From Solirubrobacteraceae bacterium (lineage in GTDB: Bacteria > Actinomycetota > Thermoleophilia > Solirubrobacterales > Solirubrobacteraceae), in assembly GCA_017882455.1 (NCBI GenBank), contig JADGPL010000004.1, positions 62,001-126,000 of the forward strand: a stretch of DNA of 64,000 nucleotides. Reading direction: 5' to 3'. The notes below the pieces were generated by a model. That model worked only from the letters and a program-made list of their open reading frames with translations, was not told the DNA's origin and searched no databases. Made by a program: the position numbers and the translations under genes. The stretch's first letter is position 1; every line of letters begins with the position of its first letter. This document shows positions 1 to 64,000 of this stretch, one piece after another.

Positions 1-2
1 CC

Positions 3-47
3 GGCCGCTACCGTGCGCGGATGCGCCCTGCGGAGGTGAGGAGATGA
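3..47 (+). CDS. C-terminal end of an upstream gene (partial)
   Basis: Frame 3 is open from the window edge and stops at TGA 45-47, overlapping the scpA ATG at 44 as ATGA. Only 14 codons are visible (ending RMRPAEVRR), too few to identify the protein. The 4-bp overlap is the arrangement used by many neighbouring gene pairs here, so a translationally coupled gene upstream of scpA is likely. Function cannot be told from this fragment. Confidence 0.4.
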   Translation, partial: GRYRARMRPAEVRR

Positions 48-826
48 GCCTGGCCGCACTCGAGCTCGACCTGGACGTGTTCAGTGGGCCCTTCGACCTG
101 CTGCTCACGCTGGTGCTGCGCGAAGAGGTCGACCTGCTCGAGCTGCAGCTCGCCGAAGTGGTGCTCGCCTATCTCGATCACCTCGAGCAGCGCGGAGAGC
201 TCGACCTCGAGACGGCCACCGAGTTCATCGTTCTGATCGCCGCCCTGCTCGAGCTCAAGTCGCGGCTGATGCTCACCGGCGAAGAGGAGCAGCTGCTCGA
301 CATCGAGCCTGAACAGGCCGCCGAGGAGCTGCTCGCGCGCATGCTCGACGCCCGCCGCTACCGAGCCGCCGCGACCCATCTCGAGGAACTGCTCGCCGGC
401 GAGCACGGAGTGCGCTTCCGCTCGGCACCGCTGCCGGCCGACCTCAGGCGCACTATCGTCCCGCCGCCCGACGGCTCCCAGGATCCGGAGCTGCTGGGGG
501 AGGCGATTGGGTGCCTCTTGAAGATGCCCCCCGCGATCAATCTCCGGCACATCGCCGTGCCGAGGATCTCCGTGGCCGAGCGCCTCGAGCATCTGCGAGG
601 ACTGCTGCGCAGAGGCGCCTTCAGCTTCGACGAGGCCGTGCGCGGGGCCGACCGGATGACCGTCGCGGTCACCCTGTTCGCGCTGCTCGAGCTCTACAAA
701 CGCGGCGAGGCCTCCTGGGAGCAGCAGGAGTGCTTCGGCGAGATCGCCGTCAACAGCCTTTCGCGCCCGGCGGCCGCCGCGCCACCGCTCGCCCTGGCCG
801 CCGGCGCGAGGGGAGCGGCCCCGTGA
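44..826 (+). CDS. scpA: Segregation and condensation protein A (kleisin)
   Basis: ScpA is the kleisin subunit that bridges the SMC heads in the SMC-ScpAB condensin used for chromosome segregation. The 260-residue protein has the family N-terminus (FSGPFDLLLTLV, about residues 13-24), the segment ELDLETATEFIVLIAALLELKSR split by the family pattern around residues 58-80, and a C-terminal winged-helix region. The ATG is preceded by GGAGG at 32-36. The stop overlaps the scpB start by GTGA, so the two partners are probably co-translated. The smc gene is about 41 kb away in the same window. Length is normal for the family. Confidence 0.95.
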   Translation: MSLAALELDLDVFSGPFDLLLTLVLREEVDLLELQLAEVVLAYLDHLEQRGELDLETATEFIVLIAALLELKSRLMLTGEEEQLLDIEPEQAAEELLARMLDARRYRAAATHLEELLAGEHGVRFRSAPLPADLRRTIVPPPDGSQDPELLGEAIGCLLKMPPAINLRHIAVPRISVAERLEHLRGLLRRGAFSFDEAVRGADRMTVAVTLFALLELYKRGEASWEQQECFGEIAVNSLSRPAAAAPPLALAAGARGAAP

Positions 827-1476
827 GCGACGCGCAGCACGCAGCGCCGCAGCCCGCGCCCGCCGTGGAGGACGACGAGCAGCTGCCCACGCTCGCGCGC
901 ACAGTCGAGGCGCTGCTGTTCCTCTCCAGCGATCCTCTCAGCGTCGCCGAGCTGGCCGACGCCACGCAGGCGGGCGAGGGCGCGGTCGGGACGGCGCTGG
1001 CCGTGCTCGCGGAGCAGTATGCGCCCGGTCGGCGCGGGCTGCGGCTGCGCGAGCTGGGCGGTGGCTGGACCCTCGCGAGCGACCCCGCCAGCGAGGACGC
1101 GGCCCGCCGGCTGCTAAGCCGCCCCCGTGCCTCCACGCTCACGCCCGCCCAGGCCGAGACACTCGCGATCGTCGCCTACCTGCAACCGATCTCGCGGCCG
1201 GAGATCACCCGCATCCGCGGCGTGAGCGCCGACTCGGCGAGCTCCACGCTGCTCGAGCGCGGGCTGATCGAAGAGGCCGGCAGCTCCCAGTTCGGCGCCG
1301 TCCTCTACCGCACCACCACCGCCTTCCTCAAGCTGTTCGGGCTGCGCAGCCTGCAGGAGCTGCCCGACGTCGCCCGCTGGGATCCCACGCCCGAGGAGCA
1401 GGCCGAGCTGCGCGAGCGTCTGCTGCGCGCGGGCGAGGCGCGCAGCGGCAACGGGCGGCGCGAGAGCGACGGCTAG
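823..1476 (+). CDS. scpB: Segregation and condensation protein B
   Basis: ScpB is a winged-helix dimer that binds ScpA and completes the condensin complex. I place the start at GTG 823, overlapping the scpA stop (GTGA), giving 217 residues. The open frame continues upstream inside scpA but without family similarity. Conserved pieces are EALLFLSSDPLS near residue 30, the segment LTPAQAETLAIVAYLQPISR (about residues 106-125) followed by EITRIRGV, and LERGLIEEAG, which is the second winged helix. The N-terminal 25 residues are Ala/Pro-rich and variable, and the C-terminal tail is Arg/Glu-rich. Confidence 0.93.
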   Translation: MSDAQHAAPQPAPAVEDDEQLPTLARTVEALLFLSSDPLSVAELADATQAGEGAVGTALAVLAEQYAPGRRGLRLRELGGGWTLASDPASEDAARRLLSRPRASTLTPAQAETLAIVAYLQPISRPEITRIRGVSADSASSTLLERGLIEEAGSSQFGAVLYRTTTAFLKLFGLRSLQELPDVARWDPTPEEQAELRERLLRAGEARSGNGRRESDG

Positions 1477-1591
1477 GCCCAGGCCGCCGCGCGCGGCAAG
1501 CCGGCCGCGGCCGACAGCGCGTCGCGTTTAATATCGGCGGCGCGCCGGGGCATCCCTGCGCAGATGGAGACCCCTACTAAGGAGGAGCACG

Positions 1592-2074
1592 ATGCGGACC
1601 CACCGTCGCACCGCTGGAGCCATGGCCCTGCTCGCCTCGGTGTCACTCACAGCCACCGCGCTCGCCGCGAGCCCGACCAAGGGCGCCAGGTTCAAGGGCA
1701 CAGCGTCGGGCCGCGTGCAGTTCGCCACCAGCTTCATCGCCAAGGACCCCCTGAGCTTCGCAGCCTCGAGCGACGGCAAGGCTCTGCTGAGCTTCGATTA
1801 CACCGACAACGTCTGCGATCTCGCATCCTCGAAGGTCATCAAGCTCGGCACCGTCAAGCTCGTGAACGGAAGGTTTTCAGTGTCAGGCCACAAGTCGGCT
1901 CCCGAAACGGACGCACTCGGAGACGGCGGCACGGTCCTCACCACCACCAAGCTCAGCGGCAGGTTCGTGTCGGCCACAAAGGCCACGGGAACGCTCGAAT
2001 ACACCCAGAAGAAGAGCGGCGGCTCAACCGGGAGTTGCGGCCCGATAAAGCTCGCGTTCATCGCGACCGGCTGA
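1592..2074 (+). CDS. Secreted protein of unknown function
   Basis: I do not recognise this 160-residue protein. The N-terminus MRTHRRTAGAMALLASVSL followed by TATALAAS is a clear Sec signal peptide: basic start, hydrophobic core, Ala-X-Ala-type cleavage site near residue 26. The mature part is rich in Ser, Thr, Gly and Lys, looks like a beta-rich domain, and contains two Cys (in NVCDL and GSCGP) that could form a disulfide outside the cell. The start is well supported by AAGGAGG at 1579-1585. It stands alone between scpB and the convergent rlmN gene, with its stop 2 bp from that of rlmN. Confidence 0.75.
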   Translation: MRTHRRTAGAMALLASVSLTATALAASPTKGARFKGTASGRVQFATSFIAKDPLSFAASSDGKALLSFDYTDNVCDLASSKVIKLGTVKLVNGRFSVSGHKSAPETDALGDGGTVLTTTKLSGRFVSATKATGTLEYTQKKSGGSTGSCGPIKLAFIATG

Positions 2075-2076
2075 GC

Positions 2077-3102
2077 TCACACAGACTGCCCGGCCAGCTG
2101 GCCGCAGGCGGCCGCGATGTCGCGCCCGCGCGTCAATCGCACTGTCACCGGCACGCCCTGGGACTCCAGGGCCGCGCGGAAGGCCGCGATCGACTCCCTG
2201 CCCGAGCCCTCATAGCCGGGCCGCCCGTCCTCCGCCGCGATCGGGTTGTAGGGGATCAGGTTGACCTTGAAGATCGGCTGGGACGACGGCCTGCGCCCGT
2301 GGCCGCCGTTGAGCAGCCGGGCGAGCTGCAGCGCCTGCTCGTAGCGGTCGTTGACCCCGGCCAGCATCACGTACTCCACGAACACGCGCCTGCGCTTGCG
2401 CGCATAGAAGGCGCGCGCGGCCTCCACCACGTCCGCCAGGGGGTAGCGCTCGTTGACCGGCATCAGCTGCGAGCGCAGCGTTCCCTCGGCCGCGTGCAAT
2501 GAGAGCGCCAGGCGCAGTGGCATGTTGCTCTCCGTGAGCCGTTCGATGCCCGGGATCCAGCCCACCGTCGAGATCGTGGTGCGCCGGTGGGTCACGCCGA
2601 TGTCCGGGAGGCGCTCGCACGCCTCCAACACCGCGTCGAGGTTCAGCATCGGCTCGCCCATGCCCATGAACACGCAATGGTCGATCGCTTCGATGCGCCT
2701 GAAGTAGAGGGCCTGGTCGAGGATCTCAGAGGCGCTCAGGTTGCGCGCGAAGCGCATCGCCCCAGTCGCACAGAAGGTGCAGGTCAGCGGACAGCCCGAC
2801 TGCGAGGAGACGCAGATCGAGCGCCGGCCGTCGCGGAAGCGCATCAGCACCGCCTCGAGCGCCCGCCCATCATGCGTCTTGAACAGCGCCTTGAGGGTGC
2901 CGTCGCTCGAGTGGGCCTCCTCGCCCGCCGCGATGCTCGAGAAGGGCAGCTCGCGCTCGAGCTGCTCGCGCAGCGCCGCCGGGAGATCGGTCATCTCCTC
3001 ATATCCCCGCACGCCGCGCGCAGCCCACGCCCACACCTGGCGGGCGCGGAAGGCCGGCTCGCCGCGGTCGGCGAGGATCTGGTCGAGCTCGTGGAGGTCC
3101 AT
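2077..3102 (-). CDS. rlmN: 23S rRNA/tRNA adenine C2-methyltransferase RlmN
   Basis: Radical-SAM enzyme that methylates C2 of A2503 in 23S rRNA and A37 in some tRNAs. The radical SAM cluster motif is CPLTCTFC, and the family motif GMGEPMLN follows. The C-terminal Cys in AAACGQL corresponds to the Cys that carries the methylene intermediate in this family. The 341-residue length is usual. The gene reads against its neighbours: convergent with the secreted protein gene and divergent from the pseudouridine synthase gene with almost no space between the start codons. Confidence 0.95.
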   Translation of the reverse strand: MDLHELDQILADRGEPAFRARQVWAWAARGVRGYEEMTDLPAALREQLERELPFSSIAAGEEAHSSDGTLKALFKTHDGRALEAVLMRFRDGRRSICVSSQSGCPLTCTFCATGAMRFARNLSASEILDQALYFRRIEAIDHCVFMGMGEPMLNLDAVLEACERLPDIGVTHRRTTISTVGWIPGIERLTESNMPLRLALSLHAAEGTLRSQLMPVNERYPLADVVEAARAFYARKRRRVFVEYVMLAGVNDRYEQALQLARLLNGGHGRRPSSQPIFKVNLIPYNPIAAEDGRPGYEGSGRESIAAFRAALESQGVPVTVRLTRGRDIAAACGQLAGQSV

Positions 3103-3140
3103 GGCGCTTGGCCGGCGCCCGCTGGCGCCGCCCGGCTCCT

Positions 3141-3902
3141 ATGGTTGCAGCAGATGCGCCCGCTCACCCACCCGCGACCGTGCGACTAGCCAAGTTCCTC
3201 GCCCACGCAGGCGTCGCCTCGAGGCGCTCGGCCGAGACGCTGATCGCCGCCGGCCGCGTGAGCGTGGGCGGGCAGATCGTCACCGACCCCGCACGCGACG
3301 TGGGCCCCGACAGCGGGGTGACCGTGGACGGAAAGGCGCTCGCCGGCCCCGAGCCGCGCGTGCTCTACATGCTCAACAAGCCGCCCGGCGTCGTCTCGAC
3401 CGTGCGCGACACCCACGGGCGCACCACCGTGCTCGAGCTCGTTCCCGCCGATGGGCTGCGGCTCTATCCGGTCGGGCGCCTGGATGTCGACACGAGCGGG
3501 CTGATCCTCCTCACCAACGACGGCGAGCTCGCCAACCGGCTCATCCACCCGCGCTTTCAGGTGCCCAAGACCTACCGCGCCAAGCTCGGCGGGGGGTCCG
3601 TCTCTCGCGATGCCCTCGAGGCGCTGCGCTCAGGCGTGCATCTCGAGGACGGCATCACCGCCCCGGCGCAGGCGCGCCGGGTGAGCGCGCACGAGATCGA
3701 GCTGACGATCCGCGAGGGACGCAACCGTCAGGTGCGCCGCATGTGCAAGGCCGTCGGGCATCCCGTGCTCGCGCTCGAGCGGACCCGCTTCGGTCCGCTC
3801 GCGCTCGCCGGCCTCGAGCTCGGGGCATGCAGACGCCTGGGCGAGGCCGAGGCCGAGCGTCTGCGCGCGCTCGCCTGCGGGCCGGCAGGGGGTGCGCTCT
3901 GA
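3141..3902 (+). CDS. RluB-type 23S rRNA pseudouridine synthase
   Basis: Two-domain RNA-modifying enzyme: an N-terminal S4 RNA-binding domain (RLAKFLAHAGVASRRSAETL) followed by a RsuA/RluB catalytic domain with the motif GRLDVDTSGLILLTNDGE holding the catalytic Asp. The C-terminal REGRNRQVRRM motif is also typical. I prefer ATG 3141 (253 residues). An in-frame ATG at 3108 lies only 6 bp from the divergent rlmN start, and GTG 3180 sits immediately before the S4 domain. RluB (U2605 of 23S rRNA) is more likely than RsuA from actinobacterial usage and the pairing with scpAB, but I cannot separate them firmly. Confidence 0.88.
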   Translation: MVAADAPAHPPATVRLAKFLAHAGVASRRSAETLIAAGRVSVGGQIVTDPARDVGPDSGVTVDGKALAGPEPRVLYMLNKPPGVVSTVRDTHGRTTVLELVPADGLRLYPVGRLDVDTSGLILLTNDGELANRLIHPRFQVPKTYRAKLGGGSVSRDALEALRSGVHLEDGITAPAQARRVSAHEIELTIREGRNRQVRRMCKAVGHPVLALERTRFGPLALAGLELGACRRLGEAEAERLRALACGPAGGAL

Positions 3903-3916
3903 CAGAATCGCGGCCA

Positions 3917-4282
3917 ATGCGATTGTTCGCCCTCCGGGGTGCCACCAGCGTCGAGCGCAACGACGCCAAGGACATCCTGGACGCCACGAGCGAGCTCATG
4001 CGGGAGATCATGGCGCGCAACCAGCTGCGCCCCGAGCGCGTGGTGAGCTGCATCTTCACCGCCACCAAGGACCTCAACGCCGAGTTTCCCGCCGTGGCCG
4101 CCCGAGCCCTGGGCTTCGACCGCGTGCCGCTGCTGTGCGCGCAGGAGATCCCCGTGCCGCGCTCCATGTCGCGCGTGATCCGCGTGCTGATCCACTACCA
4201 CGCCGAGGAGGATCACGTGCCCGCGCACGTCTACCTCGGCGAGGCCGCCAGCCTGCGCGGCGACTTAGACGCCGCGCAGTAG
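3917..4282 (+). CDS. aroH: Chorismate mutase, AroH type
   Basis: Converts chorismate to prephenate, the branch point toward Phe and Tyr. The 121-residue protein is a monofunctional AroH-fold (pseudo-alpha/beta-barrel trimer) mutase like that of Bacillus: MRLFALRGATSVERND at the N-terminus, SCIFTATKDLNAEFPA in the middle and IRVLIHYHAEE near the end, which carry the active-site Arg, Cys and Tyr positions of the family. The ATG is 14 bp after the preceding stop. The aminotransferase, DAHP synthase, prephenate dehydrogenase and EPSP synthase genes follow on the same strand, so this gene begins the aromatic block. Confidence 0.93.
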   Translation: MRLFALRGATSVERNDAKDILDATSELMREIMARNQLRPERVVSCIFTATKDLNAEFPAVAARALGFDRVPLLCAQEIPVPRSMSRVIRVLIHYHAEEDHVPAHVYLGEAASLRGDLDAAQ

Positions 4283-4361
4283 CGCCGGGCGCGGGCGCTC
4301 GCAACCCACGGCCGTCGGACATCATCCGGCGGGAGCGTACGCCTCCCGTCACAATGGCTGG

Positions 4362-5462
4362 ATGGCGATCGAGTTCTCCGAGCGGATCCGTCGCATCCCC
4401 ACCTATCCGGCCGCCGGTGGCTACGCCCAGCAGGAGCCGCTCGTGCGCCTGGCCAGCAACGAGTCGCCATTCGAGCCCCTGCCCGCCGTGCGCGCCGCGA
4501 TCGATCGCGCGCTCTCGAGCCTCAACCGCTATCCCGATCCCACCAACTCGCTGCTGCGCCGGCGGCTGAGCGAGCGCTACGGCGTGCCGGCCGAGCGGAT
4601 CGCGATCGGCAACGGCTCCTGCGACATCCTGCTCGCCGCCGGCGAGGCGCTGCTGGAGCCGGGCGCCGAGGTCCTCTACGCCTGGCCCTCCTTCTCGGTC
4701 TATCCCCACCTCGCCGCCGCCTCGGGCGCACGCGCCGTGACCGTGGGGCTCGACGAGCGCGAGTGCCACGACCTCGAGGCGATGGCGCGCGAGCTGACCG
4801 TGGCCACGCGGCTGGTGCTCGTCTGCAACCCCAACAACCCCACCAGCACCGCGATCCCGCTCGCCGACATCGCCGCATTCCTTCAAGAGGTCCCGCCGCA
4901 CGTGTGCGTGATCCTCGACGAGGCCTACTGCGAGTTCAACCTGCTCGAGGACCCCGACGCCTCGATCGAGCTGCTCGACGCCCACCCCAACCTCGCGCTG
5001 CTGCGGACCTTCTCCAAGGTCCACGGCCTGTGCGGGCTGCGGGTGGGCTTCGCCCTCTGCGGCTCCGCCGAGCTGCCCCCTGCGCTCGATCAGGTGCGCC
5101 AGCCCTTCTTCTGCAACGCCCTCGCCCAGGCCGCCGCCCTGGAGGCGCTCGAGCACCAGGACACCGTCGAAGAACGTGTCGCGCGAACCGTCGCCGAGCG
5201 AATCTCGATGGACGAGCGGCTCCGGGCCCTGGGTCTGCGCGCGGCCGACTCGCAGGCGAACTTCTGCTGGGTTCAGCTGGGCGAGGAGCGCGACGAGGAG
5301 GAGATCATGCGTGGCCTGGCCGAGCGCGGCGTGCTCGTGCGCGCCGGCAGCGCTCTCGGCAGTCCCACGCCCGCGCTGCGCGTCACCTACGGGCTGCCCG
5401 AGGAGAACAGGCGCTTCCTCGATGCGCTCGCCGAGGTCCTCGAGCCGGCCGCGACCCGCTGA
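4362..5462 (+). CDS. hisC: HisC-type aminotransferase (histidinol-phosphate or aromatic)
   Basis: Fold-type I PLP aminotransferase of 366 residues in the histidinol-phosphate aminotransferase family. Visible are LASNESPFEP near the N-terminus, NPNNPTST, the segment VILDEAYCEF, and the Schiff-base lysine in RTFSKVHGLCGLRVGF. No other histidine gene is nearby. It sits between chorismate mutase and DAHP synthase, so it may act mainly on prephenate or on phenyl/hydroxyphenylpyruvate, as some HisC paralogues do. The substrate cannot be settled from sequence alone. An in-frame start choice is ATG 4362; a nearby ATG at 4354 is out of frame. Confidence 0.85.
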   Translation: MAIEFSERIRRIPTYPAAGGYAQQEPLVRLASNESPFEPLPAVRAAIDRALSSLNRYPDPTNSLLRRRLSERYGVPAERIAIGNGSCDILLAAGEALLEPGAEVLYAWPSFSVYPHLAAASGARAVTVGLDERECHDLEAMARELTVATRLVLVCNPNNPTSTAIPLADIAAFLQEVPPHVCVILDEAYCEFNLLEDPDASIELLDAHPNLALLRTFSKVHGLCGLRVGFALCGSAELPPALDQVRQPFFCNALAQAAALEALEHQDTVEERVARTVAERISMDERLRALGLRAADSQANFCWVQLGEERDEEEIMRGLAERGVLVRAGSALGSPTPALRVTYGLPEENRRFLDALAEVLEPAATR

Positions 5463-5532
5463 GCGACACTCCGCGGGGAGACCGGCGACGGGGGCTCTCT
5501 GCGGAGAATGTTGCGAACTTGTCTCCCATTGC

Positions 5533-5561
5533 TTTACCGCAGTTCGTCCGTCTGCTACAAA
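5533..5561 (+). promoter_or_regulatory. Candidate promoter of the aroF leader transcript
   Basis: TTTACC (5533-5538) and TACAAA (5556-5561) are spaced by 17 bp and each match the sigma70-type consensus at 4 of 6 positions. A TG at 5553-5554, one base upstream of the -10, resembles an extended -10. The implied start, about 7 bp downstream, falls within a few bases of the leader peptide ATG at 5571, so the leader mRNA could be leaderless. This is inference from consensus only. Confidence 0.35.
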
Positions 5562-5570
5562 GGTTGGCGG

Positions 5571-5660
5571 ATGACCATGAACTCAAGCGCTCTCGCATCG
5601 ACTCGCAGCATTCGCGCGTATGCCGAATGGTCGTCCCGCTACGCCTGGCGATTTAGCTAG
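5571..5660 (+). CDS. Aromatic-rich leader peptide of the aroF attenuator
   Basis: A 29-codon reading frame lies alone in the 384-bp gap between hisC and aroF. Its second half carries five aromatic residues in 12 codons: Tyr17, Trp20, Tyr24, Trp26 and Phe28, then Ser and TAG. Tyr, Trp and Phe are exactly the end products of the pathway whose first enzyme is encoded downstream. The coding region overlaps a stem (GCCGAA 5622-5627 with TTCGGC 5665-5670, and inner CGCCT 5642-5646 with AGGCG 5659-5663) and is followed at once by further hairpins. The reading is a leader peptide at which ribosomes stall when charged aromatic tRNAs are scarce. ATG 5577 is an alternative start two codons in. Confidence 0.7.
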   Translation: MTMNSSALASTRSIRAYAEWSSRYAWRFS

Positions 5661-5794
5661 GCGCTTCGGCTCCCACCCGTTCGTGAGCGGGTGCCGGCGG
5701 CCGCATCGGGTCTCCTCACAGAGACCGAGCGCCACCCATCCGGGCGCCCTCAGCGCTCACCTCACGACCCGAGGTGGACCGTGGAGTCCATCTC
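5622..5794 (+). promoter_or_regulatory. Attenuator-like RNA hairpin array before aroF
   Basis: By eye the transcript can form: a stem over the aromatic codons (5622-5627 with 5665-5670); an 8-bp hairpin with a 4-nt loop at 5674-5693; a 6-bp hairpin GGTCTC/GAGACC at 5709-5726; CACCTC/GAGGTG at 5758-5776; and a 9-pair hairpin with 5771-5779 facing 5786-5794. The last two share bases 5771-5776 and cannot coexist, which is the logic of an antiterminator and terminator. TTCGGC (5665-5670) can also pair downstream with the bases after 5693. There is no U-run, which is common in high-GC actinobacteria. Folding energies were not computed. Confidence 0.6.
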
Positions 5795-5846
5795 CGGCAA
5801 GGCCCAGCACCTCTAACATGCCCAGGCGTAGTGAAAGGATGAGTTG

Positions 5847-6881
5847 ATGATGATCGTTATGAAAGAGACCGCGACCGACGAGGAGGTCGAGGCGGTCGTC
5901 GCCAAGATCGAGCGCGCCGGAGCGCGCGCGCACCGCAGCGCGGGCGCCCGCGTGACCGTTATCGGCGCTATCGGCGACGTCGAGCAGGACGCCAACGTCG
6001 CAGGCCTCGGTCTCGAGGGCCAGCCCGGCGTCGACCGGGTCGTCCCGATCCTCAAGCCATACAAGCTGGCCTCCGCCCAGATCACCCACGGCGAGCGGAC
6101 CGTGCTCGACATCGAAGGGCGCAAGGTCGGGGGCGAGAACTTCGCGCTCATCGCCGGGCCCTGCACGGTCGAGTCGCGCGAGCAGATGCTCCAGACCGCA
6201 CACGTGGTGCGCGACGCCGGCGCAACGCTGCTGCGCGGCGGCGCCTACAAGCCCCGCACCTCCCCCTACGCATTCCAGGGGCTCGGACAGGAGGGGCTGC
6301 GGCTGCTCGCCGAGGCCAAGGCCGAGACCGGCATGCCGATCGTCACCGAGCTGATGGACATCGGCGATCTCGACGCCGTGCTCGAGGTCGCGGACGTGAT
6401 CCAGATCGGGGCGCGCAACATGCAGAACTACCCGCTGCTGGCCGAGATCGGACGCTCCGGACGCCCCGCCCTGCTCAAGCGCGGGCTCTCCGCCACCCTC
6501 GACGAGCTGCTGATGGCCGCCGAGTACATCCTCAAGGAAGGCAACCCCAACGTGATGCTCTGCGAGCGGGGCATCCGCACGTTCGAGACCGCCTACCGCT
6601 TCACCCTCGACCTGATGGCCGTGCCCGTGCTCAAGGAGCTCTCCCACCTCCCCGTGATCGTCGACCCCAGCCACGCCGCCGGCCGGCGCGACCTGGTGAC
6701 GCCGCTGTCCCTCGCTGCAGCCGCCGTCGGCGCCGACGGGATCATCGTCGAGGTGCACCCCAACCCGGACGAGGCCATCTGCGACGGACCTCAGGCCCTC
6801 AAAGCGGAAGACTTCGCCGAGTACGCGCTCGCGGTCGAGCGGGCCGCAGCGCTCGCGGGCAAGGCGCTCAGCGCCGTCTGA
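5847..6881 (+). CDS. aroF: 3-deoxy-7-phosphoheptulonate (DAHP) synthase, class I beta
   Basis: First committed enzyme of the shikimate pathway: condenses phosphoenolpyruvate and erythrose 4-phosphate. The N-terminal ~65 residues form a ferredoxin-like regulatory domain ([14 protein letters not shown]) as in Thermotoga-type enzymes, where it mediates feedback inhibition by Tyr/Phe. The barrel then shows [41 protein letters not shown] and the segment [14 protein letters not shown] with metal and substrate ligands. I choose ATG 5847 because GAAAGGA at 5833-5839 is correctly spaced; TTG 5844 and ATG 5850 are adjacent alternatives. Regulation is probably both by the leader upstream and allosterically. 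344 residues. Confidence 0.95.
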
Positions 6882-6906
6882 TGGCGTGCGCCGGGGGGCA
6901 CGCTTC

Positions 6907-7980
6907 TTGAGGGTCGCCGTTCTCGGCGTCGGGCTGATCGGCGGCTCGATCGGCCTGGCGGCCCGCAGGCGCGCCCACGCGGAGGTCTGTGGATATGACC
7001 CCGACCCAGAGGTGCTGGCCCGCGCCCTTGCACTCGGCGCGATCGACACCGCCGCAGCCGATCTCTCAGCCGCACTCGCCGGCGCCCAGGTCGCCTTCGT
7101 AGCCACCCCCGTCGGCGCGCTGGCCGAGACCGTGCGGGCCGCGCTCGCCGCCGCCGGGACCGACTGCGTTCTCAGTGACGTCGGCTCCACCAAGCGGGCC
7201 GTTGCCGACGCGGGCGCCGATCAGCGCTTCGTCGGCGGACATCCCCTCGCCGGCGCAGAGACCGCCGGGGTGGAGCACGCGCGCGAGGACCTCTTCGACG
7301 GCGCCACCTGGTATCTGACGCCCGGACCAGGCACCTCGGGCGTGCTCTATGAGCGACTGCACCGTCTGCTCGCCTCCATCGGCGCGCGGCCCACCGCCAT
7401 CGACCCCGAGACCCACGACCGGCTGATGGCCTGCGTCTCCCATCTGCCCCACGTGCTCGCAAACCTGCTCGTCACCCAGGCCGCGAGCCTGCTCGGCGAG
7501 GCCGAGCCGCGACGGCTGCCGGCCGTCGGGCCGAGCTTCCGCGACGCCACCCGCGTGGCCGGCGCCAACACCGCGATCTGGACCGACATCTACATGTCCA
7601 ACCGCGACGCCCTGATAGCCGGCATCGACGAGCTCGCCGCGCGCCTGCAGGAGGTCCGGGGGTGGCTCCTCGAAGGGCAGGCACCGGCAGTGGCCGCATG
7701 GAACGACCGGGCCCGCGCCGACCGCGACGCTCTGCTCGGCTCGGGCCTGGCCGGCGGAGCCGTGATCGAGCTGCGCGCCTCCGTGCCCAACCGCCCCGGG
7801 GTGATCGCCGAGATCGCCCTCGCGCTGGGGCACGCCGGCGTGAACATCGTCGACATGGCCCTGTCGCCGTCCGAGGACAACAGCCAGGGCGTGGTCGCAT
7901 TCTGGATCCGCGGGGATGATCATGCCGAGCGCGCCCGCGGTCTCATAGCGGGGCTAGGCTTCCCGGTCGTGCAAGCATGA
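6907..7980 (+). CDS. tyrA: Prephenate dehydrogenase with ACT domain
   Basis: NAD(P)-dependent oxidative decarboxylation of prephenate to 4-hydroxyphenylpyruvate, the tyrosine branch. A Rossmann motif VLGVGLIGGSIGLA is at the N-terminus, followed by DVGSTKRAV and GGHPLAGAETAGVEHA, typical of TyrA. The last ~75 residues (IELRASVPNRPGVIAEIALA) form an ACT domain, usual for feedback sensing of Tyr. The likely start is TTG 6907, with GGGGGG at 6893-6898; an in-frame GTG at 6886 would add seven residues but has no ribosome binding site. Placed 25 bp after aroF and 10 bp before aroA, so part of the same operon. Confidence 0.92.
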   Translation: MRVAVLGVGLIGGSIGLAARRRAHAEVCGYDPDPEVLARALALGAIDTAAADLSAALAGAQVAFVATPVGALAETVRAALAAAGTDCVLSDVGSTKRAVADAGADQRFVGGHPLAGAETAGVEHAREDLFDGATWYLTPGPGTSGVLYERLHRLLASIGARPTAIDPETHDRLMACVSHLPHVLANLLVTQAASLLGEAEPRRLPAVGPSFRDATRVAGANTAIWTDIYMSNRDALIAGIDELAARLQEVRGWLLEGQAPAVAAWNDRARADRDALLGSGLAGGAVIELRASVPNRPGVIAEIALALGHAGVNIVDMALSPSEDNSQGVVAFWIRGDDHAERARGLIAGLGFPVVQA

Positions 7981-7990
7981 GGAGCAGCCG

Positions 7991-9286
7991 ATGAACACGC
8001 GTTTCGAGCCTGCCCGCGGACTCTCAGGCGCGTTGAGGGCGCCGGCCGACAAGTCGATCTCCCACCGCGCCGCCCTGCTGGGGGCGATGGCGAGCGAGCC
8101 GCTGCGCATCGAGGGCTACCTGCATGCGGCCGACACCGACTCGACGCTCGCTGCCGTGCAGGCTCTCGGAGCGCTGGTCGAGGTCAACGGCGATGCGGTC
8201 GTGGTGCGCGGCACCGGCCTGCGCGAGGCACGCGAGCCGGATGGACCGATCGACGTGGGCAACGCGGGAACGCTGCTGCGGCTGCTGCCCGGTTGGCTGG
8301 CCGCACAGGAGGGCCGCTCGTTCACGCTCGACGGCGATGAGTCCATTCGCCGGCGCCCCGTCGACCGGATCGCCATCCCGCTTTCCCAGATGGGCGCCGA
8401 GCTGCGAGCCCGCGAGGGGCGCTTCGCGCCGCTCGAGGTGCACGGCGCGCGCCTGCGCGCCATCTCCTACGAGCTCGACGTGGCCAGCGCCCAGGTCAAG
8501 TCCTGCATCCTGCTCGCCGCGCTCGCCGCCGACGGTGCCACCACCGTCGGCGAGCCCGCTCGCAGCCGCGACCACACCGAGCGCCTGCTGCTGCGCGCCG
8601 GGGTGGCCATCCACCGCAACGGGCGCCATGTGACCGTGGTCAACGCCGACGAGCTCCTGCTCGAGCCGCTGCAGATCCCCGGCGACCCGAGCTCAGCCGC
8701 CTTCCTGATCGCCGCCGGCGTGCTCGTGCCTCACTCGCGCCTGCTGATCCGCGACGTCGGCGTCAATTGGACGCGCACCGGCTTCCTGCGCATCCTGCGG
8801 CGCATGCAGGGGATCGTCCTCGGCGATCTCGAGGACGAGAGCGGCGAGCTCGTGGCCGAGGAGCCCGTCAGCGACCTCGACGTGGCCCACGGCGCGCTCG
8901 AGGGAACCGTCGTCGAGGCCGAGGAGGTGCCGCTCGCGATCGACGAGCTCCCGCTGGTGGCGCTGCTCGGCTGCTTCGCCGAGGGCGAGACCGTCGTTCA
9001 CGGCGCTCAGGAGCTCCGCGTCAAGGAGTCCGACAGGATCGCCGGTGTGGTCGAGGGGCTGGGAGGCCTCGGCGCCGACATCGAGGCGACCCACGACGGG
9101 TTCGTGGTGCGCGGCACCGGGGGTCTGCGCGGCGGGAGCATCGACGCCCACGGCGATCACCGCATGGCGATGATGGGCGCCGTCGCCGGCCTGGCCTCGC
9201 GCGAGGGGGTGGAGGTCATCGGCATGGACGCCGCCGCCGTCTCCTATCCCGGATTCCTCGAGGATCTGGCGGAGCTTTGCTCGTAG
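7991..9286 (+). CDS. aroA: EPSP synthase (3-phosphoshikimate 1-carboxyvinyltransferase)
   Basis: Transfers the enolpyruvyl group from PEP to shikimate 3-phosphate. N-terminal APADKSISHRAALLGA holds the substrate-binding Lys-Ser. All four motifs used to define class II EPSP synthases are present: RDHTE (RxHxE), GDPSS (GDxS), SAQVK (SAQxK) and NWTR (NxTR). In the glycine-rich PEP loop the sequence is VGNAGTLLRLL, so the position that is Ala in the glyphosate-tolerant CP4 enzyme is Gly here. Start ATG 7991 has GGAG at 7981-7984. The 3' end overlaps the cmk start by 10 bp. 431 residues, normal. Confidence 0.95.
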   Translation: MNTRFEPARGLSGALRAPADKSISHRAALLGAMASEPLRIEGYLHAADTDSTLAAVQALGALVEVNGDAVVVRGTGLREAREPDGPIDVGNAGTLLRLLPGWLAAQEGRSFTLDGDESIRRRPVDRIAIPLSQMGAELRAREGRFAPLEVHGARLRAISYELDVASAQVKSCILLAALAADGATTVGEPARSRDHTERLLLRAGVAIHRNGRHVTVVNADELLLEPLQIPGDPSSAAFLIAAGVLVPHSRLLIRDVGVNWTRTGFLRILRRMQGIVLGDLEDESGELVAEEPVSDLDVAHGALEGTVVEAEEVPLAIDELPLVALLGCFAEGETVVHGAQELRVKESDRIAGVVEGLGGLGADIEATHDGFVVRGTGGLRGGSIDAHGDHRMAMMGAVAGLASREGVEVIGMDAAAVSYPGFLEDLAELCS

Positions 9287-9918
9287 CCATCGACGGTCCC
9301 GCCGGCGCCGGCAAGTCAACCGTTGCCCGCTTGCTCGCCCGCAGGCTCGGCTACACCTACCTCGACAGCGGCGCCATGTATCGCTGCGTGGCGCTGCTGT
9401 CCCTCGCCGCGCCCACGCGCGCGCCGGGCCCGCTGGCGCGCGCCGCCAGGATCGAGCTCGCGGACGCGCCCGGTCGCTCGGCGACCCGCGTGCTGCTGGA
9501 CGGGCGCGACGTGAGCGAGGAGATCCGTGCTCCCGAGGTCTCCGAGGCGGCCTCGCGGGTGGCGGCCGACCCGGACGTGCGCGAGGCGCTGGTGGCCAAG
9601 CAGCGCGAGCTGATCGCCGACGGCGACTGGGTCGCCGAGGGCCGTGACATCGGGACCGTGGTTGCGCCCGGGGCCGAGCTCAAGGTCTTCCTGACCGCCG
9701 ATGCCACCGAGCGCGCGCGGCGACGGGCCGCCGAGCTGGGAGCCGATGCGGACACGGTACTCGCCGAGCAGACCCTGCGCGACCAGCGCGACCGCGACCG
9801 TGCCCACAGCCCGCTGAGCCCGGCTCCCGGCGCCGAGATGCTCGACACCACCGGCCTCGACGTCCAGGCCGTGGTCGAGCGCATAGCCGCGCTGGCCCGC
9901 CGGTTGCAGCGCCTCTGA
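9277..9918 (+). CDS. cmk: Cytidylate kinase
   Basis: Phosphorylates CMP and dCMP with ATP. The P-loop AIDGPAGAGKSTVARLLA starts at residue 4, LDSGAMYR is the nucleotide-monophosphate-binding motif, and EGRDIGTVV and RDQRDRDR are family signatures. I assign TTG 9277 as start because the P-loop begins only three codons later and nothing in-frame upstream resembles Cmk. This makes a 10-bp overlap with aroA, so translation is probably coupled. 213 residues. In actinobacteria cmk commonly precedes der, as it does here after a small zinc-finger gene. Confidence 0.93.
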   Translation: MLVAIDGPAGAGKSTVARLLARRLGYTYLDSGAMYRCVALLSLAAPTRAPGPLARAARIELADAPGRSATRVLLDGRDVSEEIRAPEVSEAASRVAADPDVREALVAKQRELIADGDWVAEGRDIGTVVAPGAELKVFLTADATERARRRAAELGADADTVLAEQTLRDQRDRDRAHSPLSPAPGAEMLDTTGLDVQAVVERIAALARRLQRL

Positions 9919-9964
9919 GAGCGTCGTGTGGCTGGTGGGCGGCTCGCGCCTGTACTCTGGGCCG

Positions 9965-10159
9965 ATGGCGCAGAGCGACAGGCACATCCCGGAGGCTGAC
10001 CGCTGCCCCACCTGCGCAGGGGCCGGCTGGAACTGGTGGTCGGCCGGTGAGAGCCCCCAGGAGGCCAAGTGGATCACCTGTCGCGACTGCCTCGGCACGG
10101 GGCGCCGCGACGAGAAGGGCCGCAAGCGCGAGAAGCCGGCCGAGGCCCCCGGCGCCTGA
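9965..10159 (+). CDS. Small DnaJ-type zinc-finger protein
   Basis: A 64-residue protein with two CxxC pairs in the DnaJ-like form: CPTCAGAGW near residue 14 and CRDCLGTG near residue 40, which together should bind one zinc ion. A Trp-rich stretch (WNWW) lies between them and the C-terminus is Lys/Arg/Glu-rich. No J domain is present. It lies between cmk and der on the same strand. I do not know a function; a small RNA- or protein-binding zinc finger is plausible. The in-frame extension upstream to 9926 looks non-coding. Confidence 0.65.
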   Translation: MAQSDRHIPEADRCPTCAGAGWNWWSAGESPQEAKWITCRDCLGTGRRDEKGRKREKPAEAPGA

Positions 10160-10231
10160 CGCGCCGCACCTCTACCGCGCGGGAGCGGGGCTCGGTCCGG
10201 GAAAGCGCGCTCCCGTGGTCATACTCATCTG

Positions 10232-11593
10232 ATGAAGGTCGCCATCGTCGGATACCCAAACGTGGGCAAGTCCTCGCTCATCAACCGCCTCACGGGCACC
10301 CGCGAGGCGGTCGTGCACGAGCGCCCCGGGGTGACGCGCGACCGCAAGGAGCTCGACTGCGAGTGGAACGGACGCCTGTTCACGCTGATCGACACCGGCG
10401 GCGTGGACTTCGAGGACGAGGACCCGCTCGCCGGCTCGATCCGCGACCAGGCCCGCGCGGGGATCGCTGACGCCGACGTCGCGGTGCTGGTGGTCGACGC
10501 CCGCGCCGGCGTGCGTCCGGGCGATGAGGAGATGGCGGACCTGCTGCGCCGCTCGCCGCTGCCCGTGATCGTGGCTGCCAACAAGTGCGACAGCGTCGCC
10601 GACCTGCCCCTCGCCGCGGACTTTCACCGTCTCGGCCTGGGCGAGCCGCTGGCGGTCTCGGCCACCCAGGGCCTCGGATCGGGCGACTTGCTCGACCGGA
10701 TCGTCGAGCTGCTGGGAGAGGGCGAGAACGAGCCCGAGGAGGGCACCGTGCGCCTCGCGGTCATCGGCAGGCCGAACGTCGGCAAGTCCTCGCTCGTCAA
10801 CCGTTTCCTCGGCGAGGAGCGGGTGATCGTCTCGGAGGTTGCCGGCACCACACGCGACGCGATCGACATGCCGCTGCTCGTCGGCGATCGCAAGCTCATC
10901 CTCGTGGACACCGCCGGCATGCGCCGCCAGTCCAAGGTGGCCGACTCGGTCGAGTACTACACGGCCCTGCGCTCCCAGCGCGCCGCCGAGCGGGCCGACG
11001 TGGCGCTGGTCGTCTGCGACGCAAACGACGGCGTCACCGCGCAGGACCTGCGCATCGCCGAGCTGGCCATGAAGGCCGGCTGCGCCACCGCGATCGTCCT
11101 CAACAAGTGGGACATGCAGGAGCACCCCGACAGCGACACCGGTGGGCGCCTCGATCTCGATCACGAGCGCGGGCGGGTCGCCGAGAAGCTGCGGCTGCGC
11201 CCGCGGGTGCTCACCGTGAGCGCCAAGACCGGCAGGCACGTGGCCCGCCTGCTGAGCGAAGCGATCGCGCTCGGCGACCGCATGGCCGGGCGCATACCCA
11301 CGCCTGAGCTCAACCGCTTCCTGTCTGAGACCGTGCAGGCGCGCCAGCCGCCCGTGGGCTCGCGCCGCGGTGGGAGCGGACACCGCCTCAAGCTGATCTA
11401 CATGGCCCAGATCGGCGAGCGCCCGCCCCGCTTCGCGATCCAGGTCAACTCGCGCACACGCGTGACCCGCGACTACGCCTACTTCCTGGAGAACCGCCTG
11501 CGGGCCCGCTACGCGATGGACGGCATCCCGCTGATCATCGACTTCGTCGAGCGTGGACAGCGCGGGCAGCGCGGACGCGCCCGCGCCGCATAG
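10232..11593 (+). CDS. der: Ribosome biogenesis GTPase Der (EngA)
   Basis: Tandem-GTPase protein essential for 50S subunit assembly. First G domain: [13 protein letters not shown] (G1), DTGG (G3), NKCD (G4). Second G domain from about residue 170: [21 protein letters not shown] and NKWD. A C-terminal KH-like domain follows ([14 protein letters not shown], ending [10 protein letters not shown]), with an Arg/Gly-rich tail. 453 residues is usual. ATG 10232 starts directly before the first G1 motif ([12 protein letters not shown]). Confidence 0.97.
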
Positions 11594-11676
11594 ACTTCTG
11601 CGACTTTTTGCCAACCGGCCCGCGGGAACACGATCCCGCCCATCCCTCTGATCTCCTGGAGCTGATCCCGCAAGTC

Positions 11677-12894
11677 ATGACTGAGCTATCCGAGAACGAG
11701 TTCCTGTTCACCTCCGAGTCGGTCACGGAGGGGCACCCGGACAAGATCGCCGACCAGATCTCCGACGGGGTGCTCGACGCCGTGCTCACCGACGACCCCT
11801 ACGGCCGCGTCGCCTGCGAGACGCTCGTCAACACCGGCCTGGTCGTCGTATCGGGGGAGATCTCGACCGACACCTACGTCGACATCCAGGAGATCGCCCG
11901 CGAGACGATCCGCAAGATCGGCTACACCGACGCCGACCTCGGCTTCTCAGCCGACTCCTGCGCGGTGCTCAACGCAATCGACAAACAGTCGCCCGACATC
12001 GCCCAGGGCGTGGACAAGGCCTATGAGGCGCGCACCGACGCCAGCGACGAGGACGAGCTCGACGTCGCCGGGGCCGGCGACCAGGGCATGATGTTCGGCT
12101 ACGCCACCAACGAGACGGACTCGCTGATGCCGCTGCCGATCTCGCTCGCGCATCGTCTCGCCGAGCGCCTGGCCGCCGTGCGCAAGGGCGGCACGCTCAA
12201 CTACCTGCGCCCCGATGGCAAGACGCAGGTCAGCGTCCGCTATCAGGACGGCAAGCCGGTCGAGATCGAAAAGCTCCTGATCTCCACCCAGCACGCCGAG
12301 GGCGCCGAATCGCTGATCCCCGACGACCTGTGGGAGCACGTCGTCGAGCCGATCCTGCCGAAAGACCTCTACGACGCGGCCAAGCTGCGCAAGAACTTCC
12401 TCGTCAACCCCACCGGGCGCTTCGTGATCGGCGGCCCCGTGGGCGACGCCGGGCTGACCGGGCGCAAGATCATCGTCGACACCTACGGCGGGATGGCCCG
12501 TCACGGCGGCGGCGCCTTCTCCGGCAAGGACCCCTCGAAGGTCGACCGCTCGGCCGCCTACGCGGCTCGCTGGGTGGCCAAGAACATCGTCAGCGCCGGT
12601 CTTGCCGAACGCGCCGAAGTGCAGGTCGCCTACGCGATCGGCGTTGCGCATCCGGTGTCCGTGATGGTCGAGACCTTCGGCACCGAGCAGGAGGGACGCA
12701 CGCGCGGTCAGATCGCGCGAGCGGTCGATGCGGTCTTCGACCTGCGCCCCGGGGCCTTCAGGGAGGAGCTCAGCCTGCATCGCCCGATCTACCAGAAGAC
12801 GGCGGCCTACGGGCACTTCGGGCGCGACGATCACGACTTCACGTGGGAGCGAACCGACAAGGCCGCCGCGCTGCGCTCGGCCGCCGGCCTCTGA
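11677..12894 (+). CDS. metK: S-adenosylmethionine synthetase
   Basis: Makes SAM from ATP and methionine. N-terminal [20 protein letters not shown], middle [12 protein letters not shown], and C-terminal [19 protein letters not shown] are the family signatures, covering the ATP-binding His/Lys residues and the phosphate-binding loop. I use ATG 11677 (405 residues), just before the conserved FLFTSE; the frame extends 23 codons upstream without similarity. The 83-bp leader holds a small GCGGG/CCCGC hairpin (11622-11639) but nothing I can call a SAM riboswitch. Confidence 0.96.
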
Positions 12895-12920
12895 CCGGCG
12901 AGGCCTCTAGGGTCAGGGCG

Positions 12921-15050
12921 GTGTCCGCCACCGCCCAGCTAGAGGAGGCTCAGCCGGCTGACGCCGCTGCCGCGTCAGCGCTCGCCCGGCTCGGGCGCGG
13001 GCATGCTGGGGCCGAGGGGGCGTTGAGCATCGCCAAGGTGCAGCCGATGACCACCGCTCGCGCCCTGCGAGGCCCCTTCGACTACACGCTGCCGGAGGGG
13101 CTCAGGGACGGTGTGGACATCGGCTCGATGCTCGTCGTTCCCTTCGGTCGTCGCGAGGTCCTCGGCGTCGTCGTAGGGCTCGCCGACAGCAGCGATGTCG
13201 CCGAGGAGAAGCTCCTGGCGCCCCTGCGCGTGCTCGATGAAGGCCCGCCCGCCCTGCCCGTGGACCTCGTTGCGCTGGCCGAATGGATCGCCGCCGAGTA
13301 CTGCTCGACGATCGCCCGCGCGCTCGCTCTCGTGCTGCCGCCGGGTGCCTCGCGGCGACTGAGCGGGCGCAAGCGCCGCGCCGTGGAGCGCCCGCGCCAT
13401 CTCGCGGTGGGCACGCGCAGCCCCAGCGCCCCCGAGCTGACCGACGAGCAGGCGGCGGTCCTCGCCCCGCTGATCGACGCCCTCGACGCCGGTCGCTGCG
13501 AGCAGCGGCTGCTGCACGGCGTGACCGGGTCGGGCAAGACCGAGGTCTACCTGCGCGCAGCTGCCAGCGCCCTGGAGCACGACCGCGGCGCCATCATCCT
13601 CGTCCCTGAGATCGCGCTCACGCCACAGATCGTGGGGCGTTTCATCGAACGCTTCGGCGAGACCGTGGCAGTGCTGCACTCGCGCCTCACCCCCGGCCAG
13701 CGCTACGCCGAGTGGCGCCGTCTGCGCGAGGGCGAGGCGAGGGTCTGCGTGGGTCCGCGCTCGGCCGTGTTCGCCCCGATCGAGGATCTCGGCCTGATCG
13801 TCGTCGATGAGGAGCACGACGCCTCCTACAAGCACGAAGGCGACCCCCGCTACGACGCCCGCGACGTGGCCGCCGAGCGGGCGCGGCGCAGCGGCGCCGT
13901 ACTGCTGCTGGGAAGCGCCACCCCGCGAGCCGAGACAGTGCATCGCGTGCCGGCATCGCGGCTGGCCAGGCGCGTGGACGGGCGCCCCCTGCCGGCGGTG
14001 CGGGTGCTCGACATGCGGGGCGAGCAACAGGGATTGCACCCCCTCACCGCGCAGGCGCTGGCCGAGGTGCGAAGCGCTCGCGGCAAGGCGATCGTGCTGC
14101 TCAACCGCCGCGGCTGGTCCAACTTCCTCTCCTGCCGCTCCTGCGGGCGCGTGTGGAGCTGCCCCGAATGCGACGTTGCGCTCGTGCTCCATCGCAGCGG
14201 GGGGTATCTGGCGTGCCACCACTGCGGCCACCGCGAGTCAGCGCCCGCCCGCTGCGATGAGTGCTCCTCGACCGCCGTGGCGCGCCACGGGGCGGGCACC
14301 GAACGCCTGCAGCACGAGATCTCGAGCGTCTTCGACGACGGCAGCTTTCCGGTCTTTCGCCTCGACGCCGATGTCGTCGCCGCGGCCGACTCCGCGCCGG
14401 CGCGAGCGAATGCGGATGAGGAGGGCGGCGTGGGAGCGCTCCTGCGCCGCTTCGAGGCGGCCGATTGCGGCGTGCTGATCGGGACGCAGATGGTGGCCAA
14501 GGGCCACGACTTCCCCGACGTGAGCCTCGGGGTGGTGCTCGACGCCGACGCCACCCTGCGCTTTCCCGACTTTCGCGCCGAGGAGCGCACCTTCGCGCTG
14601 ATCGCACAGCTCGCCGGGCGTGCCGGAAGGGGCGTACACGGACGCGTCCTCGTCCAGACGATCGCTCCGGAGGCCCGTGCGATCGTTCACGCCGCCCGCC
14701 ACGACAGCGACGGCTTCATCGCCGGCGAGCTCGACCGTCGCCGCGCGCTTCGCTACCCGCCCTTCTCCCACCTCATCCGGATCGTGTGCTCCGCCGAGGA
14801 GTCACCGCCCGCGCGCGACGCTGCGACCGAGCTGCGCGAGCGCATCTGCGCCTCGGCCCCGAGCCTCGACTCAAGCGTGCTCGGTCCCGCCGCGCTGTTC
14901 CGGCTCAGGGGTCGCGAGCGCCAGGTGCTCGTCGTCAAGGCCCCCGAGCGGCGCGAGGCCCTGCAGGTCGTGGGAGAGGCAGTGCAGCGGGCCGCAGCAG
15001 GTGGGTCCCACGCCGGCGTCAGCTTCAGCGTGGACGTCGATCCGCAGTAG
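12921..15050 (+). CDS. priA: Primosomal protein N' (PriA helicase)
   Basis: Replication restart helicase. Order of elements: 3' DNA-binding domain near the N-terminus (ALRGPFDYTLPEGL), Walker A in LLHGVTGSGKTEVYLRA, DEEH box in LIVVDEEHDASYKHE, motif III LLGSATPRAE, then eight cysteines in four CxxC pairs (CRSCG, CPECD, CHHCG, CDECS) for the two zinc sites, and motif VI region LAGRAGRG. The start is uncertain: GTG 12921 gives 709 residues, while TTG 13023 begins next to the first conserved residues (SIAKVQPMTTA). Confidence 0.93.
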   Translation: MSATAQLEEAQPADAAAASALARLGRGHAGAEGALSIAKVQPMTTARALRGPFDYTLPEGLRDGVDIGSMLVVPFGRREVLGVVVGLADSSDVAEEKLLAPLRVLDEGPPALPVDLVALAEWIAAEYCSTIARALALVLPPGASRRLSGRKRRAVERPRHLAVGTRSPSAPELTDEQAAVLAPLIDALDAGRCEQRLLHGVTGSGKTEVYLRAAASALEHDRGAIILVPEIALTPQIVGRFIERFGETVAVLHSRLTPGQRYAEWRRLREGEARVCVGPRSAVFAPIEDLGLIVVDEEHDASYKHEGDPRYDARDVAAERARRSGAVLLLGSATPRAETVHRVPASRLARRVDGRPLPAVRVLDMRGEQQGLHPLTAQALAEVRSARGKAIVLLNRRGWSNFLSCRSCGRVWSCPECDVALVLHRSGGYLACHHCGHRESAPARCDECSSTAVARHGAGTERLQHEISSVFDDGSFPVFRLDADVVAAADSAPARANADEEGGVGALLRRFEAADCGVLIGTQMVAKGHDFPDVSLGVVLDADATLRFPDFRAEERTFALIAQLAGRAGRGVHGRVLVQTIAPEARAIVHAARHDSDGFIAGELDRRRALRYPPFSHLIRIVCSAEESPPARDAATELRERICASAPSLDSSVLGPAALFRLRGRERQVLVVKAPERREALQVVGEAVQRAAAGGSHAGVSFSVDVDPQ

Positions 15051-15081
15051 GGCGCCGACTCCTCATAGACTCAGTTGCACG

Positions 15082-15738
15082 ATGCCGGCAGAGGACGAGA
15101 CAGTCGCAGAGGATGCTTCCATCGAGCTCGCCGTCCCCACCTCCGAAGAGGCCGATGTCGAGGTCGAGCGCGAGCAGGACGCCCCCGAGCCGGCCGAGCT
15201 CGACCCCGAGACACGGGCACGCCGCGACGCGGCGCTGCGCCACGTTCGCAAGCTCGGCGATCCGGTGCTGCGTGCGACGGCGCTGCCGGTGGAGCGCTTC
15301 GACGAGGCGCTCCAGACGGAGATCGAGCGCATGGGCGTGCTGATGCACGACGCGCTGGGCGTGGGGCTGGCGGCCACCCAGCTGGGGGTGCTGCACCGCG
15401 TGCTCGTCTACCGGGCCTATCCTGAGGACCCGCTCACGGCGCTTGTCAATCCCGAGATGACGTGGATGAGCGACGAGCAGGAGACCGCCGAAGAGGGATG
15501 CCTGAGCCTCCCGTCCGTGCACGTGGAGGTCGAGCGCTCGGCGCGGGTGCGCGTCGTGGCCAAGGATGCGGGCGGCGATGATCTCGAGATCGAGGCCGAG
15601 GGCCTCGAGGCCCGGATCATCCAGCACGAGATCGATCACCTCAACGGCGTCCTGATCCTCGACCGCATCTCGCGCCAGGCTCGCAAGGAGGCGATGCGCG
15701 CGATGCGCGAGGCGCAGTCGGCTCCTAGCGCGGCTTAG
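15082..15738 (+). CDS. def: Peptide deformylase with acidic N-terminal extension
   Basis: Removes the formyl group from the initiator Met. The three family motifs are intact: GLAATQLG, EEGCLSLP (metal-binding Cys) and the segment HEIDHLNG (HExxH). Residues 1 to about 50 are unusual: very acidic and poor in structure, rich in Glu, Asp, Ala and Pro, before the conserved RKLGDPVLR. If the start is right (ATG 15082), the protein is 218 residues, longer than a typical 160-190. Followed 24 bp later by fmt, the usual pairing of formylation and deformylation. Confidence 0.94.
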   Translation: MPAEDETVAEDASIELAVPTSEEADVEVEREQDAPEPAELDPETRARRDAALRHVRKLGDPVLRATALPVERFDEALQTEIERMGVLMHDALGVGLAATQLGVLHRVLVYRAYPEDPLTALVNPEMTWMSDEQETAEEGCLSLPSVHVEVERSARVRVVAKDAGGDDLEIEAEGLEARIIQHEIDHLNGVLILDRISRQARKEAMRAMREAQSAPSAA

Positions 15739-15761
15739 CCACCGCGACGGTCGCAGGGCTC

Positions 15762-16718
15762 TTGAGCACGGTCTTCCTCGGCACGTCGGACTTTGCCGCC
15801 GCCGTCCTCGAGCGCCTGGCGCGCAGCGAGGAGCACCGTCCGGCGCTCGTCCTCACCCGCCCGGATCGTCCCAGCGGGCGCGGGCGGCGTCTCACCTCGC
15901 CGCCCGTGGCCGAGCGAGCGCGTTCCCTGGGGATCGCGCTCGCGCAGCCCGAGAGCGTCAACGACCCCGAGGCGCGCGCGCTGATCGCGCGCGCCGGTCG
16001 ACCAGCAGGGACACCGGGCGCGGCAGCAGTCCGCGAGGAACGCCAGACGGTCATCGTGTGCGCATTCGGGGCGCTCATCAAGGAGCCGCTGCTCTCAGAG
16101 CACGAGATGCTCAACGTGCACCCCTCGCTGCTCCCGCGCTGGCGTGGCGCGGCGCCGATCGAGCGCGCGCTGATGGCTGGGGACGCGCAGACCGGGGTCT
16201 CGATCATGCGCCTCACGGCCGGCCTGGACAGCGGTCCCGTATGTCTGGTGGACACCGAGCCGATCGAACCCGAGGACACCTATGGATCGCTTGCCGCGCG
16301 CCTGCAGGAGCTCAGCGGCGAGCTGCTCGTGCGTGCGCTGCGCGAGCGCCCGCCGTTCGTGGAGCAGACCGAGGAGGGCGTGAGCTATGCCGAGAAGATC
16401 ACCGCCGCCGACCGCCTGCTCGATCCCGCCCGCGGCGCTGAGGAGCTGGAGCGCATCGTGCGGGCCCTGCATCCGCATATCGGGGCGCGAGCGGCGCTCG
16501 CAGACGGCGCGCTGCTCGGCGTGCATCGCGCGAGACTCGTGGATGGCGCGCAGATCGATGTGGGCTCGCTGGACCGCGGAGTCATGGCGCTCGACGGACG
16601 CCTGCTGCTCGTGTGTGCCACCGGAGCGCTCGAGCTGCTCCTCGTGCAGCCGCCGGGAGCGCGCGCGATGGACGCTTCCGCGTATCTGCGCGGTCACGGC
16701 CCGCCCGGACGCCGGTAG
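15762..16718 (+). CDS. fmt: Methionyl-tRNA formyltransferase
   Basis: Formylates initiator Met-tRNA using 10-formyl-tetrahydrofolate. The N-terminal formyltransferase domain shows VFLGTSDFA, then NVHPSLLPRWRGAAPIERA with the catalytic Asn/His, and the Asp in LTAGLDSGP. The C-terminal OB-like domain starts near residue 205 (YAEKITAADR). A stretch around residues 76-93 (AGRPAGTPGAAAVREERQ) interrupts the point where other Fmt proteins read directly into the VIVCAFG strand. Start is TTG 15762. The 3' end overlaps the convergent flavoprotein gene by 25 bp. Confidence 0.93.
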   Translation: MSTVFLGTSDFAAAVLERLARSEEHRPALVLTRPDRPSGRGRRLTSPPVAERARSLGIALAQPESVNDPEARALIARAGRPAGTPGAAAVREERQTVIVCAFGALIKEPLLSEHEMLNVHPSLLPRWRGAAPIERALMAGDAQTGVSIMRLTAGLDSGPVCLVDTEPIEPEDTYGSLAARLQELSGELLVRALRERPPFVEQTEEGVSYAEKITAADRLLDPARGAEELERIVRALHPHIGARAALADGALLGVHRARLVDGAQIDVGSLDRGVMALDGRLLLVCATGALELLLVQPPGARAMDASAYLRGHGPPGRR

Positions 16719-17383
16719 TCGGTGACGTAGCGCGGCGCCTCGATCGCCTCGCGCAGCCCGGGGTCGGGCAGCGGCGCTCCGGGCGTGGTGGCGAATGGGA
16801 TCACGCCCGCCCAGACGTCGAGCGCGTGGTCCTCCTCGTCGTCCAGCGGCGGCCCGGTGCGGATCTTGGCCGAGGCCTCCACGATCGGGATCGAGAGCAC
16901 CGCGGTGGCTCGCAGCTCGCTCTCGCTCGGGCCGCGCACCTCATCGGAGCGGCCGGGGACGATGTGCTCCACGACCGCCCTGAGCGCGGCATGCTTCTCG
17001 TCGGGGTCATCCACGCTGCTGGCCCGTCCGATCAGCACCACCGAGCGATAGTTGGCCGAGTGATGCATCGCCGCGCGCGCGAGCACGAGCCCGTCGAGCA
17101 GTGAGACCGTCAGGCAGACGGGAGCGCCCGCGCCCAGCGTTCGCAGGGTGCGAGCGGCGATAGAGCCGTGGCAGTAGACGACGTCGCCGCTGCGAGCGTG
17201 CAGAGTGGGGATGACCAGCGGCTGGCCGTCCCCGTCGACGATCCCGAGGTGCGCGATCAGCGCCTCGTCGAGGATCGCGTCGATCGTCTCGCGCTCGTAG
17301 CTCCCGCGCTCGCGCTTGCGGCGCAGGCGCACGCGCTCCGATGGGGGCGCGGCCGTGCTCGGGCCTGAGGGCTCGCTGGTCAC
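16694..17383 (-). CDS. Pyridoxamine 5'-phosphate oxidase-like flavoprotein
   Basis: Split-barrel FMN-binding fold protein of 229 residues. Family features: the segment LIAHLGIVDGDGQPLVIPT, VYCHGSIAAR, and NYRSVVLIGRA. These proteins bind FMN or related cofactors; the true substrate is unknown. GTG 17383 is chosen because AGGAGGAG lies 5 bp upstream on this strand; the open frame continues upstream into the divergent regulator gene without similarity. It is divergently paired with a MocR-type PLP-binding regulator across 30 bp, so it is likely that regulator's target and perhaps connected with B6 vitamers. Confidence 0.8.
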   Translation of the reverse strand: MTSEPSGPSTAAPPSERVRLRRKRERGSYERETIDAILDEALIAHLGIVDGDGQPLVIPTLHARSGDVVYCHGSIAARTLRTLGAGAPVCLTVSLLDGLVLARAAMHHSANYRSVVLIGRASSVDDPDEKHAALRAVVEHIVPGRSDEVRGPSESELRATAVLSIPIVEASAKIRTGPPLDDEEDHALDVWAGVIPFATTPGAPLPDPGLREAIEAPRYVTDYRRPGGP

Positions 17384-17393
17384 GTCTCCTCCT

Positions 17394-17411
17394 ATCTGTA
17401 ATAGTACAGAT
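17394..17411. promoter_or_regulatory. Palindromic operator candidate between divergent genes
   Basis: ATCTGTA (17394-17400) and TACAGAT (17405-17411) are perfect inverted 7-bp arms around four bases. They occupy the centre of the 30-bp gap between the flavoprotein and MocR regulator start codons. A second palindrome, GTATC-G-GATAC (17431-17441), lies in the first codons of the regulator. GntR-type winged helices bind such sites, so autoregulation and control of both genes is likely. No binding data. Confidence 0.55.
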
Positions 17412-17413
17412 CG

Positions 17414-18745
17414 ATGACTGATATGACACAGTATCGGATACAGGCGCAGAGCGCAGCTGGTCTGGTGCACTCGATCGAGGAGGCCGTGGCCGACGGACGC
17501 CTCATGCCCGGCCAGCCGCTCCCATCGGTGAGGCGCCTCGCGCAAGAAGTCTCTCTCAGCCCCGCCACTGTCTCCGCGGGACTGGCCGAGCTGCGCCGCC
17601 GTGGCGTCGTCGTGAGCGAGCAGCGCCGCGGAACCCGCATCGGCCAGGGGCCGCCGATCGGCTCCCCGAGGCCCGCCCTGCCGGTTCCCGCGGGCGCCCG
17701 CGATCTCTCCAGGGGCAATCCCGATCCGGCGTTCCTGCCCGACCTCGCGCGGGCGATCTCGCGGCTGCGCCTACCGGCGAGGCTCTATGGCGAGGATCCG
17801 CTCCACCGCGGGCTGGGTGGCTTGGCGCGCGAGCATCTGCAGGCGGACGGGCTGTGCGGAGATGCGTTGTGCGTGGTCAGCGGCGCCCTCGATGGAATCG
17901 AGCGCGTCCTGCAGGCCCGCACGCGTGCGGGCGATCGGATCGCGGTCGAGAACCCCGGCTACGCCGCCCTCTATGACCTGCTGCGGGCTCAGGGGCTCGT
18001 GCTCGAGCCGGTCGCCGTCGATGATCGCGGCATGCTCCCGAAGCAGCTGCAGGCGGCGCTCGCGCGCGGTGCGAGCGCCGTGATCATCACCCCGCGCGGG
18101 CAGAACCCAACGGGGGCAGCGCTCGACGCTGCGCGCGCCCAGGATCTGCGTGCGGTCCTCGACGCGTTCCCGCGCGCCCTCGTGATCGAGGATGACCATC
18201 TCGGCACCATCGCCTGCAGCGAGCTCTACACGATCGCCCCTGGGCGCGAGCGCTGGGCGGCGACCCGCTCGGTCGCGAAGGCGCTCGGGCCCGACCTGCG
18301 CCTGGCAGTGCTCACCGGGGATGCGCTCACGCTCGCCCGGGTGCAGGGGCGCCAGCAGTGCGGACCGGGATGGGTGAGCCACGTCCTGCAGGCGCTGGTG
18401 TACAGCCTCTGGAGCGACCCGGAGGTCGAGGCGCAGATCGAGCAGGCACGCGCCATCTATGCGCGCCGACGCGAGACGCTGCTCGGGCACCTGCGCCGGA
18501 TGGGCGTTCAGGCGCACGGCGTCTCGGGCCTCAACGTCTGGGTTCCCGTGGACGACGAAGCGGCCGTCGTCGCCGCGCTGATGCAGCGCGGATGGGTCAT
18601 CGCCTCGGGGGCGCCCTACCGGCTGGGCGCGAGCCCTCCCGCGATCCGCATCACAACCGCGACGCTCGAGGACACCGAGGCGCCGCGGCTCGCCGGCGAT
18701 CTCGCCGAGGTGCTCGCTTCCGTCGGCGCGAGCCGTAGCGGATAG
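17414..18745 (+). CDS. MocR-family regulator (GntR HTH plus aminotransferase domain)
   Basis: Transcription regulator of 443 residues. Residues about 10-75 form a GntR winged helix (LPSVRRLAQEVSLSPATVSAGLAELRRRG). From about 95 on, a fold-type I aminotransferase-like domain binds PLP as effector: NPGYAALYDLLR, TPRGQNPTGA, EDDHLG and the Schiff-base lysine in SVAKALGPDLRLA. Family members such as PdxR and PtsJ sense pyridoxal phosphate and control B6 or amino acid genes. Its divergent partner is a PNPOx-like flavoprotein and the gap carries a palindrome, so local control fits. Confidence 0.85.
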   Translation: MTDMTQYRIQAQSAAGLVHSIEEAVADGRLMPGQPLPSVRRLAQEVSLSPATVSAGLAELRRRGVVVSEQRRGTRIGQGPPIGSPRPALPVPAGARDLSRGNPDPAFLPDLARAISRLRLPARLYGEDPLHRGLGGLAREHLQADGLCGDALCVVSGALDGIERVLQARTRAGDRIAVENPGYAALYDLLRAQGLVLEPVAVDDRGMLPKQLQAALARGASAVIITPRGQNPTGAALDAARAQDLRAVLDAFPRALVIEDDHLGTIACSELYTIAPGRERWAATRSVAKALGPDLRLAVLTGDALTLARVQGRQQCGPGWVSHVLQALVYSLWSDPEVEAQIEQARAIYARRRETLLGHLRRMGVQAHGVSGLNVWVPVDDEAAVVAALMQRGWVIASGAPYRLGASPPAIRITTATLEDTEAPRLAGDLAEVLASVGASRSG

Positions 18746-18748
18746 CCG

Positions 18749-20128
18749 ATGATGGCAGGCATGCCAAGCTCCCCCGGCGTCTCGATCGCCCCCGCTCGCG
18801 CATGTGCGTATGAGGTCCTGAGGAGGGTCTACGAGCAGGGCGCCTACGCCGACCAGGCGCTCCAGGCCGAGACGCGGGAGCTCGATCCGCGTGACCGTGC
18901 GCTCGCGATGCGTCTCGCCTACGGCGCCGTCCAGCGCACAGCGACGCTCGACTATGTCATCGAGCGGCTCGCCGGCAGGCCCCCGCAGCGACTGGACGCG
19001 CCTGTGCTGGCGGCGCTCAGGCTCGGCCTCTACGAGCTCCTGTACCTGCGTGGGGCTCCCGACTATGCCGTCGTCGGCGACGCGGTCGAGCTCGCAAAGA
19101 CTGCGGGACGTGCGGGCCACGGGCTTGTGAACGCGGTGCTGAGACGAGCCGCCCGCGAGGGAGCCCAGGCGCTGCTCGGCGAGCTCTCCGACGCCACGCC
19201 CGAGCAGGCCGCGATCCGCCACTCCCACCCGCAGTGGATCGCACGCCTGTGGTGGCGGACGCTCGGCGCCGAGGACGCACGCGCGCTGATGGCCGCAGAT
19301 AACGAGCCCGGGGAGGTGGCGCTGCGCGCCAACATGCTGCGCACCGACGCGGCCACGCTCGCCCGCGAGCTGCCGGTGAGCACTCGTTTCGACCCAGAGC
19401 TCCCCGAGGCGCTCGTGCTCGAGGAGCCCTACGACATACACGGCTCGAGCCTGTGGACGGAAGGTGCGTTCGTGGCGCAATCGCGTGCCGCGATGCTGGT
19501 GGCACGCGCGCTCGCCCCTGAGCCGGGCGAGCGCGTGCTCGATCTGTGTGCGGCTCCCGGTGGCAAGACGACACATCTGGCCGCGCTGATGCAGGGGGAG
19601 GGTGAGATCGTCGCTGTGGAGCGCAACCGCCGCAGGGCGGGGACTCTGGCCCGCACGGCCGAGCGTCTCGGCGCGCGCAACGTCCGGGTCGACATCGCAG
19701 ACGCCGCGCTGGCGAGACCCGAGGGACCCGTCTTCGATCGCGTGCTCGTAGACCCGCCGTGCTCGGGACTGGGTGTGCTTCAGGCGCGCCCAGATCTACG
19801 CTGGCGGGCCACGCCTGAGGGGATCGCCGAGATGGCCGGCCTACAGAGCAGGATTCTGGATGCCGGAGCCGGAGCCCTCCATCCGGAGGGCGTGCTTGTC
19901 TACTCTACCTGCACCATCTCCCCGACCGAGAACGAGCGTCTGATCGCCGCCTTCCTGGACTCCCACACCGACTTCAGCCTCGAGGATCTTGCGGCAGAGA
20001 GGCCGGCGCTCGCCATGTCCAGCCTCAGCGAGCCGGAGATCTCGTCGACAGCGGCCCGCTGCCTGCTGACGCTGCCCCACCGCGATCGCACTGCCGGCTT
20101 CTTCATCGCGCGGCTGCGGCGGAGCTGA
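18749..20128 (+). CDS. rsmB: 16S rRNA cytosine-C5 methyltransferase RsmB
   Basis: Methylates C967 of 16S rRNA. Residues about 12-145 are a NusB-like RNA-binding domain (DRALAMRLAYGAVQR, LRLGLYELLYL, NAVLRRAAREG). The C-terminal methyltransferase has VLDLCAAPGGKTTHLA (SAM binding), DPPCSGLGVL and the segment VYSTCTISPTEN with the catalytic Cys. Two adjacent ATGs (18749, 18752) make the exact start unclear by one residue. 459 residues, normal. Followed 4 bp later by a zinc-ribbon gene and then rpe. Confidence 0.95.
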   Translation: MMAGMPSSPGVSIAPARACAYEVLRRVYEQGAYADQALQAETRELDPRDRALAMRLAYGAVQRTATLDYVIERLAGRPPQRLDAPVLAALRLGLYELLYLRGAPDYAVVGDAVELAKTAGRAGHGLVNAVLRRAAREGAQALLGELSDATPEQAAIRHSHPQWIARLWWRTLGAEDARALMAADNEPGEVALRANMLRTDAATLARELPVSTRFDPELPEALVLEEPYDIHGSSLWTEGAFVAQSRAAMLVARALAPEPGERVLDLCAAPGGKTTHLAALMQGEGEIVAVERNRRRAGTLARTAERLGARNVRVDIADAALARPEGPVFDRVLVDPPCSGLGVLQARPDLRWRATPEGIAEMAGLQSRILDAGAGALHPEGVLVYSTCTISPTENERLIAAFLDSHTDFSLEDLAAERPALAMSSLSEPEISSTAARCLLTLPHRDRTAGFFIARLRRS

Positions 20129-20132
20129 AAGC

Positions 20133-20381
20133 ATGGACGGCGAGCCAGAGTCCCCAGCCAAGGCTGCTATCGACCTCGGCCCGCAGTGCCCGAACTGCGG
20201 CGAGCCGTGGCTGCGCCCAACCAATCTTCCGGGGCGCTACCGCTGCGTGTACTGCCTGCACCGCTTCGAGCTCACCTCCGTCTGTCCCAACTGCGGAGAG
20301 CACTCGACGATCGTGCGAATGTCCTCCACCGCGATTCTCAAGTGCAACAACTGCGGGGACTCGATGCTTCAAGCCGTATGA
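20133..20381 (+). CDS. Small zinc-ribbon protein with four CxxC motifs
   Basis: An 82-residue protein with CPNCGEPW, CVYCLHRF, CPNCGEHS and the segment CNNCGDS, i.e. four CxxC pairs expected to hold two zinc ions. The spacing pattern recalls small YfgJ-type zinc ribbons, but that is a loose comparison. Function unknown. It is wedged between rsmB (4-bp gap) and rpe (ATGA overlap), so it is almost surely expressed with them. Confidence 0.7.
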   Translation: MDGEPESPAKAAIDLGPQCPNCGEPWLRPTNLPGRYRCVYCLHRFELTSVCPNCGEHSTIVRMSSTAILKCNNCGDSMLQAV

Positions 20382-21070
20382 GCACTGATTCGACGCGCGA
20401 GCTGCTGCGAGCGGTCGGTGTCGCGCCGTCGATCCTGTCGGCCGATTTCGGCGCGCTGCGCTCGCAGGTGAAGGAGGTCCTCGCGGCTGGCGCCCGCGTC
20501 ATCCACGTCGATGTGATGGATGGACGCTTCGTCCCCCCGATCACGGTTGGCCCGCTGGTCGTGGAGGCGCTCTCAGGGGTGGTACGGGAAGCGGGCGGGG
20601 CGCTCGAGGTCCATCTGATGATCGAACGCCCGGAACGCCAGGTCGCGGAGTTCGCCAAGGCTGGCGCGGACTCCATCACCTTCCACGCTGAGGCGACGCC
20701 GCACGTGGCCTACACGGCCAATCTGATCCATGAGAGCGGCGCGTGCGTGGGCCTTGCGATCAACCCCGCGACCCCCGTGGGAGCGCTTGCCGAGGTGGCC
20801 GACGCGATCGACCTGGCGCTCTGCATGACCGTGAATCCCGGATGGGGAGGACAGCCCTTCATCGAGCACTCGCTCGAGAAGCTCCCACGCGTACGAGCGC
20901 TGGTCGGCGGCGAGGTCGCCGTGGAGGTTGACGGGGGCATCGACCCCACGATCGCTCCGCGGTGCCGACGGGCGGGGGCGAGCCTGTTCGTGGCCGGCTC
21001 TGCGATCTTCCACGCGCCCGACCCGGCCGCGGCCTACCGGGCGATCGCCGACTCGCTCGAGGAGGCCTGA
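20378..21070 (+). CDS. rpe: Ribulose-phosphate 3-epimerase
   Basis: Interconverts ribulose 5-phosphate and xylulose 5-phosphate in the pentose phosphate pathway. TIM barrel of 230 residues with APSILSADFGALRSQV, HVDVMDGRFVPPITVG (metal ligands), HLMIERPE, TVNPGWGGQPFI and the segment VEVDGGID for phosphate and metal binding. ATG 20378 overlaps the stop of the zinc-ribbon gene (ATGA). It is convergent with the glycan gene block, with only 1 bp between the two stops. Confidence 0.95.
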   Translation: MSTDSTRELLRAVGVAPSILSADFGALRSQVKEVLAAGARVIHVDVMDGRFVPPITVGPLVVEALSGVVREAGGALEVHLMIERPERQVAEFAKAGADSITFHAEATPHVAYTANLIHESGACVGLAINPATPVGALAEVADAIDLALCMTVNPGWGGQPFIEHSLEKLPRVRALVGGEVAVEVDGGIDPTIAPRCRRAGASLFVAGSAIFHAPDPAAAYRAIADSLEEA

Positions 21071-21071
21071 G

Positions 21072-22469
21072 TCACGCCGGCGCGAGCCGCACGGCCGATC
21101 CGCGACGGTAGAGCAGGCTGAGCATCCCTGCCAGCAGCACCGTCGCGCCGGCGTAGCCGATCTCGGCCCGCCACACCTCGCCGGACACCAGCGGGCTGAC
21201 CATCCAGGCAAGGAACACGAGCGCCGCCACCAGCCAGCAGGCGGCGGCCGCACGGGCGTGATCGCGTGCGAGCGCGGCCTGGTTGAGGGCGCCCGAGACC
21301 AGGTGGAAGCCCATCCCCATGCCGATCAGCGCCAGGCCCAGGCGGTTGTACGGATAGGCCTGGCCGAACACGTGGCTCATCACGAACGGCCCGATCGCGA
21401 GCAGCCCGAGCGCGACCGCGAGCGCGAAGGCGGCGATCGCCCGCACCGTGATCCTGATCGCCCGCGCGAACGCCTCATGGCCCTCCGTCGTCTCCAGGCC
21501 CGTGAGGTGCGGCAGCAGCGAGGTCTGGATCGCCTGGAAGAGCTGCAGCGGGGCGCGCGCGATCAGCAGGATGTTGAAGACCACACCTGCCAGCACGCGG
21601 CTGGTCGAGGTCGCATCGACGGTCAGCACCGCTGCGTTGAGCAGGATCTGCTCGGCGACCATGATGCCCGAGACGACCAGCGCGAAGTTGGAGCCTCGCT
21701 GCAGCGAGAGCTCCTCGGCCGCGACCGCCTCCTGCACCCCCTCCGCCCCCGGGCCCGCGAGCGCGGCGTCCACCTCTTCGATCTCCGGTGCGCCATGGGC
21801 GCGCTCGGGGGCGCCACGGCGCTCGCCGCTGCGCCGGGCAAAGGCCCACGGAACGACCACCAGCGAGACGAACGGGGCCGCCGCGATCCCCAGCGCCACC
21901 GCGACCTGGCCGTGGGCGATCCCCAGCGCCACCGCGGTCACGAAGCAGATGCGCGACACCGCCTCCATCAGCACGAGGCCGCCGTAGAGGGCGAAGTACT
22001 GATGCCCGGCCAGCCAGCCGCGCGCGAAATAGCTGGCGGCATAGGCGATCGTGCCCACCACGAGCACGTCATAGAGCCCGCTGGAGTGGTTGAAGACGTG
22101 TTCGACCAGCTCGTCGTGCAGGATCAGCGCGACGATCAGGAAGAGCAGGGCGAAGCCGAGCTGGATGGCGATCGCCGGGCGCAGCGAATGCTCGGTCTGC
22201 CCGCGCGCTCGGCGCTCGGCGATCGTGCGCGAGAGCAGCTGTTCGATCGGCCGGTAGATCACCGAGATCGTCACGAACATCACCGACCACAGCAGGTCGA
22301 TGCGCTTGGCCTGAACCGGGCCGAGGACGTGGCTTGCAATCGAGAAGTACGCGAACGTCAGCAGTCCGGTGGAGGCGATCCCGATCGAGAGGATTCGTGC
22401 GCCGCTGCCGTATGAGCGCGTCGGGCGAGCGGCCGGGACGCTCGGACGCGGGCCTCTAGAGGCGGACAA
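21072..22469 (-). CDS. Polysaccharide/lipid-linked glycan flippase (MOP superfamily)
   Basis: Integral membrane protein of 465 residues with about 12 hydrophobic segments, e.g. ILSIGIASTGLLTFAYFSIA near residue 25 and FALLFLIVALIL near 110. Layout and an early segment with IYRPIEQLLSR resemble Wzx-type flippases of the MOP/MATE superfamily that move undecaprenol-linked sugars. A soluble loop of ~50 residues, acidic and Ala-rich, sits at about 215-265. Last gene of a three-gene minus-strand unit (GT2, methyltransferase, flippase). The start appears to be TTG at 22469, overlapping the methyltransferase end by 14 bp. Substrate unknown. Confidence 0.75.
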   Translation of the reverse strand: MSASRGPRPSVPAARPTRSYGSGARILSIGIASTGLLTFAYFSIASHVLGPVQAKRIDLLWSVMFVTISVIYRPIEQLLSRTIAERRARGQTEHSLRPAIAIQLGFALLFLIVALILHDELVEHVFNHSSGLYDVLVVGTIAYAASYFARGWLAGHQYFALYGGLVLMEAVSRICFVTAVALGIAHGQVAVALGIAAAPFVSLVVVPWAFARRSGERRGAPERAHGAPEIEEVDAALAGPGAEGVQEAVAAEELSLQRGSNFALVVSGIMVAEQILLNAAVLTVDATSTSRVLAGVVFNILLIARAPLQLFQAIQTSLLPHLTGLETTEGHEAFARAIRITVRAIAAFALAVALGLLAIGPFVMSHVFGQAYPYNRLGLALIGMGMGFHLVSGALNQAALARDHARAAAACWLVAALVFLAWMVSPLVSGEVWRAEIGYAGATVLLAGMLSLLYRRGSAVRLAPA

Positions 22470-23079
22470 GCAACATCGTCCAGGGGAACGGCGAGCGGAC
22501 CTCCACGACCTCGCCGTGGCGGGAGAGCAGCTCGACGAACGCCCGCCTGGACCAGTGGTTGAGATGTCCCGGCGTGTTGCCCAGCGCCGGCCAGTAGGCC
22601 CCGCGGGCCATGTTCAGCATCCGCCACAACGGCTCGCGGGGCACCGAGACGAGCAGGTGGCGCGCCGCGCAGCGCGCCATCTCGCTGACTGTGTGCTCGG
22701 GATCGGGCACGTGCTCGAGCACCTCGATGGCGCTCGCGAGCTCGAACTCGTTCTCGCCGAAGGGCAGGTTCTGGGCCTCCATCACGCGGTACTCGAGGTT
22801 CGGCGCCCGATGCTCGCGCCAGCCCGCCTGGATCGACTCCTCTTCCAGGTCGATCCCGACCACGCGCCCCGTGCCCAGTCGCGTCGCCCAGCGATGGACC
22901 AGGACGCCCTCCCCACAGCCCACGTCCAGCACCGAGCTCGGTGCGGCCAGCGCGAAGAGCTCATCGAGCCTTCGCTCGAAGCCGGCCATCAGGCGGCGCA
23001 CCACCGGGTTGCTGGAGCCGTACTTGTCGTAGGTGTTGCCCGTGACGACGCCGTCCTTGGAGACGGTCACCCCGCTCAC
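22456..23079 (-). CDS. SAM-dependent methyltransferase (class I)
   Basis: Soluble class I methyltransferase of 207 residues. SAM-binding motif I is VLDVGCGEGVLVHR, followed by VVGIDLEEESI, LPFGENEFELA and the segment SAIEVLEHVPDPEHTVSEMA, the UbiE/COQ5-like pattern. Start GTG 23079 overlaps the stop of the GT2 gene (GTGA). Being between a GT2 and a flippase, it likely modifies the sugar or lipid carrier of the same glycan, but the acceptor cannot be named. Confidence 0.8.
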   Translation of the reverse strand: MSGVTVSKDGVVTGNTYDKYGSSNPVVRRLMAGFERRLDELFALAAPSSVLDVGCGEGVLVHRWATRLGTGRVVGIDLEEESIQAGWREHRAPNLEYRVMEAQNLPFGENEFELASAIEVLEHVPDPEHTVSEMARCAARHLLVSVPREPLWRMLNMARGAYWPALGNTPGHLNHWSRRAFVELLSRHGEVVEVRSPFPWTMLLVRL

Positions 23080-24134
23080 AGGCGCACCGCCTCGCTGCGG
23101 CGGGCGCTCTCGGTCCCATCGGGGGGCAGCGTCGGCGGAGGGGGCGAGCGCTCCGGCGAGACCGAGCCCGGTTCGTAGTGCGAAGGCGTCACGCCGAGCT
23201 GCAGCTCGATCCGGCGCACCCGCTCGAAGGTCCTCTGCGTCATCACGCGCTGCGCCGCGAGCAGGTCTCCGATCACTCCGAGCACGAACAGCACGACGGC
23301 GGCGATGAACAGGACGGCGCCGAGGATCAGCGACTGGACGTGACCCTTGCCGCTGCCTTCGGCGTAGGCGACGATGAAGCGGATCCAGACACCCGCCGAG
23401 GCGATGCTCATGAGCAGGGCGAGCGTCCAGAACACGCGCAGCGGCTCGTACTGGGCGTAGATGCGGAAGATCGAGACCGCATTGCGCCTTACGTAGGAGC
23501 CCATCGAGGGGAACAGCCGCGACTCGCGTGTCTTGGGGTTGGTGCGGATCGGGACGTGGTCGATCGCCACGAGCTGCTTGCCCGCCTGGATGATGGTCTC
23601 GAGGGTGTAGGTGAAGCGTGAGACGACCATCATCTGGATGGCCGCCTCGCGGTTGTAGGCGCGGAAGCCCGACGTCGTGTCCGGCACCGAGGTCGAGGAG
23701 GCCTGGCGCACCACCCACGAGCCCAGGCGCTGGAGCGTCTTCTTCAGCGGCGAGAAGTGTGCGATGTCGTGGACCTCGCGGTCGCCCACCACCATGTCCG
23801 CGCGGCCCTCCAGGATCGGACGCACGAGTCGCGCGACATCAGGACCGTAGTACTGGTTGTCGGCGTCCGTGTTGACGATCACGTCTGCGCCGAGCTTCAG
23901 CGCGGTGTCGATGCCGGCCTGGAAGCCCGCAGCCAGGCCCTTGTTGTTTGTCAGGCGCACGAGGTGATCGACGCCGAGGCTGCGAGCCACCGCGATCGTC
24001 TCGTCGGTGGAGCCGTCGTCGATCACCAGCCACTCCACCGCATCGAAGCCGTCGAGCTCGCGTGGCAGGTCGGCGAGCGTCTGCGGCAGCTGTGCCGCCT
24101 CGTTGAAGCAGGGGATCTGGATGATGAGCTTCAT
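23076..24134 (-). CDS. Family 2 glycosyltransferase with C-terminal membrane anchor
   Basis: GT2 enzyme of 352 residues, polyprenol-phosphate sugar synthase type. IIQIPCFNEAAQLPQTLADLP at the N-terminus is split by the family pattern; VIDDGSTDET binds the nucleotide sugar; NTDADNQYY carries the DxD metal motif. After residue ~240 there are two membrane helices (LALLMSIASAGVWIRFIVAY and LILGAVLFIAAVVLFVLGVI), as in GtrB/DPM-like enzymes. Start ATG 24134 is where similarity begins. First gene of the minus-strand glycan unit; probably charges undecaprenyl phosphate for the GT-C enzymes encoded divergently. Confidence 0.85.
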   Translation of the reverse strand: MKLIIQIPCFNEAAQLPQTLADLPRELDGFDAVEWLVIDDGSTDETIAVARSLGVDHLVRLTNNKGLAAGFQAGIDTALKLGADVIVNTDADNQYYGPDVARLVRPILEGRADMVVGDREVHDIAHFSPLKKTLQRLGSWVVRQASSTSVPDTTSGFRAYNREAAIQMMVVSRFTYTLETIIQAGKQLVAIDHVPIRTNPKTRESRLFPSMGSYVRRNAVSIFRIYAQYEPLRVFWTLALLMSIASAGVWIRFIVAYAEGSGKGHVQSLILGAVLFIAAVVLFVLGVIGDLLAAQRVMTQRTFERVRRIELQLGVTPSHYEPGSVSPERSPPPPTLPPDGTESARRSEAVRL

Positions 24135-24251
24135 GGCCGTGCGATTGCCTAGACTTGGCTCCCCGCAGTATCCCAAAGCGCAGGTCACGGCCTTACCGCC
24201 AACTGTCGAGCTCATATGCCCGGCGCCGGTGTCCGGGTAGGCGGGTTCTCC

Positions 24252-25784
24252 ATGAACCAAGGCCAGATGGAAAGCGCGACGCTCACCCGGCTGAGCCCGG
24301 GCTCGACCCGCTCGGCGCGGCTACGTGCCGTGCCCGCCTCGACGTGGGCGCGGATCGGCTTCGCCGTGATGTGCGTCGGCGCCCTCGTCGGCTACTTCGC
24401 CTTTCCCACCTATCCCACCTACGACTCCTTCTATGCGCTCCTGTGGGGGCGCGACCTGCTGCACCTGCACCTCCCCGACTTCCGCGTCTACCGTGGCCCG
24501 ACCGAGCATCCCCTCGCGATCGCCTTCGGGATGCTCTGCTCGATCTTCGGCCAGGGCGGCGCGCGGCTGATGGTGCTCGGCTCGATCGCCTCCTTCGTGG
24601 CGGCGGTTGTGGGCATGTACCGCCTCGGCCGGCTGTGCTTCGGCCCGGTCGTGGGCCTGATCGCAGCGCTGCTCTTGCTGAGCCGCTTCTTCGTGGAGAA
24701 CGTCGCCGCCCAGGGCTACCTCGACATCTCCTATCTGGCCCTGATCGTGTGGGCGACCGTGCTGGAGGTCGAAAGGCGCCGCCGCGGCACCGCGGTCCTC
24801 CTGATCCTGGCAGCAGCGGGCCTGCTGCGACCGGACGCGTGGGTGCTCAGCGGCGTCTACTGGCTGTGGTGCGCGTGGCCGGCCGACAACCGCACGCGCT
24901 TGAAGTACCTGGCAATGGCGGCGCTCGCGCCGGTGGTCTGGGTCTGCCTGGACGCGATCGTGACCGGCAATCCGCTGTACTCGCTGACCGCCACCGCGGG
25001 CCTCGCGCAGGAACTGGAACGAACCCAGGGGTTCGGGAGCGTACTCGGCTCGCTGTGGACGTACACCGACCGGATCGACAAGCTCCCCGTGATCCTCGGT
25101 GCGCTGATCGGCCTGCCCCTGGCGATCTGGATGGCGCCGCGGCGCGTCCTCGTCCCGCTGGCCGCGCTCGTTCTGCTCGTCTTCGTGTTTGTCGCCGAGG
25201 GTGCCGTGGGGGCCTCGGTGATCGACCGCTATCTGCTGGGCGGCGCCACCATGCTGCTGCTGTTCTGCGCCGTCACGATCGGCGGCTGGGCGATGCTCGA
25301 GCCAGGGGCGCTGCTGCGACGAGCGTGGATCGCCGGCGCGACCGTGCTCGTCCTCTACGGTGCCGCCTCGGCCGCCACGACTCTCAGCCTGTCGAGCCTG
25401 CGCACGACGCTCGCCTACCACGAGGACTTCCACAAGGGCCTTGCCCAGGCGCTGAAGGACCCGCTCGTGGCGACTCAACTGCGCCGCTGCCCGCTGCTGT
25501 CGCTGCCCAACAACAAGCTGATCCCGGATGCGCGCTGGATCCTCGACAGCGTCGGCCAGCACGACATCGTGGCCCGCAGCCAGGCGCGTGCCGACGTGGG
25601 CGAGGGCTCGCACACGCTGGAGGACCGCATCAGGCACGGCAGCGTCGCGGTCTACCCGCTCGGGAGCGCCGTGTTCTTCGAGGCGATCGTCGACGTGGGC
25701 GACGACCCGCTCGACCAGGTGCCGATGAGGGGTTTCAGGCGCATCTACGCGAGCCGCTACTACGCGGTGTATGCCAACTGCTGA
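24252..25784 (+). CDS. GT-C type membrane glycosyltransferase-like protein
   Basis: 510-residue membrane protein with about 10-12 transmembrane segments over its first ~390 residues and a soluble C-terminal ~120 residues. The first periplasmic loop (YPTYDSFYALLWGRDLL) and overall plan match polyprenol-sugar-dependent GT-C enzymes, but the usual catalytic Asp/Glu pair is not plain. ATG 24252 is preferred over 24216 because AGGCGGG precedes it. Divergent from the GT2 gene (117-bp gap) and overlapping the next GT39-like gene by 14 bp. Function inferred only from fold and context. Confidence 0.65.
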   Translation: MNQGQMESATLTRLSPGSTRSARLRAVPASTWARIGFAVMCVGALVGYFAFPTYPTYDSFYALLWGRDLLHLHLPDFRVYRGPTEHPLAIAFGMLCSIFGQGGARLMVLGSIASFVAAVVGMYRLGRLCFGPVVGLIAALLLLSRFFVENVAAQGYLDISYLALIVWATVLEVERRRRGTAVLLILAAAGLLRPDAWVLSGVYWLWCAWPADNRTRLKYLAMAALAPVVWVCLDAIVTGNPLYSLTATAGLAQELERTQGFGSVLGSLWTYTDRIDKLPVILGALIGLPLAIWMAPRRVLVPLAALVLLVFVFVAEGAVGASVIDRYLLGGATMLLLFCAVTIGGWAMLEPGALLRRAWIAGATVLVLYGAASAATTLSLSSLRTTLAYHEDFHKGLAQALKDPLVATQLRRCPLLSLPNNKLIPDARWILDSVGQHDIVARSQARADVGEGSHTLEDRIRHGSVAVYPLGSAVFFEAIVDVGDDPLDQVPMRGFRRIYASRYYAVYANC

Positions 25785-27588
25785 TCGGCCGCACGGCGGG
25801 CCCTGCGGCCGCGCGCGCCTGTGGGCGTGGCCGGGTCTCGCACTCGTGCTCGCGGGCGCTCTCGCCCTGCGCCTGTGGGGTGTGGGGGAGGGGCTGCCCT
25901 ATGTGTTCAATGCAGACGAGGGCGATCACTTCGTGCCGAAGGCCGTCGAAATGTTCCAGCACGGCAGCCTGAATCCACACTACTTCGCCAACCCGCCGGC
26001 GTTCACCTACCTGCTGCACTACCTGTTCGCTGTTTGGTACGGCGGCGGCAGCGGCGCCCTCTCGGCGTTGAGGCTGCACCCGGGCGAGATCTACACGCTC
26101 GCGCGGGTCGCGGCCGCCGTGCTCGGCACGCTGGCCCTGTGGCTGCTCTACGCCGTGGGTGCGCGACTGTTCAGCCGCGGGGTCGGCCTGCTGGCCGCCG
26201 CGATCGAGGCGGTCGCGTTCCTGCCGGTGTTCTACTCGCATCTGGCGCTCAACGACGTGCCCACGCTCGCCCCGCTGACGCTGTCGCTGCTCGGGAGCGC
26301 CGGAGTGCTGCGCAAAGGGCGCGTGCGCGACCACCTGCTGGCCGGCGTCGGGCTGGGCCTGGCGTGCGCCACCAAGTACACGGCCGGGATCGTGCTCCTG
26401 CCCCTGGGCGCCGCGATCGCTCTGGCCTACCTGGAACGTGGGCGCGCGGGGCCGGGACCCACGCTTGCCGGGATCGCCGTCGCGGGAGCCGGCGCGCTGG
26501 GCGCGTTCCTCATCGCAAACCCCTACGCGCTGCTCGACTACCACTCCTTCCACGGCGAACTGGTCCACCAGTCCAAGCTCTCGGCCGAAGGCCAGGGCAA
26601 GCTGGGCGCCCCCAAACAGGGCGGTCTCGTCTACTACCTGTGGTCGCTCACCTGGGGGCTCGGCTGGGTGCCTGCGCTGGCGGCGCTGGGCGGAGCGCTC
26701 AGCATCTGGCGCTCACAGCCCCGCCTCGGCTGGCTGCTGGTGCCCGCGCCGTTGGTGTTCCTCGCATTCATGGGCCTGGAGGGACGCTACTTCGGACGCT
26801 GGCTGCTGCCGATCTTCCCGGTCGTGTGCCTGCTGGCGGCGTTCTTCGCGCTGCAGCTCGCCCCCGCCGGCGCCCGGCTGCTCGCGCGCCCGGAGCGGCC
26901 CCGAGCGCACGCCGCAGCGGGCGCGGGAGGGATCACGGCGCGGGCGCGACGCTTGCGCGGGGTGCAGCTCGGCCTCACCGCGCTGATCGTCCTCGCCCTG
27001 CTCGCCCAGGGTCTCATCTACAGCGTGCACTCAGGGCTCGTGCTCTCCCGCTCGGACACCCGCAACGTGACGCGTCGCTGGATGCTCGCGCACATTCCCC
27101 GCGCCAGCCCGATCGTCGTCGAGCCGGTCTCGCCCAACGAATGGGCGAATGAGACGCAGGCTGGGACCTCGACCGCCACCAACCCACAGCAGTGGATCAA
27201 GTACCCATCTCTGCTCCCGCGGATCTCCGCCTCCGGGGCGCTCCAGGCTCGCGGGCGGCAGCTCACCATCGAGGACTACGTGCGCACGCTGGCACCGGCG
27301 CTGCTCGGCTATTACGAGCGCCACGGCTACTGCTGGGTGATCAGCGGCTCCACGCAGTCGGACCGGGCGTTTGCCGATCCCCGCGCGGTTCCGCTCGCGC
27401 TCGCCTACTACCGCGCGCTGGCGCAGCAGGGCGAGGTCGTCTATCGCGCCTCGCCCTACGCCCACGGCGCAGGCCCGGTGGCGTTCAACTTCGATTGGAG
27501 CTTCGACTACTACCCGCTCGCCTACCGCCGTCCTGGTCCCGCCATGACCGTGTACCGGCTGCGTGGCGGGCGCTGCGCCGGCGGCTGA
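25771..27588 (+). CDS. GT39/ArnT-like glycosyltransferase
   Basis: 605-residue membrane protein with the GT-C plan: TM1 (LALVLAGALALRLWGVGEG), then a first external loop with FNADEGDHFVPKA, where Asp-Glu is the catalytic pair of GT39/ArnT-like transferases. About 10-12 helices follow, with a soluble domain after residue 430. Such enzymes move mannose, arabinose or similar sugars from polyprenyl phosphate onto proteins or lipids at the outer face of the membrane. The donor would be made by the GT2 in the divergent unit. Exact sugar and acceptor unknown. Confidence 0.78.
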   Translation: MPTADRPHGGPCGRARLWAWPGLALVLAGALALRLWGVGEGLPYVFNADEGDHFVPKAVEMFQHGSLNPHYFANPPAFTYLLHYLFAVWYGGGSGALSALRLHPGEIYTLARVAAAVLGTLALWLLYAVGARLFSRGVGLLAAAIEAVAFLPVFYSHLALNDVPTLAPLTLSLLGSAGVLRKGRVRDHLLAGVGLGLACATKYTAGIVLLPLGAAIALAYLERGRAGPGPTLAGIAVAGAGALGAFLIANPYALLDYHSFHGELVHQSKLSAEGQGKLGAPKQGGLVYYLWSLTWGLGWVPALAALGGALSIWRSQPRLGWLLVPAPLVFLAFMGLEGRYFGRWLLPIFPVVCLLAAFFALQLAPAGARLLARPERPRAHAAAGAGGITARARRLRGVQLGLTALIVLALLAQGLIYSVHSGLVLSRSDTRNVTRRWMLAHIPRASPIVVEPVSPNEWANETQAGTSTATNPQQWIKYPSLLPRISASGALQARGRQLTIEDYVRTLAPALLGYYERHGYCWVISGSTQSDRAFADPRAVPLALAYYRALAQQGEVVYRASPYAHGAGPVAFNFDWSFDYYPLAYRRPGPAMTVYRLRGGRCAGG

Positions 27589-27672
27589 GCGGCCCCGCCC
27601 GGCGGCCCTCACCGCCACGCTGGTGCGCCTCGCCCGGGCCCGGGTCTCGGCGGGGTTATCCTGGCTACTGAG

Positions 27673-28806
27673 ATGCCCAGCTGCACAGACACCGACAGGC
27701 TTCACCTCGCCCGCGCCATCGAGCTCGCGCGAAACGGGACGGGCGCGGTCAAGCCCAACCCAGTCGTGGGAGCCGTGGTCGCGCGCGACGGCGAGATCCT
27801 CGGCGAGGGCTGGCATCGGGAATACGGCGGCGCACACGCCGAGGTCAACGCGATCGAGGCGTGCGGCATGGAGGACCTCGCCGGCGCCACCCTGTACGTC
27901 TCGCTCGAGCCCTGCTGCCACGAGGGTAAGACGCCGCCCTGCACCGATGCGATCCTGCAGGCCGGGATCAAACGGGTGGTGGTTGCCTCCGACGATCCCA
28001 CCGAGAAGGCCTCTGGGCGCGGTCTGGGGATATTGCGCGACGAGGACGTGGAGGTCGTGCTCGCCGGCGGCGAGCTCGCCACGAGCGCCCGGCTGCTCAA
28101 CCAGGCGTTTCGCAAGCACGCGCGCGTGGGACGACCGTGGGTGTTGTTCAAGTCCGCGATGACCCTCGACGGGAAGGTGGCGACCCGCTCCGGCGACTCG
28201 AAGTGGATCAGCGGGGTCGCAAGCCGCGAGCTCGCCCACCAGTGGCGGGCCTCGGTGGACGCGGTCGTCGTCGGCATCGGCACCGCGCTCGCCGACGATC
28301 CCCAGCTGACCGCGCGACCCGAGGGGCTGGCAGCCGAGCCGGGCGAGCAGCCGCGCCGCGTGGTGTTCGACTCGCTGGCGCGGGTGCCACCGACCTCGCA
28401 GCTGGTGGCGGCGGCCGCCCAGATACCGTTGACGGTCGTCGTCTCTCGCGCCGCCGCGCGCGCCGACACCGACGCGCTGGAAGCGGCCGGCGTGCAGGTG
28501 CTCGTGGCCACCGGCGAAAATGAGCCCGCGCGGGTGCGCTCGGGCCTCGACCAGCTGGGGGCGCTCGGGGTGGCATCGGTCCTGCTGGAGGGCGGTCCCC
28601 ACCTCGCGGGAGCGTTTCTCGACGCGGGCGAGATCGACGAAATCAGGCTGTTCCTGGCGCCCCTGCTGCTCGGCGGCAGCGCCGCCCGCGACCCGCTCGA
28701 GGGCGAAGGTGTCGAGCGCATATCCGAGGCCCTGCGAGCGCTCACCATGAGCTGTGAGAGCGTCGGCGAGGATCTGCTGATCTCGGCCCGCCTGCGCGAG
28801 TGGTGA
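27673..28806 (+). CDS. ribD: Bifunctional riboflavin deaminase/reductase RibD
   Basis: Two steps of riboflavin synthesis. N-terminal deaminase domain: GAHAEVNAIEACG (HAE zinc ligand and catalytic Glu) and PCCHEGKTPPC (zinc Cys pair). C-terminal reductase domain from about residue 155: KSAMTLDGKVATRSGDSKWI, and the segment VLLEGGPHLAGAFLDAGEID near 300. 377 residues, standard. First gene of ribD-ribE-ribBA-ribH. The 84-bp gap upstream is too short for, and does not contain, a recognisable FMN riboswitch. Confidence 0.96.
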   Translation: MPSCTDTDRLHLARAIELARNGTGAVKPNPVVGAVVARDGEILGEGWHREYGGAHAEVNAIEACGMEDLAGATLYVSLEPCCHEGKTPPCTDAILQAGIKRVVVASDDPTEKASGRGLGILRDEDVEVVLAGGELATSARLLNQAFRKHARVGRPWVLFKSAMTLDGKVATRSGDSKWISGVASRELAHQWRASVDAVVVGIGTALADDPQLTARPEGLAAEPGEQPRRVVFDSLARVPPTSQLVAAAAQIPLTVVVSRAAARADTDALEAAGVQVLVATGENEPARVRSGLDQLGALGVASVLLEGGPHLAGAFLDAGEIDEIRLFLAPLLLGGSAARDPLEGEGVERISEALRALTMSCESVGEDLLISARLREW

Positions 28807-28837
28807 GCGGGTCCCCCGCGATGTCCCCGGTGAGCCC

Positions 28838-29428
28838 ATGTTCACGGGTCTGATAGCCGATCTGGGCACCATCACGGCGCTCGAGCGCGACGGCGAGGGG
28901 GCGGTCCTGCGCATCTCCAGCCGGCTTGCCGATGAGCTGCGGGAGGGAGACTCGGTCGCCGTCAACGGCGTGTGCCTGACCGCAACCGAGGTCGGCGCGG
29001 GAACCTTTGCCTCGCAGGCGATGGTCGAGACGCTCGAGCGCTCCTCGCTGGGCACCCTCACGGCGGGCGCGGAGGTGAACCTCGAGCTGCCGCTGCGCGC
29101 CGAGGACCGTCTCGGCGGACACGTAGTCCAGGGTCATGTCGATGGCACGGGTGTCGTGCGAGGGCTGCGCGAGCAGGGCTTCGCGCGGGTGCTCGAGATC
29201 GAGGCCGATCCTCAGCTTCAGCGATACCTGGTCGAGAAGGGCTCCGTCGCCATCGACGGCGTGAGCCTCACGGTGAGCGCGCTCACGGAGCGCGGGTTCA
29301 CCGTCTCGCTGATCCCCGAGACCCTGCAGCGGACGAATCTCGGCCGGATCGGCGAGGCTTCGCTCGTCAACATCGAGGTCGACATCCTGGCAAAGCACGT
29401 CGAGCGGCTCTTGGAGGCAAGGATATGA
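28838..29428 (+). CDS. ribE: Riboflavin synthase alpha chain
   Basis: Dismutates two 6,7-dimethyl-8-ribityllumazines to riboflavin. The protein starts [12 protein letters not shown], the family hallmark, and shows two repeats of the lumazine-synthase-fold barrel, each with a [12 protein letters not shown] / [12 protein letters not shown] segment and [13 protein letters not shown]. 196 residues, normal. The stop overlaps the ribBA start (ATGA). Confidence 0.96.
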
Positions 29429-30777
29429 ACACGCATGGCGGCGCCGGATCGGAGACGACCACGCCCTTCGCGACGATCGAGCAGGCCATCGAGGAGATCA
29501 GACAGGGCAAGATGGTCGTGGTCTGCGACGACGAGGATCGCGAGAACGAGGGAGATCTGACGCTCGCGGCACAGTTCGCGACCCCCGAGGCGATCAACTT
29601 CATGGCCAAGGAGGGGCGCGGGCTCATCTGTCTGTCGTTGACCTCAGAGCGCTGCGACGAGCTCGGGCTCGACCTGATGGCCGCGAAGAACGAGTCGTCC
29701 TTCGAAACCCCCTTCACGGTCTCAGTCGAGGCGCGCGAGGGCGTCACGACGGGGATCTCGGCCCACGACCGGGCGCACACGATCCAGGTGGCGATCGACC
29801 CCGAGAGCGCTCCGCGCGACCTCGTCCAGCCCGGGCACGTGTTTCCCCTGAAGAGCCGGGCCGGCGGGGTGCTCGAGCGCGCCGGGCAGACCGAGGCGGC
29901 CGTGGACCTGGCGCGCCTCGCCGGCCTGAAGCCGGCGGGCGTGATCTGCGAGGTGATGAACGACGACGGCACGATGGCGCGCGTTCCAGACCTCGTCGAG
30001 TACTGCGCCCGTCACGGGCTGAGCATGATCACGGTTGCCGACCTGATCGCCTACCGCCGTCGCCACGACAAGCTCGTCGAGCGCGTTGTCGCCACGCGCC
30101 TGCCCACGACCTTCGGCGACTTCGAGGCGGTCGGCTATCGCTCGCTGGTCGACGACAAGCATCACGTGGCGCTCGTCAAGGGCGACGTCGTAGGGGCACC
30201 CGACGTGCTCGTGAGGGTCCACTCGGAGTGCCTCACCGGCGACGTCTTCCACTCGCTGCGCTGCGACTGCGGCGAGCAGCTCGAATCGGCCCTGTCGATG
30301 ATCGAGCGGGAGGGGCGCGGGGTGCTGCTCTACCTCTCCCAGGAGGGCCGCGGGATCGGGCTGCTCAACAAGCTGCGCGCCTACCGCCTGCAGGAGGACG
30401 GCCTGGACACGGTCGAAGCGAACGAGCGACTCGGGCTCCCGGCGGACCTGCGCGACTACGGCATCGGCGCGCAGATCCTGGTCGACCTGGGACTCGGCTC
30501 GATCAGAATCCTGACCAACAACCCCAAGAAGATCAGGGGCCTCGAGGGCTACGGGCTGTCGGTCTCCGGGCAGATCCCGATCGAGCACGCGCCAAACGAG
30601 CACAACGAGGCGTATCTGCGCACCAAGGCGCAGCGCATGGGCCATACCCTCCACCACCAGGGCCTGAACCTCGACGAGGAGCTGTTGCGAGCCGAGCGCG
30701 GCGGGGATGCAGAGCAGAGCCCGGACGCATCCTCGGGTCCCCCGGCGGCCTCCGACGAGGAGCCGGGCAAGCGGTGA
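29425..30777 (+). CDS. ribBA: Bifunctional DHBP synthase / GTP cyclohydrolase II
   Basis: Fusion supplying both precursors of riboflavin. N-terminal RibB domain (to about residue 210): [18 protein letters not shown] and [20 protein letters not shown] with metal and substrate residues. C-terminal RibA domain: [21 protein letters not shown] (zinc Cys), [15 protein letters not shown] and [10 protein letters not shown]. The last ~25 residues are an acidic low-complexity tail. Start ATG 29425 overlaps ribE; stop overlaps ribH (GTGA). Confidence 0.96.
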
Positions 30778-31208
30778 GCGGGTCCTTCGCGATCGCGGTC
30801 GGGCGCTTCTACGAGGAGCTAGCCGAGCATCTGGTGGCGGGCGCCCGCGCCACCTTCGCCCGCGCCGGGCACGAGGACGTGGAGATCTTCGACGTCTCCG
30901 GCGCCTTCGAGCTGCCGCTGGCCGCGAGCTATGCGGCCCGCAGCGGGCGCTTCGCGGGCGTCGCCTGCCTGGGAGCGGTGATCCGTGGCGAGACCGACCA
31001 CTACGACTTCGTCTGTGCCGAGACCGCCGCGGGGATCATGCGCGTGTCACTCGACACGGGCGTGCCGTGCGCCTTTGGCGTGCTCACCTGCGAGACGATG
31101 GAGCAGGCGCTGGCGCGGGCCGGCGGCGAGAAGCGCGACCAGGGCGCACACGCGGCTGAGGCGGTCATGGGCATGGCGGCGCTGCGCGATCGGCTCGCGA
31201 GCGGCTAG
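30774..31208 (+). CDS. ribH: 6,7-dimethyl-8-ribityllumazine synthase
   Basis: Condenses the pyrimidine and DHBP intermediates and forms icosahedral or pentameric assemblies. 144 residues with [26 protein letters not shown] and [20 protein letters not shown], all typical, including the catalytic His in the TDHYDFV segment. GTG 30774 overlaps the ribBA stop (GTGA). Last gene of the riboflavin operon; rpmB follows after 13 bp. Confidence 0.95.
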
Positions 31209-31221
31209 ACTGCCGCGAGAC

Positions 31222-31413
31222 ATGGCCAAGGTATGTCACAGCTGCGGGAAGGGGCCGGCGTTCGGTCAGAGTCGCAGCCACTCGATGGTCGCGACCAAGC
31301 GGCGCTTCGACCCGAACCTGCAGAAGGTCCGGATTCTCGTGGGCAAGGCGCCCCGGCGCGTGTACGTGTGCACACGCTGCCTGAAAGCCGGCAAGGTCAC
31401 CAAGGCTCTCTGA
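31222..31413 (+). CDS. rpmB: 50S ribosomal protein L28 (zinc-binding form)
   Basis: 63-residue L28 with two CxxC pairs (CHSCGKGP and CTRCLKAG), i.e. the zinc-containing version. SHSMVATKRRFDPNLQKVRI is the conserved rRNA-binding part. It begins the familiar run rpmB-fakA-recG-rsmD-coaD. Confidence 0.95.
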   Translation: MAKVCHSCGKGPAFGQSRSHSMVATKRRFDPNLQKVRILVGKAPRRVYVCTRCLKAGKVTKAL

Positions 31414-31486
31414 GAGCCCTGTCCGAACCCCAGCCAAGCGTCCGCCGGGCCGCAGAGCGCCCGCAGAAGCTGATAGACGTGTCGCC

Positions 31487-33250
31487 GTGACCGATACCAA
31501 CCTGGTCCGCTTCCGCGCTGCCGTGGCGGGGGCGCTCGCCCATCTGGAATCGCGCCGACAGGAGGTCAACGACCTCAACGTGTTCCCGGTCGCCGACGGC
31601 GACACGGGCGACAACATGGCGCTCACGCTCCGTGCCGTCTTGGAGGAGCTCGACCGGCTGCAGGGCAGCGACGAGCGGCGCACGATCGACGAGATCGGTC
31701 GTGAGGAGATCGTGCAGTCGGTGGCGCGCTCGGCGCTGCTCGGGGCCCGCGGCAACTCGGGCGTGATCCTCTCCCAGCTGATCCGCGGAGCCGCCGAGGA
31801 GCTGGTCAGCCGTCCAGGACAGTTGATCGACGCGACGCTGATCGGCGCCGCGCTCGCCAACGCGGCCGATCGCGCGTACTCCTCCGTGCGCGAGCCGGCC
31901 GAGGGGACGATCCTTACGGTTGCCCGCGAGATGGCGCACAAGATCGTCACGGATGTCGCCCACAGCGCCGAGAACCCCCGTCTGGGACCCGCGACCGAGC
32001 CGCGCGCGCAGGACAAGGCGATCGCGGAGGCTCTCGAGAGCGCGGTCCACGCCGGTCAGGACTCGGTCAAGCGCGGGCCGGAGATGCTCGCGGCCCTGCG
32101 CGACGCGGGCGTGGTCGACGCCGGCGGCTACGGCCTGACGATCATCTTCGCCGGCGTGGTGGCCGCGCTGCGCGGCGAAGAGGCGCCGCAGCTCGACCAC
32201 TACGAGCCTGCCCGCATCACCCACCCACAGCACAGCTCGGGCACCTACCGTTTCTGCACCAACTTCGCCGTCACCGGACGAGACCTGAGCGCGAGCCGCT
32301 TCATCGGGCCGCTGGAGAAGCTCGGCGACTCGGTGCTGGTCGTGGGCGACGCCAGCACCCTGAAGGTGCACCTGCACACAGACGAGCCCGAGCTGGCCAC
32401 GGCCGTGTTCGCGGACGCCGGCGAGGTGTCGCGCCTGGACGTCGCCGACATGCACGCACAGGTGCTCGAGCGCAGCGCCCGCCTGGCCGAGGGAGAGGCG
32501 CCCACGGTGGAGGTGCCGGCGGTGGAGGTGCCCGTCGGAGGCGTGGGGCAGCAGCGCATCCAGGTTCCCACGACCGCACCGCCGCCGGGCCGGCGCGAGG
32601 AGCATCGCTGCGGGGCCGTGGCGGTGGTCAACGGCGAGGGGCTGCGGGAGATGTTCTACGAGCTGGGAGTCCATACGATCGACGGCGGCCCCACCCTGAA
32701 CCCCTCGACCTACGATCTGCTCGCGGGTATTCACGACGTGCCGGCAGAGGAGGTCGTGCTGCTGCCCAACAGCGCAAACGTGATCATGGCGGCCGAGCAC
32801 GCGGCACGGCTCTCGGACAAGCAGGTGCTGGTAGCGCCGACGAGGAGCCAGCAGGCGGGCCTCGCCGCGGCGGTGGCGCTGGCGCTCGACCGGTCGATCG
32901 AGGAGAACGGGCAGGCGCTGGCGCTGGCGCTCTCGCGCGTTCGCACCGGCGCGGTCGCCCCCGCTGCCCGCGACGATGCCCAGGGACGCTTCGGGCGCGG
33001 CGAGGCGGTCGGCTTCGTGGAGGACGAGGTCTTCGCATGGGGCGACCCACGCGAGACGCTGCAGGCCGTGTTGAGCACGCTCGCCATCGGTGTCGAGGGA
33101 GATCTTGCACCCGAGCTGATCAGTGTGTTGGCCGGCCAGGGGGCGCCTATGGCCCTCGGCGAGGTCGAGGGCATGGTCAACGGCGGGATCGAGCTCGAGC
33201 TGCGACACGGCGGCCAGGCGGCGTACTGGTGGCTGCTGTCGGCTGAGTGA
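31487..33250 (+). CDS. fakA: Fatty acid kinase catalytic subunit (DhaL/YloV family)
   Basis: 587 residues. The N-terminal DhaL-type kinase domain has NVFPVADGDTGDNM with the Asp residues that hold Mg-ATP, and RGARGNSGV-like segment LGARGNSGVILSQLIRG. The middle FakA domain and a C-terminal DegV-like region (VLLPNSANVIMAAEHAA) follow. FakA phosphorylates fatty acids bound to FakB; no fakB is in the window. A Pro/Arg-rich linker with a repeated VEVP segment lies near residues 340-365. GTG start. Downstream plsX and acpP in this window use acyl-phosphates, which is consistent with the role. Confidence 0.85.
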   Translation: MTDTNLVRFRAAVAGALAHLESRRQEVNDLNVFPVADGDTGDNMALTLRAVLEELDRLQGSDERRTIDEIGREEIVQSVARSALLGARGNSGVILSQLIRGAAEELVSRPGQLIDATLIGAALANAADRAYSSVREPAEGTILTVAREMAHKIVTDVAHSAENPRLGPATEPRAQDKAIAEALESAVHAGQDSVKRGPEMLAALRDAGVVDAGGYGLTIIFAGVVAALRGEEAPQLDHYEPARITHPQHSSGTYRFCTNFAVTGRDLSASRFIGPLEKLGDSVLVVGDASTLKVHLHTDEPELATAVFADAGEVSRLDVADMHAQVLERSARLAEGEAPTVEVPAVEVPVGGVGQQRIQVPTTAPPPGRREEHRCGAVAVVNGEGLREMFYELGVHTIDGGPTLNPSTYDLLAGIHDVPAEEVVLLPNSANVIMAAEHAARLSDKQVLVAPTRSQQAGLAAAVALALDRSIEENGQALALALSRVRTGAVAPAARDDAQGRFGRGEAVGFVEDEVFAWGDPRETLQAVLSTLAIGVEGDLAPELISVLAGQGAPMALGEVEGMVNGGIELELRHGGQAAYWWLLSAE

Positions 33251-33320
33251 CCGCGACCGCGGCCGGCCGTCCCCGGTGATCCCCAGTTACGACCGCCTGC
33301 ACGATCATGATGGGCGGCCG

Positions 33321-35585
33321 ATGCCGGCGACCACGCCCAAAGCGCTGGAGGCCGAGGTCTCCGGGGACCCCCAGGGCGCCGGTACGGTCCGGCGGGCGTT
33401 CGCCTCGACGCGTGAGCTGAGCCGCGAGGAGCTGATGCAGGCTCCCGTGCGCTGGCCGCGGCCCTCCCGCCTGAGCGCGCCGCTGCAGGCGCCGGCCAAG
33501 AAGATGGCCGCCGGCCTGCGCTCGCTGGGCCTTCAGACCGTCGGTGATCTGCTGGAGCACCTGCCGAGCGACAGCCGCGAGGCGCGCACGGTTGCCGCGC
33601 TTGCAGCCGGCGAGCAGGCCACGGTGGCGGTCGAGGTGAGCAGCATCGCCGCGCGGCCGGTGCGACGGCGCGGCATGCGGCCGCTGGTCGAGGCCAGGGT
33701 CTTCGACGCCACTGGGACGATGCGCGCGACCTTCTTCAACCAGCCGTGGCTGGCGGAGCGCTATCCGCCTGGCACGCGCCTGCTGCTGCACGGCAAGGCC
33801 GACGGACGGGGCGGATTTGGCGTCTCCCACCACGCGCTGGCTGTCGAGCCCACGTCCGAGCGCCCCACCGCCGATTCTGCGGACAGCGCGGCGGTGGCCC
33901 ACTATCCGGCGGCCGACGGGATCACCTCGACCCAGATCCTCACGCTGGTGCAGGGCGCGCGCAACAGCCTGAACGACGTCACCGAGGCGCTCTCGGCGGC
34001 CACGCGCGTGACCGAGGGGCTGCCCGACCGCTCCAGCGCCCTGGCCGCCATGCACTTTCCGCGCACGCGCGATGACCTGGAGACCGGTCGCCGGCGGCTG
34101 GCCTTCGAGGAGATGCTCCTGACCCAGCTGCTGTTCCTGCGTCGCCGCGCCAGACGCCGTTCACAGCTCGGGGCGGCGGTGCTGGACGATGCCCCCTCGC
34201 TGACCGAGCGCTGGCTGCACGGCGGGCTGCCGTTTGCGCCCACGGGGGATCAGACCAGGGCGATGGATGCGATCCGCGCGGATCTCGCTCAGCCGACCCC
34301 GATGCAGCGGCTGCTGATGGGGGAGGTGGGCAGCGGCAAGACCGTCGTCGCGCTCTACGCGATGCTGCGCGCCGTCGAGCATGGCCGCCAGGCGGCGCTG
34401 ATGGCGCCGACCGAGACGCTGGCCGAGCAGCACTTCGCGACGCTGCAGCGGCTGCTCGGCGCCGAGCCGGTCGCGGCGGCGTTGTTGAGTGGTTCTACCC
34501 CGGCGCGTCGGCGCCGGGACGTGCTTGCCAAGCTCTCCAGCGGGGAGCTCTCGCTGATCGTCGGCACGCATGCGCTGATCGAGCCCGACGTGCGCTTCCG
34601 CTCCCTGACCGTGGCCGTGATCGACGAGCAACATCGCTTCGGCGTGCGCCAGCGCGCGGCGCTCGGGGAACGCAGCCCGACCGACACCGCCGTCAACCCC
34701 GTGCACACGCTGCACATGACAGCAACCCCGATTCCGCGCACGCTAGCGCTCGCGCGCTACCCGGACCTGGACACCAGCAAGCTGCGCGAGCTGCCCAACG
34801 GGCGCCAGCCGATCGACACGCGGCTGGTACGCGGGGAGGAGGAGCGCGCACGGGCCTATGAGCTCGTGCGCTCAGAGCTCGCGGCCGGCAGGCAGGCATA
34901 TGTGGTCTGTCCTTTGATCGAGGAGCCACAGGAGGTGCCGGCGGGCGAGCCCGGCGCTCTCGGCCCGGCCTCGCCAGTGGTGATGCGCGCCGCCACGGCC
35001 GAGCTCGCGCGCCTGCGCGACGGCGAGCTGCAGGGTCATGAGCTGGCGCTGCTGCATGGAGGCATGCGCACGCGTGAGAAGCAGGAGGCGATGGCGGCCT
35101 TCGCCTCGGGCCGCGCCGAAGTGCTCGTGGCGACGACGGTCATCGAGGTCGGGATCGACGTGCCCAACGCCACCGTGATGCTGATCGAGAATGCCGAGCG
35201 CTTCGGGATCTCCCAGCTGCACCAGCTGCGCGGCCGTGTGGGACGGGGCGAGCATCGCTCCAGCTGCCTGCTGGTGGGACCCTCTGGTGCCGGCGCCGGC
35301 ACACGCCTGCGTGCGCTGGTGGAGCACTCCGACGGCTTTCGTCTCGCCGAGATCGATCTGGAGATGCGCAGCGAGGGCGAGCTGACGGGAACGCGCCAGT
35401 CCGGCCTCGGTCACTTCCGGGTCGCACGTCTGCCCGAGGACGCTGCGCTGCTCGAGCTGGCGCGAGCGCAGGCCGAGGCGATCATCGCCGGCGATCCCGA
35501 GCTGGGCAGGCCCGAGCACGCCCTGCTCGGGCTCGAGCTGGCGCGCAGGCTCGAGGGCGAGGAGCTCGAGCCGATCACGGTCTAG
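33321..35585 (+). CDS. recG: ATP-dependent DNA helicase RecG
   Basis: Branch-migrating helicase for replication fork regression. N-terminal wedge (OB-fold) domain around residues 85-200, Walker A MGEVGSGKTVVALYAML, Walker B DEQHRFGVRQRA, motif III HMTATPIPRTLA, TVIEVGIDVPNA and the segment QLRGRVGRGEHRS. 754 residues from ATG 33321; GTG 33276 would add 15 residues without a ribosome binding site. Ends with the RecG C-terminal domain. Confidence 0.95.
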   Translation: MPATTPKALEAEVSGDPQGAGTVRRAFASTRELSREELMQAPVRWPRPSRLSAPLQAPAKKMAAGLRSLGLQTVGDLLEHLPSDSREARTVAALAAGEQATVAVEVSSIAARPVRRRGMRPLVEARVFDATGTMRATFFNQPWLAERYPPGTRLLLHGKADGRGGFGVSHHALAVEPTSERPTADSADSAAVAHYPAADGITSTQILTLVQGARNSLNDVTEALSAATRVTEGLPDRSSALAAMHFPRTRDDLETGRRRLAFEEMLLTQLLFLRRRARRRSQLGAAVLDDAPSLTERWLHGGLPFAPTGDQTRAMDAIRADLAQPTPMQRLLMGEVGSGKTVVALYAMLRAVEHGRQAALMAPTETLAEQHFATLQRLLGAEPVAAALLSGSTPARRRRDVLAKLSSGELSLIVGTHALIEPDVRFRSLTVAVIDEQHRFGVRQRAALGERSPTDTAVNPVHTLHMTATPIPRTLALARYPDLDTSKLRELPNGRQPIDTRLVRGEEERARAYELVRSELAAGRQAYVVCPLIEEPQEVPAGEPGALGPASPVVMRAATAELARLRDGELQGHELALLHGGMRTREKQEAMAAFASGRAEVLVATTVIEVGIDVPNATVMLIENAERFGISQLHQLRGRVGRGEHRSSCLLVGPSGAGAGTRLRALVEHSDGFRLAEIDLEMRSEGELTGTRQSGLGHFRVARLPEDAALLELARAQAEAIIAGDPELGRPEHALLGLELARRLEGEELEPITV

Positions 35586-35610
35586 CCCGGCTCGCCGTTA
35601 CCGTCTGGGC

Positions 35611-36153
35611 ATGCGTGTGATCGCGGGACGCCTCGGTGGCAGGCGCTTGAAGGCGCCCGCCGGCTCCTCGACGCGGCCAACCTCCGATCGCGTCCGTGAG
35701 GCGCTGTTCTCGATGCTCGGAGACCTCGAGGACGCTGTGGTGCTGGACCTGTTCGCCGGCAGCGGCGCGCTCGGAATCGAGGCGCTCTCGCGCGGGGCGC
35801 GGCGGGCCGTGTTCGTGGAGCGCGAGCGCAGCGCGGTGGCGGTGCTCGAGGGCAATCTGGGCGCGCTCGGGATCGACTCGAGCGCCGTCGAGGTGCGTCG
35901 CACCGACGCGCTGGCGGCCCTGCGGAGCGCACGTGGGCGCAAAGAGACATACGATCTGCTCTTCATCGACCCTCCGTACGCGCGTGCGCACGAATTGGGA
36001 GAGGAGCTCTCGGCGGTGCTGCCGTCGCTCCTGGCACCCGGGGCGCGCATAGTCGTCGAGAGCGACCGGCGCTCGCCGCTCGAGCTCGACGTGGAGGTCG
36101 AGCGCCAACGACGCTACGGCGACACTTCGATCACAATCCACCGCCAACGATGA
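35611..36153 (+). CDS. rsmD: 16S rRNA guanine-N2 methyltransferase RsmD
   Basis: Methylates G966 of 16S rRNA. Starts MRVIAGRLGGRRLKAP, then RPTSDRVREALFSML, VLDLFAGSGALGIEALSRGA (SAM binding) and the catalytic LLFIDPPYA. 180 residues. The stop overlaps coaD (ATGA), the classic rsmD-coaD pair. Confidence 0.95.
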   Translation: MRVIAGRLGGRRLKAPAGSSTRPTSDRVREALFSMLGDLEDAVVLDLFAGSGALGIEALSRGARRAVFVERERSAVAVLEGNLGALGIDSSAVEVRRTDALAALRSARGRKETYDLLFIDPPYARAHELGEELSAVLPSLLAPGARIVVESDRRSPLELDVEVERQRRYGDTSITIHRQR

Positions 36154-36650
36154 CACGACCTGAGAACGCAATAGCCGTGTGCCCGGGCAGCTACGACCCG
36201 ATCACCAACGGGCATCTCGACGTGATCCGCCGCGCGGCCAACCTCTACGACGAAGTGGTGGTCGCCGTGGTCAACCGCTCGGTGCGCAAGAGCAGCGCGC
36301 TGTTCGGGATCGAGGAGCGGGTGGGCTTCATCGAGCGCGCCCTCGCAGACCTCGACACGGTGCGCGTGGCGCCGTTCTCGACGCTCGTGGTCGACTTCGC
36401 ACGCGAGGTTGGCGCTCGCGCGATCGTCAAGGGCCTGCGTGCGATCTCCGACTTCGAGTACGAGCTGGAGATGAATCAGCTCAACCGCCGCCAGGACCCC
36501 GAGATCGAGTCCGTGTACCTGATGGCGAGCCCGCAGTACAGTTTCCTGTCATCGAGCGGCGTCAAGGAGCTCGCCACGTTTGGGGGCCGAATCGACGATC
36601 TGGTCCCAGATGAGGTGGCCCGGCGCTTGCAGGAAGAGCTGAAACGCTGA
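36150..36650 (+). CDS. coaD: Phosphopantetheine adenylyltransferase
   Basis: Fourth step of coenzyme A synthesis. Nucleotidyltransferase motif PGSYDPITNGHLDVI with the HxGH-type signature, KGLRAISDFEYELEMNQLN, and YSFLSSSGVKELA near the end. 166 residues. Coupled to rsmD through ATGA. Confidence 0.96.
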   Translation: MTRPENAIAVCPGSYDPITNGHLDVIRRAANLYDEVVVAVVNRSVRKSSALFGIEERVGFIERALADLDTVRVAPFSTLVVDFAREVGARAIVKGLRAISDFEYELEMNQLNRRQDPEIESVYLMASPQYSFLSSSGVKELATFGGRIDDLVPDEVARRLQEELKR

Positions 36651-36668
36651 CGAAATGGATGGCTCCTA

Positions 36669-37133
36669 GTGGATGTCCTGGTACTCATAGACAAGCTCGA
36701 TGACTTGGTGCACAACGCCAAGACCATTCCCCTGAGCGATTCCGTGCGGGTGGACAAGGAGGAGATCTACGACATCCTCGACCAGATGCGCGCGACGATC
36801 CCCGAGGAGATCAAGCAGGCACGCTGGATCGTCAAGGAGCGCCAGGAGATGCTCGCCGAGGCCAAGAAGGAGGCCGAGCGCATCATCAAGGACGCACGCG
36901 AGCGTCAGGAGCGCCTGGTGGGCGAGGAGGAGGTCACCAAGCAGGCCGAGCGTGCAGCCGAGGACATAGTCGAGGACGCCCGTGCCCGCGAGCGCGAGAT
37001 CCGTCTCGGCGCCGAGGATTACGCCGACGAGATCCTCAACACGCTCGAGATCAACCTCTCGAAGTTCATCGCGGCCGTCCAGCGCGGACGCGAGCGTCTG
37101 CAGGGCAAGGACGAGCCCGCCGAAGTCAGCTAG
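36669..37133 (+). CDS. SepIVA/DivIVA-like coiled-coil protein
   Basis: 154 residues, almost entirely helical. Residues ~28-55 (IYDILDQMRATIPEEIKQAR) resemble the N-terminal part of mycobacterial SepIVA; residues ~60-125 are a Lys/Glu/Ala coiled coil; the end (YADEILNTLEINLSKFIAAV, QRGRERLQ) again resembles the SepIVA C-terminus. SepIVA works in septum formation and polar growth. In mycobacteria the gene also lies beside yceD-rnc-smc, and here it lies between coaD and those genes, supporting the call. It is shorter than the mycobacterial protein, mainly in the coiled coil. GTG start at 36669. Confidence 0.65.
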   Translation: MDVLVLIDKLDDLVHNAKTIPLSDSVRVDKEEIYDILDQMRATIPEEIKQARWIVKERQEMLAEAKKEAERIIKDARERQERLVGEEEVTKQAERAAEDIVEDARAREREIRLGAEDYADEILNTLEINLSKFIAAVQRGRERLQGKDEPAEVS

Positions 37134-37192
37134 CGAGCCGCGCGTTTCGCGCTCGCGTGTTCGAGCCCGTGGGCGTCGCATAAGCTCCACAC

Positions 37193-38833
37193 GTGAACGT
37201 TCAGACGGTCAGGTACAAGCTCCACGTAGCCAAGACCCTGCTCGATACGGGCATGATCGAGCCCGTCCGGCCCGACAAGGCCGTCCGCGCGCTGTCGGCC
37301 CTGCGCCGCTGGGGGCCCACGCCCGCGGCGGCCTATGCGGGCTCGGCGATCCGCTACCCGCACCGGGCGGCGATCGTGGACGAGCGCGGCACGCTCACCT
37401 TCGAGGAGGCGCACAGGCGCACCAACGCGCTCGCCAACGAGCTCGCCAGCGAGGGGATCTCAGAGCAGGACGGCGTGGCGATCATGTGCCGCAACCACCG
37501 CGGCTTCGTCGAGGCGACGGTCGCATGCTCCAAGCTCGGCGCCAGCGCGCTCTATCTGAACACGGCCTTCGCCGGCCCGCAGATCACCGATGTGCTCGCG
37601 CGCGAGGATCCCGTGGCGGTGATCTACGACGAGGAGTTCGCCGAGCTCGTCCGCGACGGTGCCGCATCGCGCATGCGCTTCATCGCCTGGAGCGAGCCAG
37701 GGGCGCATGGAGCCGAGCACGGGGCCCATCCGTCGGATCCGCTGCTCGAGGAGCTGATCGCCCGCGGGGACACCTCCGACCCGAGTCCGCCGGCGGAGAA
37801 GGGCCGTGTGGTGATCCTGACCTCGGGAACCACCGGCGCGCCCAAGGGCGCCGCGCGCAAGCAGCCCGACTCCCTGGAGCCGGTGGCGGCGCTGTTCTCG
37901 AAGATCCCCCTGCGCGCTCGCGAGACCACGATGATCGCCGCGCCCATGTTTCACTCCTGGGGCTTCGCGCACTTCACGCTCGCGCTGCCGCTCGCCTCGA
38001 CGCTGGTGCTGCGGCGCAAGTTCGACCCCGAGGACACGCTCAGGGCCTGCGCCCAGCACCGTGCCACGGCGCTGGCGCTGGTGCCCGTGATGCTGCAGCG
38101 GATCCTCGATCTCGGCCCAGAGACGATCGTCCGCTATGACCTGAGCGCGCTGAAGATCATCGCGCTCAGCGGCTCGGCGCTTCCCGGCGAGATGGCGACG
38201 CGTGCGATGGACACCTTCGGCGAGATCCTCTACAACCTCTACGGCTCGACCGAGGTCGCGTGGGCGACGATCGCCACACCCGAGGATCTACGCGCCGCGC
38301 CGGGCACGGCCGGGCGCCCGCCGATCGGGACGGTCGTGAAGCTGCTCGACGCCGACGGGCGCGAGGTCCCCTCTGCGCAGGGCGGGCGCATCTTCGTGGC
38401 CAACGAGATGATGTTCGACGGCTACACCGGTGGCGGCGGCAAGGAGATCGTGCGGGGCCTGATGAGCACCGGGGACGTCGGTCACTTCGACGCGGGCGGG
38501 CGCCTGTTCGTTGACGGTCGCGACGATGAAATGATCGTCAGCGGGGGCGAGAACGTCTTTCCCCGCGAGGTCGAGGATCTGCTGGCCGACCACGGCGAGA
38601 TCGAGGAGGCGGCCGTGGTTGGGGTCAACGACAAGGAGTTCGGACAGCGCCTGAAGGCCTTCGTCGTTCCCCGCGACGGCATCAAGCTCGACGAGGAGCA
38701 GATCAAGGCCTACGTCAAGCAGAACCTCGCGCGCTACAAGGTGCCCCGTGAGATCGTCTTTCTCGCCGAACTGCCGCGCAACGCAACCGGCAAGATCCTC
38801 AAGCGCGAGCTGCACAAGCACCCCAAGACCTAG
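37193..38833 (+). CDS. Acyl-CoA synthetase (AMP-forming, FadD-like)
   Basis: ANL-superfamily adenylating enzyme of 546 residues. AMP-binding motif ILTSGTTGAPKGAARKQ, then NLYGSTEVAW, STGDVGHFD, DGRDDEMIVSGGENVFPREVE (hinge) and the C-terminal catalytic lysine in RNATGKILKREL. The protein probably activates a medium or long-chain fatty acid as acyl-CoA. It is inserted between the SepIVA-like gene and yceD, near plsX and acpP. GTG start; substrate not predictable. Confidence 0.85.
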   Translation: MNVQTVRYKLHVAKTLLDTGMIEPVRPDKAVRALSALRRWGPTPAAAYAGSAIRYPHRAAIVDERGTLTFEEAHRRTNALANELASEGISEQDGVAIMCRNHRGFVEATVACSKLGASALYLNTAFAGPQITDVLAREDPVAVIYDEEFAELVRDGAASRMRFIAWSEPGAHGAEHGAHPSDPLLEELIARGDTSDPSPPAEKGRVVILTSGTTGAPKGAARKQPDSLEPVAALFSKIPLRARETTMIAAPMFHSWGFAHFTLALPLASTLVLRRKFDPEDTLRACAQHRATALALVPVMLQRILDLGPETIVRYDLSALKIIALSGSALPGEMATRAMDTFGEILYNLYGSTEVAWATIATPEDLRAAPGTAGRPPIGTVVKLLDADGREVPSAQGGRIFVANEMMFDGYTGGGGKEIVRGLMSTGDVGHFDAGGRLFVDGRDDEMIVSGGENVFPREVEDLLADHGEIEEAAVVGVNDKEFGQRLKAFVVPRDGIKLDEEQIKAYVKQNLARYKVPREIVFLAELPRNATGKILKRELHKHPKT

Positions 38834-38873
38834 AGCCCGAGCGCCGACGCCGAGCCTGCGCGTCGCTAGCCTG

Positions 38874-39413
38874 ATGGCCATGGCAGCGGAGCGCTCCCCG
38901 ATCGTCAAACACGACTTCGATCTCGCGGGACTGCGCCTGAGCGCCGGGGAGGGACGCCGGCTGCAGCTCGAGGTTCCGATCGAGCCGCTGACGCTCGGCA
39001 GCGAGCGCTACCAGGCCGAGCCCGCGCAGGTGCCGGTCGAGCTGACGATCTCGCGGATGACCGGCGGCGGCTACGCGTTGCGGCTGCGCTTCACGGCGGC
39101 GCTCAGCGGGCCATGCGTGCGCTGCCTGAAGACCGCCGCGCCCCAGATCGAGGTGGACGCGCGTGAGGTCGATCGGCCCGGGGAAGGCGAGGAGCTGGAC
39201 AGCCCCTATGTGCGGGACGAGTCGCTCGACCTCACCGCCTGGGCGCGGGACGCGCTCGCGCTCGCGCTGCCGGCGAAGATCCTCTGCCGCGAGGACTGCG
39301 CCGGGCTGTGCCCGATATGCGCCGCGGACCTCAACCAGGCCGGTCCCGAGCACCACCACGAGTCCGCTCCCGATCCGCGCTGGGCGAAGCTGCGGGAGCT
39401 GAAGCTGGAGTAG
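38874..39413 (+). CDS. YceD family protein (DUF177)
   Basis: 179-residue YceD/DUF177 protein, the family almost always found upstream of rpmF and implicated in 23S rRNA accumulation or ribosome assembly. LSGPCVRCLKTA and CREDCAGLCPICAADLNQ contain Cys residues in the expected positions. Two close ATGs (38874, 38880) leave the start open by two residues. rpmF follows after 44 bp. Confidence 0.88.
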   Translation: MAMAAERSPIVKHDFDLAGLRLSAGEGRRLQLEVPIEPLTLGSERYQAEPAQVPVELTISRMTGGGYALRLRFTAALSGPCVRCLKTAAPQIEVDAREVDRPGEGEELDSPYVRDESLDLTAWARDALALALPAKILCREDCAGLCPICAADLNQAGPEHHHESAPDPRWAKLRELKLE

Positions 39414-39457
39414 GCGCAGATGACCTCCGCCTGCACCCTGGTAGCCTTTTGTGCCCG

Positions 39458-39667
39458 ATGGCGGTACCCAAGAAAAAGCAATCCCACAGCCGCACGGCCC
39501 AGCGCCGCGCGCAGCACAAGATCAGCGCGCCCGCGCTCAACGCGTGCCCGCAGTGCCACAGCCCGCGCCGTCCGCATCGCGTGTGCCCGGTCTGCGGCAC
39601 CTACGCCGGCCGTGAGATCGTGAGCTCGACAGCGCACGATCACGAGCACGACCACGACCACGACTAA
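39458..39667 (+). CDS. rpmF: 50S ribosomal protein L32 with His/Asp-rich tail
   Basis: 69 residues. MAVPKKKQSHSRTAQRRAQH is the conserved start of L32; CPQCHSP and CPVCGTY form the zinc finger. The C-terminus ends in an extension with alternating His and Asp/Glu (HDHEHDHDHD), not part of the L32 fold and a plausible metal-binding tail. yceD precedes and plsX follows, the standard order. Confidence 0.95.
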   Translation: MAVPKKKQSHSRTAQRRAQHKISAPALNACPQCHSPRRPHRVCPVCGTYAGREIVSSTAHDHEHDHDHD

Positions 39668-39673
39668 CCCGCG

Positions 39674-40771
39674 GTGACGCCGGGGACCTCGTCCCTCACG
39701 GCTTCGCCTCCGCCGCAGGAGGCACAGCAGCCTGTGGTGGCCGTTGACTGCAACGGCGCCGATCTCGGCGCGGGCGAGGTGGCTGCCGGAGCCGCGATCG
39801 CTGCTGCTCGGGGAGCGCGGGTGCTGCTGTTCGGTCCCGCGGGCGAGCTCGGGGATATGCCTGCGGGCGTCGAGATCGTCGACGCTCCGATCTCGATCGC
39901 CAAGGCCGCCGATCCGGTGAAGGCGGCGCGCAGCACGCCCGAGTCCTCGATCGTGCAGGCCGCGCGCGCGGTGGCCGACGGTCGCGCTCAGGCGCTCGTC
40001 TGCGCCGGTGGCACGGGCGCGGCGCTCGCGGCCGGGACGTTCAACATCAAACGCGCTCGCGGCGTCTACCGCCCAGCCCTGGCGATTCCGCTCCCGGTAC
40101 CCCATCATCCGGTGACGCTGCTCGACGTGGGGGCCAACGCCGAGGCGCGGCGAGAGCACATCGTGCAGTTCGCGTTCATGGGTGCGGCGCTCGCGCGGGT
40201 GGTGCTGGGGGTGGCGCGTCCACGCGTGGGGCTCCTGTCCAACGGCGAGGAGTCCCAGCGCGGCAGCGTCCTGGTGGTCGAGTCCCATGCCGAGCTGGCC
40301 CGGCGCGTCGAGGAGGGTCTGGACGCGTTCGAGTTCGTCGGCAACGTCGAGGGGGGCGATGTGATGGGCGGTGTCGCCGACGTGATCGTGACGGACGGCT
40401 TCACCGGCAACGTCGCCCTGAAGCTGATGGAGGCGGTGTCGCAGACGATGCTCGGGGCCATCCGCGAGGCCGCGATGTCCTCCGCGCGCGCCAAGCTCGG
40501 CGGCGCACTGCTGCGCGGCGCCCTGCGCGGGTTCCGCGACGAGATCGATCCGGAGGCGAACGGCGGCGCCTACCTGCTCGGCCTGCGCCGCCTTGGCGTC
40601 GTGCCGCACGGCCGCTTCACGCGCGCCGGCTTTGCGCAGGCGATCATGCGCGCCCAGCAGGGGGCGCGCGAGGACGTGGTCGGGCAGACCCACCGCGCGC
40701 TCGAGCAGGCGGGGGCGCTCAAGCGCGCCCCGGTGTCCGCGCCGGACGCTAGCCTGCGCGAGGCAGGATGA
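39674..40771 (+). CDS. plsX: Phosphate acyltransferase PlsX
   Basis: Makes acyl-phosphate from acyl-ACP for phospholipid synthesis. VVAVDCNGADLGAGEV at the N-terminus corresponds to the family DxxGGD-type segment, DVGANAEARREHIVQFA and VGLLSNGEESQRGS follow, and DVIVTDGFTGNVALKLMEAV is a clear family signature. 365 residues, starting at GTG 39674. The stop overlaps acpP (ATGA). The first glycine of the usual MGGD motif reads as Asn here (CNGAD), a modest departure. Confidence 0.92.
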   Translation: MTPGTSSLTASPPPQEAQQPVVAVDCNGADLGAGEVAAGAAIAAARGARVLLFGPAGELGDMPAGVEIVDAPISIAKAADPVKAARSTPESSIVQAARAVADGRAQALVCAGGTGAALAAGTFNIKRARGVYRPALAIPLPVPHHPVTLLDVGANAEARREHIVQFAFMGAALARVVLGVARPRVGLLSNGEESQRGSVLVVESHAELARRVEEGLDAFEFVGNVEGGDVMGGVADVIVTDGFTGNVALKLMEAVSQTMLGAIREAAMSSARAKLGGALLRGALRGFRDEIDPEANGGAYLLGLRRLGVVPHGRFTRAGFAQAIMRAQQGAREDVVGQTHRALEQAGALKRAPVSAPDASLREAG

Positions 40772-41040
40772 GCGACGCCCGCGAGCCCATATTCGAGCTG
40801 ATCCGCGCCCACCTCGCCGACGAGCTCGACGTGGAGGTCGAGCGGATCGCCGAGAAGACCCGCTTCAAGGAGGATCTCGAGGCGGACTCGCTTGACCTCT
40901 ATACGCTCGTGCAGGAGCTCGAGGACACCTATGGCGTGAGCATGTCAGACGAGCAGGCCGCCCAGATCCTCACGGTCGGCCAAGCGGTGGACTTCGTTCT
41001 GGTCCACCAGGGCCAGGGGACCGCCGATGCGGGGCGATGA
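40768..41040 (+). CDS. acpP: Acyl carrier protein
   Basis: 90 residues with the phosphopantetheine serine in LEADSLDLYTLVQELED, slightly different from the usual DSLDTVE. Acidic helices are as expected. Coupled to plsX on one side and to the RNase III-like gene on the other (both ATGA overlaps). Confidence 0.93.
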   Translation: MSDAREPIFELIRAHLADELDVEVERIAEKTRFKEDLEADSLDLYTLVQELEDTYGVSMSDEQAAQILTVGQAVDFVLVHQGQGTADAGR

Positions 41041-41714
41041 TGCTGCTGGCGGACCTCCTGGAGGAGCTGCCGGAGGACCTGGCGCGCCAGGTGTTCACGC
41101 ACGCGTCCTGGAGCGAGCGCCGCAGCGACTCCTACACGCGCCTGGCGTTCCTCGGCGACAGCGTGCTCGCGCTGGCCGTCACCACCTATCTGTACCCACG
41201 GCTGGAGGCCGAGCACTTCGGTGCGGGCAGGCTCACCAAGATCCGCGCCCAGGCGGTCTCCGGGGTCTCCTGCAGGGCCGTGGCGGAACGCCTGGGACTG
41301 CCCGAGCGTCTGCGGGCCGCTGCGCCACCGGGGGTGCGCGATGGGGTTGCGGCGCTGGTGGGGACCGAGCGCGTGCTCGCATCGGTGATCGAGGCCGTGA
41401 TCGGGGCCTGCTACCTGCAGGCCGGCTACGAGCGGACGGCGGAAGCCGTGGTCGAGGCCTTCACCCCAGAGATCGAGGAGGCGCTGGAGAACCCCGTGGA
41501 CTTCAAGTCAGCGCTGCAGGAGCTGCTCGCGCGACGGGGCGCGGAGGTCAGCTACGAGATCACGGGCGAGGAAGGGCCACCGCACGAGCGCACCTACGCC
41601 GTGGTTGCGCGCGTGGACGGTCGCGAGCTCGGGGCGGGCAGCGGCAGGAGCAAGAAGCAGGCCGAGCAGGAGGCCGCGCGCGCAGCCGTCGAGCAGCTGG
41701 CCGGCGAGCCATGA
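41037..41714 (+). CDS. rnc: RNase III family protein lacking several catalytic acids
   Basis: 225 residues in the RNase III position before smc. The fold is clear: THASWSER, RLAFLGDSVLALAV, KIRAQAVSG, IEAVIGACYLQAGY, and a complete C-terminal dsRNA-binding domain (FKSALQELLARRG through GSGRSKKQAEQEAARAA). But relative to the E. coli enzyme, E38 is Thr34, E41 is Ala37, E65 falls at Ala63, and D114 is Ser116; only D45 (Asp41) and E117 (Glu119) remain. The two-metal site is therefore incomplete and cleavage may be lost or altered. Coupled to acpP. ATG 41040 is an equally possible start. Confidence 0.85.
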   Translation: MMLLADLLEELPEDLARQVFTHASWSERRSDSYTRLAFLGDSVLALAVTTYLYPRLEAEHFGAGRLTKIRAQAVSGVSCRAVAERLGLPERLRAAAPPGVRDGVAALVGTERVLASVIEAVIGACYLQAGYERTAEAVVEAFTPEIEEALENPVDFKSALQELLARRGAEVSYEITGEEGPPHERTYAVVARVDGRELGAGSGRSKKQAEQEAARAAVEQLAGEP

Positions 41715-41751
41715 GCGCAGGCGCGTGGCAGATGCCGGAGATGGAGGGCGC

Positions 41752-44700
41752 ATGCGCCTGAAGTCGCTGACGCTGAGCGGCTTCAAGTCGTTCCCCGACC
41801 GGACTCGCCTGGATTTCGGCGAGGGCGTGAGCGTCGTGGTCGGCCCGAACGGCTCGGGCAAGTCCAACGTCACCGACGCGGTGCTGTGGGCGATGGGCGA
41901 GCAGTCGCCACTGGCGATTCGTGGCCAGTCGATGCAGGATGTGATCTTCGGGGGCGGCCACGGGGTGCAGCCGCGCAGCGCGGCCGAGGTGGAGATCGTC
42001 CTGGACAACTCCGACGGGACCGTCGATCTGCCTCTGAGCGAGATCTCGATCATGCGGCGCCTGGACCGAAACGGCGAGGGCGGCTACCGGCTCAACGGCG
42101 CGCGCTGCCGGCTCACGGATGTGATCGAGGTGCTCTCCGACACGGGCCTCGGCAAGGAGACCCACTCGGTCATCTCCCAGGGCCGCGTCGATGCGATCGT
42201 CACCTCCAAGCCCCGCGAGCGCAGGCTTCTGATCGAGGAGGCAGCGGGGCTCGGCAAGCACCGCAAGCGTCGGCGTCGCGCCCAGCTGAAGCTCGAGCGC
42301 ACGCAGGAGAACCTCGATCGCGCGCTCGACATCGAGCGCGAGGCGCGGACCCGTCTGCGCCCGCTCAAGCGCCAGGCCGAAGCGGCCGAGCTGCACGAGC
42401 GACTCGAGCGCCAGATCCTGCAGGCGCGCCTGGAGCTCGCGCGCGAGGCCAGCCGCGCCTGTCGCGCCGAGCTTCAGGCCGCCGAGCGGAGCGTCGCTGA
42501 GGCTCGCGCGGCGCGCAGCGGGATCGAGTCCAGGCTGCAGGAGACGATCGACCGCCGCGGCCAGGCCGAGCGCGCGCTGTCCGAGCGCGCCGAGCGCCAC
42601 GACGCTCTCTCGCGGCGGGTGTACGAGGCGCGCTCCGCGCATGAGCGTCTGGGATTGCGCGCCGAGCAGGTCGGCGCGGGGGCGCAGGCCCTGGCACGTC
42701 GGATCGAGCGCCTCGAGTCCGAGCTGGAGGGCATCGCGGCCCACGGCAGCGAGGAGGGCGAGGGCAGCCGCGTGGCAGACGGCGCCGAGCGGATAGCGGC
42801 ACTCGAAGCCGAGCTCGCCGAGATCGAAGCCGGCCGCGAGCAGGAGATCGAGCGCGAGATCGCCCAGCTGGCGCAGGAACGCGAGAGCCAGCGCGCGCTC
42901 GTGGCCGAGATCGCCTCCGAGGTCGAGACGGCCCGCGCGGCGCGCGTGCAGGCGGACGCCGAGGCCGATGCGGCGCGCGAGCGTCTCACGGTCGCCGAGC
43001 GCGCCGTCCAGGACGCGCGGCGCGAGGCAGCCCGGGTGGGCGCCGAGCTCGCGGCCGCCAACCAGTTCCTGCGTGGTCATGCGCGCGTCAGCAGCGGCGT
43101 GGAGCAGGGGTCCGCGAGGGCGCTGAGCGAGGAGCTGAGCGTCCAGGACGGCTACGAGCTGGCGCTCGCGGCAGCGCTCGGCGGGCGCCTCGACGCGGCG
43201 CTCGTGAGCGACGTCCCTGGAGCCGAGGCGCTGCTCGATCGAGCCGGGCCCGACGGGGGCACTGCCCTGCTGTCCGGCATCGAGCCGGATGCTCGCGAGC
43301 GATCACGCGAGCATCCCGAGCCCGTGGCGGGAGCGCTCAGGCTGATCGATCTCCTCAGCGGGCCGCCGGAGGTGCTCGCGCTGGCCGCGCGTCTGCTGGC
43401 CGACGCCTGGGTGGTCGAGCGCCTCGAGGAGCTTCCGCGCGACTTCTCGGGGATCGCGACCACACGCAGCGGTCGGGTGTGGTTTGCGTCCTGGGGCGAG
43501 GTCCGCCAGCTGAGCGAGGGCGGCACCGAGCGCGTGCTCGCGCGGCGCAACGAACGCGACCGGCTGATCGCGGCCGCCGAGCAGGCGGCTCAGTCAGAGC
43601 ACGCGGCCCGTGGCTCCTCCGAGCGGGCGGCGCAGGAGCTGCGCACGGCAGAAGAGGCTCGCACGAGGGCCGAGGACGCGTTGCGCGGCTGTGAGCGAGG
43701 ACAGTCGGAGACCGCCGAGTTGGTGCGGCGCACCGATTGGTTGATCGAGCAGCGCCGCACGGCGCCCGCGGATGGTCCGCTGGCCGTGCGCAAGGCCGAG
43801 CTCGAGGGCGAGCTGGCGGCCGAGCGCAGGCTGCTCGAGCGCGTCGAGCGCGAACGACTCGAGCGCCACGCCCGCACGGAGCGCCTGCGCGCTCAGATCG
43901 CCTCCGACAGGACGACTGTCCCACTGGCGCAGCGTCTGGCCGCGGCGCTTCAGCAGGCCGTCGAGGCGGTCGAGGGCCGTGTCGTCCAGCTCGAGGGAGA
44001 GCTCGCGGCCGATCGCCAGGCGGGCGAGTCGATGACGGCCGAGCTGCGCAGCTGCGCAGCCGCCGAGGCCGAGATCCAGGCGGCGCTGCGCGCAGCCGGC
44101 GAGACCGTGACCGCCGCCGAGGTGGCGGCTCAGCGCCTGCGCGACCAGACAGCTGAGGCCGAGCTCGAGCTGAAGACCGTGACCGAGCGCCTCGGCCTGG
44201 GGGCGCAGGAGGCCGAGGAGGGCGGGCGTGCCGGCGAGCAGCAGTCCGACTCCGCTCAGGCGCAGGACGCGCACGCCCCCGAGCGGCTGGACGAGGAGGC
44301 CGCCGCGGTGCTGCGCACTCGCGTGGAGCGGCTGACCCGCAGGCGCGAGCAGCTCGGCCCCGTCAATCCGCTCGCCCAGGAGGAGTACTCCGAGGCGCTC
44401 GAGCACGTCGAGGAGCTGGAGAGCCAGCGGACCGACCTCGAGACGGCGCTGCGTGAGCTGCGCGGGGTGATCCGCGAGACCGACCGCCAGATCCAGGAGA
44501 CCTTCGAGGAGACCTTTCAGGCCGCCGCGCGCAACTTCGAGGAGCTCGTGGGCGACGTCTTTCCCGGCGGCTCGGGTCGCTTGAGGCTCGTCGCCGACGA
44601 ACAGGGCCCGCGTCCGGTGCTGGGTGGCCAGCCGCTTCCGCCAGGCGCGGAGGATGCCGAGGCGATCGAGGCGGCGGCCGAGGCCGAGAGCGAGGCGGAG

Positions 44701-45093
44701 ATACGTGGCGAGGAGGAGCAGCTGCCGGGGGTGGAGATCGAGATCACCCCAGCCGGCAAGGCGACCAAGCGCCTGTCCCTGCTCTCCGGAGGGGAGAAGT
44801 CGATGACCGCGCTCGCGTTCCTGTTCGCGGTGTTCCTCGCCCGCCCGTGTCCCTTCTACATCCTCGATGAGGTCGAGGCGGCGCTCGACGACCTCAACCT
44901 CGATCGCTTCCTGGCGCTGCTGCGGCGCTACTCGGGCCGCGCGCAGTTCATCGTGATCACACACCAGAAGCGCACGATGGAGGCAGCCGACTGGCTGTAC
45001 GGGATCTCGATGGGCCAGGACGGGGTCTCGAAGGTGCTCTCTCGTCGCCTGCCCGCCGAGGAGCAGACGGCAGACGTGGCCGAGGTCGCCTGA
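41752..45093 (+). CDS. smc: Chromosome partition protein SMC
   Basis: 1113-residue SMC ATPase. N-terminal head: Walker A VGPNGSGKSNVTDAVLWAMG. Long coiled coil from about residue 165. Hinge about 440-600 (LSVQDGYELALAAALGGRLD onward). Second coiled coil, then C-terminal head with LLSGGEKSMTALAFLFAVF (signature) and FYILDEVEAALDDLN (Walker B). ATG 41752 has GGAGGG just upstream. Works with ScpA/ScpB encoded at the left end. Coils are highly Arg/Glu/Ala-rich, as expected at this GC content. Confidence 0.97.
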   Translation: MRLKSLTLSGFKSFPDRTRLDFGEGVSVVVGPNGSGKSNVTDAVLWAMGEQSPLAIRGQSMQDVIFGGGHGVQPRSAAEVEIVLDNSDGTVDLPLSEISIMRRLDRNGEGGYRLNGARCRLTDVIEVLSDTGLGKETHSVISQGRVDAIVTSKPRERRLLIEEAAGLGKHRKRRRRAQLKLERTQENLDRALDIEREARTRLRPLKRQAEAAELHERLERQILQARLELAREASRACRAELQAAERSVAEARAARSGIESRLQETIDRRGQAERALSERAERHDALSRRVYEARSAHERLGLRAEQVGAGAQALARRIERLESELEGIAAHGSEEGEGSRVADGAERIAALEAELAEIEAGREQEIEREIAQLAQERESQRALVAEIASEVETARAARVQADAEADAARERLTVAERAVQDARREAARVGAELAAANQFLRGHARVSSGVEQGSARALSEELSVQDGYELALAAALGGRLDAALVSDVPGAEALLDRAGPDGGTALLSGIEPDARERSREHPEPVAGALRLIDLLSGPPEVLALAARLLADAWVVERLEELPRDFSGIATTRSGRVWFASWGEVRQLSEGGTERVLARRNERDRLIAAAEQAAQSEHAARGSSERAAQELRTAEEARTRAEDALRGCERGQSETAELVRRTDWLIEQRRTAPADGPLAVRKAELEGELAAERRLLERVERERLERHARTERLRAQIASDRTTVPLAQRLAAALQQAVEAVEGRVVQLEGELAADRQAGESMTAELRSCAAAEAEIQAALRAAGETVTAAEVAAQRLRDQTAEAELELKTVTERLGLGAQEAEEGGRAGEQQSDSAQAQDAHAPERLDEEAAAVLRTRVERLTRRREQLGPVNPLAQEEYSEALEHVEELESQRTDLETALRELRGVIRETDRQIQETFEETFQAAARNFEELVGDVFPGGSGRLRLVADEQGPRPVLGGQPLPPGAEDAEAIEAAAEAESEAEIRGEEEQLPGVEIEITPAGKATKRLSLLSGGEKSMTALAFLFAVFLARPCPFYILDEVEAALDDLNLDRFLALLRRYSGRAQFIVITHQKRTMEAADWLYGISMGQDGVSKVLSRRLPAEEQTADVAEVA

Positions 45094-45121
45094 CCGCGGC
45101 GCTGCTATCGTCGCGCGGCCC

Positions 45122-46144
45122 GTGGCCCGCGACTGGAGCGATCTGTTCATAACCGACGGGCCCGCCGCAGAGGGCGCCCCGGACGGGTCCCGCGGCAGCC
45201 GGGATGGCGGGGGAGAGGGTGGACGCCAGCGCGGAGGGCTGTTCCGCCGGCTGCGCGAGAGCATGGCCAAGACCCGCCAGGCGCTCGGCTCAGAGATCCA
45301 GGCGACGCTGTTCGGGGAGCTCGACGAGCAGACATGGGAACGCCTGGAGGAGGCGCTGATCATGGCCGACGTCGGCGCGAGCACCACCGCGTCCGTCGTG
45401 GCGACGCTGGAGGAGGAGGCGGTATCCGGCAAGCTCGAGGGCGGCCAGGCGCTCAGCGAGCGGCTGATCGAGCTGCTTGCGGACACCGCCCGCGTGGGGG
45501 AGGCTCGCATCGACATCCGCGCCAAGCCGACGGTGATCATGGCGGTCGGCGTCAACGGGACCGGCAAGACGACCACGATCGGCAAGCTCGCGTGGCACCT
45601 GCGCAACGAGCTGGGAGTCAGCGTGCTGCTGGGCGCGGCCGACACCTTTCGCGCCGCCGCCGCCGAGCAGCTGGAAGGGTGGGCCGAGCGCGCCGGCTGC
45701 GAGATCGTCACGGGAGCGGAGGGCTCGGACCCGGGGGCGGTCGCCTTCGAGACGATCGCCCAGGCGCGCAGCCGGGGCGTGGATGTCGTGATCGTGGACA
45801 CGGCCGGACGCCTGCACACCCAGGATGACCTGATGGGCGAGCTCGGCAAGGTGCGTCGGGTGATCGAGCGCCAGCTCGAGGGAGCGCCGCACGAGACCCT
45901 GCTCACGATCGACGCCACCACGGGCCAGAACGGCCTGCGTCAGGCAAAGCTGTTCGCCGAGACCGCGCACGTCAGCGGCGTGGTGCTCACCAAGCTCGAC
46001 GGAACCGCTCGCGGAGGCATCGCGCTGGCGATCGCGCGAGAGCTCGCGCTGCCCGTGAAGCTGATCGGGGTGGGAGAGTCCGTCGAGGACCTGCGGCCGT
46101 TCGATCCAGACGACTTCGCCCGTGCCCTGATCGCCGAGAGCTAA
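45122..46144 (+). CDS. ftsY: Signal recognition particle receptor FtsY
   Basis: SRP receptor GTPase. Residues 1-45 are a Gly/Arg-rich variable segment, then an NG domain: GVNGTGKTTTIGKLAWHL (G1), DTFRAAAAEQL, IVDTAGRLHTQDDLM, TKLDGTARGGI and the end IGVGESVEDLRPFDPDDF. 340 residues from GTG 45122. smc-ftsY is a common pair; ffh is 1.6 kb downstream. Confidence 0.96.
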   Translation: MARDWSDLFITDGPAAEGAPDGSRGSRDGGGEGGRQRGGLFRRLRESMAKTRQALGSEIQATLFGELDEQTWERLEEALIMADVGASTTASVVATLEEEAVSGKLEGGQALSERLIELLADTARVGEARIDIRAKPTVIMAVGVNGTGKTTTIGKLAWHLRNELGVSVLLGAADTFRAAAAEQLEGWAERAGCEIVTGAEGSDPGAVAFETIAQARSRGVDVVIVDTAGRLHTQDDLMGELGKVRRVIERQLEGAPHETLLTIDATTGQNGLRQAKLFAETAHVSGVVLTKLDGTARGGIALAIARELALPVKLIGVGESVEDLRPFDPDDFARALIAES

Positions 46145-46153
46145 TCTCCATCT

Positions 46154-46582
46154 ATGTGGATTCTCTGGCTGGTAGCGGCCGCCGTCCTCGGCATCGGCGA
46201 GATGCACCAGGGAGGGCTGTATCTGCTCCCGTTCGCCCTCGGGGCGGCATTGGCCGGCGTCGTGAGCCTCCTGGGCGTGGGGACGCTGCTCTCGGCGATC
46301 GTGTTCGTGCTCGCCTCGGTGATCGTGGTGGGCACGCTGCGCCCGGTGGCCCGCCGTCACCGCCGGTTGCCGCCCGCCATCCGCACCGGCGCCGCGGCGC
46401 TGGTCGGCAAGCGCGCCACCGTGCTCGAGCGGATCGCGAACGACGAGGGCGTCGGCTGCGTGCGGATCGAGGGCGGGGAGGTGTGGACCGCCCGCAGCTA
46501 CGACGAGGATGAGGTGATCGACGCGGGTGAGCGCGTCGAGGTCGTCGAGATACGCGGAGCCACCGCCCTGGTCATGCACTGA
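46154..46582 (+). CDS. NfeD-like membrane protein
   Basis: 142 residues: two or three membrane segments (MWILWLVAAAVLGIGEM, LPFALGAALAGVVSLLGVG, LSAIVFVLASVIVVGTL), then an OB-fold domain ending in GERVEVVEIRGATALV. NfeD-type proteins usually pair with an SPFH protein, and one follows 110 bp downstream. Probable role in membrane microdomain organisation or protease control. Confidence 0.85.
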   Translation: MWILWLVAAAVLGIGEMHQGGLYLLPFALGAALAGVVSLLGVGTLLSAIVFVLASVIVVGTLRPVARRHRRLPPAIRTGAAALVGKRATVLERIANDEGVGCVRIEGGEVWTARSYDEDEVIDAGERVEVVEIRGATALVMH

Positions 46583-46633
46583 AGCCGGCCGATGGCCCGC
46601 GCGAGGCGGCGTAGTCCGTTTGCCAGGCGCGTC

Positions 46634-46657
46634 AGGGGTACACCGATTTAGGGGTAC
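46634..46657 (+). repeat. Direct repeat AGGGGTAC before the SPFH gene
   Basis: AGGGGTAC occurs at 46634-46641 and again at 46650-46657, 16 bp apart, about 35-60 bp before the SPFH start codon. Could be a regulator site or part of a promoter; no further support. Confidence 0.4.
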
Positions 46658-46692
46658 GCTCTCGGTAAGTCACGAGAAAGGAATTCCGTCCC

Positions 46693-47655
46693 ATGGCCGC
46701 ATTGATCGTCATCGCTGTGATCGTCGTGTTCGCGCTGGTCGTCGCCTCGCGCTCCATCCGCGTGATCCCTCAGGCGCGGGCGGGAGTGGTCGAGCGCCTG
46801 GGCCGATACAGCCGCACGCTGGAGCCCGGCCTGACGATCGTCACGCCGTTCATCGACCGCGTGAAGCCGCTGGTCGACCTGCGCGAGCAGGTGGTCAACT
46901 TCGCGCCGCAGTCGGTCATCACCGAAGACAACGTCGTGGTGGGCATCGAGACCGTTCTCTACTTCACGATCACCGACCCACGCTCGGCAACCTATGAAAT
47001 CGCCAACCCGCTGCAGGCGATCGAGCAGCTGACGGTCACGACGCTCAGGAACGTGATCGGCGGGCTGTCGCTCGAGGCCACGCTGACGGCGCGCGAGAAC
47101 GTCAACACCGAGCTGCGCGTCGTCCTGGACGAGGCGACGGGTAAGTGGGGCATACGGATCAACCGGGTGGAGATCAAGTCGGTCGACCCGCCGGCGGACA
47201 TCAGGACCGCGATGGAGAAGCAGATGCGCGCCGAGCGTGACCGCCGCGCGGCGATCCTGACGGCCGAAGGCGAGAAGCAGGCGCAGATCCTCACAGCCGA
47301 GGGCGCCAAGCAGGCGGCCGTCCTCAACGCCGAGGGTGCCCAGCAGGCCGCCATCCTCGACGCGGAGGGTGAGCGTCAGGCGGCGATCCTGCGCGCGGAG
47401 GGCGAAGCGAAGGCGATCGACACGGTCTTCACGGCGATTCACGAGGGCAAACCGGATCGCGAGCTGCTCAGCTACGAATACCTGCAGATGTTGCCCTCTC
47501 TGGCCGAAGGCGACGCCAACAAGGTGTTCGTCGTGCCCTCCGAGTTCGCCCAGGCGTTCGGGGGCATCGGCGAGGCGCTCGCGCGCCGCGTCGAGCCCAA
47601 GGACGGCCCGCCGGAGGCGCCGCCGCGGCCACTGCCCCCCTCCGCGGGCCGCTGA
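46693..47655 (+). CDS. SPFH/band 7 (stomatin-like) membrane protein
   Basis: 320 residues: N-terminal membrane anchor (LIVIAVIVVFALVVASRSI), SPFH domain (residues ~25-180, e.g. VIPQARAGVVERLGRYSRTLEPG), then a helical arm made of five near-identical 11-residue repeats of the form AAILTAEGEKQ at about 186-240, and a Pro-rich tail. Such proteins oligomerise in the membrane and often bind proteases such as FtsH. A good AAGGAA ribosome binding site precedes ATG 46693. The NfeD-like gene upstream is its usual partner. Confidence 0.9.
   Translation: MAALIVIAVIVVFALVVASRSIRVIPQARAGVVERLGRYSRTLEPGLTIVTPFIDRVKPLVDLREQVVNFAPQSVITEDNVVVGIETVLYFTITDPRSATYEIANPLQAIEQLTVTTLRNVIGGLSLEATLTARENVNTELRVVLDEATGKWGIRINRVEIKSVDPPADIRTAMEKQMRAERDRRAAILTAEGEKQAQILTAEGAKQAAVLNAEGAQQAAILDAEGERQAAILRAEGEAKAIDTVFTAIHEGKPDRELLSYEYLQMLPSLAEGDANKVFVVPSEFAQAFGGIGEALARRVEPKDGPPEAPPRPLPPSAGR
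47248..47412 (+). repeat. Five tandem 33-bp coding repeats in the SPFH gene
   Basis: Five in-frame 33-bp units encode AAILTAEGEKQ, AQILTAEGAKQ, AAVLNAEGAQQ, AAILDAEGERQ and AAILRAEGEAK. An 11-residue (hendecad) period gives a straight or slightly right-handed coiled coil. SPFH proteins often have such AEGE repeats; here the period is unusually regular. Confidence 0.85.
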
Positions 47656-47714
47656 GCGCGGCCAAATCGCGCTGCGCCTGACCCGGGCGCGGCGGCTGCG
47701 AGAATCAGGCGGTC

Positions 47715-49058
47715 ATGTTCGACTCGCTCGCGGAGAAGCTCCAGGCAACGCTGTCTGAGGTACGCCAGCACGGCACCCTGACCGAGCAGGACATCGATGG
47801 GGCGATGCGCGAGATCCGCCTCGCGCTGCTCGAGGCAGACGTCAACTTCAAGGTCGTGCGGCAGTTCACCGCGCAGCTGAAGGAGCGCTGCCTCGGCGCG
47901 GATGTGATCGGCAAGCTCAACCCCGGTCAACAGGTCGTCAAGATCGTGGGCGAGGAGCTCACGGAGCTGATGGGCGGCGCCTCGGCCGGGCTCAGCTTCT
48001 CCTCGCGTCCGCCGACCGTGATCCTGATGGCGGGGCTGCAGGGCTCGGGCAAGACGACCGCGACGGCCAAGCTCGCGCGCTACCTGCGCGAGGAGCACTC
48101 CTCCTCGGTCGCGGTGGCGGCCTGCGACGTCTACCGCCCGGCGGCAGTCGATCAGCTGGTGAAGGTCGGCGCGCAGGCAGGAGCCGCCGTCTATTTCCGG
48201 GACCCCACCCACCCCGACCGCGATCCCGTCGAGATCGCCTCCTGGGCACTGGAGCGGGCCAGGAGCGAGGGCAAGGACGTGCTGATCGTGGACACGAGCG
48301 GCCGTCTACACGTGGACGAGCAGCTGATGGCCGAGCTCGTGCGGATCCGCGACGCGGTCAAACCGACCGACGTGTTGCTCGTGGTCGATGCCATGACCGG
48401 GCAGGACGCGGTCAACGTCGCCGAGAGCTTCGCCGAGGCTGTGCAGTTCGACGGCGTGGTGATGAGCAAGCTCGACGGAGATGCGCGCGGAGGCGCGGCG
48501 CTGTCGGTGAAGGCGGTCACGGGCAAGCCGATCCTGTTCGCCTCCACGGGGGAGAAGCTCGAGCAGTTCGAGCGCTTCCACCCCGATCGCATGGCCCAGC
48601 GGATCCTCGGGATGGGCGATGTGATGAGCCTGATCGAGAAGGCCGAGCAGCAGTTCGACGAGGGCGACGCGCGCGAGCTCGAGCGCAAGCTCAGGCGCAA
48701 CGAGTTCGGGCTCGACGACTTCCTGGACCAGCTCAAGATGATCCGCAAAATGGGACCCCTGAGCAGCCTGTTGGGCATGATCCCCGGCTTCGGCGGCCAG
48801 CAGCTGAAGAACATGAAGGTGGACGAGCGCGAGCTCGACCGGATCCAGGCCATCATCCTGTCGATGACACCTGAAGAGCGCCGCCGCCCAGAGCTGATCA
48901 AGGGCTCGCGCCGGCTGCGCATCGCACGGGGATCCGGCACCAACGTCCAGCAGGTCAACAAACTGGTCAAGCAGTTCGGCCAGATGCGCAAGGTGATGCG
49001 CCAGGTGGGGCGCGGCAAGATGCCTGATATCGGCGCGCTGATGCGTAACGCGCGCTGA
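47715..49058 (+). CDS. ffh: Signal recognition particle protein Ffh
   Basis: SRP54 homologue of 447 residues. N domain, then G domain GLQGSGKTTATAKLARYL, DVYRPAAVDQL, IVDTSGRLHVDEQLM, SKLDGDARGGAALS, followed by the Met-rich M domain from about residue 300 (MIRKMGPLSSLLGMIPG, MTPEERRRPELIKGSRRLRI) that binds 4.5S RNA and signal peptides. Ends in an RNA-binding basic tail. Works with FtsY encoded 1.6 kb upstream. Confidence 0.97.
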   Translation: MFDSLAEKLQATLSEVRQHGTLTEQDIDGAMREIRLALLEADVNFKVVRQFTAQLKERCLGADVIGKLNPGQQVVKIVGEELTELMGGASAGLSFSSRPPTVILMAGLQGSGKTTATAKLARYLREEHSSSVAVAACDVYRPAAVDQLVKVGAQAGAAVYFRDPTHPDRDPVEIASWALERARSEGKDVLIVDTSGRLHVDEQLMAELVRIRDAVKPTDVLLVVDAMTGQDAVNVAESFAEAVQFDGVVMSKLDGDARGGAALSVKAVTGKPILFASTGEKLEQFERFHPDRMAQRILGMGDVMSLIEKAEQQFDEGDARELERKLRRNEFGLDDFLDQLKMIRKMGPLSSLLGMIPGFGGQQLKNMKVDERELDRIQAIILSMTPEERRRPELIKGSRRLRIARGSGTNVQQVNKLVKQFGQMRKVMRQVGRGKMPDIGALMRNAR

Positions 49059-49071
49059 GGTGCGCCGCACC
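49059..49071 (+). terminator. Weak hairpin after ffh
   Basis: GGTGC and GCACC flank a 3-base loop immediately after the ffh stop. No T-run. It may be a weak terminator or processing site; the 142-bp gap to rpsP holds no other gene. Confidence 0.25.
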
Positions 49072-49200
49072 ACGCAACGATCCGATTCTGCGCCCCGGCG
49101 GCGCACCGTCTAAGCTCTATGGCTCGATGTGCATGACGCTCTAGTCCAAGGGCGTTCGCTGAGACACTTCGAGACTTCGTTCAGCACCAGAGAGGAAACC

Positions 49201-49455
49201 GTGGCAGTCAGGCTCAGGCTCACGCGAGTGGGCGGCAAGAAGGACCCGATGTGGCGTGTGGTCGTTGCCGATCAGCGCTCTCCGCGCGACGGTCGCGTGA
49301 TCGAGACGATCGGCCACTACAACGCGCAGACGAACCCCTCGACGATCGTGATCAACGAGGAGCGGGCGCGCAACTGGCTGGCGCGTGGTGCCCAACCGAC
49401 GGATACGGTGCGCAAGCTGCTGCGCATACAGGGCATCGAGACCCGGACCGGCTAG
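49201..49455 (+). CDS. rpsP: 30S ribosomal protein S16
   Basis: 84 residues beginning MAVRLRLTRVGGKKDPMWRV, followed by VVADQRSPRDGRVIETIGHY, characteristic of S16. GTG 49201 with AGAGGA upstream is the start; the open frame extends 24 codons further upstream without similarity. Start of the rpsP-khpA-rimM-trmD-rplS run. Confidence 0.96.
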   Translation: MAVRLRLTRVGGKKDPMWRVVVADQRSPRDGRVIETIGHYNAQTNPSTIVINEERARNWLARGAQPTDTVRKLLRIQGIETRTG

Positions 49456-49477
49456 CGGACCGCCGGGCGCCACCGAG

Positions 49478-49726
49478 ATGCCCACCGATAATCCCAAGCG
49501 CCTGTTGGAATACCTCGCTGAAGGCCTGGTCGACGACCCGGACGCGGTTGCGGTCGAGCAGTTCGAGGAGGATGGCGGCACGATCGTGCTCGAGCTGTGC
49601 GTGGCGGCGGAGGACTACGGCAGGGTGATCGGCCGGGGCGGGCGCACGGCTCACGCGCTGCGCACCGTGGTCAAAGCAGCTGCGGCCGGCGAGGGAAGCC
49701 ACGTGCTCCTCGACATCGTCGATTGA
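49478..49726 (+). CDS. khpA: KH-domain RNA-binding protein KhpA
   Basis: 82-residue single KH domain protein with the GxxG loop in RVIGRGGRTAHALRTVVKAA. KhpA with KhpB binds RNA and influences cell division in Gram-positives. The rpsP-khpA-rimM order is standard. The rimM frame opens at TTG 49723, overlapping this stop (TTGA). Confidence 0.92.
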   Translation: MPTDNPKRLLEYLAEGLVDDPDAVAVEQFEEDGGTIVLELCVAAEDYGRVIGRGGRTAHALRTVVKAAAAGEGSHVLLDIVD

Positions 49727-49782
49727 CCGGCGAGCGAGGCGGGGTCGAGCACGGCGCTCCGGCGCAGGACGCGCCGGCGAGC

Positions 49783-50319
49783 ATGGCGGTGGGACGGGTC
49801 GGGCGCCCCCATGGCCTGGATGGAAGCTTCTATGTGACCCGTCCGCGGGCACGACTGCTGAGTCTCGGGACAGAGGTGACGGTGTCGGGGCGCACCGCGG
49901 CGATCGTGCGCCGCGCCGGAACAGAGCGGCGCCCGATCGTGCGTCTGGATGGCGTCGAGGATCGCGAGGCGGCCGAGGTGCTGCGCGGCTGCGAGCTGGC
50001 CGTCGACGCCAGCCACGCCCCCAAGCTCGAGGAGGGCGAATGGTGGGCGCACGAACTCGAGGGCTGCGCGGTCATCGACGGCGAGCGGCTGCTGGGGACG
50101 GTCACGAGCATGCTCGAGCTGCCCTCCTGCGAGGCGCTCGAGGTGCTTCCACCCGACGGAGGCGCGCCGCTGCTGATCCCGATGGTCAAAGACGCCATCC
50201 GCGCAGTTGAGCCGGCGGCGCGACGGATCGAGGTCGACTCTGGTTTCCTCGACGGGACGCCGCCGAAGCCCGGCGCGCCCGCGGCTGACGCCGGTCGAGC
50301 CGGGGAGGCGCCGCGATGA
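49783..50319 (+). CDS. rimM: Ribosome maturation factor RimM
   Basis: 16S processing factor that binds S19. VGRVGRPHGLDGSFYVT is the conserved N-terminus and the PRC-barrel begins near EGEWWAHELEG, ending LIPMVKDAIRAVEPAARRIEV. ATG 49783 gives 178 residues; TTG 49723 (198 residues) would overlap khpA by TTGA as other gene pairs here do. A Pro/Ala-rich tail follows the barrel. The stop overlaps trmD (ATGA). Confidence 0.93.
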   Translation: MAVGRVGRPHGLDGSFYVTRPRARLLSLGTEVTVSGRTAAIVRRAGTERRPIVRLDGVEDREAAEVLRGCELAVDASHAPKLEEGEWWAHELEGCAVIDGERLLGTVTSMLELPSCEALEVLPPDGGAPLLIPMVKDAIRAVEPAARRIEVDSGFLDGTPPKPGAPAADAGRAGEAPR

Positions 50320-51014
50320 ACGTCGATGTATTCACGCTGTTTCCCGAGTGGTTTGAGTGGTTCTCCTCGCAGCGCCACGTCAGCAACGTGCTAGCGGCGG
50401 GCTCGAGCCTGGAGTGCGTGAACGTGCGCGAGCACACGCCGCTGAGCGGCGGGCAGGTCGATGACACCCCCTTCGGCGGCGGCGCCGGCATGGTTCTGCG
50501 CGTCGACGTCCTCGACAGCGCCCTGCGTGCCCACTATGGCGTCGATCCTGTGCTTCTGCGTGAGCGTCGGCGGGTGATCGCGCTGGCCCCGGGCGGGCGG
50601 CTGCTCGACGATCGGCTGGTGGACGAGCTCGCGGGTGAGCCGGCGCTGACGCTCCTGTGCGGACGCTACGAGGGCTTCGACGAGCGCATACTCGAGCACT
50701 TCGCAAGCGACGTCGTCTCGATCGGGCGCTACGTGCTCAGCGGCGGGGAGCTGGCGGCCATGGTCCTCTGCGACGCCGTCATGCGCAAGCTTCCGGGCGC
50801 GCTCGGACACGAGGAGTCGGCCGCCGAGGAGTCCTTCAGCGTCGCGCTGGAGGGTCAGCCGGAGTATCCCCACTACACGCGTCCGGCCGAGTACCGCGGC
50901 TGGCGGGTGCCGGAGGTGCTCCTCTCGGGGCATCACGCGCGCGTCGAGCAGTGGCGGCGCGAGCGCAGCCGCGAACGCGGTCTGGATCTCGCGCGCGGGC
51001 GCTCGCAGGGCTGA
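50316..51014 (+). CDS. trmD: tRNA guanine-N1 methyltransferase TrmD
   Basis: Makes m1G37 in tRNAs to prevent frameshifting. SPOUT knot enzyme of 232 residues: [43 protein letters not shown] and the segment [20 protein letters not shown], then [23 protein letters not shown] overlaps the rimM stop. Confidence 0.97.
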
Positions 51015-51132
51015 GCGCCCGCCTGGTGAGGCGTGGCGAGCCAACTGTTCGCTACCATTGCTGCCTCGCGCTGGCCGAGCGCTCCGTCACGGGGCCTCCA
51101 GTGGTCGATCAAAGCGCGGCCTTCCTTCTGTC

Positions 51133-51786
51133 ATGAGCAGCGTCATCGCAACCATTGAGCGCGCGCAGCTGCGCCGCGTTCCCAACTTCTCCCCGGGCGA
51201 CCGCGTGAAGGTGCACTTCCAGGTCATCGAGGGCCAGCGCAGCCGTGTGCAGGTCTTCGAGGGGGTCGTGATCAAGCGCCAGGGCCACGGCGCGCGCGAG
51301 ACGTTCACCGTACGCAAGCAGTCCTTCGGCGTTGGCGTGGAGCGTATGTTCCCCGTGCACTCCCCCAAGATCGAGCGCATAGAACTGGCGGCACGAGGCG
51401 ACGTACGCCGGGCGAAGCTCTACTACCTGCGCGACCGGGTGGGCAAGCGCGCACGGGTGCGCGAGCGTCGCTACACGGGTCCGGAAGAGGCCGTTCAGCC
51501 AGGTCTGCTCCACGAGCCCACCGAGGCTACGGACGCGGATGGAGTGACCGCGGAGGAGGCGGTTGTCGAGGTCAGCGCCGACCAGCAGGCCGGCGGTGGC
51601 GTCGTCGAGGGCACCAGTCAGGAACACGCCGCGTCAGCCACGGAGGACGAGGTCGGCAATGAGGCCGAGGCGGACGCTGAGTCCCAGACGCCCGATGTGC
51701 CCGCGCCAGCAGCGGACGCAACCGATACCTCCTCCGATGCCGGTGGCGCCAACGAGGGTGCATCCGCCGGCGACCCGCCGGCGTGA
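51133..51786 (+). CDS. rplS: 50S ribosomal protein L19 with long acidic tail
   Basis: Residues 1-115 are ordinary L19: [62 protein letters not shown]. The protein then continues for about 100 more residues, rich in Glu, Asp, Ala and Thr with no Cys or Trp, surely disordered. Normal L19 stops near 115-120 residues. ATG 51133 is where similarity begins; the stop overlaps lepB (GTGA). Confidence 0.95.
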
Positions 51787-52457
51787 ATCCCGCCGCCAAG
51801 ACCGCCGCCAAGCCCGGTAAGCCCGGCAAGCACCACTCGAAATCGCTCACGAGCTCGATCGTCGAGCTGGTCGTGATCATCGCAGTGGCGCTCGGTCTCG
51901 CGCTCGGCATCCAGGCGTGGATCATCAAGCCCTACCGGATACCGAGCGGCTCGATGGAACCGACGCTCGCGGTTGGCCAGCGCGTGCTCGTCAACCGCAT
52001 CGGCATGGACTTCAGCAAACCTCACGTCGGTGAGATAGCGGTGTTTCATCCGCCAGAAGGTGCCGAGCAGCAGGAGTGCGGCACTCCCAACAGGCTGAGC
52101 GGTGCGGCCTGCTCACAGCCGAACCCCACGCAGGCCAGCGTGAACTTCATCAAGCGCATCGTGGCCGGTCCGGGCGACGAAATGTACATCAAGGAAGGCC
52201 ACGTCTTTCGCAAGGCCGCGGGCAAGAGCTCGTTCGTCGCCGAGAAGGACTCCTACATCCGCCCGTGCGCTCAGACGGGCGGCCCGGAATGCAACTTCCT
52301 CAGGCCGATCAAGATTCCGGCCGACCACTGGTTCATGATGGGCGACAATCGTGGCGACTCCGACGACAGCCGGTACTGGGGACCGGTCCCCACGGGATGG
52401 ATCATCGGCGGAGCCGTCGCCACCTACTGGCCTCCCGATCGAATCGGGATCCTCTAG
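51783..52457 (+). CDS. lepB: Type I signal peptidase
   Basis: Membrane-anchored Ser/Lys protease that removes Sec signal peptides. One N-terminal membrane segment ([18 protein letters not shown]), catalytic Ser57 in [10 protein letters not shown], catalytic Lys124 in [13 protein letters not shown], and the C-terminal [14 protein letters not shown] box. The external domain has four Cys (99, 110, 162, 170) in two inserted loops, likely two disulfides. Start GTG 51783 overlaps the L19 stop. 224 residues; the Lys/Pro-rich N-terminus is cytoplasmic. Confidence 0.95.
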
Positions 52458-52482
52458 CGACGAGGTTCCGCCGGCAGACGAG

Positions 52483-53190
52483 ATGGCGGGTGCCTCATCG
52501 CGTAGCTCCGGCTCCTCGGCGCGCTCCAGGCGCAGGCGCCGTCGCGCGACAAGCGGGCAACGCCTGTTCGCCTTCGATCGCCGCCTCGGCTTTCGCCTGG
52601 TGGCCGGCGCGGATGAGGCCGGACGTGGGTGCCTCGCCGGCCCACTGGTGGCGGCGGGGGTGCTGTTCGACTACGAGACGCTCACGACCCGGGAGCTGCG
52701 CTCGCTGGCCGCCCTGAACGACTCCAAGCAGCACACCCCTGAGGCGCGCGAGGCGCTCTACCCGCTGGTGCTACGCAGCGCCGCGCGCGTGCACGTCGTA
52801 TGCCGGTGCGTGCGCGGGATCGACACGCGCGGGCTGCACAAGACGAACCTGGCAGCACTGCGCGACGCCCTGCGAGGTGTCACCCGCGAGGCGAGCGGGG
52901 AGGTGCTGTGTCTCGTGGACGGCTTCTCCGTGGCCGAGTTCGAGCGCCCGCAGCGCGCGATCATCGACGGCGACGCGACCAGCGCGGCGATCGCAGCCGC
53001 GTCGATCGTCGCCAAGGTCACGCGCGACCGCTACATGCGCCATGCCGACATTCAGCACCCTGGCTGGAGCTTTGCCGAGCACGTCGGCTACTCCACCCCT
53101 TCGCACCGCGATGCGATCCTTCGCAACGGCGTCTCGCCGCTGCACCGGATGTCGTTTCAGTCGCTGGCCTACCAGCAGCTCGCTCTGTAG
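52483..53190 (+). CDS. rnhB: Ribonuclease HII
   Basis: Removes RNA from RNA-DNA hybrids and misincorporated ribonucleotides. GADEAGRGCLAGPLVAAGV carries the first Asp-Glu pair, LVDGF gives the third acid, IAAASIVAKVTRDRYM follows with the fourth in the family pattern. An Arg/Ser-rich, low-complexity N-terminus (residues 1-28) precedes the domain. ATG 52483 lies 25 bp after lepB. 235 residues. Confidence 0.94.
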   Translation: MAGASSRSSGSSARSRRRRRRATSGQRLFAFDRRLGFRLVAGADEAGRGCLAGPLVAAGVLFDYETLTTRELRSLAALNDSKQHTPEAREALYPLVLRSAARVHVVCRCVRGIDTRGLHKTNLAALRDALRGVTREASGEVLCLVDGFSVAEFERPQRAIIDGDATSAAIAAASIVAKVTRDRYMRHADIQHPGWSFAEHVGYSTPSHRDAILRNGVSPLHRMSFQSLAYQQLAL

Positions 53191-53203
53191 GCGCGCGCAG
53201 TCC

Positions 53204-53626
53204 CTACCAGGCAGCTTCGACGTGGTCGAGGCGCACCAGCCGGTCGCGCCGGTCGAGGGTGATGCCGATGGCGTCGAAGCGGATCGTCCGGGCCGTCGGC
53301 CTGTCCAGACGCTCCTGGCTCAGCCATGCCACCGCGAGACGACGCAGGCGCGAGCGCTGCGAGCTTCGCAGGCCCGCCAGAGGCGTGGTCGCCGGGTCGA
53401 GATACCCGCCGTGCGAACTGCCTCGGCGCGTCTTGACCTCGACGAACACCAGCGCGTTCCCGTCATGGGCGATCAGGTCGATCTCGCCGTGGCGGGTGCG
53501 CACGTTGCGTGCGATGACAGCGAAGCCGAGTCGGGTGAGGTGGGCGGCGGCCATCTCCTCGCCCACACGCCCGAGGGCACGGGGCGAGGAGGGCGGCGAG
53601 CACTCGTTGCAGGACACGCACTCCAC
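53204..53626 (-). CDS. YraN family (UPF0102) putative endonuclease
   Basis: 140 residues, restriction-endonuclease-like fold: GRVGEEMAAAHL, RHGEIDLIAHDGNALVFVEVK (the E-D-ExK active-site pattern). YraN proteins usually sit next to rnhB, as here, though convergently. N-terminus MECVSCNECS has three Cys in CxxCxxC form, not usual for the family, and the GTG start could be a few codons later. Role in DNA processing unproven. Confidence 0.85.
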   Translation of the reverse strand: MECVSCNECSPPSSPRALGRVGEEMAAAHLTRLGFAVIARNVRTRHGEIDLIAHDGNALVFVEVKTRRGSSHGGYLDPATTPLAGLRSSQRSRLRRLAVAWLSQERLDRPTARTIRFDAIGITLDRRDRLVRLDHVEAAW

Positions 53627-53661
53627 GCTACGGCGCAGAATGTGACACGTAGGGCCACTCT

Positions 53662-54225
53662 GTGCCGATTCTGCGAGCTCACTGTGTCAGGAGTGTGTCC
53701 TTCGTGTGGGAGCCGGGCCTTCGGCGTTTCGGCGTCTCCGATCGCCCAGGGGAGGCGCTGCACGAGCCGCGCGGTTGGATAGCCTCCTGGCTCGTGGCCA
53801 GCGACCCAGCCAAGCTTCACCCCGAGGGGCCGAGATCCTTGGACGGGATCACGCGCTTCATCGGTATGCGCTGGGAGGACCCCCAGACGATCCGCCTGCG
53901 GATCCGTCCCGAGCTGATCAACGGGGGAGGGCTGCTGTCGGGGGTGGTCACGTATGCGCTGGTGGACTACTGCATGGGCTCGACGCTGTGGGCGCAGACG
54001 AGCGAGCAGGAGCGCATCGCGACGATCAGCATCGCGGTCAACTACATCCAGACGGCGGTCGAGGGCGAGATCGTGTGCCGCACGACGCTCGACCGTCGCA
54101 ACCGCACCACGGCGGTGATGCGCAGCGAGGTGCACCACGAGGACGGGCGCCTGCTGGTCACGGCGATCGGCAGCTACTCGATCTTCCTCGCGCGCAACCG
54201 TCCTGCGATCCCGTCGGGCTCCTGA
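53662..54225 (+). CDS. Hotdog-fold thioesterase-like protein
   Basis: 187-residue PaaI-type hotdog protein: [46 protein letters not shown] and the segment [18 protein letters not shown] are the hotdog core and thioesterase pattern. Substrate unknown. The start is uncertain: GTG 53662, 53695 and 53704 are all in frame, with AGGAG at 53689-53693. The stop overlaps the apparent CTG start of thiD. Confidence 0.75.
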
Positions 54226-55112
54226 CCGCCACCGCGCTCACGATCGCCGGCTCGGACTCCGGTGGCGGCGCTGGCATCCAGGCCGACCTGAAGGCCTTCG
54301 CGCGCTGTGGCGTGCACGGCACGAGCGCGATCACGGCCATCACCGCGCAGAACACGGTGGAGGTGCGCGCCGTCCACCCGATCCCGCCGGAGATGGTGCT
54401 CGCCCAGGTCCGGGCGGTGCTCGCGGACATCACCGTGGATGCGGTGAAGGTCGGCATGCTGGGCACGGTCGAGGTGACGCTGGCGGTCGCGCAGGCGCTC
54501 GAGGAGCTGCCGAGCGGCACCCCGGTGGTGGTCGATCCCGTGATGGTCTCGGAGTCCGGCGCCCGACTGTTGCAGGAGGACGCTCGGCAGGCGCTCGTGC
54601 GCGAGATCCTGCCGCGGGCGAGCGTCCTGACCCCCAACCTGCCCGAGGCGCGGGTGCTGGCCGGCGTGCCTGCGGCCCGTGCCGAGGATCCAGCCCACCG
54701 GGACTCGGCCGAGGCGGATCGGTGTGATGAGGACGATCTGGAGGCCGAGGCTCTCGCGAGGGCCGTGCTGGCGCTTGGTCCGCAGATCGTGGTGCTCACG
54801 GGCGGGCATCGCACGCGCGCGAGCGACCTCTTTCTCGACTCGGCTGGAGACGGTCGCATGGTGCGCATCGACGGCGTGCGCCACCCCGACGGGGCCGCCC
54901 ATGGCTCGGGTTGCACGCACTCCTCGGTGCTGGCGGCGCAGCTTGCGCTCGGGCGCACGCCCCTGGAGGCTGCGCGTATCGCCCGCGCGCTGGCCGGGGC
55001 GGCCGTGGCGCACGGGCTGCGCGACGTGGGGGCGGGGCCGGGTCCGGTGGACGTGATGGACCTGGCTGCCGTGCGGGCGAACTGGCGTTCGAGCGCTGCT
55101 GGTTTGCCATAA
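54222..55112 (+). CDS. thiD: Phosphomethylpyrimidine kinase ThiD (CTG start)
   Basis: Phosphorylates hydroxymethylpyrimidine and its phosphate in thiamine synthesis. [20 protein letters not shown] is the family N-terminus and begins only five codons after the previous gene's stop. No ATG, GTG or TTG lies near: the only plausible start is CTG 54222, overlapping TGA as [21 protein letters not shown] and [18 protein letters not shown] (catalytic Cys/anion hole) follow. An acidic insertion ([20 protein letters not shown]) lies near residue 160. 296 residues. No TPP riboswitch in front, since the gene is inside an operon. Confidence 0.88.
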
Positions 55113-55122
55113 TCGAGCGACG

Positions 55123-55386
55123 ATGAAGCTGCTGCGTATGAAGCCCGGTCATGGCGAGATCGTGCTCGCCGAGGGCGACGTGGAGGTGCCGGCGCAGGAG
55201 CAGGAGTTGATCGAGGCGTTTCGCCGCGAGCTCGACGCGGGGATGTGGGCTGCGGTTCCGAGCGAGACGGCGGGTGGGCGCCGCGAGGCCGAGCTGGTCA
55301 AGAGCTTCGCTGAAGTTCCCCGTGACGCAGAGCGTGTGATCTTCTTTCCCCGGGCTGCCGGCGGCGCGCCCGGGGCCAGCCTCTAG
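55123..55386 (+). CDS. Small protein of unknown function
   Basis: 87 residues, not recognised. The start is [20 protein letters not shown]; the middle ([20 protein letters not shown]) looks helical with no membrane segment. Tucked between thiD (10-bp gap) and another unknown gene (5-bp gap), all leading to ilvD. ATG 55123; no strong ribosome binding site. Confidence 0.55.
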
Positions 55387-55391
55387 CGTCG

Positions 55392-56006
55392 ATGGCACTC
55401 GCGCTGGGCACTGGCGCGGTCGTGCTCGTGGTGCTCGTGTGGGAGCTGATGCGCCCGACGCTCGCGCGCACCCTGGCGCGTGCTCGCCACATGTGGGCGT
55501 TGCGGACGAGCGCGGGCGCGGGCAGCTATGACCCGGGCAGGGAACGCCGCGCCGAGCAGCGCGCGCGGGCGCTGCTGCGCTCGTGCGTGGACGAGCACGA
55601 CTGGTCGATGTACCGCGACCTCGGCTTCCTGCGCGTCTGGGGCGCACTCGCCGGTCGCGACGGTGGGGAGGGCGCGGCCTACGCCTACCTGATCTATCCG
55701 CACAAGCCGATCGTGGCCTATGTGCCCGACACGGGGGAGCTGCTCAACGAGTACTGCGTGGCCTTTCCCGATGACTCCAAGCCCTACGGCAGCTCGCGAC
55801 TGCCGCACTCGGACGACGTGCTGGCCAAGTGGATGGCGTTGACGGCCGACGAGCGACGCCTGATCGGTGAGGCCAACATGCACCTGCCGGGACGCCAGAT
55901 CGACCCCGAGCGCGTCCGCCGCGACCTCGCACGTCTCGACCGCTGGGAGCAGCAGCGGGCGCAGCGGTCGAAGCTCGGCCGGCACGGTAATGTGCGCGCC
56001 GCGTGA
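55392..56006 (+). CDS. Membrane-anchored protein of unknown function
   Basis: 204 residues with one N-terminal membrane helix ([16 protein letters not shown]), then a basic juxtamembrane region and a soluble domain. Readable pieces are [20 protein letters not shown] and [27 protein letters not shown]. Not recognised. Its stop overlaps ilvD by GTGA, so it is translated with ilvD. Confidence 0.6.
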
Positions 56007-57694
56007 GCCCTCCCGGAGCCTTTGACGTCAAGCACCGCAGTCGTGCCCTCACCGAGGGGCCCGAGCGCGCGGCCGCCCGGGCATATCTGCACGGCATCGG
56101 CTATACGGCCGAGGACCTGGCCAAGCCGATCGTGGGCGTGGCGCATTCGTGGATCGAGACGATGCCCTGCAACTTCAACAACCGCGTGCTGGCGGCCAAG
56201 GTCAAGGAGGGCATCCGCAGGGCCGGCGGCACGCCGATGGAGCTCAACACGATCGCGATCTCGGACGGCATCACGATGGGTACGGCGGGGATGCGTGCCT
56301 CGCTGGTCTCCAGGGAGCTGATCGCAGACTCGATCGAGCTGGTGGCCTCGGCCCACGCCTTCGACGCGCTGGTCGCCATCTCGGGCTGCGACAAGACGAT
56401 CCCGGGCACCGTGATGGCGTTGGCGCGCCTGAACATACCCTCGCTGATGCTCTACGGGGGCTCGATCCGCCCCGGTTGGTTCAAGGGCGAGCAGGTCACG
56501 ATCCAGCAGGTCTTCGAGGCCGTCGGCGCGCACGCCGCAGGCAAGATCACCGAGGAGGAGCTGCACGAACTGGAGGAGGCTGCCTCTCCGGGCGCCGGCG
56601 CCTGCGCCGGCCAGTTCACCGCCAACACCATGGCAATGGCCTTCGAGGTCCTCGGCATCTCGCCCGCCGGCTCGGCGATGGTCCCCGCGGAGGACGGGCG
56701 CAAGCTCCAGGTGGCCGTCGAGGTGGGAGAGCTCGTGATGGACGTCCTGCGCCGCGGCCAACTGCCCAGCGAGGTCATCAGCAAGGAGGCATTGGAGAAC
56801 GCGATCGCAGCGGCCGCCATGAGCGGCGGCTCCACCAACGTGGTGCTGCACCTGCTGGCCGTCGCCAGGGAAATGGGCGTGCCGCTGCAAATCGAGGAGT
56901 TCGACCGCATCTCCGAGCGCACGCCGCTGCTCTGCGACCTGCAGCCCGGAGGCCATTACGTGGCCACCGACCTGTACGAGGCCGGAGGCGTGCCGCTGGT
57001 GCTCAAGCGCCTGAGTGAAGCAGGCGTCCTCAATGAGCACGCGCAGACTGTCACCGGGCGCACGATCGGCGAACACGCCGCCGAGGCGCAGGAGACGGAG
57101 GGCCAGCGCGTGGTGCGCCCGCTCGAGGAAGCGCTCAAACCGACGGGTGGCTTCGCGATCCTGCGCGGCAACATCGCGCCGGACGGCTGCGTGGTCAAGC
57201 TCTCCGGCCATGAGCGCCGCGTGCACGTCGGCCCCGCGCGCGTGTTCGACGGCGAGGAGGCCGCGATGGCTTCGGTCCTGGCCAAAGAGATCGCGGAGGG
57301 GGACGTGGTCGTGATCCGGGGTGAGGGGCCGGCGGGCGGTCCGGGCATGCGCGAGATGCTCGCCGTCACAGCGGCGATCGTGGGGGAGGGCCTCGGCGAG
57401 AGCGTGGTGCTGATCACCGACGGGCGCTTCTCGGGAGCGACCCACGGCTTCATGGCCGCTCACGTGGCTCCGGAGGCGATCCGCGGCGGGCCGATCGGCG
57501 CGCTCGCAGACGGCGATGAGATCACGCTCGACGTGGATGCCCGCACGCTCTCGGTGGCGCTCAGCGACGAGCAGATCGCCGAGCGCCTCGCCTCATACAC
57601 GCCGGGCGCTCGAGCTGACGAACACGTGGACGTGGCGATCCAGAAGTACGCCAAGCTCGTGGGCAGCGCGGCCCAGGGCGCGGTCACGAGCTGA
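56003..57694 (+). CDS. ilvD: Dihydroxy-acid dehydratase
   Basis: Iron-sulfur dehydratase for isoleucine, valine and the pantothenate precursor. 563 residues with the cluster cysteines in MPCNFNN, ISGCDKT and [13 protein letters not shown], and the C-terminal [13 protein letters not shown]. No ilv partners are nearby. GTG 56003 overlaps the preceding gene. A strong hairpin follows. Confidence 0.95.
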
Positions 57695-57744
57695 GCCGCA
57701 GCCGAGCTCGGGCAGCCGAGCTGGGCACACCTGCCGCGATCACT

Positions 57745-57792
57745 CGACTTGCGCGCCCGCGTGTGTGCGCGCACACGCCCGCGCGCGAGTCG
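57745..57792. terminator. Long hairpin between convergent genes
   Basis: Bases 57745-57756 pair with 57781-57792 (one G-U), then a 2x2 C/C internal loop, then 57759-57765 pair with 57772-57778 around a 6-base loop. Placed between the ilvD and hydrolase stop codons, it can terminate both directions. No T-run. Confidence 0.6.
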
Positions 57793-57803
57793 GCCTCGGG
57801 GCG

Positions 57804-58739
57804 CTACTCGGCCAGGAAGTCTTTGAGCAGCGCGTTGAAGGCGGCGGGGCGCTCGAGCATGGCCATGTGGCCGGTGTCCTCGAAGATGACCTTGCGCGAG
57901 TCAGGGATCAGCTCGGCGAAGACATCGGCGTCGCGCACGTTGATCAGACGGTCGCCGTCGCCCCACACGATCAGCGTGGGGCAGACGATCTCGGGCAGGC
58001 GCTCGCGGACGTCGTAGCCGAGGATCGCCTCGAGCGCCATCAGGAAGCCGGGCTTGCCGGCGCCGCGCAGCTGCTCGGCGGCGAGCGCGGCGGGCAGGCG
58101 TGAAGGATGGCGCACGACGATGTTGAGGGTCGCCTCGCGCAGCCTCGCCCTGCGGGCGACGGTGTCGGACTTCGAGGCTACCCATGCGCCGGTCGCGGCG
58201 AGGATCCGCTCGGCGCGGCGAAGGCTGGGGATGGCTCGCTTGGTACGGGGATCGCCGTGGGTGGAGATCCCGGCGGCGGAGATCAGCACGAGCCGCTCGA
58301 CGCGCTGGGGGAAGGCGATGGCGAGCTCGGCGGCGATGAAGCCGCCCATCGAGTTGCCCACGAGCGCCGCGGCATCGATGCCGAGCTGGCCGAGCAGGCG
58401 GTCGAGCAGGCGGGCGTAGCCGGAGATCGAGATCTCGCCAGCGGGCATCGGCGAGCTGCCGAAGCCAGGCAGGTCGATCGCGACGACGCGGTGCTCGGCG
58501 GCGAGCACGGGGAGCTGCTCGAGCCAGTTGGGCCACGACCCGGACAGGCCGTGGACGAACACCACGGGCGGTCCCTCGCCGAGCTCGATCACGTTGACGG
58601 CGTCGCCGTCAACGTGAACCCAGCGCTGGTTTGCGCGCCAGTCCACGTCGAGCCAGGCAGAGCGGCCAACGGGGCCGTAGGCCGCGTTCTCGCCTGCGGG
58701 AATTCGTGTGCTGCGCGTGATCGGCGGGGAGGCGCTCAT
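57804..58739 (-). CDS. Alpha/beta hydrolase
   Basis: 311 residues. Oxyanion-hole motif VVFVHGLSGSWPNW, nucleophile elbow LVGNSMGGFIAAEL (Ser), catalytic Asp probably in VWGDGDRLI and His in FEDTGHMAMLE. Similar to carboxylesterase or C-C hydrolase types of the family; substrate unknown. ATG 58739 preferred; GTG 58760 adds seven codons. Divergent from the Xer recombinase. Confidence 0.85.
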   Translation of the reverse strand: MSASPPITRSTRIPAGENAAYGPVGRSAWLDVDWRANQRWVHVDGDAVNVIELGEGPPVVFVHGLSGSWPNWLEQLPVLAAEHRVVAIDLPGFGSSPMPAGEISISGYARLLDRLLGQLGIDAAALVGNSMGGFIAAELAIAFPQRVERLVLISAAGISTHGDPRTKRAIPSLRRAERILAATGAWVASKSDTVARRARLREATLNIVVRHPSRLPAALAAEQLRGAGKPGFLMALEAILGYDVRERLPEIVCPTLIVWGDGDRLINVRDADVFAELIPDSRKVIFEDTGHMAMLERPAAFNALLKDFLAE

Positions 58740-58923
58740 CACCGTGAATGTACTCCACACGCCGATGTATCACCATGGTTATACAGGGCGCGGCGGGCGC
58801 GGACATGGCCGACATCCAGGCCCTGGATGCCCCACTGTCCGCGCGTCCCGGATCACGGTGGCGGCGTGCGCCGACTGAGGCGAAGGCAGGCGGTGCAGCG
58901 CTGGCGGCGAATCAGTCCACGGC

Positions 58924-59922
58924 ATGAACGGGGCAACGGAGGCATCGAGCGGGCATGGGCGCTCGCTGGCGGGGGTATGGGAGCAGGCCATCGGGCTGCT
59001 CGACGAGGACCTGGGCAGGCGCGACGCGGCACCGCGCACGCGCCGGGCCTACATGACCGATCTGGGTCAGTTCGCCGACTGGGCGGTGGCTCAGGGGCTG
59101 ACACCGCAGGAGGTGGGCCCCAAGGCGGTGCGCCGCTACATCGCCCGCCTCTCTCAGCAGAGCGCCGCGCCGAGCACCTCGGCGCGCAAGCTGGCCGCCC
59201 TGCGGGCCCTCTTCTCCAGCCAACGCGAGCACGGTGAGATCGCCCAGAATCCGGCCGACCTGGTCTCGACGCCGAGGCGGGCGGACCATCTTCCCCGGGT
59301 GCTCACAGCGCGCGAGGCGGCGCGCCTGCTCGATGGCATCCCCAACGGAATGCCCGCCCACCCGCTCGAGGTGCGCGACCGCGCGATGTTCGAGCTCGCC
59401 TACTCGTGTGGCCTGAGGGCAGAGGAGATCGTGTCGCTGAGGACGGCCGACGTGGACCACGACGGCGAGCAGCTGCGAGTGGAGGGCAAGGGACGCAAGA
59501 CGCGCTTCGTGCCTGTGGGCGAGCCGGCGATGGCCGCGGTGCGGCTGTACCTGGAGCGTGCCCGGGGCGCCCTGGCGGCGCCCATGCCCGCCGAGGAGCG
59601 CGCGCCGGGACGGGTCGGGGCAGCGATGCGGGCGGGCGGCTCGTGGGATGCGCTGTTCCTGTCAAAGACAGGTAGACCGCTGGGAACGAGCGACGTCCGC
59701 CGCAGGCTGCGAACGTGGACGGCGAGGATCGGCGTGGCCGAGGGCAGCTCCCCGCACGCGCTGAGGCACAGCTTCGCCACGCACCTCCTGGACGGCGGAG
59801 CGGACCTTCGCAGCATCCAGGAGATGCTCGGGCATGCCAGCGTGTCGAGCACCCAGATTTACACTCGGGTAGAGTCCGCCAGGCTTAGAAGCGCCTATGC
59901 GCGCAGTCACCCTCGGGCCTAG
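58924..59922 (+). CDS. xerC: Tyrosine recombinase XerC/XerD
   Basis: Chromosome dimer resolution recombinase of 332 residues. SAM-like N-terminal DNA-binding domain to about residue 120; catalytic Arg in SCGLRAEEI, Lys in VEGKGRKTRF, the His-x-x-Arg in HALRHSFATHLLDGG, second His in LGHASVSSTQIY with the nucleophile Tyr. The sequence is slightly expanded near residues 215-240 (Ala/Pro/Gly-rich). XerC versus XerD is not decidable from this alone. Overlaps the sigma gene by 26 bp. Confidence 0.9.
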   Translation: MNGATEASSGHGRSLAGVWEQAIGLLDEDLGRRDAAPRTRRAYMTDLGQFADWAVAQGLTPQEVGPKAVRRYIARLSQQSAAPSTSARKLAALRALFSSQREHGEIAQNPADLVSTPRRADHLPRVLTAREAARLLDGIPNGMPAHPLEVRDRAMFELAYSCGLRAEEIVSLRTADVDHDGEQLRVEGKGRKTRFVPVGEPAMAAVRLYLERARGALAAPMPAEERAPGRVGAAMRAGGSWDALFLSKTGRPLGTSDVRRRLRTWTARIGVAEGSSPHALRHSFATHLLDGGADLRSIQEMLGHASVSSTQIYTRVESARLRSAYARSHPRA

Positions 59923-60721
59923 GGGGGATGGAACCCTGGAGACGAACGTCAAACCGATCGAGCTGCGCGAACTGTGGCGGCGCTATAAGAACGACGGCGA
60001 CAGCCGCGTACGCGAGCGGTTGGTCGTCGCCTACTCCCCGCTGGTGAAGTACGTGGCCGGGCGGACGGCCGCGGGCCTGCCTCCCCATGTGGAGGAGGCC
60101 GACCTGATCTCCTATGGCCTCGTGGGGTTGATCTCGGCGATCGAGCGCTTCGACCTCTCTAGGGACATCAAGTTCGAGACCTATGCGATCATGCGCATCA
60201 AGGGTGCGATCATCGACGAGCTGCGCTCCCTGGACTGGGTCCCCCGCAGCGTTCGTGCCCGTGCCCGCGAGGTCGAGCGCGCGAACGCCAAGCTCGAGCA
60301 CACCCTGCAGCGTGCGCCCACCGACGCGGAGATCGCAGCGGAGATGGGAATCTCGATCGAGGAACTCAACGAGTCGCTGCTCGCGATCTCGCACTCCTCG
60401 ATCGTGGCCCTGGATGAGCTGTGGAGCGTGTCGGACTCAAGCGGCGATCAGGTCTCGCTGATGGACACGATCGAGGATCCGGGCGCACCCGATCCCGCCA
60501 GGGCACTGGACCTCGGCGATCTCAAGGACAGGATCGCCGACTCGATCGCGATGCTCCCCGAGCGCGAGAAGCTCGTGATCGCGCTCTACTACTACGAGAA
60601 CCTGACCCTGCGGGAGATCGGTGAGGTGCTCGGGGTGACCGAGTCACGGGTCTCACAGATGCACACCAAGGCCGTCCTGCGCCTGCGCTCGCGCATGCAG
60701 GAGGAGTCCTTCGACGACTGA
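59897..60721 (+). CDS. Sigma factor of the FliA/WhiG type
   Basis: 274 residues. Region 2: VEEADLISYGLVGLISAIERF; region 2.4 area: FETYAIMRIKGAIIDELRSLDWVPRSVR, the hallmark of FliA/WhiG sigma factors; region 3: AEMGISIEELNESL; region 4: LTLREIGEVLGVTESRVSQMHTKAV helix-turn-helix. In flagellate actinobacteria these sigmas run late flagellar genes, in streptomycetes sporulation. Which applies here is unknown. Starts inside xerC (26-bp overlap). Confidence 0.88.
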   Translation: MRAVTLGPRGDGTLETNVKPIELRELWRRYKNDGDSRVRERLVVAYSPLVKYVAGRTAAGLPPHVEEADLISYGLVGLISAIERFDLSRDIKFETYAIMRIKGAIIDELRSLDWVPRSVRARAREVERANAKLEHTLQRAPTDAEIAAEMGISIEELNESLLAISHSSIVALDELWSVSDSSGDQVSLMDTIEDPGAPDPARALDLGDLKDRIADSIAMLPEREKLVIALYYYENLTLREIGEVLGVTESRVSQMHTKAVLRLRSRMQEESFDD

Positions 60722-60762
60722 GCGAAGATTGGGCTCCGCTCGCGCATGCAGGACGACTGAGC
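60686..60762 (+). repeat. Duplicated 3' tail of the sigma gene
   Basis: CGCTCGCGCATGCAGGA at 60686-60702 recurs at 60737-60753, 51 bp downstream; CGACTGAGC then follows both copies (at 60715 and at 60754), the first copy having 12 extra bases between. The repeat includes the sigma stop region, so it is an imperfect local duplication. Confidence 0.75.
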
Positions 60763-60778
60763 TGATACCTGGGCTGTA

Positions 60779-60848
60779 GACCACCGTGCATGCACGGTGG
60801 TCGGCACCGGCGCATGCGCCGGTGCCCGGTGCGCGCATGCGCGCACCG
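60779..60848. repeat. Three abutting perfect palindromes centred on GCATGC
   Basis: 60779-60802 (half GACCACCGTGCA), 60803-60826 (half GGCACCGGCGCA) and 60827-60848 (half CGGTGCGCGCA) are each perfect inverted repeats with no gap between them. All share GCATGC at the centre, spaced 24 and 23 bp. Together 70 bp with no unpaired base. They lie in the 216-bp gap between the sigma gene and the SHOCT gene. They could be a terminator, a binding array or a REP-like element. A hairpin of 10 bp with a 4-base loop is possible for the first two. Confidence 0.9.
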
Positions 60849-60937
60849 AATGGAGGCTGCCGATCTAGGTAGTTCTCCGCTGAGGAATGCGACAGGGCTC
60901 GGATACCGAGGCCGCGGGGGCCGCCTAGCCTCAGACC

Positions 60938-61237
60938 ATGAGGTACGAAGGCCACTTCGATCACATGGACGGCGGAGGCTGGGTGTTTGCGGCTGTCATG
61001 CTCGTGCTTCTAGTCGCCCTGGCTGTGGCGGTGATCATCTGGCTCAACCGCAGCCGCGGCATCGGGGCCACGCCCCAGGCCCCGATCGGTGGCGGGCCGG
61101 TCTCGGCGCGTGATCTGCTCGATCGCCGCCTCGTATCCGGTGAGATCGGCGAGGAGGAGTATCGGCGCCTGCGCGCCACTCTCACCGAGACCGCGACGCC
61201 GGGTGAGCCCGCCGGTCCGCCGCCAACGCCCCTTTGA
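60938..61237 (+). CDS. Small membrane protein with SHOCT domain
   Basis: 99 residues: one membrane helix (WVFAAVMLVLLVALAVAVII) near residues 15-34, Gly/Pro linker, and a C-terminal SHOCT segment (SARDLLDRRLVSGEIGEEEY) at about 55-80. SHOCT domains are short oligomerisation modules. Function unknown. Confidence 0.8.
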   Translation: MRYEGHFDHMDGGGWVFAAVMLVLLVALAVAVIIWLNRSRGIGATPQAPIGGGPVSARDLLDRRLVSGEIGEEEYRRLRATLTETATPGEPAGPPPTPL

Positions 61238-61316
61238 TCGGCGCGGTCCGAACACCCTGGCGCGAGCGTGCGAACGGCGGTATCGTCGTCTGAGAGCTGT
61301 CTAGAGAGGAGATCGC

Positions 61317-63425
61317 ATGCGAGGAATGGGAGACCGCCCACCGGCGGACCGGATTCGCAATGTCGCCCTTGTAGGCCACCGCGGCGCTGGAAAGACCTCG
61401 CTGCACGAGGCGCTGCTGTTCGAGGCCGGGGTGACCGGCCGCCTGGGCTCGGTCCCTGACGCCAGCACGGTCTCGGATTCGGACCCCGACGAGCAGGCAC
61501 GCCAGATGTCGATCTCGGCGACGCTCAGCTCTTTCGCGTGGCGGGATCGCAAGATCAACCTGCTCGACACGCCGGGCGAGCCGAGCTTCGTGGCGGATGC
61601 CCTGGGGGTCCTGCGCGTGTGCGAGTCGGCCGTGTTCGTGGTCAACGCGGTGATGGGGGTGGAGGTCACGACGGCCCGCCTGTGGGCTCGCGCGGCCGAG
61701 CTCGACCTTGCGCGAATGCTGTTCGTGAACATGCTCGACCGCGAGCGCGCGGACTTCTACCGCACGCTGGAGCAGCTCAAGAGCGCGTTCGGACCCCACG
61801 TCGTGGCGACCGAGATACCGATGGGCGTCGAGCAGGAGCTGCAGGGCGTGGTGGACCTGGTGGACATGACGGCCTTCCGTCAAGACTCCGCCGAGCGTGC
61901 GGGCTGGAGCGAGATCCCGATCCCGCAGGAGTGGGCGGAGCGGGCGCAGGAGTACCGCGAGAAGCTGATGGACGAGGTCTGCGAAGTCTCGGATTCGCTG
62001 ATGGAGCGCTACCTGGACGGCGGGGAGATCTCGCACGAGGAGATCGTGAGCGCGCTGAAGGAGGGCACCAACCACGGCAGGATCTTCCCGGTGGTGTGCG
62101 GTTGTGCCACGCGCAACCTCGGCACCTCGCGCCTGCTCGACGCGATCGTCGAGGACCTGCCCTCGCCGGTCAAGCACGGCTCGCTGAGGGTGGGCGAGGT
62201 GGAGCTCGGGCCCAGTGAGGAGCGCGAGCTGTTCGCCTATGTGTTCAAGACCCGCGCCGACCCGTTCGCGGGGCGGATCAACCTGCTGCGCGTCTACCAG
62301 GGCGTCCTGCATGCAGACAGTCAGGTGCTCAACAACCACTCCCACGCGAAGGAGCGGATCGGCCAGCTGCTGCTGTTCAAGGGCAAGGATGTCGAGCACG
62401 TGCAGGAGCTCGGGCCAGGGGACATCGGCGCGGTGGCCAAGCTCAAGGAGACGCGAGCCGGAGACTGGCTGGCCGCGCGCGACGAGCCGATCGAGATGCC
62501 GCGGGTGAAGCTTCCGGCGCCGGTGATGGCCTTCGCGGTGGCGCCGAAGAGCAGGGGCGATGAGGAGAAGGTGCTCGCCTCCCTCCACCGCCTGCAGGAG
62601 GAGGACCCCACGATCGACCTGCACCGCGACCAGCAGACGGGCGAGCAGATCGTGGCCGGGCTCTCCCAGGTCCACGTCGAGGTGATCGTGGACCGCCTGC
62701 GCGAGCGCTTCGGGGTGGAGGTGACGCTGAAGCCACCCCGCGTGCCCTACCAGGAGACGATCCGCCGTCCGGCCGGAGCTCACGGAAGGCACAAGAAGCA
62801 GTCCGGCGGACGCGGCCAGTTCGGCGACTGCCGCATCGAGATAGAGCCGCTCGGGCAGGACGTGCTCAACGACCCGGAGCGGGCGAGCTTCGAGTTCGTC
62901 GATCAGATCAAGGGCGGTGTGATTCCAGGCTCGTTCATCCCGGCTGTCGAGAAAGGGGTGCGCGAGGCGATGCGGGAGGGGGTGCTCGCGGGCTACCCCG
63001 TGCAGGGGGTGCGTGTGCGCCTGATCGACGGCGCCCACCACTCGGTGGACTCCTCCGAGATCGCCTTCAAGCTGGCCGGCGCCCAGGCGATGCGCCAGGC
63101 GCTGCAGGAGGCCGACCCGGTGCTGCTGGAGCCGATCATGCTGGTCAGGCTGTCGGTGCCCGAGAGCCACGTGGGGGACGTGATCGGGGACCTGAGCAGC
63201 CGTCGCGGCCATCCCCTGGGGATGGAGGCGGTGGGCGAGATTACCGAGATCAGGGCCGAGGCGCCGATGGCCGAGATGCTCAGCTACGCGCCCGATCTGC
63301 GCTCGATCACGGCCGGCCAGGGCGACTACACGCTCGAGTTCCTGCGCTATGAGCAGGTGCCTGCGCACCTGTCCGAGAAGCTGCTCGAGCAGGGCGGCGA
63401 TACACGCGCCGCGGCCCACGCGTGA
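61317..63425 (+). CDS. EF-G-like GTPase paralogue (FusA2 type)
   Basis: 702 residues with the EF-G domain order. G1 is GHRGAGKTS (20-28). G3 reads DTPGE (84-88), with Glu replacing the catalytic His of translational GTPases. G4 reads NMLD (138-141), with Met for the usual Lys of NKxD. Domains III-V follow (PYQETIRRPAGAHGRHKKQSG and the segment GGVIPGSFIPAVEKGVREAM). It resembles the actinobacterial second EF-G whose ribosome-dependent GTPase is weak or absent. A strong ribosome binding site AGAGGAG precedes ATG 61317. Confidence 0.88.
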   Translation: MRGMGDRPPADRIRNVALVGHRGAGKTSLHEALLFEAGVTGRLGSVPDASTVSDSDPDEQARQMSISATLSSFAWRDRKINLLDTPGEPSFVADALGVLRVCESAVFVVNAVMGVEVTTARLWARAAELDLARMLFVNMLDRERADFYRTLEQLKSAFGPHVVATEIPMGVEQELQGVVDLVDMTAFRQDSAERAGWSEIPIPQEWAERAQEYREKLMDEVCEVSDSLMERYLDGGEISHEEIVSALKEGTNHGRIFPVVCGCATRNLGTSRLLDAIVEDLPSPVKHGSLRVGEVELGPSEERELFAYVFKTRADPFAGRINLLRVYQGVLHADSQVLNNHSHAKERIGQLLLFKGKDVEHVQELGPGDIGAVAKLKETRAGDWLAARDEPIEMPRVKLPAPVMAFAVAPKSRGDEEKVLASLHRLQEEDPTIDLHRDQQTGEQIVAGLSQVHVEVIVDRLRERFGVEVTLKPPRVPYQETIRRPAGAHGRHKKQSGGRGQFGDCRIEIEPLGQDVLNDPERASFEFVDQIKGGVIPGSFIPAVEKGVREAMREGVLAGYPVQGVRVRLIDGAHHSVDSSEIAFKLAGAQAMRQALQEADPVLLEPIMLVRLSVPESHVGDVIGDLSSRRGHPLGMEAVGEITEIRAEAPMAEMLSYAPDLRSITAGQGDYTLEFLRYEQVPAHLSEKLLEQGGDTRAAAHA

Positions 63426-63472
63426 GTAGGGCGGGCAGCGCGCGGGCGCGCGGGCGGCTACTCTGATGGGCC

Positions 63473-64000
63473 ATGGCCACGCGTACGATCGTCACCTCGC
63501 AGCCGGATGTGGCGTGCGATGTCTGCGAGCGGCGCCTGTTGCGCGGGGAGCAGCCGGACATCTTCCTGGCGGCAGGCAGGCGCAGGACGGTGTGCGAGCT
63601 GTGCGCTCCCCGAGCGGCGCACGAGGGCTGGATGCGCGAGCGCGACAGCTCCTCGGTGACGCTGCCGCCGCTGCGGGCCCGGCGTGGGCGAAGCTTCTTC
63701 GAGCGCCTGCCTGTGCCCTTCAGGGTGCGCCAGGTGGACAGGCCTCCTGGCGAGAGCATCGACCCACCCGCTCCCGGCAGCTCCGAGGTGCAGGCGCCGG
63801 CGAGCTATGACTTCCTCGACGGATACGCGCGGCCAAGCGCCGAGGCGGAGTCCGTGACGCCGCGTGCAGGCACGGCTCCCGTCGCCGCGTTCGCGGCCGG
63901 CGATGCGCCTGCGGCTCCCGATGGCCTCGCGCCTGGGAGCCCCGCCCCGGTGGACCCGGGCACCTCCTATCTGGCGGGTGCGCTCGAGGTGTTCAACGCG
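63473..64000 (+). CDS. Zinc-finger-like protein, N-terminal part (runs off the window)
   Basis: Open from ATG 63473 to the window edge, 176 codons without a stop. Two CxxC pairs (CDVCERR near residue 15 and CELCAPR near 42) suggest a zinc site at the N-terminus. From about residue 80 it becomes Pro/Ala/Gly/Asp-rich and disordered. Not recognised. Confidence 0.6.
   Translation, partial: MATRTIVTSQPDVACDVCERRLLRGEQPDIFLAAGRRRTVCELCAPRAAHEGWMRERDSSSVTLPPLRARRGRSFFERLPVPFRVRQVDRPPGESIDPPAPGSSEVQAPASYDFLDGYARPSAEAESVTPRAGTAPVAAFAAGDAPAAPDGLAPGSPAPVDPGTSYLAGALEVFNA

What the first reader, a model, noticed from the sequence alone, without database searches (positions are those of the whole stretch)
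60779..60848. Array of three gapless perfect palindromes centred on GCATGC
Perfect inverted repeats of 24, 24 and 22 bp abut one another exactly, each with GCATGC at its dyad. Chance cannot give three in a row. The arms differ while the centre is constant, which suggests selection for symmetry, for example a cooperative protein array, a stacked terminator, or a new REP-like element.
Basis: seen in the sequence. Interest (0 to 1): 0.75.

Follow-up and report, generated by a model that had tools for sequence, protein, structure and literature searches.

The report
Dispersed arrays of covarying CATG hairpins
This 70-base stretch is one of 21 copies, in one soil bacterium, of a repeat made of back-to-back perfect palindromes that sits just behind genes; the two halves of each palindrome change together between species, so something keeps the mirror symmetry, and the copies most likely form RNA hairpins that mark the ends of messages.

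Summary
Confirmed: three perfect palindromes (24, 24, 22 bp) abut at 60779-60848, each centred on GCATGC. It is not a one-off. This Solirubrobacteraceae MAG has 21 such arrays (at least 61 palindromes), usually three 24-bp units. They occur patchily in 39 of 146 genomes of the family; none was found in other families of the order or class. The sigma-to-fusA-like spacer holds an array in four other genomes too, one from another genus. Centres are fixed (GCATGC 272, ACATGT 53 of 333), arms vary, and 293 of 333 palindromes have no mismatch in the inner 11 pairs. In orthologous palindromes, every changed inner pair changed on both sides (34 to 0 in a reduced set); half of these changes cannot pass through G-U. 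Arrays sit beside stop codons, are enriched between convergent genes, and often carry GCTGTT on one flank. REP membership is not met: no RAYT gene, no GTAG/CGTC tag. Best reading: a lineage-specific REP-like tandem-hairpin element acting at mRNA 3' ends in both directions, with arms kept identical by arm-to-arm copying and/or selection in both strands. Function is inferred; no RNA data were available.

The parts
60779..60802 (.). palindrome 1 (24 bp), GACCACCGTGCATGCACGGTGGTC
   Evidence: perfect; MFE -17.7 kcal/mol
60803..60826 (.). palindrome 2 (24 bp), GGCACCGGCGCATGCGCCGGTGCC
   Evidence: perfect; MFE -21.3 kcal/mol
60827..60848 (.). palindrome 3 (22 bp), CGGTGCGCGCATGCGCGCACCG
   Evidence: perfect; MFE -17.1 kcal/mol
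60773..60778 (+). GCTGTA, 5 of 6 bases of the GCTGTT flank motif found beside one end of many arrays
   Evidence: CTGTT exact on 23 of 198 flanks against 0.14% in background
59897..60721 (+). sigma factor gene (FliA/WhiG-type by its sequence) upstream; the array begins 57 bp after its stop
   Evidence: ORF; relatives found with it; distance
60938..61237 (+). small ORF (99 aa) with a weak SHOCT match, sub-threshold (21.2 bits, cut-off 27)
61317..63425 (+). EF-G-like (fusA-like) GTPase gene downstream
   Evidence: ORF; function named from its sequence, not scanned here

Best explanation
The 70-bp stretch is one copy of a dispersed element confined, as far as searched, to Solirubrobacteraceae: two to five (usually three) abutting 22-24 bp perfect palindromes, each a stem of about 10 bp closed by an invariant CATG loop, often with GCTGTT on one flank. 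SHOWN: dispersal, lineage restriction, fixed centre, covarying arms, concerted change between orthologues, position beside stop codons. INFERRED: in transcripts from either side the array folds into three strong hairpins that end transcription or protect the mRNA 3' end, and because the stems are pure Watson-Crick they work equally on both strands. INFERRED: the arms stay identical because a change in one arm is copied into the other (hairpin-templated template switching) and/or because any mismatch is selected against. How new copies arise is unknown; no RAYT is available.
For: Genome-wide family: 30 tandem-GCATGC matches against 3 in the reversed-pattern control; a covariance model finds at least 61 palindromes in 21 loci with a clean gap before noise (palindromes at E below 0.12, next hit E 1.6). 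Pairing: 96.9% of stem cells paired, covariation score 0.99 against 0.23 shuffled (the input was chosen as palindromic, so this shows arm diversity rather than proof of pairing). Extended set of 333 palindromes (arrays seeded on one perfect palindrome, neighbours admitted even if imperfect): 293 have 0 mismatches in the inner 11 pairs. Orthologous palindromes: 40 two-sided, 0 one-sided changes; in a set with redundant comparisons reduced, 34 to 0, of which 17 are transversion pairs. Position: of 92 arrays with genes called on both sides, 28 convergent against 5 of 59 gene pairs in the window; in the 28 convergent cases the nearest stop is at most 14 bp away in 24. Same-site recurrence: sigma-to-fusA-like spacer in 5 genomes, aldehyde-dehydrogenase 3' end in 3, and others. 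Both strands fold to about -60 kcal/mol. Hairpin clusters beside stop codons, mostly without a U-tract, are reported as intrinsic terminators (PMC8355165), and template switching can create and keep perfect stems (PMC8794818).
Against: No transcript data. No U-tract terminator call at the array. Orthologous sites without an array mostly show no unusual hairpin, so those genes do without one. Some arrays lie inside apparent operons (between pheS and pheT) or just upstream of lepA, where a strong terminator would be costly. Absent altogether from some members of the same genus, so the function cannot be essential. Gene calls came from a crude codon-usage finder.
Confidence: 0.5

Rival explanations
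1. A selfish, REP-like miniature mobile element whose DNA hairpins serve its own transposition; its place beside stop codons only reflects where insertions do no harm.
For: Patchy within the genus; arms resemble copies in the same genome more than copies in others (nearest-arm distance 1.3 v 2.3, 0.4 v 1.7, 0.6 v 1.5, 1.0 v 1.7); array-free sites in 13 orthologues of one convergent gene pair; a conserved GCTGTT foot beside the terminal hairpin, in a place comparable to the REP GTAG.
Against: No Y1/RAYT transposase in this genome and in only one array-bearing genus member listed; no target-site duplication signal overall (direct repeats no more than in permuted flanks); copies mostly share single palindromes, not whole arrays; array positions recur across species and even genera.
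Confidence: 0.32
2. An array of DNA sites for a dimeric protein or methyltransferase that reads RCATGY.
For: The centre is almost always GCATGC or ACATGT; regular 24-bp spacing; RCATGY is under-represented in the window (46 v 67.9, sd 8.1).
Against: A protein reading only the centre needs no perfect pairing in arms that vary freely; arms change on both sides together.
Confidence: 0.07
3. An RNA element whose self-complementary CAUG loops, or a protein reading them, is the functional part: conserved loop on a variable stem.
For: Invariant loop with covarying stem is the usual sign of loop recognition.
Against: No Rfam family reaches its gathering score; the rarity of G-U pairs and half of the changes being transversion pairs are odd for selection on one RNA strand; no orientation bias relative to the gene (10 v 7).
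Confidence: 0.08
4. Chance or assembly artefact.
For: Most genomes concerned appear to be metagenome-assembled.
Against: Expected count near zero; the same loci recur in separate assemblies with conserved flanks; 34 viral hits to the triple-GCATGC pattern showed no such array.
Confidence: 0.01

Closest known systems
REP elements and BIMEs with RAYT/TnpA-REP (PMC8266576, PMC3733652, PMC2817692)
   Same: 20-50 nt extragenic palindromes, dispersed, clustered, intergenic; a short conserved unpaired motif at one end.
   Different: No RAYT, no GTAG or CGTC tag, GCTGTT instead; arms vary while the loop is fixed; gapless multimers of different palindromes; tens of copies rather than hundreds.
Untagged REP-like stem-loops of M. 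tuberculosis, D. radiodurans, Bordetella, Brucella, Cyanobacteria (mentioned in PMC3733652)
   Same: REP-like repeats without the standard tag.
   Different: Not compared by sequence here; a fixed CATG loop with covarying arms in abutting triplets was not found described in the papers searched.
Hairpin-cluster intrinsic terminators (PMC8355165)
   Same: Adjacent hairpins soon after stop codons, usually without a U-tract.
   Different: Those are not a repeat family with a shared loop and unit length; termination is untested here.
Template-switch-maintained RNA hairpins (PMC8794818)
   Same: Multibase two-sided changes that keep a perfect stem.
   Different: Described there for RNA genes; here it would act on a dispersed bacterial repeat.

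Membership tests
REP element (REPtron) | dispersed extragenic palindromes of 20-50 nt | tested here: met
REP element (REPtron) | GTAG (or CGTC) tetranucleotide at the foot of the hairpin | tested here: not met
   flank consensus is GCTGTT
REP element (REPtron) | RAYT/TnpA-REP (Y1_Tnp, PF01797) in the genome | tested here: not met
   no match in G000; among array-bearing genus members listed only G091 has one
REP element (REPtron) | conserved stem sequence among copies in a genome | tested here: not met
   65 distinct 11-nt half-arms among 73 units in G000
Canonical intrinsic terminator | G+C-rich hairpin followed by a T run | tested here: not met
   0 sites in 60600-61400
Hairpin-cluster terminator | two or more hairpins close together soon after a stop codon | tested here: met
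Hairpin-cluster terminator | RNA 3' ends map to the cluster | not testable with these tools
   no transcript data
MITE | target-site duplication flanking copies | tested here: not met
   direct repeats between flanks as in permuted pairs (5.18 v 5.11); one suggestive case read by eye at L033
Known Rfam family | match at gathering score | tested here: not met
   window 60000-62000; best overlapping hit CRISPR-DR20 at 19.8 of 42 bits

The most novel reading that the evidence does not exclude
A new class of bacterial repeat in which only the hairpin loop is heritable in sequence while the stems drift freely yet stay perfectly self-complementary, because each arm is repeatedly rewritten from the other during replication.
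Probability: 0.25. Interest if true: 0.85.

Novelty: new variant of a known kind. Interest (0 to 1): 0.62.

Why it matters
It gives dozens of natural, comparable loci for asking how perfect stems change without passing through a broken intermediate, a question raised for RNA genes (PMC8794818). It also offers a marker and a possible bidirectional 3'-end signal for a little-studied soil lineage, and a REP-like element without the usual transposase.

Tried and rejected
Phage origin: 34 IMG/VR hits to the triple-GCATGC pattern, none an array of this kind. Wider spread: order, class and phylum searches found no arrays outside the family; the phylum sample gave two lone palindromes. RAYT link: not supported. 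Target-site duplications: no overall signal. A GTAC-centred counterpart suggested by 19 control-pattern hits in G113: these lie in one ordinary 24-bp tandem repeat. Replacement of ordinary hairpins at array-free sites: one clear hairpin at the L031 locus in G097, elsewhere mostly nothing unusual. Literature searches found no description of the element, but the library holds open-licence papers only.

Full report
WHAT IS THERE. The window holds three abutting perfect palindromes at 60779-60802, 60803-60826 and 60827-60848, each centred on GCATGC. Nothing else in the 64 kb comes near them in length, and Markov sequences of the same composition give essentially none. Each folds into a hairpin with a CATG loop, and the whole array folds to about -60 kcal/mol on either strand.

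A GENOME-WIDE FAMILY. Searching the window's genome for two GCATGC at the right spacing gave 30 matches against 3 for the reversed pattern. Reading the places showed arrays of perfect palindromes with different arms. A covariance model of one hairpin, built from 48 of these, finds at least 61 palindromes in 21 loci, with a clean gap between E 0.12 and the next hit at E 1.6. Centres are GCATGC or ACATGT almost without exception, the usual spacing is 24 bp, and three units is the commonest number (68 of 103 arrays).

WHO HAS IT. 39 of 146 genomes of the family match the model, patchily even within the genus. In the order and class, matches outside the family were isolated and not palindromic in the listed sequences. 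A sample of 396 genomes across the phylum gave the window's own genome and two with a lone palindrome. The nearest named relatives are Solirubrobacteraceae and Solirubrobacterales MAGs.

THE ARMS CHANGE TOGETHER. All ten stem pairs vary and do so on both sides, though that alignment was picked for palindromy. In a set where neighbours were admitted even if imperfect, 293 of 333 have no mismatch in the inner 11 pairs. Orthologous arrays were found by their flanks and compared unit by unit: every changed inner pair had changed on both sides, 40 to 0 over all comparisons with at most four changed pairs, 34 to 0 in a reduced set, with 17 transversion pairs and 17 transition pairs. A path through G-U cannot give the transversion pairs. 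A limit: arrays are found by at least one perfect palindrome, so wholly decayed orthologues would be missed; L023 shows that some decayed units exist.

WHERE THEY SIT. With a crude codon-usage gene finder, 92 arrays have a gene on each side: 28 convergent, 55 codirectional, 9 divergent, against 5, 49 and 5 of 59 gene pairs in the window. In the convergent cases the nearest stop codon is usually within 14 bp. Orientation relative to the gene shows no bias (10 v 7). Neighbours in this genome include lysS, pheS/pheT, dxs, glyA, rpsG, rpsF, ftsZ, lepA and a sigma-70 gene (names from Pfam matches). The array of this window lies 57 bp after a sigma factor gene. Four other genomes have an array in the same spacer: L044, L045, L047, and L146 from a different genus; L042, L043, L046, L048 and L119 do not.

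GAIN AND LOSS. At one convergent gene pair only this genome has an array and 13 orthologues do not. Beside the aldehyde dehydrogenase gene, three of 13 genomes have one. Array-free sites mostly show no strong hairpin. Direct repeats at the flanks are no commoner than in permuted pairs. Copies in one genome resemble each other more than copies elsewhere, but mostly share single units rather than whole arrays.

HOW IT PROBABLY WORKS. The position, the strand-symmetric folding and the recurrence at the same sites favour a role at mRNA 3' ends; hairpin clusters without a U-tract are reported as terminators (PMC8355165). This step is inferred. The strict two-sided change favours arm-to-arm copying by template switching (PMC8794818), or selection that tolerates no mismatch on either strand; the present data do not separate the two.

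COMPARISON. It works like a REP in being a dispersed extragenic palindrome with a foot motif, but fails the tag and RAYT tests (REP features from PMC8266576 and PMC3733652), so it is not filed as one.

CAVEATS. Most genomes appear to be MAGs, function was not measured, gene calls are rough, and E-values of the model are approximate.

Noticed in passing
L029 1877-2156: An array lies between pheS and pheT, about 24 bp before the called start of pheT; worth testing for uncoupled expression of the two subunits.
   Followed up: no
window 1-64000: RCATGY is under-represented: 46 matches against 67.9 (sd 8.1) in shuffles.
   Followed up: no
L023 2000-2050: Two degenerate GCATGC units stand before an intact array, apparent relics of decayed palindromes.
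   Followed up: no
L280 3887-3970: A viral contig carries two A+T-rich perfect palindromes centred on GCATGC (AAAAGCATGCTTTT and CTTAAAAGCATGCTTTTAAG).
   Followed up: no
L277 10136-10405: A viral contig has four triple-GCATGC matches at a 72-bp period; no array of palindromes was found there.
   Followed up: no
L316: At the site of the L031 array, G097 has a single long hairpin soon after the stop codon.
   Followed up: partly
G113:C3:459736-460531: A 24-bp tandem repeat with GTAC at each unit; an ordinary minisatellite by its listed sequence.
   Followed up: yes
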